Notes: a model not told the origin generated them from the sequence alone. Shown: positions 1 through 31,582, counted from the stretch's first letter. The stretch: DNA of 31,582 bases from a virus (IMGVR_UViG_3300047546_001003:1-31582); one strand, 5' to 3'. Made by a program: numbers and translations.

Positions 1-1999
1 ATATATATCTTTCATTACTTAAACTATAACTATATACAAATAATTCAACAATTTTTTGAAGAGTATCGTAACTACTATTATTTATATCATAAGTAGTTCC
101 TCCTAAATTATTTGTATCCTTGTCATTATAATATACTGCTGCAGTTACTTGATTTTGTGTAGAACCACCTTTTTTTAATTTAATAGTATAGTTAATGTAA
201 TCACTACTTAATTGTATAATTTTTCCATCTGAATCATTGATAACAGTTGATGGAGAGTTATCTTGTACTACATCAAATTGAATCATTCTTCTACTATCAA
301 TCTCAAATGTTTTACTAGCAGATTCTTTATAAACATAATTACCAGAGGAGTCTAATAATACATCATTTCCAATATCACCATTTTCTAAATCAGTGTACTC
401 TTGAAATGTTCCATCAATAGTAGATGTATCATATACTTTCCATTTTGGAAATGTTTCTGTAACACATGGATCATTTTGAATTAAATCTTTATTCTCACCA
501 ATTTCAGCACTAGTATCATTAGATGTAGACTTTCTTCCAGGAATATGATAAACAGGTGAATTAGTACCATCTTCAAATTCAAAGACAATACCAAAAGGAT
601 ATACTTCACCTCTCATGTACCCACGATAGTTAGCAGTGAAGGCACCACCTTTGTATGAGTATTCAGGTAGAAGATATGGTACAGCAATAGTCTGCCAATT
701 TAATTTAATTTTGTTGGCAATCCTTTGTAAGTTTGGAAGAGGGTTAGTAGTAAGACCACCAAGTAAAAGCTTATCTCCTGCAGTTGACATAATATCAGCT
801 GTTTCATATACAGGACGTTGCTGATAAAATTCATCAAAAGATAATCTTTGTTTTTGTTGTTCATTACCAGTGTAGGTATATTCTGTTTTATCTGTAGGGT
901 ATGGACCTAATTGAAATATATTTTTTGATCCATTTAAGTTCTCAATCACACCTAGTTGGTAGTAACTATACTTAGGATCAAAATTACTAATCTTCATTTT
1001 AATACTCTTATTACTAAATAGATTATATGGTGCTCCCTGCACTGCAGCAAATGGTAGAGCATAAGAATCTTCATTAATAATTACAGGGTTTGTAATATCA
1101 AAGAATCTTGTTAGTCTATTGTTTTCTTTATCAGTATAAGCAATTGCAAATTGATAAGAGCCAACCATCAAAGAACCATTTTCCTGAATATCAACAACAT
1201 CAATATCAGGTTGATTGGTTAATCTAAATATTCTAATTTTACCACAATCTAATTCATTTAAAAATTCTGTAGGTGGACAATATGCAGTACCATCATTTGC
1301 TGTCACCCTTTGTTCATTAGATATAGAAGGATCGGTTCCTTCAATATTATCAATAATTAAATAGCGTGGTGGATTTAAACCATCTGTCCAATAAATCCTA
1401 TCATTGCACAAATTAGGTTTATATACAGCATGAAATATAGGAGAGGTAATTTTAAAATTTAAACAGTTACATTTTACATTAGATGTAATAGCTGTACCTG
1501 ATTCAGTATTACCATTAGGAGAGGGATATGTTGGAATAGGAGTAGAGTCAATAGCTACATTAGCATAATATGAATCAGCTGTATCATCACTAACTTTAGA
1601 AACTTTATTTGATTCAGTAGAATAAACTAATGAATGATATTGTCCCTGGGTGGTAGAAAGTAAATCTGCTACTTGACTAAATGTAGAAACAGTAGTTAGT
1701 TGAAAATCTAAATCAGGATTTTCAACATAATCAAAATATCCAATCTCTGATTTGTTTTCATCAGGATTAACAAGGAATACAATAATTCTATTATTACCAA
1801 TTCTCACATGTCCAATTAAAAAATAACCATCTGGCAAGTTTACTAACTTGATGTTTGCTGGTTCATTGGATGCAGTATATTTATGATCATCAGATTCTGT
1901 AATGCCATTAAACATTAAAGAATAAATTCCATCACCCTTCTGAGAGGTGATGGAATCAAGATTCATACCCTTAACTGGAATTGAAGAATTGATTTCCAT
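1..1999 (-). CDS. Tail muzzle / tail tubular-type protein, crAss-like (3' end outside window)
   Basis: An open frame runs from an ATG at 1999 to the left edge, giving 666 residues with no stop; the C-terminus lies outside the window. The protein begins MEINSSIPVKGMNLDS and soon reads GDGIYSLMFNGI, then LIGHVRIGNNRIIVF. It later contains CNDRIYWTDGLNPPRYL, SYQFAIAYTDKENNRLTRF and SYYQLGVIE. This series of beta-rich motifs (a self-describing N-terminus, an I-G-x-x-x-x-N-x-x-I-x-F strand, Y-W-T-D-G-x-N-P-P-R) is what I know from the large muzzle or tail tubular protein that closes the distal tail of crAss-like podoviruses. It follows the 288-residue connector gene after 13 bases and is the last gene of its transcription unit in view. 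The family call is from pattern memory; the reading frame itself is certain. Confidence 0.72.
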   Translation of the reverse strand, partial: MEINSSIPVKGMNLDSITSQKGDGIYSLMFNGITESDDHKYTASNEPANIKLVNLPDGYFLIGHVRIGNNRIIVFLVNPDENKSEIGYFDYVENPDLDFQLTTVSTFSQVADLLSTTQGQYHSLVYSTESNKVSKVSDDTADSYYANVAIDSTPIPTYPSPNGNTESGTAITSNVKCNCLNFKITSPIFHAVYKPNLCNDRIYWTDGLNPPRYLIIDNIEGTDPSISNEQRVTANDGTAYCPPTEFLNELDCGKIRIFRLTNQPDIDVVDIQENGSLMVGSYQFAIAYTDKENNRLTRFFDITNPVIINEDSYALPFAAVQGAPYNLFSNKSIKMKISNFDPKYSYYQLGVIENLNGSKNIFQLGPYPTDKTEYTYTGNEQQKQRLSFDEFYQQRPVYETADIMSTAGDKLLLGGLTTNPLPNLQRIANKIKLNWQTIAVPYLLPEYSYKGGAFTANYRGYMRGEVYPFGIVFEFEDGTNSPVYHIPGRKSTSNDTSAEIGENKDLIQNDPCVTETFPKWKVYDTSTIDGTFQEYTDLENGDIGNDVLLDSSGNYVYKESASKTFEIDSRRMIQFDVVQDNSPSTVINDSDGKIIQLSSDYINYTIKLKKGGSTQNQVTAAVYYNDKDTNNLGGTTYDINNSSYDTLQKIVELFVYSYSLSNERYI

Positions 2000-2012
2000 A
2001 GTGTATTAAAAA

Positions 2013-2879
2013 TTATCTTATGTTGTAGTTTCTTCTAAATTTGTGTCTGCGTAGTAGGATACTTTCTTTCTGTTGTTGGAAACTGGGTGCAACAAATTCA
2101 GTGCGAGCCATAATGAGAGACTCGTTATATTTTTGCTCATAGTATTGCATTTTATTCTGCATCTGATTGTATGATTCATCAGTGACAGAATTCCATAGTT
2201 GTTCAAAGATTTTATACCTCAAATAGAATTGTACTAGATCTTGCATTACAACATTATCTGGTACCATTGGGTATCCTTCATCATCTAATCTATATCTCTT
2301 ATATCTAATAAGTAGTTCGCCATCAGCATGATTAGTAGACAAGATTCTACCATTTACATCATAGTAGTATGGGTAATCATAGAATTTTTTAAATCTACTA
2401 TCCTCACACATATTCTTTGCTTGTAAAGTAGCAGGACGTAATCTAGTTACAATATCATATGTGTTAAGTAGACGATTGGTAGTTCTCTCTACAACTTGTA
2501 CTGTAGACCCAACTTCAGGGTTACCAGGAACATTTAATGTACCATCAGATTGTAACACCACCTCAGTGGTAGTTTGGTTGTACATATTAGTACCACCTGG
2601 AATATTACCTTTGATATTTTGTTCATCACCAGCATATAGTACATCATTAAGAAATACTATACCTTCTGGTAAGATTGCTTTTTTATTTCGTAAAGGAATA
2701 ATCTCATCAACTGTTTCCAACATTGTCATACCTACTTTCTTCAAGCAGTGATCAATGTACATTGGAAACATACCATCATCAATCACACCTGTTTCAAAGT
2801 ATGAGCGTAATTCCTCCTTTAACTGAGCAATAATACTGTCAGCAGAGATCCAATCGTAATGCCATTTAATTTGTGTCAT
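2013..2879 (-). CDS. Head-tail connector / tail stabilisation (ring-type) protein
   Basis: This 288-residue protein starts with a helical segment (ELRSYFETGVIDDGMFPMYI then a CLKKVG motif, residues about 22-50). A stretch rich in LP and beta residues follows (KAILPEGIVFLNDVLYA, about 68-84), and the C-terminus is long, helical and Q/Y/K-rich. The order 'short helix pair, K-A-x-L-P segment, beta core, helical tail' is typical of the connector protein placed just before the muzzle gene in crAss-like phages, often called tail stabilisation or ring protein. By analogy it would sit in the neck between portal and tail tube. Its start overlaps the end of the upstream gene by 14 bases, suggesting translational coupling, and the muzzle gene follows. 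An alternative is a tail adaptor of another Bacteroidota phage group. Confidence 0.6.
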   Translation of the reverse strand: MTQIKWHYDWISADSIIAQLKEELRSYFETGVIDDGMFPMYIDHCLKKVGMTMLETVDEIIPLRNKKAILPEGIVFLNDVLYAGDEQNIKGNIPGGTNMYNQTTTEVVLQSDGTLNVPGNPEVGSTVQVVERTTNRLLNTYDIVTRLRPATLQAKNMCEDSRFKKFYDYPYYYDVNGRILSTNHADGELLIRYKRYRLDDEGYPMVPDNVVMQDLVQFYLRYKIFEQLWNSVTDESYNQMQNKMQYYEQKYNESLIMARTEFVAPSFQQQKESILLRRHKFRRNYNIR

Positions 2880-3576
2880 GTTTGTAGACGATATATGTTT
2901 TGCCCTTTAACCATCTTTTTTGTGGAAGAGCAATTAGTTTGTTGAAATAGTTGATTGTAATATCATAGTGTTTAATCAACTCATTTCTGTCTGTCCAAAC
3001 TTTTACAAGCTTTTTAGTTCTTGCATCATATTCCTCTACTTTTGCTGTAGCATTATACTTCCTTTTATTTAATGTATGAAGTTTTGGATTCTGGTACTCC
3101 TTATAGTGTAGCTCTTCTCCTTGTTTAATTTTATTGTTGATTGCTCTAGTATTTTTTCTTACAGCTTTGAATGACCAGAGATCTTTAAATTTAAATTTAG
3201 CATCTCCTTTTGCCCAAAACCATTTGAAGATAAATCCATCTGTATGTTTATTAAGATGATAAATCTTCTTACCATACTCCTTAGTTCTCTTCCAATCAAT
3301 AGGTAAATTTACTTTACCATCCTGGTTTTTTACTTCTTGTTTGTATTTGTTAATGAACACATCAGAGAGACCAAATGGCAACTTTATTCTCTTACCATCT
3401 AATATCTTACCTGACAATATTTCATTTGAAGTGGTGATCACTTTCTTATATGTTCTGTAATCTACAGGTTGAATGTTGTGATCCTTACAATACTTCTTGT
3501 ACAACTTGTAATCTGCTTCACTTGCAGTGTTGAATGTTGTTACATTAATCTGGGTGGGGTGTTTTAATTTTGGCAT
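2866..3576 (-). CDS. Basic tail-module protein with a possible NUMOD1-like C-terminal domain
   Basis: This 236-residue, lysine-rich protein has two visible parts. The N-terminal two thirds contain RIKLPFGLSDVFI (about 83-95) and LPIDWKRTKEYGKKIYHLN (about 111-129), then FIFKWFWAKG. I recognise this pattern from a conserved uncharacterised family in the tail modules of Bacteroidota phages. The last 55 residues read like a separate small domain: VEEYDARTKKLVKVW, then a helix-turn-helix-like NELIKHYDITINYFNKLI, ending WLKGKTYIVY. The order resembles NUMOD1 DNA-binding modules of homing endonucleases, but no HNH or GIY-YIG nuclease motif is present. The gene starts 1 base after the upstream stop codon and overlaps the next gene by 14 bases. 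Function is unknown. Confidence 0.45.
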   Translation of the reverse strand: MPKLKHPTQINVTTFNTASEADYKLYKKYCKDHNIQPVDYRTYKKVITTSNEILSGKILDGKRIKLPFGLSDVFINKYKQEVKNQDGKVNLPIDWKRTKEYGKKIYHLNKHTDGFIFKWFWAKGDAKFKFKDLWSFKAVRKNTRAINNKIKQGEELHYKEYQNPKLHTLNKRKYNATAKVEEYDARTKKLVKVWTDRNELIKHYDITINYFNKLIALPQKRWLKGKTYIVYKHDTN

Positions 3577-3577
3577 A

Positions 3578-4261
3578 TTATCCTTTTACTGACAAATCAT
3601 TTGTTTCATCTGGTACGTATCTCTTAAATGTCTGAGCCAACTCTTGATTAGCCATTTGAATCACTTGATCCAAAAGATATCCTGGACATTTAAAATCTTC
3701 ATCTAGTGGTTCTCTGCAATCTGCACATGTATCACATGGTACAGGAGAGCAACTATTATATTTAGTTAAGTTTACATCTCTATCATTAAAGAAAGCAACA
3801 AGCTTAACTTTCTCAATACTATCTGAATCGACATAAAGATAATCATCATTTATCCACCAATGCAAGTGTTTTGGTTTAAATCTTCTTTGTAGAATATTAA
3901 TATATTGTCTTGTACTAGTTGGATAAATCTCATTGCTACCTTCAATATCATAAACCCCTTGAACTAAATATCCATAATATCCTTGTTCAATCTTAGGTAA
4001 ACGTAGTTTTGTTCTAGAAATAATTTTATCAGAGGCATATGAAATACAATCTGCTAATGGTACTTGGATCATTTCTAAACAAGGAATAACATGGAAACTA
4101 TTTTCAGTGTTCCACAACTTACGTTTGTTAGTTTCTCTTTGGATTAATAACAAAGCATGCTTCTTAGCAATAGTCAACAAGTATCTATCACTAGCCATAT
4201 GATCAAATTCCATCAAGTGGTTTGATCTACGCAAATCAGAAATAACATCACGGTTAGTCAT
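3578..4261 (-). CDS. Head-tail connector (ring-type) protein, first gene of the neck/muzzle unit
   Basis: This 227-residue protein begins MTNRDVISDLRRSN and contains a long helix (DRYLLTIAKKHALLLIQRETN) followed by the segment FHVIPCLEMIQVPLADCISY (about 56-75). Further on come SRTKLRLPKIEQGYYGYLVQGVY and four cysteines in PCDTCADC...CPGYL near the C-terminus. The IPCLEM...VPLADC and RxKLxLPKIxxGxxGYLxQGVY patterns match, from memory, a connector family conserved in crAss-like phages and encoded just upstream of the ring/muzzle genes. It begins a new unit: a terminator and a TAnnTTTG box lie immediately upstream, the box being only four bases from the ATG. Confidence 0.55.
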   Translation of the reverse strand: MTNRDVISDLRRSNHLMEFDHMASDRYLLTIAKKHALLLIQRETNKRKLWNTENSFHVIPCLEMIQVPLADCISYASDKIISRTKLRLPKIEQGYYGYLVQGVYDIEGSNEIYPTSTRQYINILQRRFKPKHLHWWINDDYLYVDSDSIEKVKLVAFFNDRDVNLTKYNSCSPVPCDTCADCREPLDEDFKCPGYLLDQVIQMANQELAQTFKRYVPDETNDLSVKG

Positions 4262-4265
4262 ACTA

Positions 4266-4273
4266 CAAATCTA
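4266..4273 (-). promoter_or_regulatory. TAnnTTTG promoter box (TAGATTTG) 4 nt before the connector gene
   Basis: On the minus strand TAGATTTG ends four bases before the ATG at 4261. It matches the -7 consensus TAnnTTTG of Bacteroidota promoters exactly. It lies just downstream of a hairpin terminator, where a new transcript is expected. No TTTG sits at the usual 17-20 nt spacing upstream; the nearest is 12 nt upstream. The start codon would lie at or next to the transcription start, implying a nearly leaderless mRNA. Confidence 0.45.
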
Positions 4274-4302
4274 TTAAAAAGATCCCAAATCATTATTAAC
4301 GC

Positions 4303-4335
4303 AAAAAGGGATAAGCTCCTAACCTATCCCTTTTT
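4303..4335 (-). terminator. Rho-independent terminator after the phosphoesterase gene
   Basis: On the minus strand AAAAAGGGATA and TATCCCTTTTT form an 11-bp stem around an 11-nt loop, ending in a U-tract. It lies about 15 bases after the stop codon of the metallophosphoesterase gene and before the next gene's promoter box. The A/T flanks make it potentially bidirectional, but no plus-strand gene is present to use it. Confidence 0.8.
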
Positions 4336-4350
4336 ATAGCAATTTATTTC

Positions 4351-5445
4351 TTATTTATTTATTTGAATGTATCCCTCTGGACCACTAACTACATTGTAAA
4401 TGTAAGCCTGTGCTCTCTTAGGGGAGTTGTACCCCATTTTTCTGTGCCAATCATCTTGATCTACAAGTGATGGTAACACAGCAACTTGTACTCCTTGATA
4501 TTCATCTACCATATGTTTATGGAAGTGACCAAGGTGCCATACTCTATATGGACACTCAGCAAACATTACAGGTTGTTCAACTGCCATAATAAGTGGAAGC
4601 TCTGCAATCTTTTCATTATTACCATGTGTGAATGCAATTAGATTACGTCCATACTGATAATACTTTCTCCACTCACCTGCATTGTTCATTACAGATACTC
4701 TCTCATTATTATAGAATCTAGCTTCTATAACCTCACCAAGTGCAATAGATAATACAGTGTCATGGTTACCTTGTACCACTACTACATCTACAGGAGCAAA
4801 CTCTTGTAGGTAATCCACTGCATTGATAACAGCAAAGCAAGCATGTTTAAACACTTCATGGTAATGACCATTTGTACTAACTGTTGTACCACCTGTAGTA
4901 GTGTAAGTAGCAGTATCATAGTTAAGCATATCATTACCAATAGGTAGAAGAATACGGTCAATGTTGTATCCTTTTAGTCTACCAATCAAAGTTCTTACTG
5001 CTTCAAAATATTGTTTGGTTTGTTTCTCAATAGTAACCCCAGCTTCTTTACCAAAGTGAAAGTCAGGTAAAGAAATCTCGACAAGAGTAGAATCAGGGCT
5101 GTAGTGGTCAGGAGTGGTATATTCAACCCTCTCACTTTGTAATTTAAGATCCTCGAAGAATGATTTTTTAAATTCTTCAAGCCATTCCAATGTATCATTT
5201 ACACGATAAGATTCACACCATTCTTTTCCATTGTACCAAACACTTTTCAATCTCATACGAGATTCATCATAGGTTTGTTCAAACTTCATACTCCTCTTTT
5301 CCGCATTATTATAAGCAACTCTTATTTGCTCATTAGTATATTCTGTATTGTACTTCTCATTAAGGAATGTTGCACTCTTCACCCAATTTCTGTTGAAGGC
5401 ATCAAGCACTTCCTTGTTTTCACGTACTATGTCTGTTATACTCAT
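4351..5445 (-). CDS. Calcineurin-like metallophosphoesterase with N-terminal helical domain
   Basis: This 364-residue protein carries the full metal-binding motif series of the calcineurin-like phosphoesterase superfamily: PDFHF (D128, H130), GND (D172), QGNHD (N227, H228), THG (H274) and GHFH (H307, H309). The superfamily uses a two-metal site to hydrolyse phosphomonoesters, phosphodiesters or nucleic acids; the substrate here cannot be read from sequence. About 110 N-terminal residues precede the catalytic domain; the first 50 look helical and helix-turn-helix-like (ATFLNEKYNTEYTNEQIRVA) and may bind nucleic acid. The gene stands alone between two terminators with its own candidate promoter, inside an otherwise structural region. 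Nucleic-acid processing (SbcD/Mre11-like) is one option, cyclic-nucleotide or protein phosphatase another. Confidence 0.85.
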   Translation of the reverse strand: MSITDIVRENKEVLDAFNRNWVKSATFLNEKYNTEYTNEQIRVAYNNAEKRSMKFEQTYDESRMRLKSVWYNGKEWCESYRVNDTLEWLEEFKKSFFEDLKLQSERVEYTTPDHYSPDSTLVEISLPDFHFGKEAGVTIEKQTKQYFEAVRTLIGRLKGYNIDRILLPIGNDMLNYDTATYTTTGGTTVSTNGHYHEVFKHACFAVINAVDYLQEFAPVDVVVVQGNHDTVLSIALGEVIEARFYNNERVSVMNNAGEWRKYYQYGRNLIAFTHGNNEKIAELPLIMAVEQPVMFAECPYRVWHLGHFHKHMVDEYQGVQVAVLPSLVDQDDWHRKMGYNSPKRAQAYIYNVVSGPEGYIQINK

Positions 5446-5459
5446 AGATTAAAGTTTTA

Positions 5460-5491
5460 CAATGATAATCATATTACATCATATATGCAAT
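5460..5491 (-). promoter_or_regulatory. Candidate Bacteroidota-type promoter of the phosphoesterase gene
   Basis: On the minus strand ATTG (5488-5491) is followed after exactly 20 nt by TATCATTG (5460-5467). These are each one mismatch from the Bacteroidota -33 (TTTG) and -7 (TAnnTTTG) elements, at the expected spacing. The ATG at 5445 follows 14 bases later. Its position between a terminator and a single-gene unit supports the call. Confidence 0.35.
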
Positions 5492-5494
5492 ATA

Positions 5495-5525
5495 TAATAA
5501 AAGAAATGGGGGTCATAACCCCCAT
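5495..5525 (-). terminator. Rho-independent terminator at the end of the fibre/tail unit
   Basis: On the minus strand ATGGGGGT-TATG-ACCCCCAT forms a perfect 8-bp stem with a 4-nt loop, followed by TTCTTTTATT. It lies 20 bases after the stop codon of the 247-residue protein and closes the unit that starts near 14.4 kb. Confidence 0.8.
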
Positions 5526-5545
5526 ATTCTTAACAATTTTTAGGA

Positions 5546-6289
5546 TTAATATTCGTATTCCCTAACTTCAAAATCTCCAGCAAGGATATTGATAGTTGTA
5601 TTAGATGCAGATGCTACCTTAATAGTAAAGGTTTTTGTAGAAGCTGTAGATGCGTAATCATAAATAGCTTTCAAGCTAATTGTTTGACATACTCCACTAA
5701 CTCCTGGAACAGTTACAGTTTTTAAAGAAGTACTTCCTTCAAATAATGTAAATGTAAAGTTTTGGCTAGATGCAGGTACAAATATAACTGTACCACTTAC
5801 CAATTGTTTACCTAACCTTTTATTTACTGTACCACCAATAGTAACAGTATCTGTTGAGAAAGAATGTTCATTAACATAAATAGAACTTCCAGGAATTGCA
5901 GCAGCAGTAGTAGTTACAGCAAAAGAAGCATTTGTAGTAAGTGAAACAAGACAAGCATGTTTGATGATAGAAATTGTATCTATAATATCAGATAATCCAC
6001 CTGTTTGCCCAACTGTAATTTTAATTGTATTTTTAGCAGCATTACTATTACCAAAATCAATTTGTACATCATCTACTTGATAATCTACATAATTAGCTGG
6101 TAGTGTACCAATACGATCTAATACTTTTTCAGCAAATGTATTAAATCTAAAGTTAGCAGGTAAGCTTAAGGAGTTATTTACATATCCTTTGTAATAGATA
6201 CACTCAGAAGAGGTTACATCAACACAAGTTTCACAGATACTTGTTGGTGTACAATTACATGTAGTTTGAGAGCAAGATGTGCAAGCCAT
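5546..6289 (-). CDS. Virion structural protein with Cys-rich N-terminus
   Basis: This 247-residue protein starts with a dense cysteine segment (MACTSCSQTTCNC, then CETC, then SSECIYYKG; eight Cys in the first 30 residues). A beta-rich, Ser/Thr/Val-rich remainder follows, with Ig-like character (TFTLFEGSTSLKTVTVPG). The S-x-C-[IV]-x-Y-x-G motif recurs in the next gene upstream and is a signature I associate with small tail or adhesin proteins of Bacteroidota phages. The start is preceded by CTAAAACA, the A-rich context seen before other genes here. It is the last gene before the terminator. The precise role is unknown; an appendage or adaptor on the virion is the likeliest. Confidence 0.5.
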   Translation of the reverse strand: MACTSCSQTTCNCTPTSICETCVDVTSSECIYYKGYVNNSLSLPANFRFNTFAEKVLDRIGTLPANYVDYQVDDVQIDFGNSNAAKNTIKITVGQTGGLSDIIDTISIIKHACLVSLTTNASFAVTTTAAAIPGSSIYVNEHSFSTDTVTIGGTVNKRLGKQLVSGTVIFVPASSQNFTFTLFEGSTSLKTVTVPGVSGVCQTISLKAIYDYASTASTKTFTIKVASASNTTINILAGDFEVREYEY

Positions 6290-6305
6290 TGTTTTAGTTT
6301 TTTAA

Positions 6306-6800
6306 TTATAGTGGATTGATAGAAGGTGCATCAGCAGTGTTACTACCTAAGTTAGGCATAATAAACTCTGCAGTGCATGACCCTTGAGTTACTCTAAAGA
6401 AATCAGATTGATTCATATTAGTTAATGAATCTAATGTAATTTGATTGGTAACATTATTAAAAGATGATGATGCTAATTGAAACTCTGTACCAGAACTAGT
6501 TACTCTATAAATAATTGGAGTGAAACGATTGTCAGTGTTATCTAATTTAACAATCATTTGAGTGGGAACACCAGCAGTATTTCTTGCACTGATTCTAATT
6601 CCAGCAATTGATAATCTGCAAGTATCAGCAACTTTAGCTTCAAGTTCTTCAACTTTAGCAATTAAAGAATCTAATACAGTGTTGAGAGAATCATCACAAT
6701 AAATACCAAGAGAGGTGGAACCACTTCCAGTATATTTTACACATGTTGAAGAATGTACTTCAGCACAGCGATTGTTTGCACAATTAGTTTTCATGTACAA
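6306..6800 (-). CDS. Virion structural protein with Cys-rich N-terminus and short coiled coil
   Basis: This 164-residue protein has CANNRCAEVHSSTCVKYTG near its start and then LGIYCDDSLNTVLDSL. A heptad-like helix follows (IAKVEELEAKVAD, about 47-60), and the C-terminal half is beta-rich. The layout of Cys motif, C-V-x-Y-T-G, D-S-L helix and beta domain parallels the downstream 247-residue protein and resembles trimeric fibre or adaptor subunits. Two in-frame starts exist: ATG at 6800 and ATG at 6794. The second gives an MKTNC N-terminus closer to its neighbour. Either overlaps the upstream gene by 11-17 bases. Confidence 0.5.
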   Translation of the reverse strand: MYMKTNCANNRCAEVHSSTCVKYTGSGSTSLGIYCDDSLNTVLDSLIAKVEELEAKVADTCRLSIAGIRISARNTAGVPTQMIVKLDNTDNRFTPIIYRVTSSGTEFQLASSSFNNVTNQITLDSLTNMNQSDFFRVTQGSCTAEFIMPNLGSNTADAPSINPL

Positions 6801-6978
6801 GTTTAGTTAATAGGTTATCAATATCATCTGAATTAAGCTGGCAACTGTTACATCTTTGCATCTGTTCAAATTGCTTAATGAGGAAATACTTCCTTTTATC
6901 AAAAGGTTTCTTCATACCATACATTTTGTTGTATAGTACATTATTCATCATCTTACCTAATTTAAAATCAGTGTCCAT
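6784..6978 (-). CDS. Small tail-module protein, unknown function
   Basis: A 64-residue protein if read from the ATG at 6978 (MDTDFKLGK...), with basic helical character and a CNSC pair near the C-terminus (QMQRCNSCQLNSDD). A longer start at 6999 exists. I reject it because those extra codons lie over the six-cysteine mini-protein encoded at 6968-7063, whose reading frame looks purposeful there. With the start at 6978 the overlap is 11 bases, in line with other overlaps in this genome. Bacteroidota phages often carry such a small protein (KKPFDKRKYFLIKQFEQM) beside tail genes, but I know no function for it. Confidence 0.45.
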   Translation of the reverse strand: MDTDFKLGKMMNNVLYNKMYGMKKPFDKRKYFLIKQFEQMQRCNSCQLNSDDIDNLLTKLVHEN

Positions 6979-7063
6979 AACAGTTAGAACAAAATCCATT
7001 TTTAGTTTGACAAGACTTCACCATCCTATGGCATCGTCTACATCTTATATAATTACACGGCAT
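6968..7063 (-). CDS. 31-residue zinc-ribbon-like mini-protein
   Basis: This short frame was found by translating the gap between two annotated genes. The ATG at 7063 lies one base after the stop of the upstream gene and the frame ends in TGA at 6968. The protein has six cysteines (C3, C8, C11, C18, C25, C28) and two histidines (H12, H31) in only 31 residues. They include two CxxC pairs (CRRC and CSNC), the pattern of a zinc-binding knuckle. The base composition of the frame and the tight spacing on both sides argue for a real gene. Function is unknown; nucleic-acid binding or a structural zinc site are both possible. Confidence 0.5.
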   Translation of the reverse strand: MPCNYIRCRRCHRMVKSCQTKNGFCSNCYGH

Positions 7064-7064
7064 A

Positions 7065-7604
7065 TCAGCAACCTTTAATTACACGAGAGATAATTTCTTT
7101 AGCTTTCTGATAATGTTTGTTTGCTAAATCTTCATTACACTCTGTATCATTAATGTTTGCTTCAGCTGCTCTTAAGTGAAAGTCTGCTAACATTAGTTCA
7201 TCTGTTCTCTCATCAATCAATGTACGTGAAGTAGTACAAGTATCAAGATGTAGAGAAAGTAGAGCTTGGTTAAAATCACATCTTAAAGCAGATGTTCTAT
7301 AGAACCAATACTCCTTATACATTTTATCATGAGGTTGGATACTATACTTAACATAGTACACACCATCAGGAAGGTTAATCATATCTGAATAATTACTAGC
7401 TGTAGTCAAACCCAACGAGTTAGAGTTTACAGGATGATAATTATTAGGTGTAACATCCACAGCATAAGCTGTTTGAAATCCTGGTGCTACAACTACTAAA
7501 TAAGGATCACAAATAGTTACATCTGGATTGTAAATAGAGTTATCTCTAATACCAATAATCTTGGGGTCAGAGTTATCAAATGACAGATGTAATTTACTAA
7601 TCAT
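7065..7604 (-). CDS. Conserved tail-module structural protein
   Basis: This 179-residue protein is read from the ATG at 7604, which overlaps the upstream stop as ATGA; a longer frame starting at 7691 would run far into the spanin-like gene and is not credible. The first half is beta-rich with IIGIRDNSIYNPDVTICDPYL. It is followed by LPDGVYYVKYSIQPHDKMYKE, a motif (L-P-D-G-x-Y-x-x-x-Y-S-x-x-P) I recognise from uncharacterised proteins of crAss-like and related phages. The C-terminal half is helical and ends NKHYQKAKEIISRVIKGC. It probably belongs to the tail or its appendages; no enzymatic motif is visible. Confidence 0.5.
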   Translation of the reverse strand: MISKLHLSFDNSDPKIIGIRDNSIYNPDVTICDPYLVVVAPGFQTAYAVDVTPNNYHPVNSNSLGLTTASNYSDMINLPDGVYYVKYSIQPHDKMYKEYWFYRTSALRCDFNQALLSLHLDTCTTSRTLIDERTDELMLADFHLRAAEANINDTECNEDLANKHYQKAKEIISRVIKGC

Positions 7605-8155
7605 AATATTTTGTAGCGTTTTAGTATTAGATAAACTAGAATGAACAAAAATAAGAAAACAAGTGAACCTCCAATAAGCCACTTCTTCCAAGATTGTTCT
7701 ATTCGTGTTTCTTTAATAGCTTGTTTTGCTTCTATCTTTTCTACCTTTACAATTTCCTCACTTCTTACTTTAACTGTATCATACACTATCTTTGTAATTA
7801 TTCTAATTGAATCAATGATCTTTCTAGCCTCCACTTTACTTTCTCTAAGATCAAATCTTCTATTGATTCTAAGTATCTTTCTTTCATTCCTACCTTTGAT
7901 TCTTTCTAATCTAGGTTTCTCTGTATGAGGTTTGATAACAATAGTTCCATCTGTAGGCTCAACCCCACAAGAATCAACTTGGATTAGTCCATTATTAATA
8001 AGATCAATTACCGTATTAACTGTAACACTATCAATATCTAAACTTTTTGGAATATCTACTACAGTACTATCTTTCTTAGGTAGATCAGGAGGAGTTAGAG
8101 GTTGTTTTGATTTACAAGATCCAACAAAAAGAAGAAGTATGATAAGGTATTTCAT
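7601..8155 (-). CDS. Unimolecular spanin candidate (lipoprotein with C-terminal membrane anchor)
   Basis: This 184-residue protein has a lipoprotein signal (MKYLIILLLFVGSC, lipobox V-G-S-C with acylated Cys14). After it come a proline-rich stretch, a Lys/Arg/Glu-rich helical region (about 85-155) and one C-terminal membrane helix (WLIGGSLVFLFLFILVYLIL, about 159-178) before KRYKIL. An outer-membrane lipid anchor joined through a periplasmic linker to an inner-membrane helix is the architecture of unimolecular spanins such as T1 gp11. Those fuse the two membranes in the last step of Gram-negative lysis. The start overlaps the previous stop by one base and the end overlaps the next start as ATGA. 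It sits among tail genes, far from endolysin and holin. The topology is seen; the spanin role is inferred. A lipoprotein tail component is the main alternative. Confidence 0.6.
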   Translation of the reverse strand: MKYLIILLLFVGSCKSKQPLTPPDLPKKDSTVVDIPKSLDIDSVTVNTVIDLINNGLIQVDSCGVEPTDGTIVIKPHTEKPRLERIKGRNERKILRINRRFDLRESKVEARKIIDSIRIITKIVYDTVKVRSEEIVKVEKIEAKQAIKETRIEQSWKKWLIGGSLVFLFLFILVYLILKRYKIL

Positions 8156-8715
8156 TATGCAGTAAATAATGATATTGTTACTTCTTTACCAATTAACATA
8201 TTTGGTGTAATAGCTCCATCACCACAAAAAATCATAATATATTCATCTTGTATAGGTTCTCCAACTACAATATCACCATCTTCTAAACCTTGTTGACCAT
8301 ACCAATTATCATTATTAGGATCCAAACTAATATCAGGACCTATAGCACGAGCTAAAGTAATAGGCTGGTTAGTAATTCCAAATAATGTAATTTTTATCCC
8401 ATAAATTCTTTTTTCAGTAAGTCCATTTAAGATAAATCTAATTCCTGCAATACCATTAACAGTATCTAATGCTAAACCTGGACCATTAATAGAAAATGTA
8501 GTTTTTGTAAGAGTAGATCCTATAGTATTTGGAGCAGGACAACAACTATCACAAGCTCCTGAACCAGGAGCAGTTACTTCACCTGATTTTACAGATAAAT
8601 TATAAGCGTTAATAAACCACTTAAAATCCTTAGTCATCTGAGGATCAGGGATAGGATATTTGTTCAAATGCGAGAGCATTTTAAGAACATTTTTATTTAA
8701 AGTATCAACTGACAT
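8155..8715 (-). CDS. Virion structural protein, beta-rich, unknown
   Basis: This 186-residue protein has a helical N-terminus (TLNKNVLKMLSHLNKYPIPD), a linker with a cysteine cluster (GACDSCCPAPN, about 53-63) and a beta-rich C-terminal domain (KTTFSINGPGLALDTVNG...). The cysteine cluster parallels those in the two proteins further downstream. The start is unusual: TACCTTTG ends four bases before the ATG, and a 79-base gap precedes it, so it probably begins an internal transcript. It is coupled to the spanin-like gene by a TAATG overlap. I cannot name a family. Confidence 0.45.
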   Translation of the reverse strand: MSVDTLNKNVLKMLSHLNKYPIPDPQMTKDFKWFINAYNLSVKSGEVTAPGSGACDSCCPAPNTIGSTLTKTTFSINGPGLALDTVNGIAGIRFILNGLTEKRIYGIKITLFGITNQPITLARAIGPDISLDPNNDNWYGQQGLEDGDIVVGEPIQDEYIMIFCGDGAITPNMLIGKEVTISLFTA

Positions 8716-8719
8716 AGTT

Positions 8720-8727
8720 CAAAGGTA
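8720..8727 (-). promoter_or_regulatory. TAnnTTTG promoter box (TACCTTTG) 4 nt before the start codon
   Basis: On the minus strand TACCTTTG is followed by AACT and the ATG at 8715. It is an exact match to the Bacteroidota -7 element, in a 79-base gap with no other content. An upstream TTTG is 12 nt away, the same distance as at the 4266-4273 box. The gap shows no terminator hairpin. Confidence 0.45.
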
Positions 8728-8794
8728 TTAGTTTTGTATCAAATTTATTGATAATGATTATTTTGTCTAGTCCAAATAAGTTAGTTGAAATAGC

Positions 8795-8935
8795 TTATTG
8801 TGGAAATATCTCTTCATACAATCCATCCCCTCTTAATTCAAATACTCTAAGATTATTTAAATCAGTCGGAAGATCATTAGTATATGAGGTAGTATAACCA
8901 CCATCTTGATCATATGTAAAAATTAAATATTGCAT
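8795..8935 (-). CDS. 46-residue hypothetical protein downstream of a fibre gene
   Basis: This frame fills most of the gap after the 572-residue fibre gene. Its ATG is one base after that gene's stop, and it ends TAA at 8795. The protein opens MQYLIFTYDQDGGYTTSYT, contains NNLRVFELRGDGLYEEI and is acidic. Position and spacing imply translational coupling to the fibre. Small proteins next to fibre genes can be chaperones or virion tip components, but nothing in this sequence identifies one. Confidence 0.5.
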   Translation of the reverse strand: MQYLIFTYDQDGGYTTSYTNDLPTDLNNLRVFELRGDGLYEEIFPQ

Positions 8936-8936
8936 A

Positions 8937-10655
8937 TTAGAAAATAGTTACAGTTATGTGTTCAATAGTAAAGGTTTGATTCGAAGGATCTACTACATAT
9001 TCTAATACAATATTGGAACCAACATCTGCATAGTTTTGTGTCCCTTGGTTACTAGAACCTGTTGTTGTTCTAGCATATGTAACACCAGTAGCTGACACTC
9101 TAGCAAAAGATATAAATGCGGCATTTTGAACACCTGATGAGTTAATAGGTACAGTTAAGGATTGAGCATTACCACCCTGATTCCATTTTGCTTGTAATGT
9201 TCTATTAGCACTAGGTGCTGTAGAAGGGGTTGATGCAATCATTCTTACTTCAATCATTTGACCTACTGAAACAGAAGATCTTGGAATATTTACAATAGTA
9301 CCAGTTGTTACAGTATTTGCAGGAATTGTTACAGCAGATGATAATCTATACAATACTTTTGGTGTATCAGTTGTTGCTGCTTTTGTATTAAGCTGAGTTT
9401 GAATAGCAGATGTTACACCAGATAAATACCCCATCTCAGCTTGAGTGGCACCATTTAAACTACCAGTATCAGTGAGTGTAAAAATAACACTACTATATGC
9501 ACTATTAACTATTTCAATTGCTCCTGCTGAGTTTAAGCGAAAGTATTTATTAATATTAGTCGCACCAGCTGCTGCATTAGTAGCTTTAAGAAAATCTAAA
9601 TAACTAGTACCTCCATTAGTATTAGAACCAGATACAATTACCCCTACTTTATCTGCACCACTGCCAGTGGGAGAGGTAACACTAACTCCAGCACTAGCTG
9701 TAATAAGTGATGAAAATGTTTTAGCACCACCAACTGTTTCTGTACCAGTATTGTGTACTACAGAACTATCTGCAGCTTTAGAATCAAGTTGAGTTTGTAT
9801 TGCCGAAGTAACACCATCCAAATAGTTAAATTCTGTATTAGATACTGCACCACTATTTATTTTAGTAGCGTCAATACCTGTTGGCATATCACTAGCTGAT
9901 AACTGTTTATTTTTCCAAATACCATCCGAGGCATAATAAAGAAAATCATTAGTAGCTGGTGTAGTAATAGTTACACCATGTAATTCAGTTAATTCATAAC
10001 CATTTTGAATTGCTAATACAATTCTACCTTGGGTGGGATGAGAGCGAGCTACATATCCAATAAATACAGCATGAGCTGGCTCTGCAGGAGGAGTGTTGGC
10101 TTGCATTGCACCTGCTGTTTCACTTAACCATAATGAGTTACCTGCTGTAAAAGAACTAGTATCAAGATCATGTAATGTGCCACTTACTGCTACGTATCCA
10201 TCAGAGTTGTTTGCAATATTAGCTGATACCATTCCAATAGTTTTAGATGAAGTAGCTTCATCTGTAGCATCTGCCAATACAGCATTTGGTCTATTGCCTG
10301 TAGCTCCTGATAGATAAACAATTTGACCTTTTGTTAATGTAGAACCAGTACTATTACGAACAATAATCTTTACCGTTTCAGCAGAGTCTACTACACCATC
10401 ATCATCTATATCATATGTAGCTTTAAGCATATCTCCACTACCACCACTAGATTTAGCAATCAGATCAACATCTTGAATACCATCTTTAAACCAATATTCT
10501 ACAATACCAGTACCATCATACACACCAACAGTTTGACCAATCTTTCTATCACCAATAGGTAAAAGATTTAAGGCTTGTGTGGTAGTAAGATATGGTCCAT
10601 ATTTAGCATCAGCTAATTCATTACCAACAACATAAAGAGGTGTAGTTGTTTTCAT
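8937..10655 (-). CDS. Tail or head fibre protein with repeated shaft motifs
   Basis: This 572-residue protein has a conserved-looking N-terminus (attachment part) with GDRKIGQTVGVYDGTGIVEYWF and then DMLKATYDIDDDGVVDSAE, a motif common in fibres of many phages. A Ser/Thr/Ala/Gly-rich shaft holds two copies of a near-identical element, YLDGVTSAIQTQLDSKAA (about 283-300) and YLSGVTSAIQTQLNTKAA (about 407-424). Such L-x-G-V-T-S-x-I-Q-T-Q-L repeats form trimeric fibre shafts. The C-terminal 130 residues form a different beta-rich domain, probably the receptor-binding tip. It is third of four consecutive fibre genes, separated from its neighbours by 1-2 bases. Confidence 0.8.
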   Translation of the reverse strand: MKTTTPLYVVGNELADAKYGPYLTTTQALNLLPIGDRKIGQTVGVYDGTGIVEYWFKDGIQDVDLIAKSSGGSGDMLKATYDIDDDGVVDSAETVKIIVRNSTGSTLTKGQIVYLSGATGNRPNAVLADATDEATSSKTIGMVSANIANNSDGYVAVSGTLHDLDTSSFTAGNSLWLSETAGAMQANTPPAEPAHAVFIGYVARSHPTQGRIVLAIQNGYELTELHGVTITTPATNDFLYYASDGIWKNKQLSASDMPTGIDATKINSGAVSNTEFNYLDGVTSAIQTQLDSKAADSSVVHNTGTETVGGAKTFSSLITASAGVSVTSPTGSGADKVGVIVSGSNTNGGTSYLDFLKATNAAAGATNINKYFRLNSAGAIEIVNSAYSSVIFTLTDTGSLNGATQAEMGYLSGVTSAIQTQLNTKAATTDTPKVLYRLSSAVTIPANTVTTGTIVNIPRSSVSVGQMIEVRMIASTPSTAPSANRTLQAKWNQGGNAQSLTVPINSSGVQNAAFISFARVSATGVTYARTTTGSSNQGTQNYADVGSNIVLEYVVDPSNQTFTIEHITVTIF

Positions 10656-10657
10656 TA

Positions 10658-11785
10658 TTATACAGTTATGTTATAATACCTACCCATATTTTGTTCAATC
10701 ACAGATCTTTCAATATGGTTATATGTGCCATCAAATGCAATAAATTCTTGAAATGAGTAATCAATTTCATCTCCTCCACATGTAGCTAGATTACCATTAT
10801 TATCATACCCTCTAGGATTAGGATTACCTATAAAAAAGAAAGACAAATTAGTAGTAGAAGTAGGAGAAACTCTATCTACTATGGGAAATCTTATTAAACT
10901 ACATTGATAATTTCTTGTAAAATCTAAACTCCCATTAACATATGTACTCATAGTCCTATTTGCATTTCTATCTGTAATAGAAATAATTCTGCCAGCAGAT
11001 CCATCATGAATATTTGTATTTGATATACTTGCTCCAATACCAATAATTGGGTGAGCCGCACAAGCAGGAAATGAACTACCACATGATTCAGCATAATTTG
11101 GAAAAGTTCTTGATCCAAAACCTAACCAACTACTAGAAGCTTGTTGGTTTGGTATACCAAATGCATGAAATGCAGTATAAGTAGTACAATTTGTAGGTGA
11201 TACACTACTACTATCTGTTGTAAAATTAGCTACTCCATAAAGACTTATTTGATTTGTAGGAAAGTTTACACTAGTTGAAACATATTTAACAATTGTTAAA
11301 CTACCTAAATTATTTACAAGATTATAGTAATCTGCACAAGCTCCTGTGTATTGTAATCGTCCAAGTATATTTGGGAAAAATATAGATGGTTTACCATCTA
11401 CTAATCTAAAATTTCCATTTTGCATTAGAAATGGTTGAGAGGAAACAGTAGATTGTGTAATATGTCTATTACGAGTAGATTGATCATACCAAGTATGAAC
11501 TGTTACATTTCCCCCATTAGCAAATGCTGATAAAGTATGTGTAGAACTTAAGGTAAATCCTGTCCCAGCTGTAGTGATAGTAACAATAGAACTAGTACTA
11601 ACTTCTCCATTAGAATCAAATGCTAAATCACCTAAAGCCCCTACACTATTTCTAACTCTTAAACAAGCACCTGTATAAGCATTGCGTAATTTTCTTAACC
11701 CATAAGCAAACAATGCTGTTGAATACACTGAATCTAAAGGTAATGCTCCACCTAAAGAAAATAACATAGATCTTCTTAATGACAT
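10658..11785 (-). CDS. Fibre/adhesin with arabinofuranosidase B-like (concanavalin-type) domain
   Basis: This 375-residue protein contains the pattern AYGLRKLRNAYTGACLRVRN (about 27-46), then GDLAFDSNGEV, VTVHTWYDQSTRNRHITQ, a Q-P segment and GKPSIFF. This order (L-R-x-L-x-x-x-Y-x-G-x-x-x-x-V-R, F-D-x-x-G, W-Y-D-Q-S-x-x-x-x-H-x-x-Q, G-K-P-x-x-x-F) is the hallmark of the jelly-roll domain related to alpha-L-arabinofuranosidase B. That domain is frequent in phage tail fibres and usually works there as a carbohydrate-binding domain. The C-terminal half is lectin-like with several cysteines. Whether it still has enzyme activity cannot be told. It probably recognises host capsule or surface glycans. 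Confidence 0.75.
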   Translation of the reverse strand: MSLRRSMLFSLGGALPLDSVYSTALFAYGLRKLRNAYTGACLRVRNSVGALGDLAFDSNGEVSTSSIVTITTAGTGFTLSSTHTLSAFANGGNVTVHTWYDQSTRNRHITQSTVSSQPFLMQNGNFRLVDGKPSIFFPNILGRLQYTGACADYYNLVNNLGSLTIVKYVSTSVNFPTNQISLYGVANFTTDSSSVSPTNCTTYTAFHAFGIPNQQASSSWLGFGSRTFPNYAESCGSSFPACAAHPIIGIGASISNTNIHDGSAGRIISITDRNANRTMSTYVNGSLDFTRNYQCSLIRFPIVDRVSPTSTTNLSFFFIGNPNPRGYDNNGNLATCGGDEIDYSFQEFIAFDGTYNHIERSVIEQNMGRYYNITV

Positions 11786-11787
11786 TG

Positions 11788-13353
11788 TTATGCTTGATTA
11801 ATAGAATAAATAACAGTAGTGCCACTGATATATGTAAAGTAAATATAATTATTAACACTAGGTTTATAGTTACCACTACCAGATAATTTTAAAGCACTAT
11901 TAATAGTAGGTGCAGTAGATGAATTGTGCACTACAATATGTGTGACACCTACTTTAGCAGAGGTAGTACTCATATTAATAGTAGAAGCAGTAACAGGTGA
12001 TGCAAAAGTTCCATATATTGTATCAGCTAATGAAAAATCCAATGTGATAATAGTTCCTGATCCTGCACTAGTATTAGCTGTAACATCTAATTTATTAGCT
12101 ACTTTCGTAATCTCATCATACATAGCACCTGTAATAACTCCTCTTTTATCACTTGCTGCAGTGGGAATATTTAATGTAATAACAGGAGTAGTTGTTCCAG
12201 TTGCAACTGTAGATGTAATATCAGTTCCACTTGATCCAATAGTAAGAGCTGCAACACTAGTAACAGTTCCACTTCCTCCACCACTAATTACAATATTACC
12301 ACTACCTAATAGTGATGTACCATTAATAGTTTTAATATTTGTACCAGAAACTAATGCTGCTTGTTTATTATTAAAAGTACTCCAATCAGCGGATGATAGA
12401 TAACCATTTGTACTACTATTTGCAGCAGACATTGAAATTACAGCTTTACCTGAATTAATAGTATAACCTACTGGTGTAGTAGCTGATATATCAGTTAATG
12501 CAATACCTGCTGTATATGGGGTAGCTCCCCATGTAGCACCATTAAAAAGTAACATATCTCCAGTATTGGGAGTAGTTACTGTTGTAGCATCAACATCATC
12601 TAATTCATATAAATGTTGTTTTAATGTTCCTGAACTAGTTATAGAATATGTAACAGTATAAGTTTTTGTACCAGAGTTATAACTACCTGATACACCAATC
12701 CCTCCAGAACCTGTAAATACAATATTACTAAATGCACCTGCTGTAGCACTTACTGTTGCTGTTGGTGCATCAATAGTAACTACATTTTCATCATTAGTAG
12801 GTGCTACAACCATACTAGTAATTCCACTACCTTTAAATCGTAATTTAGAATAAGAGTTACTATATGAACTATCAAAATTAAGTACTGTAAGATTTGCAGC
12901 AGTTACAGATAAAATACCACTACCATCAATAGATAAACCACTACCCACTCTAACTATACCAGTATTACCAGCACTAGCTATTCTTAATGATAAATCACCA
13001 TTTCCACTATCAATAGAAATTGGTCCACCAGATGGAATTCTTACACCACCTAATACACTTGCACTAGCAATAGGTAGAGAATATGCAGTAGGGCTAAGTG
13101 AGGTCTTCACCCATGTACTACCATTCCAAACATATAAACCATTATTTCCACTATCATTCCATACATAACCAGCACAACCCTCTTCTAATCTTTGAGCGGA
13201 TGTAGCATTTAATAAAGATAATGAAGCAGCTGATCTCCATCCACCTTTACCAAGAAAAGCATAATGGGTGGGATAGGCATCAGGGATGCCACCAACTTGA
13301 GCAACGGTGATAGCATCACTTACTTTTAGATTTGAATTTCCGTAGTTTGGCAT
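11788..13353 (-). CDS. Tail or head fibre protein
   Basis: This 521-residue protein has an N-terminal domain (about 1-95) ending in NNGLYVWNGSTWVK, a motif that often precedes fibre shafts. A long Ser/Thr/Gly/Ala-rich shaft follows, with ASVLGGVRIPSG, then STNGYLSSADWSTFNNKQAA, LLGSGNI and TVTSVA. The S-x-A-D-W-x-x-F-x-N-K and G-N-x-x-I elements are recurrent in fibre and collar proteins of many phage groups. The C-terminus is beta-rich. The gap to the neighbouring fibre genes is 2-4 bases on each side. Role: host recognition or virion decoration. Confidence 0.8.
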   Translation of the reverse strand: MPNYGNSNLKVSDAITVAQVGGIPDAYPTHYAFLGKGGWRSAASLSLLNATSAQRLEEGCAGYVWNDSGNNGLYVWNGSTWVKTSLSPTAYSLPIASASVLGGVRIPSGGPISIDSGNGDLSLRIASAGNTGIVRVGSGLSIDGSGILSVTAANLTVLNFDSSYSNSYSKLRFKGSGITSMVVAPTNDENVVTIDAPTATVSATAGAFSNIVFTGSGGIGVSGSYNSGTKTYTVTYSITSSGTLKQHLYELDDVDATTVTTPNTGDMLLFNGATWGATPYTAGIALTDISATTPVGYTINSGKAVISMSAANSSTNGYLSSADWSTFNNKQAALVSGTNIKTINGTSLLGSGNIVISGGGSGTVTSVAALTIGSSGTDITSTVATGTTTPVITLNIPTAASDKRGVITGAMYDEITKVANKLDVTANTSAGSGTIITLDFSLADTIYGTFASPVTASTINMSTTSAKVGVTHIVVHNSSTAPTINSALKLSGSGNYKPSVNNYIYFTYISGTTVIYSINQA

Positions 13354-13357
13354 GAGA

Positions 13358-14410
13358 TTATGTAATTGTTATATTTCCAAATGCTGCTAAAGTAGGGTAA
13401 TTACTTCTGTATAATGAATAGTTTACACCATTATAGGTGATAGTTTTATAATAAGTAGTAGCATCTCCATTATTATAACTATCACTGTTGGTGTAACTAT
13501 TTGAACCATCACTTGCACCTAAAAATGAAAATCCATTTGTACCTAAATAAGCTGTAGTTAAATTAATTGTTGAAGGAATTGCAAAATAAAAATAACATGC
13601 TCCAGTTCCAGGATGTCCACTATTTCCATATGGTCCACTTATACTTGTTTTAAGTGAAGAAGCAGTTAAACTACTAGTTGTAATACTTCCTGGAGAAGTA
13701 GATGCTAATACATATCCACTAAATACTTTAAATTTAGCAATGATGGTAGCTGTTGCAGTAGGTGTTGCACTAGTATTATCACTTTTTGTACCAGTACCAG
13801 TAAGAGTAAAGGTAGCTGTTTGTCCAGGTGCAGTAAATTGTAATGTGGGAGATAATGTTCTAGGTGCACCAGATACTACACTTGTAAGTGTTTGACTATT
13901 ACCAGCAAGAGTGAAAGATGTTAATGTACTATTAACTGGAGGGGGACAGGGTTCTACACCAGGAACTGTAGTAGGACTACCAGCTGATGTAAAAGGTGTA
14001 AATGTAGGAGTTATTGAAGAAAGAGTAGATCCAATTTCAAGTTCTATTGGGGATATTGTAAAATCTGTAATACTCGGGGTAGACACTGGAGTACATGCTG
14101 CAGGAGGATTACCAATAATAATTTGATTACCAGATCTAGTAACACTAATATCAGCACGAGTACTTTTGATAATTAAAGGTTGACCAGAGTTAGGTAGGGT
14201 GATTTCAGCAGCAGTACCAGATTGATCACTAGCACTTACAAATAATGAACTAGCAGAAGATCCGCCTCCACCTGTGTTACCACCAGTAGAACCACTAATA
14301 CCTTCATCCTGTAATACCTTCAAGATAAAATCTTTCAAGGAGATACCACTACCTTTATCACAGATAACATTATCTTTCCTTAAAATAATATCGTCATTAC
14401 AACCAGCCAT
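13358..14410 (-). CDS. Fibre-base or adhesin protein with Gly-rich hinge, first gene of the fibre unit
   Basis: This 350-residue protein has a compact N-terminus with three Cys (AGCNDDIILRKDNVICDKG) and a helix (LKDFILKVLQDE). A flexible GGNTGGGGSS hinge (about 42-51) follows, then a proline/threonine-rich Ig-like region, and a C-terminal domain starting FKVFSGYVLAS that includes CYFYFAIPSTINL and ends FGNITIT. The modular plan suggests a virion-anchored N-terminus displaying C-terminal domains outward. It begins the fibre transcription unit, 94 bases downstream of a strong terminator. No enzymatic motif is visible. Confidence 0.6.
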   Translation of the reverse strand: MAGCNDDIILRKDNVICDKGSGISLKDFILKVLQDEGISGSTGGNTGGGGSSASSLFVSASDQSGTAAEITLPNSGQPLIIKSTRADISVTRSGNQIIIGNPPAACTPVSTPSITDFTISPIELEIGSTLSSITPTFTPFTSAGSPTTVPGVEPCPPPVNSTLTSFTLAGNSQTLTSVVSGAPRTLSPTLQFTAPGQTATFTLTGTGTKSDNTSATPTATATIIAKFKVFSGYVLASTSPGSITTSSLTASSLKTSISGPYGNSGHPGTGACYFYFAIPSTINLTTAYLGTNGFSFLGASDGSNSYTNSDSYNNGDATTYYKTITYNGVNYSLYRSNYPTLAAFGNITIT

Positions 14411-14428
14411 ACACTTTTATTTTGAATT

Positions 14429-14495
14429 TAAAGATATCTACAAACAATCCAAATCTGGATTAAACAAAAATTGTACTATTCACAAATCAAATCTA
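14429..14495 (-). promoter_or_regulatory. Putative promoter region of the fibre unit
   Basis: The gap between the terminator and the fibre unit holds an exact TAnnTTTG box (TAGATTTG at 14488-14495) and a one-mismatch box (TATCTTTA at 14429-14436). Between them lies the 16-nt inverted repeat AATCCA-AATC-TGGATT at 14446-14461. Transcription from the first box would give a leader of about 70 nt containing the hairpin; the second would give a short leader. Confidence 0.4.
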
Positions 14496-14503
14496 TATAT
14501 AGT

Positions 14504-14529
14504 AAAAAAGGTGAGCATTTGCCCACCTT
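14504..14529 (-). terminator. Rho-independent terminator after the 594-residue structural gene
   Basis: On the minus strand AAGGTGGGC-AAAT-GCTCACCTT forms a 9-bp stem (one G-U pair) with a 4-nt loop and a terminal T-run. It lies 24 bases downstream of the stop at 14554. Confidence 0.85.
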
Positions 14530-14553
14530 CTTTACTTATTAGGTTAGTTAGAA

Positions 14554-16338
14554 TTATCCAGCAGTTTCAGTAGTAACCGTAGTATTTGACAACAATGTAT
14601 CAATTGAGCCAGTTAATGAACTATTAGCTGTAGGAACAGCAATAATTGTTAAATTGGTCATTTGTTGAGTAGAGGTGTATGGAGCATCGATAGAAGGAAG
14701 ATACTCAATATAGTACAAAGTATATGGTCCAGCTGCATCAATCTTTTCTTGCTGAGGATCCATTACCATTGCATTGTATCTAACTCCTCTAAATTGTTGT
14801 TTGTACTTAGAAGAATAAGATTGATATTGGTGAGCAATATGTCTTACTTCTTCTTTCATCAAGTTAGGGAATTTAACTTCAGTTGTAACTGCTCCACCAG
14901 AAGTCATAACAACATATCCAGCAGGAACAGGATCATTACCTACCGCTGGAGTAATAGGATTAATTGCAATTGTAGCAATAGATACCAAACCAGATTGAGT
15001 GGAATCATAAACAATTGGAGTTTGTGTAGATACACCAGCATTGATTGGTAATACTACATTATTGTTAGTAACAAACGAAGCATTTCCATAAGGACCTTCT
15101 AAGAAGTAACCATTCAATCTAGCATAATCCCACTTGTAAGGGAATACAGTGATATCATAGTTATTTTTCCAAGTAGGTTGCTCAAGTCCTTCAGTGTACA
15201 ATGTAGCAGTGTAACTTTGTCCAGCAACAACAGTACCTTGTAAAGGATAAGGACTAGTTATAGCAGGTGATGCTCCTGTAACACTAGCACTGGTAATTGC
15301 AGTCATTGCATCGTTCCAAGTAGCAAACTTACGAACATCAATAAAAATAACACCACCATTAGTTCTGATAGCAGGAACAGAAAGGAAAGTAGGAAGGTTC
15401 AATAAATTAAGTGAAACACCACCTTCAGGAACACCACGAGAAGCATTTACAGCAAGGGTATTTGAAAGATCTGAATATCCAAAAATAATTACTGAAGAAT
15501 TAGTAGCATCAGATACAGAAAGAACGCCTCCAACTTTAGCAAAATTTGACAACATTACATCAGTTGAAAAGTTTTTAACTAATCCAAATAATGCTGAGAA
15601 TGGAGCATATGCATTTGAAGTTGTAGAAGCACCACTAATAGTATTTACAAAAGTATTAGATGCAGTAGCAGCATACCCACGAGTGATACCAAATGGAGAA
15701 ATTGAATTAGCTTGTGCAGATCTTACACGTACAGAGAAAGAGTATTCTTTGTTAGCTTCAAATTCTAAAGTACCTACTGTAGTAGATCCATTAGATCCTG
15801 TAGTTTGTAATTTAGAATATTGAGTGGAAGCAGCAGCAGTACCAATGTAAGCAAGAGTTGCCGCATTTGATGTAAATGGAAGACCTGTTGTACTAGTTGG
15901 AGCAGCACCAGCAACAGTTCCTCCAATAAGAACTACATACAAACTTGTAGAAGAAATGATAATATCACCTGCAGCATAAGTAGCACTATTAGTCCACGCT
16001 TGAACAACTTCACTCTTAGTAGAAGAACCAAAGAATTTAATTTGACGAGAATAATCATCAGTACCTACAAGTTTACGTACAGATACAATTTTACTAATGT
16101 CAATTAAACCTGATTTAATTAAACCAAGTTCTTTTTGAATTGCATCAGTACGATCCAAACCTTGAGCAAAATAAAAAGGTGTTCCAGCCGCACGAGCTGT
16201 TGATACACCTGCTGTTGCAGAATCAGCAGATCCTGTATAACAAGCAATTTGACCATTACTTAAAGCTTGTAATGTGCTGGTACTAAGAGTAGATGCAGCT
16301 GATGCGCCTACCAAGAAGTGTGTGACTCTAAAGTCCAT
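14554..16338 (-). CDS. Large virion structural protein, probably abundant
   Basis: This 594-residue protein starts MDFRVTHFLVGASAAST and has an N-terminal core (FYFAQGLDRTDAIQKELGLI, about 55-74). An Ala/Ser/Thr-rich insert follows (about 115-190, YAAGDIIISSTSLYVVL, resembling the short WxxxxxYxxGDxV carbohydrate-binding style fold). A long middle domain comes next, with a conserved-looking C-terminal part (MKEEVRHIAHQYQSYSSKYKQQFRGVRYN, starting near residue 493). No homologous family comes to mind. Its own strong terminator, position right after the connector genes and regular amino-acid composition suggest a highly expressed virion component. A capsid decoration, tail tube-like or major appendage protein are options. 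Confidence 0.5.
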   Translation of the reverse strand: MDFRVTHFLVGASAASTLSTSTLQALSNGQIACYTGSADSATAGVSTARAAGTPFYFAQGLDRTDAIQKELGLIKSGLIDISKIVSVRKLVGTDDYSRQIKFFGSSTKSEVVQAWTNSATYAAGDIIISSTSLYVVLIGGTVAGAAPTSTTGLPFTSNAATLAYIGTAAASTQYSKLQTTGSNGSTTVGTLEFEANKEYSFSVRVRSAQANSISPFGITRGYAATASNTFVNTISGASTTSNAYAPFSALFGLVKNFSTDVMLSNFAKVGGVLSVSDATNSSVIIFGYSDLSNTLAVNASRGVPEGGVSLNLLNLPTFLSVPAIRTNGGVIFIDVRKFATWNDAMTAITSASVTGASPAITSPYPLQGTVVAGQSYTATLYTEGLEQPTWKNNYDITVFPYKWDYARLNGYFLEGPYGNASFVTNNNVVLPINAGVSTQTPIVYDSTQSGLVSIATIAINPITPAVGNDPVPAGYVVMTSGGAVTTEVKFPNLMKEEVRHIAHQYQSYSSKYKQQFRGVRYNAMVMDPQQEKIDAAGPYTLYYIEYLPSIDAPYTSTQQMTNLTIIAVPTANSSLTGSIDTLLSNTTVTTETAG

Positions 16339-16370
16339 GTTTTTAGTTTTTATTAATTAAACAAAAAGGG

Positions 16371-17087
16371 TTATTCGTTGCGTTGTTGTCTTGATTGAGA
16401 GAATTGTACTTGAGCTTGATCTGTAATAGTCATTGCTAATTGCTCAACTATAATGTCTAAGAGTTCATCTTCAAGGTGAGGAGGAAACTCACAATCAATT
16501 GTTTTAGAATTAACTACCTGCGAATTTGCTAATCTTTTTTTATATCCTATAATATCAACTTCTCTAGGTAGTCGTAAGTAATCTAAATATAGCTTATTTA
16601 GTGTGTAGTCATCAGCTTTATGTAACACTAAATTATCTGTTGACATTGTTAATAATTGCTCTTGCCAATCAAAAGATGGTTTATAATTAGAATCCTTTAA
16701 ATAGTTTTGAACATCATTATTAGGAACAAGGATGTTATAGATCTTTCTATTCTTACAATCACCTTTATCAGCAGTGCAATATGAGTTAATGTAAAACATA
16801 TAATCTGGTAGAGAGGTTGTACTCACTACCAGATTATTATTAGATTTAGTAATATCTCTCTCCACTTCTTTTTGAATCAAAAAGTCAAGATCATCAAATC
16901 TTTTTCTAAATGCTTCAAAACCCATCTTATAAACGTTATTTAAACCAATCTTTCTTTTTACCAAAACAATTTGAGCAGAATTAATTGCTCTTACTTTATC
17001 TGGTAAAGAGATTTTAAACTGGTCATTAGTACCAGATTTATTAAGGTATTGGTCAATACGTTTAGACAGATGTTCAGCTGAGATCAT
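16371..17087 (-). CDS. Head-tail connector / ring-type structural protein
   Basis: This 238-residue protein is largely helical. It starts with ISAEHLSKRIDQYLNKSG and LPDKVRAINSAQIVLVKRKI (about 29-48). Later come DYMFYINSYCTADKGDCKNR, PSFDWQEQLLTMSTDNLVLH and a C-terminal LEDELLDIIVEQLAMTITDQ. The sequence of motifs (D-K-x-R-A-x-N-x-A-Q, P-S-F-x-W-x-E, D-Y-L-R-x-P, final H-L-x-D-x-x-x-D-I) matches, from memory, a connector family conserved in the structural modules of crAss-like phages. The start overlaps the upstream gene by 14 bases. The likely place is the neck, below the portal. Confidence 0.5.
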   Translation of the reverse strand: MISAEHLSKRIDQYLNKSGTNDQFKISLPDKVRAINSAQIVLVKRKIGLNNVYKMGFEAFRKRFDDLDFLIQKEVERDITKSNNNLVVSTTSLPDYMFYINSYCTADKGDCKNRKIYNILVPNNDVQNYLKDSNYKPSFDWQEQLLTMSTDNLVLHKADDYTLNKLYLDYLRLPREVDIIGYKKRLANSQVVNSKTIDCEFPPHLEDELLDIIVEQLAMTITDQAQVQFSQSRQQRNE

Positions 17088-18027
17088 ATGTTAAAGCCAA
17101 ATGGTTTTTTAATTTTTCAGAGTACACAATGTACACTTCTTGTTGTGATGGATCAGAGAGTAAAGTTTCAAACTCTTCAAAAGAGTTAGCAAGTGCTGGA
17201 CTTGTTTCAGTCTCTCTAATTACACCACCACCAAATCTACGAACTAATCCTTCATTTAGTAAACACTTAGCTAAGTATTTAGCATCCAGGATTTCATCTG
17301 ACATAGCACAATAGTTATTAAACTCTTGTACTGCTTCTAGTTTAGAATCTCTGATATAATCATCTAAGATTGTGTACACCTCTTCATTAGAAGTACGGTA
17401 TCCAATACCTAGATCACCAATAACAACTGCAATCTTTCTTCTCTTGTTTTCAGAGATCTTCTCAAGGTTTACAACACCTTTGTTCTGTTCTTTCTTCTTG
17501 CTTACTTTAGCATCAATCTCTTCTGTAATATTTTCAATGTACCAGTGACATTTGGGATCACATAATCCATTCTCCCAATCTTTCAAAGATTTAGCAATCT
17601 GAGGGTGAACAGATAACCATAGATAAGTGATGTATTGTTCTGGAATATCCAAGTTAAATACATTCTCTCCATCTTTCAATGCAAATCCAGCTTTAGTATT
17701 AGGTTCAGTTGGTGCTGCTACTTTTTTGTAGTAATCACTCCTTGGACTTAATTCAATACCAGTTGCATCTTCTAGTTGTTTCTTAAGCTTTTTAATTCTC
17801 TCTTTTTCTGCCTTCTTTACTTTTTCATCTGAGATTTTTTCAATTGCTCTGAAATCTTCATCTAATCCAGTCCAGTATTTGTTAAAGCTATTATCAAAGT
17901 AAGGTGAGATAATAAAGCTTGTTCCTGGTACTCTGCTTAATCCAGCCTTTCTCAGTGAACGAGATAAGGTGAAATCATGTACTCCCCCCTTTTTAGGGAT
18001 GGGTTTAATTTTTACAATTCTAGCCAT
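17074..18027 (-). CDS. Structural-module protein, unknown function
   Basis: This 317-residue protein is strongly basic at the N-terminus (ARIVKIKPIPKKGGVHDFTL). A Lys/Glu-rich predicted coiled coil follows (about 63-90, EKISDEKVKKAEKERIKKLKKQ...), then a central FALKDGENVFNLDIPEQYITYLW, a second charged helix and an acidic C-terminus. It lies directly after the MCP terminator and opens the next unit. I recognise no family. Its position between MCP and connector genes suggests a capsid or neck component, or an assembly factor. Confidence 0.4.
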   Translation of the reverse strand: MARIVKIKPIPKKGGVHDFTLSRSLRKAGLSRVPGTSFIISPYFDNSFNKYWTGLDEDFRAIEKISDEKVKKAEKERIKKLKKQLEDATGIELSPRSDYYKKVAAPTEPNTKAGFALKDGENVFNLDIPEQYITYLWLSVHPQIAKSLKDWENGLCDPKCHWYIENITEEIDAKVSKKKEQNKGVVNLEKISENKRRKIAVVIGDLGIGYRTSNEEVYTILDDYIRDSKLEAVQEFNNYCAMSDEILDAKYLAKCLLNEGLVRRFGGGVIRETETSPALANSFEEFETLLSDPSQQEVYIVYSEKLKNHLALTYDLS

Positions 18028-18060
18028 ATATAATTTTTTTGCTAAGTTACTTAATAATTC

Positions 18061-18090
18061 TAAAAATAGAAAGGGGGAAACCCCCCTTTC
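18061..18090 (-). terminator. Perfect hairpin terminator after the MCP gene
   Basis: On the minus strand GAAAGGGGG-GTTT-CCCCCTTTC gives a perfect 9-bp stem with a 4-nt loop, followed by TATTTTTA. It lies 18 bases after the MCP stop codon. Confidence 0.9.
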
Positions 18091-18108
18091 TTAATTTTCA
18101 GAGATTAA

Positions 18109-19716
18109 TTAGAATGTTGGATCAACCTGTGGCTGTTCTTTCAAGATCACTGTGCGAGAAGGATCTTCCAAGAAGATACCTACACGATCTTTCATCCACA
18201 TGGTGTACCAAGGATTTCTGTGTGCAGATTGCATACCTTGCATAGAACCAAATCCAAATGGAGATACAGTACCTTGCTCATAACCCCAGCTCATTCCAGG
18301 AGCACCTTTGTGACGGATCTCACGGATACGTTGTGGAGCAGAAGCACCATCAGCACCTTCAGATACATCAAATACCATGAACATAGGAGCAGACTTCTTA
18401 GATGGACCATATTCCAAGTTACCCATTGGATCATCCAAAGCAGGCATGTGTTTGAAATCAACTTGTCCTGTTTCAGTGGTGATAAAGTGGTCAAATGCAT
18501 AACCCAATCCAAGATTCATAGAAGGCTTGTTTTGAGAGATACCATGCAACATACCAGCATTAGCAGGATCAATACGGAAACCAGAGTTGAAAAGTTCTTT
18601 TTGCAAAGTGTTGTTGATCAAATCCATACCAGCTTCATTAGTATAGATAGTTACTTTACGATCACCAAAAGCACGTCTGCGATAGAACAAATCACCAAAT
18701 ACAGTACGCAACAAGTTAACACCAAATTCACCACGGTTGTAGTAAACCACGTTACCTTGCTCCATTTGCTCGTACAAACCAGCACCAACCAAAGTGTTAG
18801 ATTGTCCACCTTGTCCTGGTACCATACCTGATCTACCCCAGATAAGCTTATTAACTTTCATGTCAAGCATTTCTTTCTTCAACATCAAGTCAATAGTTTT
18901 AGCCCATCTCAAGTCAACGATCATTTCTTTACCATTGCGACCAGTGGTGGTTTTACCAATGAAAGAGATATCTTTAGCATTTCCTTCTCTATCCTTGTTC
19001 AAGTTGATAGTGAAGTTTTTACCAGAAGCATCTTTCAATTGACGCATTTCAGCCCATTCAGTTACAGTGTGTTCAACACCGAAAGATTCACCCAAAGTGT
19101 GCATCACTTCAAGTTCACCATCTGTCAATCCAAGACCAGAAAGTTTGGTATCAAATTCACCAATGATGTTATCAACTTTGAAGTATTCAACTCCAGCTTG
19201 CAAGAATTTAGCTTGAACGAAAGCATCAGCATCTCCACCTGTGATAGTGAAAGTGTACTTCCATCCTTTACCATAAGATTCAGGATCTTTAGTTACATAC
19301 AACAAAGCATTTTGCTCAATGCGGTGTGCAGTGATACGATCACCATGAACAAATACTTTTCTGTCAAATACCAACTGGAAAGTAGTTCCATACTGACCAG
19401 GCTTGGAGATTCCAGATGCCAAGTTTTCAATAATTTTAGGATACTCAACCCCTTTACGGATTCTGTAAGTGAAAGAATCAGAGTGAGTGGTCAAGTAGAA
19501 TGGATCAGCTGCAGTGATAAGATTCAAGAAATCATTGGAGTACAACTTAGTTTGGTTGAACAATTCAATGATATCTCTGTCGTACTTCTCAGGTGAGTCC
19601 ATGTACAGAGAGTAAAGGTGATTGCTGTCAGTAAATTTACCGATCGCATCACGATACATTGAGGAGGTTTCTCCTACAACGAATCTTTTGGGATACCCAG
19701 GTAGAGTGTTAGCCAT
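18109..19716 (-). CDS. Major capsid protein
   Basis: This 535-residue protein is encoded two genes after the portal and immediately after the scaffold-like gene, the usual place of the MCP in crAss-like phages, where this protein is about 500 residues long. The sequence has the composition of a capsid shell protein: a helical N-terminus (PEKYDRDIIELFNQTKL), an E-loop-like stretch (SDSFTYRIRKGVEYPKI), a spine-like helix (RWAKTIDLMLKKEMLDMKVNK...) and a long beta-rich C-terminal part. There are no enzymatic motifs. Its frame uses more C-ending codons than the fibre genes; for example 18661-18780 contains 51 G+C in 120 bases. The start has the A-rich context TATAAAACA. HK97-type fold is inferred from context and not from a motif. 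Confidence 0.7.
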   Translation of the reverse strand: MANTLPGYPKRFVVGETSSMYRDAIGKFTDSNHLYSLYMDSPEKYDRDIIELFNQTKLYSNDFLNLITAADPFYLTTHSDSFTYRIRKGVEYPKIIENLASGISKPGQYGTTFQLVFDRKVFVHGDRITAHRIEQNALLYVTKDPESYGKGWKYTFTITGGDADAFVQAKFLQAGVEYFKVDNIIGEFDTKLSGLGLTDGELEVMHTLGESFGVEHTVTEWAEMRQLKDASGKNFTINLNKDREGNAKDISFIGKTTTGRNGKEMIVDLRWAKTIDLMLKKEMLDMKVNKLIWGRSGMVPGQGGQSNTLVGAGLYEQMEQGNVVYYNRGEFGVNLLRTVFGDLFYRRRAFGDRKVTIYTNEAGMDLINNTLQKELFNSGFRIDPANAGMLHGISQNKPSMNLGLGYAFDHFITTETGQVDFKHMPALDDPMGNLEYGPSKKSAPMFMVFDVSEGADGASAPQRIREIRHKGAPGMSWGYEQGTVSPFGFGSMQGMQSAHRNPWYTMWMKDRVGIFLEDPSRTVILKEQPQVDPTF

Positions 19717-19745
19717 TGTTTTATAAAAAATTTAAAGGTTTGTCA

Positions 19746-20942
19746 TTAGTCCAAGAAACCACCTTTTTTGCCAGGAGTTAGAGTACGCTTCTTTTTAGTC
19801 ACTCCAAAATCCCACAATTTTTTGGTTTCTTCTTTTACTGCTTTTTTGATAGCTGAGTCAACTTTCAATCCACTCTTTAAAAACTTAGCAAGTTTTAAAA
19901 TATTTTCTGGATTCTGTTGTGCCTCAACAAAGTCTTTATATAATGCTGTTACAGGTCTACCATCTCTTGTTTGGAAAGGTGTCTCTGTAATATATTTTAC
20001 TAATTCTATTTCATCTCTTTTATCAAATGGGATGTTATCAATTTGACCATTTTGAATAGCCTGTTGAATACTCCCCTCAATTGTTTTTGTAAATTGCATT
20101 CTATTGTACTCCATACGTTGTTGTTGTTCAATAGCTTGCTGTTCTAATTGTTGCTGTTTTTGAGCATAATAAGCAGATAGTTTAGCTTTAGCTTGATCTG
20201 CTTTTTTCTCAAGTTTATTGAGATCTTTTAAATCATTAATCTCTTCAGCAATCTCATTAGGATCTCTATCTGGTTCTAACATCCGCATGTATTCAAATAC
20301 AATGCGTTCTTGATTATTTTCATCCTCAATATCATACTGCTCAATAAAGTTTTGTGATTCCATTGCTTCAAAGTAAGCTCTTGGATCAACTCCCTCTTGG
20401 GCTACTTTTGTTAAGAAATCCCTATGTTGAGGTCCAAACTTTGAGAATGCTTGTTCAATATATTCATTTGCAAGTTTTCTTGCATTATCTTCAAACTTAG
20501 CTACAAATGTATCTTCATTCCATTCAAACTCTTCATCATCCTCTAATTCTTCTTCTGGTGTGAAGACACCTAACTTAGTTAGGTTTTTACCAAAAATTTC
20601 AAAGAAATTTGTTTCTCCATCTTCATCTTCTTTTACTTGTTTAATTTCTTTTTTTACTACAGGAGAGGTTTTCTTAGGATCCTCTTCAGTATCCTCTTCT
20701 GCTTCATAAGTTTCCAAAAGGTCTTGAATAGTGTCCTCATCTTTTACAAAAGGTTCATCTTTCAATGCTTTTACTGGATCTACTTCTTCTTCTTCTTTCT
20801 TAGATGGTGCAGCAGGTGCTGGTTCATCCATTCTTTCAAGATCTACATCTGCTCCTGGATTGTAATCTTGTAATAGGGTTGTAGCATCAATAACTTCTGA
20901 ACTTTCTACACCCAAGCTGTCAATAAATGTTTCTTTACTCAT
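19746..20942 (-). CDS. Scaffold-like acidic/coiled-coil protein
   Basis: This 398-residue protein lies between portal and MCP, where scaffolding proteins are encoded. The N-terminal 150 residues are very acidic (KKEEEEVD, EAEEDTEEDPKK, EEELEDDEEFEWNED). A helical middle has a Q-rich coiled coil (LSAYYAQKQQQLEQQAIEQ, about 252-270), and the C-terminus is basic (AVKEETKKLWDF...KKKRTLTPGKKGG). Acidic N-terminus, coiled coil and basic C-terminus that could contact the shell are typical scaffold traits. It has its own upstream gap with a TAnnTTTG box, so scaffold and MCP could be transcribed at a higher level than the portal. Confidence 0.6.
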   Translation of the reverse strand: MSKETFIDSLGVESSEVIDATTLLQDYNPGADVDLERMDEPAPAAPSKKEEEEVDPVKALKDEPFVKDEDTIQDLLETYEAEEDTEEDPKKTSPVVKKEIKQVKEDEDGETNFFEIFGKNLTKLGVFTPEEELEDDEEFEWNEDTFVAKFEDNARKLANEYIEQAFSKFGPQHRDFLTKVAQEGVDPRAYFEAMESQNFIEQYDIEDENNQERIVFEYMRMLEPDRDPNEIAEEINDLKDLNKLEKKADQAKAKLSAYYAQKQQQLEQQAIEQQQRMEYNRMQFTKTIEGSIQQAIQNGQIDNIPFDKRDEIELVKYITETPFQTRDGRPVTALYKDFVEAQQNPENILKLAKFLKSGLKVDSAIKKAVKEETKKLWDFGVTKKKRTLTPGKKGGFLD

Positions 20943-20972
20943 ATTATTTTATAATTCAAAGTTGTTACTCTT

Positions 20973-20992
20973 TTTGTTTAAAAACAAAGATA
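20973..20992 (-). promoter_or_regulatory. TAnnTTTG box and small inverted repeat before the scaffold gene
   Basis: On the minus strand TATCTTTG (20985-20992) is an exact Bacteroidota -7 match 42 nt before the scaffold ATG. It overlaps the inverted repeat TTTGTTT-TT-AAACAAA (20973-20988). This 87-base gap between portal and scaffold genes is one of the few of this size and probably drives extra transcription of scaffold and MCP. No -33 element is evident. Confidence 0.35.
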
Positions 20993-21029
20993 TTCTAATT
21001 TTTAAAATCCTCCTTGTATATTTATCGCA

Positions 21030-23888
21030 TTATTTTTTCTTTTTCTCTCCTGATACAGGATTTTTTAATGCTGTCTGAGCTTTTAGTAGTTCAACTCTTT
21101 CTTTAGCATCAATTTGTTTTTCTTTCAATCTTAACTCCTCTGATTTAATATCACTATCTCTCAAAGATTGTTCTTTTCTGATATTTAAATCCTTTTGTTT
21201 CATATCAAGTTCCTTCATCATCTTAGTATAGTCTTGATTAAATCTACCAATTTCTAATGAATCAGGTGTAGCATTTGTGTTAACATCATTATTTTGAGCG
21301 TACTTCATTGAATTGATCTGAGCAATCATAATATCTTTCTTACGATCAAGATCATTTTGTTCTGCTTCAAATGCTAATTTTTGATCTGCAATTTGTTTTT
21401 GTAATTCAACCTGTTGTTGAGCAATTTGTTTTTGTTGCTCTAACTGCTGTTGTTGCATTTGTTGTTGTTGAGCTTGTTGCTCTTCTTTCTTCTCCATATC
21501 ACCTTTCAAGAACTCTCTAATATCAGAAACAGATTGAGAGGTTTGAATCATAGTAGTATAATATGGATGAAGTTGATTTTGTGCATATGCCATAGACAAT
21601 TGTCTAATCTCTTCTAGTTTTCTCTTATCATCAGAACGATTAGTAACAAAGATTTGTAAATCTTTCATTTTTAATTCTTCACCATTAATTGTAAAAAATA
21701 CATCATGCATTTCATTATTAACATAATTAATAATACTTAATGGTTTAGTAGATTCTACAAGTTGAGCAGTATCAATAAGTTGTTGGTATACAAGGTTCAT
21801 GATTTGCTCATGTGTTGTAGTAATAGGTTCTGTTTGAGCAAATGATTGTGAGAGAGATTGATTAATACCAGTAGCAGTTTCACTAGCTACAGTAGTACCC
21901 ATACGTTGTGGGCTGAAACCTAACAACTCCCAACATTGTTGTTTAGCCCAAGTAGCTAATGAGATACGAGATTGAATCTCTTGTGTACGTGTAAGGTCTA
22001 AACGAGTGTATTGATTAAATGTACTTTGACCTTTTGTATTTTCAGGTGAATCATCAAGACCTACAACACCACTCTCTTTAGCAAGTGTGGTCATCTTATC
22101 CAAAGCATCCTCATCTGTCATATCTTTATACTTTGGTAAGTGTCTAAGATTGTATAACACTGCTACCCCCACCTCTTTTTCAAGTAGAAGATAAAGTTGA
22201 TTCAAACAAATGTTATATACAATCTGATACACTTTCATTTGATCTACCATTGATTTAGGTAGAGTGTTCTTAGATTTATAGAATCCACCAATAATAGGTG
22301 GTAAGTCAGTATGATACAAAGGTTCAATATGATATACAGCTTGACCAATTCTATATCCTTTATACCAACAATTAATATACTCCCATTCAATATTTATATC
22401 ACTGTCGTTCTTATCGTATTCAAATCTTTCATCAATAATTTTAATTTGTTCTTGACCATCTTCATCAATGTAAGTGAGACGACCAATCTTCCTTTTACCT
22501 TTAAAATACCCCATTACCACAGTAAATCTATGATTACGTGTGTCGTACCCTAAGTATCCATAAGGTGAGTATCTAGTACCAGTGGGGTCATAAGAGTCAA
22601 GCAACTGGTGTTGTTCTAGTTCAGAACGTAGAGTTGCTTCATATTGTGTACGTAATGGATTGTGTTGTGGGTACGTAATGGATGAATAACCAGTCTTTTG
22701 AGTTTCAAAAATGTTTACATCCGCATTTGGATTCTTAACATAATCATCTCTGTGCTCACGTAAGTATTCCACTTCTTCTTCTGTAAGATCAAATTTTTCA
22801 ATAATCTTAGAAATTTCCATTGATTGAATGTAACCAATAGCATAGCAATCAGTGGTATACACTGGATCAGGTTCTGTAAGGAACCAAACTCTCACAGGGT
22901 TAAGTACTTCATAGTTCATCCCCATCTTATCTTTAGAAGTATAGATGTGGTGAAACTCTCTAGCTGTAATTAACAAATCTCTAAATGCATCCTCTGATTT
23001 ATCACGAACATTAAAATAATGTTTTAATTGATCAAGTTTAAGATTAGCCCATTGTTCAGCAGTAGATTGATATGTTTTAGATTTGTATCTATCAATATCA
23101 GAGGGTTTAAATCCTTCTATAGCAGAATCAATTTGTTTAATTTGCTCATTTACTTGTTGAAGTTGTTGTTGTAATTCTTGAATCTGCTTAGTTACACTTT
23201 CTTGTGTAACTTGTTGATTAGATTCAGCTTCTTGTGGTTGACTTTCCTCAATATCAGGATTTTCCTCTTTAAATATTTGATTTGCTTCTTCTGATTCAGG
23301 GGATTGAAACTTTTGTAATGTAGCAACGGCATTTTTTATTTGTCCAAATAACTCTTCAATTTGTTTACTTAGTTGTTCTTTCTGTTCAACTAAACCTAAC
23401 CTTGTTGCTTTTTGCATAATTATCTCTTCAATTCTTTTAAGATATAATTCTTGCAACAAATCATTTTTAGCTCTAATGTATTCATTATACGAATAATCAT
23501 CAATAGCTTTAAACCTAACATTATCAGGACGTTTAGTAATCTCACCAATCAAAGTATTGAGTGGGGGGTTCATCATTGGATAATGTTTAATATAATCAGG
23601 TAATTCCACTGATGTAGATTCATCTAAGAATTCTACAAGGTGTTCATAGTCAGGGGTAAAGTAATCTTCTTTTACTAAGATACCATTAATCAAATCATAG
23701 TTCTTCTTCATTGACTGATTGGTCCAGTACTGAGAGTATGCAATGTTTGCATAGTAGTCCATAGTACTCTTGATCCAATCAGAGGATTCTTTTTCTTTCA
23801 GAGGTAGAAAGTGATCAGGTACAAACAGTTCATAGTTATCAACTATGTTTGTAAACCTATCTCTGTTTTTAATTTTTTTAATGATCAT
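21030..23888 (-). CDS. Portal protein with Gln-rich coiled-coil extensions
   Basis: This 952-residue protein starts in an ATGA overlap with the TerL stop. The N-terminal wing region contains DYYANIAYSQYWTNQSMKKN and MNPPLNTLIGEITKRPDNV, typical of crAss-like portals. The stem/crown part has QRMGTTVASETATGINQSLS and THEQIMNLVYQQLIDTAQLV. There are two long Q-rich coiled coils: about 170-265 (with IQELQQQLQQVNEQIKQID) and about 810-940 (QAQQQQMQQQQLEQQ and following), the latter ending in KKKK. Most portals have 450-800 residues, so the size is due to these insertions. It forms the dodecameric DNA channel at the packaging vertex and interacts with TerL. Confidence 0.8.
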   Translation of the reverse strand: MIIKKIKNRDRFTNIVDNYELFVPDHFLPLKEKESSDWIKSTMDYYANIAYSQYWTNQSMKKNYDLINGILVKEDYFTPDYEHLVEFLDESTSVELPDYIKHYPMMNPPLNTLIGEITKRPDNVRFKAIDDYSYNEYIRAKNDLLQELYLKRIEEIIMQKATRLGLVEQKEQLSKQIEELFGQIKNAVATLQKFQSPESEEANQIFKEENPDIEESQPQEAESNQQVTQESVTKQIQELQQQLQQVNEQIKQIDSAIEGFKPSDIDRYKSKTYQSTAEQWANLKLDQLKHYFNVRDKSEDAFRDLLITAREFHHIYTSKDKMGMNYEVLNPVRVWFLTEPDPVYTTDCYAIGYIQSMEISKIIEKFDLTEEEVEYLREHRDDYVKNPNADVNIFETQKTGYSSITYPQHNPLRTQYEATLRSELEQHQLLDSYDPTGTRYSPYGYLGYDTRNHRFTVVMGYFKGKRKIGRLTYIDEDGQEQIKIIDERFEYDKNDSDINIEWEYINCWYKGYRIGQAVYHIEPLYHTDLPPIIGGFYKSKNTLPKSMVDQMKVYQIVYNICLNQLYLLLEKEVGVAVLYNLRHLPKYKDMTDEDALDKMTTLAKESGVVGLDDSPENTKGQSTFNQYTRLDLTRTQEIQSRISLATWAKQQCWELLGFSPQRMGTTVASETATGINQSLSQSFAQTEPITTTHEQIMNLVYQQLIDTAQLVESTKPLSIINYVNNEMHDVFFTINGEELKMKDLQIFVTNRSDDKRKLEEIRQLSMAYAQNQLHPYYTTMIQTSQSVSDIREFLKGDMEKKEEQQAQQQQMQQQQLEQQKQIAQQQVELQKQIADQKLAFEAEQNDLDRKKDIMIAQINSMKYAQNNDVNTNATPDSLEIGRFNQDYTKMMKELDMKQKDLNIRKEQSLRDSDIKSEELRLKEKQIDAKERVELLKAQTALKNPVSGEKKKK

Positions 23889-25975
23889 CGGAAGTGAGTA
23901 AATTTAAGTTCTCTGAAATGACCTTTATGTTTTCCAAAGTGACCATGCCTACTAAGTTTTGCTTTTTTATAAACTCCCTCATATAGACTAGCGTGTGCAC
24001 TATCACCTGGAACTACAGTACGAGCCATACCATTTGAATATGCTAAGGTAATACCATAAGCTCTAATTCTATCAAAGTTTCCCCCTCGTCTATAATTCAG
24101 CATTTCCTTCAATAGCATGATATCTTTAATTCTTTCTATACCATACTTAACAGATTTGACATTACCATCATCATCATATTCCTTACCTATCTCTTCGGTG
24201 CAATACTTAATAATAGAATTATCAAAAAACTCAATATTCTTTTGAGTGGCTCTAATTCCATAATCTGTCGAAATAGACGTGTTTGGCGCAATCTCTTTGA
24301 TCCAATGAGGAGTTTTAGCAAGATACTGATGTAGATTATTACGGAGAAGATAACTAATATAATCGTGAACATCATTCTCAATAAGGGCTGTAGCATTGTA
24401 ATATACAAGTAGTTTAGTAACATTTTCGTACCACTCTTCAAGTGAAGCAGGTCTACCAGTGTAGCAAGCAACCATACTATCAGCGTGTTGATCATCCATA
24501 CCATTAACTTGTTTATGAATATATACACTACCTAAAGAGTCTGAGAATTTAGCCTGGTCAAACTTATAGGGGTCAATACCTGCTACATACAATCCATACG
24601 GAGGATCATCCATAACAGGATGTTCAAATATCTGTATCACTCCTTCTTTCTCTGAATCATTCCTTACAGGAAAATCATGTACAGGTTTGCGTTCTGAGAA
24701 AGTCCATTCTAGGAATCCATCATCATTATAAACTAAATCAGAGGGGATACCATGATAGTTTAGATCTTCTAGTTTTTGAAGTTGTTTCTTAATAAGGTGA
24801 ACTGGGAACTTGTTAACCTCTCTAACTTGGAATGCTTCATCGAGGGATAATGGTTCTTGTGTGACAGCCAGTACGTAATCTTTTGGAGATTTTTTTCTAG
24901 CTGCCTCTCTTTTCTCCTTGATACGTTTAGTAGCTCCGAGCACATCTGAGTTTCCTTCTTCGTCAATGTATCCTTTATACGACCAACTCGCTGGATGGAA
25001 AAACCCACATGTTGTATTCTGTTTCCCTTCATCAAAAATGTTTTTAAATTCTGCGAATCCATATTCTCTTGGTTGATAACATATTTTCTCAAGATCTGCA
25101 CAGTCTTTCATTTCACCTACAGATCCAGTAGCAATGATTTGACCAGTTACATAATCACCATCCATACATGCTGGTCTCACGTATTCTATAGTCTTAAGTA
25201 AGGTGGGAGCAAGTCCAGGTTCTTCATAAAAGAAGATTGACACTGCACCCCCTACCCCTTTTGATGGATTATCTTTAAGTGTAACTTTGTGTAGTTCAGA
25301 CATATAGCCATCCCAATACACTTTACCATAATCATCTTTTTCTTGGAATTGAGCTTTCCAGAAATCTTTAGTATATGGGTTTTTGTTTTTATGCCAAGGT
25401 GTAAACTTATCTAAGTGCCTAGCATTAGTTTCAATCATCTCCCAAGTTTTGTCAGCTTTATCACCAACAAATGCTCCAACATAACAAATGGAGTATGGTT
25501 CAAAATAAAACTTCTTGGTAAGTAGGGCACCATTCTTTAGTGAGTATCCTCTCTGACGAGCCTTAGTACCACCAAAGTGTAACCCTCTAATCTTTGCCTT
25601 TTCCACTTCTATAAAGTAGTAGGCATCACTATCCCAAAAATCAGGGGCTATTGATTTTCTTTGTTGTTTGTTGTAAATGAGAGAATAGTTAAGATAGTAG
25701 TACATATCACCACAAATGTAGTGACCATCTGAGTTAACCATTCCATTTTCAATCTTATACTCCTCCTCATCCCAAAACTGTTCGTATGCAGGAGAACCAT
25801 ATACGTATGGGCAATATGTTCCATATTCTAAAAAATAATTTACTGCCTCTTTAAATTCTTTTGTCTTTGACCAGATGTAATTACCTGGTGTATAGTCTAT
25901 ATTAAAATACTTTGAGAGCAAGGGGAACTTGCTCTCATCAGTACAGGGGTCTATTTCTTCTTGATATATTTGCAT
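23885..25975 (-). CDS. terL: Terminase large subunit (ATPase and nuclease)
   Basis: This 696-residue protein has a Walker A-like GGTKARQRGYS (about 135-145), Walker B with catalytic acid VSIFFYEE (about 245-252) and coupling motif ATGS (282-285). The C-terminal nuclease part includes AGIDPYKFD (D468) and ALIENDV (E533), with a late D-S-A-H acidic/histidine site (PGDSAHASLYEG). The Walker A deviates from GxxGxGK, as is common in terminases. It cuts concatemeric DNA and drives it through the portal. About 50 extra N-terminal residues rich in Tyr (YICGDMYYYLNYSLIYN near 86-102) are a trait I associate with crAss-like and other large Bacteroidota-phage TerL proteins. No separate small subunit is obvious; the gene two positions upstream (26427-26963) is a candidate. 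Confidence 0.9.
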   Translation of the reverse strand: MQIYQEEIDPCTDESKFPLLSKYFNIDYTPGNYIWSKTKEFKEAVNYFLEYGTYCPYVYGSPAYEQFWDEEEYKIENGMVNSDGHYICGDMYYYLNYSLIYNKQQRKSIAPDFWDSDAYYFIEVEKAKIRGLHFGGTKARQRGYSLKNGALLTKKFYFEPYSICYVGAFVGDKADKTWEMIETNARHLDKFTPWHKNKNPYTKDFWKAQFQEKDDYGKVYWDGYMSELHKVTLKDNPSKGVGGAVSIFFYEEPGLAPTLLKTIEYVRPACMDGDYVTGQIIATGSVGEMKDCADLEKICYQPREYGFAEFKNIFDEGKQNTTCGFFHPASWSYKGYIDEEGNSDVLGATKRIKEKREAARKKSPKDYVLAVTQEPLSLDEAFQVREVNKFPVHLIKKQLQKLEDLNYHGIPSDLVYNDDGFLEWTFSERKPVHDFPVRNDSEKEGVIQIFEHPVMDDPPYGLYVAGIDPYKFDQAKFSDSLGSVYIHKQVNGMDDQHADSMVACYTGRPASLEEWYENVTKLLVYYNATALIENDVHDYISYLLRNNLHQYLAKTPHWIKEIAPNTSISTDYGIRATQKNIEFFDNSIIKYCTEEIGKEYDDDGNVKSVKYGIERIKDIMLLKEMLNYRRGGNFDRIRAYGITLAYSNGMARTVVPGDSAHASLYEGVYKKAKLSRHGHFGKHKGHFRELKFTHFR

Positions 25976-25976
25976 A

Positions 25977-26420
25977 TTATTTCAAGTTCTCTAACTTATA
26001 GATAGTTCTATCAATCAAAGCAACGATTTCATCAATAATATTTTGGATATGAGAGCAATCACATACATCTCTTCTGTGTTGTTCAACATACTCTCTACAT
26101 CCTTTAACTAATGTAAGAGCATCTACATATGTGGATCCAGGAATAGTAATTGGGATGATACCATTCATACCTTGATACACTTCAATAAGTTCATCTGTTT
26201 TGTCAAGTAATCCATCATAGAAATCACCTAATGCACTATGTGCAGCAAATGCACCTAGTCCACTAACACGTAGGTGAGCTAAATGAGCTTGATCTCTTAC
26301 AGAAAATAAGTATCCAAAAAAGGAAGAAGCACCTGAATGATCTTCAGATTTTGGCATACCCATTGAAATAGGTTTTGAAAAAAGTGGCTTGGAAGAATCC
26401 AAGAATGATGATTTGGCCAT
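25977..26420 (-). CDS. Ferritin/Dps-like four-helix protein
   Basis: This 147-residue protein is mostly helical after a Ser/Pro-rich N-terminal tail. The core has AHLAHLRVSGLGAFAAHSA, then GDFYDGLLDKTDELIEVYQG, and a C-terminal helix pair with CDCSHIQNIIDEIVALIDR. The H49-x11-H61 pair followed by D66, D73, D76, E77 and E80 is reminiscent of the ferroxidase ligands of Dps proteins, though the first acid is one residue further than in Dps. Phages often encode uncharacterised proteins of this type (H-x-A-L-G-x-F-Y-x-x-x-x-D-x-x-D-x-L-x-E-x-Y-Q-G) just before terminase. Iron binding or DNA protection is inferred; a structural four-helix protein without metal is possible. Confidence 0.5.
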   Translation of the reverse strand: MAKSSFLDSSKPLFSKPISMGMPKSEDHSGASSFFGYLFSVRDQAHLAHLRVSGLGAFAAHSALGDFYDGLLDKTDELIEVYQGMNGIIPITIPGSTYVDALTLVKGCREYVEQHRRDVCDCSHIQNIIDEIVALIDRTIYKLENLK

Positions 26421-26426
26421 GATATA

Positions 26427-26963
26427 TTATTTTTTATTTGGTCTCTCTCTATTTGATACGAATCTATTACCTCGTACTTGCGATTGTGCAATCTCTTGTT
26501 CTACTACATCTTTAAGGTCTTTCAGTGACTTCACTGCACTACCTAATGCTGCTAAGTTCTTCATTGCATTAGTTGCCTTTTTGTCAGAGTCACTATCCTC
26601 ATCATATGCATTAAACTGTACCTCTGTAAAGTACTCTGCTAATTTGTCTACTAGTTTAAATGCACTCTGATACAACCTCATGGATGGTGTCTCTTGTAAT
26701 ACCTCGTATTTCTTAATAGCAGCTAAGATAAGGGGATCATCTGGAGAAAACAAATTATTAGGACAGAAATCTTTTAAACATTGTACTTTTCTATCTATTT
26801 CAGAGAGATTACTATAACCTAAAGCTTTGAAATCTATTAGATGGTATATATAAGCAAAGACAAACAATGATTTGTCTTTCCATTTTTTGTGTACTGCATT
26901 ATACTCTGGTACTAACAGGATTTCTTGATCAATACTAACCTGTCCTTTATTTACATGAAACAT
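26427..26963 (-). CDS. Conserved pre-terminase protein; possible small terminase subunit
   Basis: This 178-residue protein begins with a strand-rich region (VSIDQEILLVPEYNAVHKKW) followed by VFAYIYHLIDFKALGYSN. It then has mainly helices, including SMRLYQSAFKLVDKLAEYF and LKDLKDVVEQEIAQSQVRG, and a basic tail RFVSNRERPNKK. The pattern L-L-V-P-E-x-x-x-x-x-x-x-x-D-K-S-x-x-x-x-A-Y-I-Y-x-x-x-D is familiar from proteins encoded close to terminase in many Bacteroidota phages; none has a function I know. Its place two genes before TerL, helical content and basic tail make a small-terminase role conceivable but unproven. Confidence 0.5.
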   Translation of the reverse strand: MFHVNKGQVSIDQEILLVPEYNAVHKKWKDKSLFVFAYIYHLIDFKALGYSNLSEIDRKVQCLKDFCPNNLFSPDDPLILAAIKKYEVLQETPSMRLYQSAFKLVDKLAEYFTEVQFNAYDEDSDSDKKATNAMKNLAALGSAVKSLKDLKDVVEQEIAQSQVRGNRFVSNRERPNKK

Positions 26964-26972
26964 AGATTGTTT

Positions 26973-27194
26973 TTAATATTCTCCTACATCATCCCAGTCA
27001 ACGTTGTCATCCAACCCTCCTGAGAATGATAGTCCTTCTTCATACTTTTGAAGTGCTTCTAATAAAGTTTTATCATTATACTTCATTAGTGGTTCTTCAT
27101 CTGTTGCCAAAGCAATATGCCTAGCAATTGGATACTCTGGGTAATACTGCATTAAATTCTGGAGTATTTGTAAGATTTCGTATTGTGTATCCAT
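26973..27194 (-). CDS. Small acidic hypothetical protein
   Basis: This 73-residue protein has an N-terminal helix pair (QYEILQILQNLMQYYPEYPIA) and a strongly acidic C-terminus (GGLDDNVDWDDVGEY). The start shares one base with the preceding stop (TAATG). It is the only acidic protein in the run of small basic proteins. No family recognised. Confidence 0.45.
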   Translation of the reverse strand: MDTQYEILQILQNLMQYYPEYPIARHIALATDEEPLMKYNDKTLLEALQKYEEGLSFSGGLDDNVDWDDVGEY

Positions 27195-27430
27195 TATCTA
27201 TACGATTTAACTTTTGATGCAATCTTTTTTGGTTGTGGAACAAATTGCTTACCCTTTGCATTCCCTTTTGCTTTAGCAGCATTAGTTGCAGCTTTCTCAC
27301 CAGGAGAGAGTGCCTTCCATGCAGCATCTGGTAAATACCTCTTTTTACCTTTAGAGGGTTTACCATCACTAGTCCTCCATTTCTGTGAGGTCCAGTTCTT
27401 AAGAGATTGTTGGGATTTAGCTAGTGCCAT
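27194..27430 (-). CDS. Small basic protein of a widespread phage family
   Basis: This 78-residue, Lys-rich protein has the pattern SLKNWTSQKWRTSDGKPSKG (9-28), then RYLPDAAWKALSPGEKAATN and GKQFVPQPKKIASK. I recognise W-x-x-x-x-W-R-T-x-D-G-K-P-S and R-Y-L-P-x-x-A-W as features of tiny proteins found in many phages, including cyanophages, without known role. It is coupled by one-base overlaps to both neighbours. Positively charged, so DNA binding or presence in the virion head is possible. Confidence 0.55.
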   Translation of the reverse strand: MALAKSQQSLKNWTSQKWRTSDGKPSKGKKRYLPDAAWKALSPGEKAATNAAKAKGNAKGKQFVPQPKKIASKVKSYR

Positions 27431-27567
27431 TATTTTTTCTTTGTTTTTTTATGAGCAAAATCTTTCATAATTCTACCATCAGGCATTTTGTGATATCCTT
27501 TAGGAATGCTGCCTGACTTTTTCATTGATACAGCAATAGCAGCTTGCTGTGCTTTACTTTTTGCCAT
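27430..27567 (-). CDS. 45-residue Lys-rich protein
   Basis: This frame was found by direct translation between two small basic genes. The ATG at 27567 overlaps the upstream gene by 14 bases, and the TAA shares one base with the next ATG. The protein starts MAKSKAQQAAIAVSMKKSG and ends HKKTKKK, with 13 Lys/Arg and two acidic residues. The K-x-Q-Q-x-A-x-x-x-x-M-K-K pattern is recurrent in tiny phage proteins. Function unknown; probably nucleic-acid contact. Confidence 0.55.
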   Translation of the reverse strand: MAKSKAQQAAIAVSMKKSGSIPKGYHKMPDGRIMKDFAHKKTKKK

Positions 27568-27787
27568 TTGACTTAGTTTTATAAGGGTTTTCTTTATGCC
27601 ACTTCTTAGTTGCAGCTACACCTTGTTTTACTGTTTTAGCTCCTGCTTTTTGTGTGAGGTTAATAGTATCCCATTTACCTTTATCCTTAGTAGGATGGTT
27701 TACCATAATATCACCAGGTTTACCTTTACCAATCTTGTTGGTCTTTTTGTAAACTTTGTGTTTTTCACCACCAGCAGAGAACTTCAT
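27554..27787 (-). CDS. Small basic protein with conserved C-terminal KAGAKTVKQGVAATKKWHKENP-type motif
   Basis: This 77-residue basic protein has an N-terminal FSAGGEKHKVYKKTN, then GDIMVNHPTKDKGKWDTINL and TQKAGAKTVKQGVAATKKWH (about 45-64). The last motif is one I recognise from small proteins of large phages. The start overlaps the previous stop by one base (TAATG). The protein is probably DNA- or capsid-associated, by charge and context only. Confidence 0.55.
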   Translation of the reverse strand: MKFSAGGEKHKVYKKTNKIGKGKPGDIMVNHPTKDKGKWDTINLTQKAGAKTVKQGVAATKKWHKENPYKTKSNGKK

Positions 27788-27966
27788 TACTTGTACCCTC
27801 CACCTTTAGCTTTGTACTCTCTAGCAAGCATTTGAGCTTTACGTGCTGACCATTCACCAGGATCTCCTCCTTTTGAACCAGCTTTAATTTTGTTAAACAA
27901 ACTTTTCCTCATACTAGGTTTAGTATAATTTCCAGCTGCATTAACTTTTGATTTTTTTGTTGTCAT
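27787..27966 (-). CDS. 59-residue basic protein (SKGGxPGxWSARKAQ family)
   Basis: This frame was found by translation of the gap after the holin gene. The ATG at 27966 overlaps the holin stop as ATGA, and the stop shares a base with the next start. The protein contains NYTKPSMRKSLFNKIKAGSK and GGDPGEWSARKAQMLAREYK and ends KGGGYK. The motif [KR]-x-x-I-x-A-G-S-K-G-G-x-P-G-x-W-S-A-R-K-A-Q is a widely distributed domain in phages, large DNA viruses and some bacteria. It is uncharacterised as far as I know. I am confident in the gene because of this motif. Confidence 0.75.
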   Translation of the reverse strand: MTTKKSKVNAAGNYTKPSMRKSLFNKIKAGSKGGDPGEWSARKAQMLAREYKAKGGGYK

Positions 27967-28355
27967 GGTTTTGTTTCAGATTCTTGTGGTCTTCTAATTC
28001 TTTTCATCATTGTTTCATAGATACTATACCCAAAAAGTAATTTAAAACTCTCATCAATACTTTTTCCTTCTACCATAGCTATTACACCTACAGCAAGTTT
28101 ACTTAAAGGTACACTTTTATCTAACACATACACTTCAACAAGGAAAGAGAGAAGAATAGCAATGTTATATAGTAACAATTTAGGGATGATGTTAGACATC
28201 TTCCTAGAAGTGATTGCCACCCCAGTTCTATGACATCTCCAAATTGCGAATATAAAATCTGATACAATTAACAGAGATGCAGTAATGAACAAAGGAGTGG
28301 CTGGAGCTAGTGCTGCAGCCGATGCAAGCAGTAGACCAATTACCCAGTCTTTCAT
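27963..28355 (-). CDS. Holin (phage holin-family membrane protein)
   Basis: This 130-residue protein has three clear membrane segments: WVIGLLLASAAALAPATPLF (about 4-23), TASLLIVSDFIFAIW (about 25-39) and LLLYNIAILLSFLVEVYVL (about 60-78). A weaker fourth (LAVGVIAMVEG) may follow. The cytoplasmic connection RCHRTGVAITSRKMSNIIPK carries the G-x-x-I-[ST]-S-x-K-x motif of the Cph1/TcdE-type holin family. It would open the inner membrane for the endolysin encoded about 2 kb upstream. It is embedded among small basic-protein genes, with ATGA overlaps on both sides. Confidence 0.7.
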   Translation of the reverse strand: MKDWVIGLLLASAAALAPATPLFITASLLIVSDFIFAIWRCHRTGVAITSRKMSNIIPKLLLYNIAILLSFLVEVYVLDKSVPLSKLAVGVIAMVEGKSIDESFKLLFGYSIYETMMKRIRRPQESETKP

Positions 28356-28510
28356 CCCTTTACACGTTTAAGTCGAGGGTTAGCTTTTTTTGCAGCAGGA
28401 GAGGCCTTTCTTGTAGCAGAAGCAAGAATGGCACCAGCAGCTTTCTTGCTGATGCCTTGCTTCTTTGCGATAGAACTCTGAACTGCTTTAAATCCAGGGT
28501 GCTTTTTCAT
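28352..28510 (-). CDS. 52-residue basic protein without acidic residues
   Basis: This frame was found by translation upstream of the holin. The ATG at 28510 lies two bases after the previous stop, and the TGA overlaps the holin start as ATGA. The protein starts MKKHPGFKAVQSSIAKKQG and contains ISKKAAGAILASATRKASPA; 15 of its 52 residues are Lys or Arg and none are Asp or Glu. The sequence GFKAVQ-x-x-I-A-K-K-x-G-I-S-x-K-A-A-G-A-I-L-A is strongly conserved, in my memory, across many phages. The function is unknown and the charge points to nucleic acid binding. Confidence 0.75.
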   Translation of the reverse strand: MKKHPGFKAVQSSIAKKQGISKKAAGAILASATRKASPAAKKANPRLKRVKG

Positions 28511-28512
28511 GA

Positions 28513-28854
28513 TTAACAGGATTTACCGCCTTTACGCATAGTTGCTTTTCCACCCTTACGCATTGTAGGTTTTTTGATAGTATCTTTATAATCTTTTCCT
28601 ACAGTATCTTTATAATCTTTTCCTACAGGAGGTCCATACATCTTTGGTTGAGAGGAAATCTTTTTCATAATAGTATCTTTATGATCAATCCCCATTGATC
28701 CACCAACAACAGGTTTTCTAAGTGCTCCACCATCCATGTATTTATCCATGCCACCTTTTTTCATCATTGACATTGTAGGTTTTGCAGGACCTTTCTTAGG
28801 AGGAGTTGCTTTTTTAGGGGGCATTGCTTTCTTAGGTACAGGTTTCTTCATCAT
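28513..28854 (-). CDS. Repetitive Lys/Pro/Met-rich low-complexity protein
   Basis: This 113-residue protein consists of short repeats. The N-terminus has PKKAMPPKKATPPKKGPAKP, the middle has DHKDTIMKK followed by two GKDYKDT units, and the C-terminus has MRKGGK twice before SC. It is strongly basic and unlikely to fold as a globular protein. The start has the context TATAAAACA, identical to that of the MCP gene, which suggests efficient translation. A head-internal DNA-binding protein is the most natural guess. Confidence 0.5.
   Translation of the reverse strand: MMKKPVPKKAMPPKKATPPKKGPAKPTMSMMKKGGMDKYMDGGALRKPVVGGSMGIDHKDTIMKKISSQPKMYGPPVGKDYKDTVGKDYKDTIKKPTMRKGGKATMRKGGKSC
28581..28628. 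repeat. 24-bp perfect tandem duplication
   Basis: The 24-nt unit starting TATCTTTATAATC at 28581 is followed immediately by an identical copy at 28605. A partial third copy (TATCTTTATGATC) lies at 28674-28686. The unit is a multiple of three and encodes the GKDYKDT-type repeat of the low-complexity basic protein, so copy-number change keeps the frame. Confidence 0.9.
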
Positions 28855-28879
28855 TGTTTTATAGTTTATAGGGTTAAAA

Positions 28880-29149
28880 TTAGCAGTTCCATTTTCTCAA
28901 AGCCAATGCTTTTCTAGTGGGTTTACCATTAGGTTTTTTCATTGGTCCTTTCACTCCACTCATTCTAGCGCAAAAACTCTTTCTACGTTTAGCATCTTTA
29001 CTATTAGGGTCTAGTTTAGAAGGCTTAGTTGTAACAGCCATCTTTAACTTAGAACCAGGGTTAGCTGCTCTATAAGAGGCTACACCTTTTGCATTTAATC
29101 CACCTGATGCAGATTTACCTTCTTTGCGTGTCCAAGCTGGAGTTTTCAT
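28880..29149 (-). CDS. Small basic protein, DUF6321-like
   Basis: This 89-residue basic protein reads WTRKEGKSASGGLNAKGVAS, then YRAANPGSKLKMAVTTKPSK, KRRKSFCARMSGVKGPMKK and, at the C-terminus, ALRKWNC. The series W-T-R-K-E-G-K-x-x-x-G-G-L-N-x-K-G, L-K-x-A-V-T, R-R-x-S-F-C-A-R-M and L-R-K-W-N-C matches a very widespread phage family that I remember as DUF6321. It has no established function as far as I know. The cysteines in SFCARM and WNC are invariant in members I recall. It starts 9 bases after the GroES-like gene. Confidence 0.7.
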   Translation of the reverse strand: MKTPAWTRKEGKSASGGLNAKGVASYRAANPGSKLKMAVTTKPSKLDPNSKDAKRRKSFCARMSGVKGPMKKPNGKPTRKALALRKWNC

Positions 29150-29158
29150 AGATAAAAA

Positions 29159-29482
29159 TTAATCCTCCAAAACTAGGGAGATATTGTGAGCATTAGTCAT
29201 CACGTAACTAAGTTCTTTGTCACCATCTTTGATGGTAAATGGCTTGATGTACATAGGATCACCTAATCTTACTTTAGCACCAGCAATAACACCAGGGTAG
29301 CCATTAGCAGAAACAAGTGGTCCTACAGCAAACACAGTGTAGAGTCCAGAGTGCTCTTTATAAAAATCCTGAACTAAATTTTCTTTAGCAGATGCTGACA
29401 ATTCAATTTTAGAATTAGCCATTTTTTTCATGAACTCAGGTTGTTCAAGAATGACGATGTCATTTTGTGGGATTAACTTCAT
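29159..29482 (-). CDS. GroES-like (Hsp10/gp31-type) co-chaperonin candidate
   Basis: This 107-residue protein begins KLIPQNDIVILEQPE, as GroES begins with R-P-L-x-D-R-V-[IL]-V-x-x. It then has a loop with SKIELSASAK (24-33), whose I-E-L lies where GroES has the mobile-loop I-V-L triad that binds GroEL. Next come GLYTVFAVGPLV, a GAKVRLGD strand and a final AHNISLVLED, where GroES ends with N-x-x-x-D-I-L-A-x-V-E. Length and order of strands fit the Hsp10 fold. Phage Hsp10 proteins such as T4 gp31 replace host GroES to fold the large capsid protein, which would suit a phage with a big MCP. The identity between families is low, so the call is moderate. Confidence 0.55.
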   Translation of the reverse strand: MKLIPQNDIVILEQPEFMKKMANSKIELSASAKENLVQDFYKEHSGLYTVFAVGPLVSANGYPGVIAGAKVRLGDPMYIKPFTIKDGDKELSYVMTNAHNISLVLED

Positions 29483-29651
29483 AATCTTTTATTAAATTTT
29501 GTTTTTTTAGTTTTTTGATAAGTGCTTTAGTTGGTGTGTCAGGATTAGTAACAACAAACCCTTTAATACCAAGTGATAATATATTTATCAACTGTTCTAC
29601 ATCTTGCATTTCATGCCAGTTGATTAGAAACTTTTCTTCTACTTTCCTCAT
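29460..29651 (-). CDS. Small hypothetical protein
   Basis: This 63-residue protein starts in an ATGA overlap with the upstream gene and overlaps the GroES-like gene by 23 bases at its end. It appears to be a small alpha/beta protein: KFLINWHEMQDVEQLINILS, then GIKGFVVTNPDTPTKALIKKLK. No family recognised. Confidence 0.45.
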   Translation of the reverse strand: MRKVEEKFLINWHEMQDVEQLINILSLGIKGFVVTNPDTPTKALIKKLKKQNLIKDYEVNPTK

Positions 29652-29854
29652 TTATCATTAAGGTTTAACTCAATTGTACAATTCTTTGATAGTGTAACTT
29701 GATTAGAATCATAATGTCTAATCACACCATCCTTTTCATTTGCTACCACCCATATTGTATTAGCTTGTGGACCATAGTCTATAAGAAAAAGTACAATACC
29801 CATACCATGTGTGGTATTGACATACATTAATTGTTTTACCTCATGTATGATCAT
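29648..29854 (-). CDS. Small beta-rich hypothetical protein
   Basis: This 68-residue protein has YVNTTHGMGIVLFLIDYG (11-28) followed by TIWVVANEKDGVIRHYDSNQ. The H-G-x-G-x-V-x-x-[LI] start and the I-R-H-Y-D-S-N-Q end suggest a small SH3-like beta barrel, and I associate it with tiny conserved phage proteins. It starts in an ATGA overlap with the endolysin stop, so it is co-translated with the endolysin. Confidence 0.5.
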   Translation of the reverse strand: MIIHEVKQLMYVNTTHGMGIVLFLIDYGPQANTIWVVANEKDGVIRHYDSNQVTLSKNCTIELNLNDK

Positions 29855-30318
29855 GAACCTATTTCAAAGTGCATCCAATCGTAATTTTTCTCTCTGCCAA
29901 GCGAAATAAACCCATGCTTGTAAAAAATATCAATCATTGGCTTATATGCAGGTTTTGCGAATTGAGCAGTCTTTGAAGTGGCTTTAAGTGAGTTCCTTGC
30001 AGGGTCTAAATCAATAGCTATCCCCCATGCATGTTTAGACCAACTTGTTCCCCCCCTCATTTTTCTGAATGCAAAACATCCACCAAAAAGGTCGATACCT
30101 AACTTTTGAAGTTCAGGGAGACCATAGTGTGCAAGTAGATCATTAAACACTGCAGTGAAATTACTAGCAATAAGTTTGTGCACTCTAATTTTAGATACAG
30201 TGGTTTTAGTATCCCAAGCTAACCTCATAGGGTAAGGTAGCTGAATAGTAACTAAGTAATCAGAACCATCTTCATCTGGTTGTCCATACTTAGCAATAAC
30301 TTGATTTGTAGTTAACAT
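29851..30318 (-). CDS. Endolysin, peptidase M15 family (VanY/L-alanyl-D-glutamate or D,D-peptidase type)
   Basis: Read from the ATG at 30318 (two bases after the upstream stop) the protein has 155 residues; a longer start at 30357 would overlap the preceding gene and is less likely. It carries the M15 zinc site: SKHAWGIAIDLDPARN (H96 and D103) and DWMHFEI (D147 as base, H150 as third ligand). FRKMRGGTSWS just before the first motif is a typical lead-in. The enzyme cleaves peptidoglycan cross-bridges to release progeny. No signal peptide or cell-wall-binding domain is present, so it needs a holin, which is encoded about 2 kb downstream. Confidence 0.85.
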   Translation of the reverse strand: MLTTNQVIAKYGQPDEDGSDYLVTIQLPYPMRLAWDTKTTVSKIRVHKLIASNFTAVFNDLLAHYGLPELQKLGIDLFGGCFAFRKMRGGTSWSKHAWGIAIDLDPARNSLKATSKTAQFAKPAYKPMIDIFYKHGFISLGREKNYDWMHFEIGS

Positions 30319-30320
30319 AA

Positions 30321-30602
30321 TTATAAATTTACAGGTAACCAATATTGTCCAGGACATTCACAGTCCATACACATAGTTTTCTTTTCAATAAAACATCCAC
30401 ATCCTTCAAACTTAGTACCATTTAATGCAGTACCTCTTTTAGCAGGATCACAGACAGAGTTTGTCCTAATAGGACAAGTGAGGCAGATTGCTAATCTCTC
30501 TTCTGCCACTTGTTTCTTAGCAGGAGATAACAAACTTAATTTATCAAGCAAAGAGTTTGTCCACCCTTCACCTATTTGTCTAATCAATTTGGCTATCCTC
30601 AT
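30321..30602 (-). CDS. Cysteine-rich (zinc-binding) protein
   Basis: Read from the ATG at 30602 the protein has 93 residues; a start at 30632 would add 10 residues and enlarge the overlap with the upstream gene from 23 to 53 bases. It contains AICLTCPIRTNSVC, GCGCFIEKKTMC and MDCECPGQYW, eight cysteines in the second half (C40, C43, C51, C68, C70, C78, C81, C83). The pattern C-x-x-C-P...G-C-G-C...C-P-x-x-x-W is common in tiny phage proteins of unknown role and probably binds zinc. The N-terminal part is helical and basic. Confidence 0.6.
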   Translation of the reverse strand: MRIAKLIRQIGEGWTNSLLDKLSLLSPAKKQVAEERLAICLTCPIRTNSVCDPAKRGTALNGTKFEGCGCFIEKKTMCMDCECPGQYWLPVNL

Positions 30603-30942
30603 GTTTTGAATATTTTTTATACAACTCTTCAAACAACACTTTTTTATTTTCTAAATCTTGAATTAGATTTTGTGTGCGTTGTCCATTATTAACAGTACTG
30701 TAATCATGCAAATTCTCAAGCTTTTTCTCTAATTTCTTTCTGTATGATTCTAGGAAACTTTTCTTGATCTCAAAGTTTCCAAAGTTTTTAATCCTAATCT
30801 TACTATAATCACAGTTTTCAAGCATATCATGAATCAAACTCCATTGAAACATAATTATGCTCTCACATACACCATACTCCTTTGCTAATCTCACTGATGT
30901 CATGTTTATTATATGGGAGAAATCATACTCTGACATTAGCAC
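30580..30942 (-). CDS. HU/IHF-like DNA-binding protein, truncated form
   Basis: This 120-residue protein shows, after an N-terminal extension, the start of an HU-type fold: VRLAKEYGVCESIIMFQWSL, then KIRIKNFGNFEIKKSF (about 47-62). The R-I-K-N-F-G-N-F-E-I strand corresponds to V-x-L-x-G-F-G-x-F-x-x in HU. After that, the usual beta-arm is absent and a long charged coiled-coil tail follows (SYRKKLEKKLENLHDYS...). Phages of Bacteroidota often encode such shortened HU relatives. Three starts are possible (30942, 30936, 30903); the last has an A-rich context (ATAATAAAC-ATG) and would begin MTSVRLAKEYG. A role in DNA compaction or regulation is inferred. Confidence 0.5.
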   Translation of the reverse strand: MLMSEYDFSHIINMTSVRLAKEYGVCESIIMFQWSLIHDMLENCDYSKIRIKNFGNFEIKKSFLESYRKKLEKKLENLHDYSTVNNGQRTQNLIQDLENKKVLFEELYKKYSKHEDSQID

Positions 30943-31270
30943 TCAAGTTTAGTTCTATTGTAGCTACATCAGTGGAGATGGAAATAGAAGGGTTAATGCT
31001 GTAGTTATTAGCAACACAATAAATCAACTTCATCTTCTTAAGTTTCGTAAGTGTGTTTTTCAACACTTGGTGTTTGAAACCTACAGAATCAGCAAGTTCA
31101 GGTAAGTCTTTTGAACTATATTGTCTAGCATTTAATTTAACAAGTGTACTGATCTCTTTATCAGAGAGAGTTAGTTTATTAAAACCAACCAACAACAAAT
31201 GATAGTAGTTAAACATTAAATCATCTGGTGATTGGTACTCTCTTTTCCACTTAATATTTTGCTTTTTCAT
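30923..31270 (-). CDS. Winged-helix DNA-binding protein
   Basis: This 115-residue protein has a fold pattern of helices followed by a wing. It starts with LMFNYYHLLLVGFNKLTLSD and KEISTLVKLNARQYS. The recognition region LPELADSVGFKHQVLKNTLTKLKKMKLIYCV (about 57-87) is typical of MarR/Rrf2-like winged helices, and the wing YSINPSISIS follows. It may regulate late genes; a palindrome (31321-31331) and a TAnnTTTG box lie just before it, so autoregulation is possible. It overlaps the HU-like gene by 20 bases. Confidence 0.55.
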   Translation of the reverse strand: MKKQNIKWKREYQSPDDLMFNYYHLLLVGFNKLTLSDKEISTLVKLNARQYSSKDLPELADSVGFKHQVLKNTLTKLKKMKLIYCVANNYSINPSISISTDVATIELNLSANVRV

Positions 31271-31274
31271 CTTT

Positions 31275-31282
31275 CAAATATA
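31275..31282 (-). promoter_or_regulatory. TAnnTTTG promoter box (TATATTTG) 4 nt before the winged-helix gene
   Basis: On the minus strand TATATTTG is followed by AAAG and the ATG at 31270. It is an exact -7 match in a 64-base gap, with the same four-base distance to the start codon as the boxes at 4266-4273 and 8720-8727. Confidence 0.45.
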
Positions 31283-31320
31283 CTATACTTCTAATGTAGC
31301 TATAATATGTATTAATTGGA

Positions 31321-31331
31321 TTGTGTCACAA
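31321..31331. promoter_or_regulatory. Perfect 11-nt palindrome, possible operator
   Basis: TTGTG-T-CACAA is a perfect inverted repeat with a single central base. It sits directly after the stop codon of the right-edge gene and about 40 bases upstream of the winged-helix promoter box. It is too short for a terminator and has no T-run. Confidence 0.25.
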
Positions 31332-31334
31332 GTT

Positions 31335-31582
31335 TTAATGATAGCAATTATGTAGTGCAGACATAGTAGTGATGAAATCTTCTTTATCATGTTCGATAGT
31401 TACTTGGCTTTTTCCTACTCTCTCAGCGTACATAATATTGATATACCCATCAGTGGTGAAGACAAATGATTTAATATCATCCAAAAGAATGTACCCATCA
31501 ACAAAAGAGATGGTAGCTTTCTCAGCAGCAATAAATTCAGGGTCTAAAGTGGGATCATAGTTTTCATTCCACTTATTCTCAT
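31335..31582 (-). CDS. Partial gene of unknown function (5' end outside window)
   Basis: An open frame enters from the right edge and ends in TAA at 31335, giving 81 residues with no internal stop. The visible part reads ...NENYDPTLDPEFIAAEKAT, then ISFVDGYILLDDIKSFVFTT, DGYINIMYAERVGKSQVTI and ends SALHNCYH. It alternates strands and charged turns, so it is probably a small beta-rich domain. The competing plus-strand frame here shows no recognisable features. No family recognised. Confidence 0.55.
   Translation of the reverse strand, partial: ENKWNENYDPTLDPEFIAAEKATISFVDGYILLDDIKSFVFTTDGYINIMYAERVGKSQVTIEHDKEDFITTMSALHNCYH

Follow-up and report, generated by a model that had tools for sequence, protein, structure and literature searches.

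Small, exchangeable basic proteins encoded near the packaging genes of a marine crAss-like phage as candidate head-internal proteins

Phage T4 produces several small, basic-rich internal proteins (IPI, IPII and IPIII) that are associated with its head. Some ten residues at the N-terminus target them to the prohead, and one of them, IPI, is an inhibitor of a type IV restriction enzyme (both PMC9026906). T4-like cyanophages encode another family relevant here, the DUF6321 proteins (T4-GC 119), in which this domain most often makes up the C-terminal end of a longer protein (89–994 aa) built from several small pieces, here called beads. The seven proteins described below (A, B, C, E, F, G and H) come from a virus record of 31.6 kb, and this whole stretch of DNA is referred to as the window. 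Like the T4 internal proteins, they are small, have a surplus of basic residues and occur several per phage. However, the T4 proteins are much less basic, their genes do not form a dense run beside the packaging genes as those of the window do, and no sequence relation was found between the two groups. The N-terminal capsid-targeting motif of the T4 proteins, which the prohead protease cleaves behind a Glu residue, was found in 0/7 window proteins. Protein A, which is a DUF6321 protein, stands alone, in contrast to its counterparts in T4-like cyanophages.

The window is a fragment of a marine crAss-like phage with 39 called genes. Its genes for the terminase, portal and major capsid protein have matches in crAss-like phage families, and the assignment is based on the terminase, which is approximately 30–33% identical to the closest gut crAss-like terminases. 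In the order of transcription, and all on the minus strand, the region encodes an endolysin-like peptidase of the M15 type (29851–30357), two small genes, a GroES-like protein of 107 aa that was recognized by eye and is without Pfam match (29159–29482, adjoining A), and then the genes A to K. A (28880–29149) has 89 aa and a net charge of +21; B (28513–28854; 113 aa) is Lys/Met/Pro-rich and ends in KGGKSC; C (28352–28510; 52 aa) contains GFKAVQxxIAKKxGIS; and D (27963–28355; 130 aa) is holin-like and not one of the basic beads. E (27787–27966; 59 aa; phrog_17747, E 2.4e-37) and H (27194–27430; 78 aa; phrog_14910, E 3.6e-37) correspond to the N- and C-terminal halves of a DUF5872-like protein, and between them lie F (27554–27787; 77 aa), with the motif KPGDIMVNHPTKDKGKWDTINLT, and G (27430–27567; 45 aa), which is bipartite and consists of QQAAIAVSMKK and GYHKMPDGRIMKDFAHKK. 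The genes I (26973–27194), J (26427–26963; 178 aa) and K (25977–26420; Dps-like/DUF5856; phrog_858, PF19174 55.3 bits) are followed by the crAss-type terminase large subunit gene (TerL, 23885–25975; phrog_6681, E 1.8e-105), which served as anchor, and by the portal gene. I is an acidic conserved protein of 73 aa (pI 4.1, net charge -12) that overlaps H by 1 base and is possibly a partner or neutralizer of the basic set. K immediately precedes TerL and is also found with the cassette in several further contigs; it is far more variable than its neighbours (58–99% identity, pN/pS 0.45) and was not found in some close relatives.

The 7 basic proteins (45–113 aa, pI 10.3–12.0, K+R 25–29%) occupy positions 27194–29149 and surround D. 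The combination of fewer than 120 aa, at least 24% K+R and a pI above 10 is found in these 7 of the 39 window genes and in no others, and they are confined to 8 consecutive genes (permutation p 1.5e-5), with a mean K+R content of 11% in the other genes of the window. A previous sequence-only reading of this DNA had described 7 small basic ORFs, one of them with 15 Lys/Arg and no acidic residue, and had quoted 3 motifs. All 7 ORFs were recovered on the minus strand with the sizes given, C indeed has 15 K/R and no D/E, and each motif is present literally. Its description of mostly 1- to 4-base overlaps is about right (1 base for H/I, H/G and F/E; 4 bases for E/D and D/C), with the exceptions of G/F, which overlap by 14 bases, and of C–B and B–A, which are separated by 2 and 25 bases. 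Two of its statements need qualification: the gene called a holin matches PF05105 with 21.3 bits, just under the Pfam cutoff of 22.2, and the cluster, said to lie just before the packaging genes, is near TerL but separated from it by I, J and K.

To assess selection, close relatives were collected by way of the terminase, and pooled pN/pS ratios were calculated against them. These ratios were 0.12 for C, 0.16 for E, 0.19 for F and H, and 0.23 for A, with 0.19 for TerL as the reference, and 0.34 for G and 0.56 for B, the last two from few sequences (for B, one relative). These values show clear purifying selection on A, C, E, F and H, and a weaker signal for G and B. Nearly all close relatives keep A, C, E and H. 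The presence of F and G is variable, both being missing in several close relatives, and B varies from 43 to 113 aa and retains only its general MMKK...KGGKSC character, so that the constancy of the set holds for part of it only. In one related locus (L010, 2345–2928), two other short hydrophobic-looking ORFs take the place of the holin-like gene that otherwise separates C from E, and the flanking beads are kept.

Relatives of these proteins were found well beyond crAss-like phages. A is a member of DUF6321 (PF19846, 83.4 bits against a cutoff of 28.5, covering profile positions 1–72 of 72); it matches 546 phage records and shares approximately 50–65% identity with proteins from pelagiphages, cyanophages and Methylophilales phages. 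E and H are 45–87% and 54–75% identical, respectively, to proteins from HMO-2011-type phages, MEP401/402 and others, and Zobellviridae are among the otherwise unrelated phages with relatives of A, E and H. Searching with the terminase, by contrast, yielded for the most part records of crAss-like phages and of Bacteroidota phages. When viral contigs were scanned for C, E, F and H, between 288 and approximately 600 relatives of each were confirmed, with invariant positions (501 of 598 candidate stretches confirmed for C; 288 relatives for F); in the named-phage collection, F had no relative and G a single short match only. After merging loci that share sequence, H occurred together with E in 62/63 (E-seeded) and 45/47 non-redundant loci, and A was present in 35/45 F-seeded loci. 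In the HMO-2011 phage (L013, 6389–7471), the relatives of E and H are separated by the gene for a methanesulfonate monooxygenase subunit, and in several contigs other than the window (L282, L298, L303, L305 and L311) a GroEL gene is located near F and E-H.

Linkage to head or packaging genes, the absence of which was one of the observations that the sequence-only reading had named as speaking against it, recurs in related and unrelated phages. Of the 115 non-redundant loci that reach 9 kb, a minimum of 64 carry a gene for capsid, portal or terminase no more than 6 kb away and in the same orientation, the number being a lower bound because only the large gene clusters were annotated. In MEP402, 4 tiny basic genes including A-E-H directly precede the terminase; in the T7-like phage P-SCSP1k, a DUF6321 gene directly follows the major capsid gene, and beads follow this gene in other crAss-like contigs as well. 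A fixed cassette order was ruled out, since A stands before or after E-H and the beads before TerL or after the major capsid gene, and such a cluster was not found before TerL in gut crAss phage cr125_1 or Flavobacterium phage FPSV-S29. The HMO-2011-type pelagiphage HTVC033P likewise has 7 consecutive tiny basic genes (gp36–gp42) that include relatives of A, E and H, although this phage is of an unrelated type and its other 4 beads differ; an amidase gene follows the cluster, and no terminase is annotated in the 10-kb stretch examined.

Several of these proteins are also found joined. Single-protein fusions were detected for E-H (14), F-G (5), G-A (3), F-A (2) and F-G-A (1), counts that include some ORFs identical between loci. 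In P-SSM7_194, one chain consists of a T4-like targeting sequence, a NIHAKRKR bead, a G bead and DUF6321; P-SCSP1k and HTVC033P encode the NIHAKRKR bead separately, by a mini-gene next to DUF6321, and the G bead also occurs inside P-HM1_110. Judged from their sequences, the pieces behave like beads that are either separate or joined on one chain. E and H are the two halves of one bacterial DUF5872-like protein and form a single protein in 79 of the best 80 bacterial loci. In contrast to these bacterial relatives, the window has E and H split into two genes with F and G between them, and lacks the GRSxM Rho_N-like tail that is present in 47/79 of the bacterial E-H fusions. Of 8 scanned, 1 scored above the Pfam Rho_N cutoff, and 7 of the 79 fusions carry an H1-like Ala/Lys-rich tail. 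Such tails point to contact with nucleic acids without proving it. The bacterial full-length relatives reach 20.3–27.2 bits against the PF19197 (DUF5872) cutoff of 27.5, and neither E and H alone nor the fused phage protein match this profile; E and H belong to a family related to DUF5872, and we do not file them as members. Fused E-H (L426–L505) occurs in many bacterial genomes, among them Sphingomonas, Roseomonas, Pseudomonas, Chlamydiae and Spirosoma.

Virion data are available for the DUF6321-bearing proteins of T4-like cyanophages, to which reported virion presence is limited. In most of these phages examined, the DUF6321 gene lies between gp16 and gp17; it is found there or, within the stretch displayed, directly after gp16 in ACG-2014f, ACG-2014e, Syn9, S-SZBM1, S-RSM4, P-HM1, P-TIM40, S-M1, S-SM1, S-CREM2 and S-SCSM1, and elsewhere in P-SSM7 and S-SSM7. 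Mass spectrometry of CsCl-purified virions identified S-CREM2 gp137, which carries DUF6321 (iE 5.3e-21; Pfam 40.8 bits), by 4 unique peptides (PMC10665884 Table 3); since coverage was 4.1% and peptide positions are not given, cleavage may have removed the DUF6321 end itself. S-SCSM1_29 (517 aa; DUF6321 iE 2.7e-33) is labelled 'virion protein' in a record in which TerS and TerL are without this label, and such labels seem to derive from a mass-spectrometric study of virions (PMC9602691). Head, neck and tail proteins of P-HM1, the virion cytidylyltransferase and the DUF6321 protein (T4-GC 119) bear the note 'similar to Synechococcus phage S-SM1 protein', which none of the replication genes shown has. 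This distribution suggests that the note marks the S-SM1 virion set, which would be a third case of DUF6321 in virions. S-SZBM1_192, a DUF6321 protein with a targeting-like sequence, is missing from the published list of 30 proteins detected in virions of its phage (PMC9146016), which is weak evidence because short Lys/Arg-rich proteins yield few usable tryptic peptides.

Some DUF6321 proteins begin like the T4 internal proteins (MKTYQEFIAE/MKTFKEFT in T4), namely those of P-SSM7 (MKTYSQFIEE), S-SZBM1 (MKTFKQYITE) and AG-345-E15 (MKTFEQFTE). A targeting score of at least 18 was reached by 11/55 DUF6321 ORFs, compared with 35/1151 among the remaining ORFs of these loci (Fisher p 2.5e-6). The score was built from T4 sequences only and repeats a regular-expression test that was shaped after some of the sequences had been seen; phylogenetic relatedness means that the ORFs are not independent of one another, and the background includes several matches that are neighbours in the same region. 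The majority of DUF6321 proteins are without a targeting-like sequence. A separate small protein family of T4-like cyanophages (MKSFKSFLSESVNISGDFNGNLY...; L415 3740–4057, L506 44215–44535, L423 3737–4063) is encoded next to the DUF6321 gene and has a strong T4-type targeting-like N-terminus.

The recurrence of the beads in unrelated phages and the presence of DUF6321 proteins in purified cyanophage particles lead us to favour, with a probability of roughly 50%, that the window encodes modular, exchangeable small basic proteins that reside with the DNA inside the head, as T4 internal proteins do. The 7 genes would be expressed late together with the head genes, and their products, including the crAss-like versions, would be taken into the phage head. 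Once there, they would bind and stay with the DNA, neutralizing its charge or compacting it, and would probably be delivered with it into the host, acting like the T4 proteins with each bead encoded by a separate tiny gene. Counting against this reading are the missing targeting motif in all 7 window proteins, S-SZBM1_192, the low coverage of S-CREM2 gp137, the failure to find a fold match for A and E-H, and the clusterless phages cr125_1 and FPSV-S29. A head-internal basic set was the first idea of the sequence-only reading and is now the best-supported one, being backed by the recurrence, the linkage to head and packaging genes, the fusions, the cyanophage virions and the N-termini resembling those of T4 internal proteins; that reading as a whole is partly supported. 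The beads could instead be head-borne proteins that act on the host after entry by blocking restriction or nucleases or by remodelling the nucleoid, with any compaction being incidental. The activity of T4 IPI, the different content of F, G and B among close relatives, as expected for host-facing genes, and the cellular E-H homologues with tails resembling nucleic-acid-binding domains fit this idea, which we nevertheless judge less likely: A, C, E and H are highly conserved over phages of very different hosts, unlike typical anti-defence proteins.

Proteins that bind nucleic acids only within the cell and are not virion components, whether they compact the host nucleoid, regulate late genes or serve as RNA chaperones, would also account for the Rho_N-like tails of the cellular homologues, for the failure to detect S-SZBM1_192 in virions and for the restriction of reported virion presence to DUF6321-bearing proteins. 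We consider this doubtful given the DUF6321 proteins reported from cyanophage virions, the T4-type targeting-like N-termini and the position of the genes within the head/packaging block. That the proteins are accessories of lysis, either holin regulators or cationic membrane-active peptides, is suggested by the holin-like gene inside the cluster and the M15 peptidase upstream, yet this seems very improbable, as beads accompany head genes in MEP402, P-SCSP1k and many crAss-like contigs, and L010 keeps its flanking beads after exchange of the holin-like gene. Least credible is that they are functionless Lys-rich ORFs of low complexity that arose by chance; the low complexity and variable length of B would agree with this, but it was ruled out for A, C, E, F and H by their pN/pS ratios (0.12–0.23) and conservation, including hundreds of relatives with invariant positions.

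More tentatively, the distribution of the head-internal candidates raises the possibility that unrelated aquatic phages (crAss-like, HMO-2011-type, Zobellviridae, and T7- and T4-like cyanophages) share a pool of exchanged beads, a histone-like toolkit for the capsid interior that may be partly common to bacterial chromosomal proteins and from which each phage would assemble mini-genes or strings on one chain. The libraries searched list DUF6321, phrog_17747 and phrog_14910 as of 'unknown function', even though hundreds of phage records contain DUF6321, and genes of this kind tend to escape ordinary gene calling and tryptic proteomics. The virion link and the fusions turn these anonymous mini-genes into a testable system of DNA-accompanying basic proteins passed between lineages.

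Database and structure searches gave little beyond these families. Apart from DUF6321, no significant Pfam match was obtained for the 7 basic proteins, and none matched NCBIfam. Neither profile nor fold searches gave a credible PDB match for A and E-H, nor did profile searches for C and F. The AF2 model of A has a pLDDT of 87.7 and the model of fused E-H one of 72. The DUF6321 model has a weak match (rank 29) to a BFVD entry with the name Ferritin/DPS.
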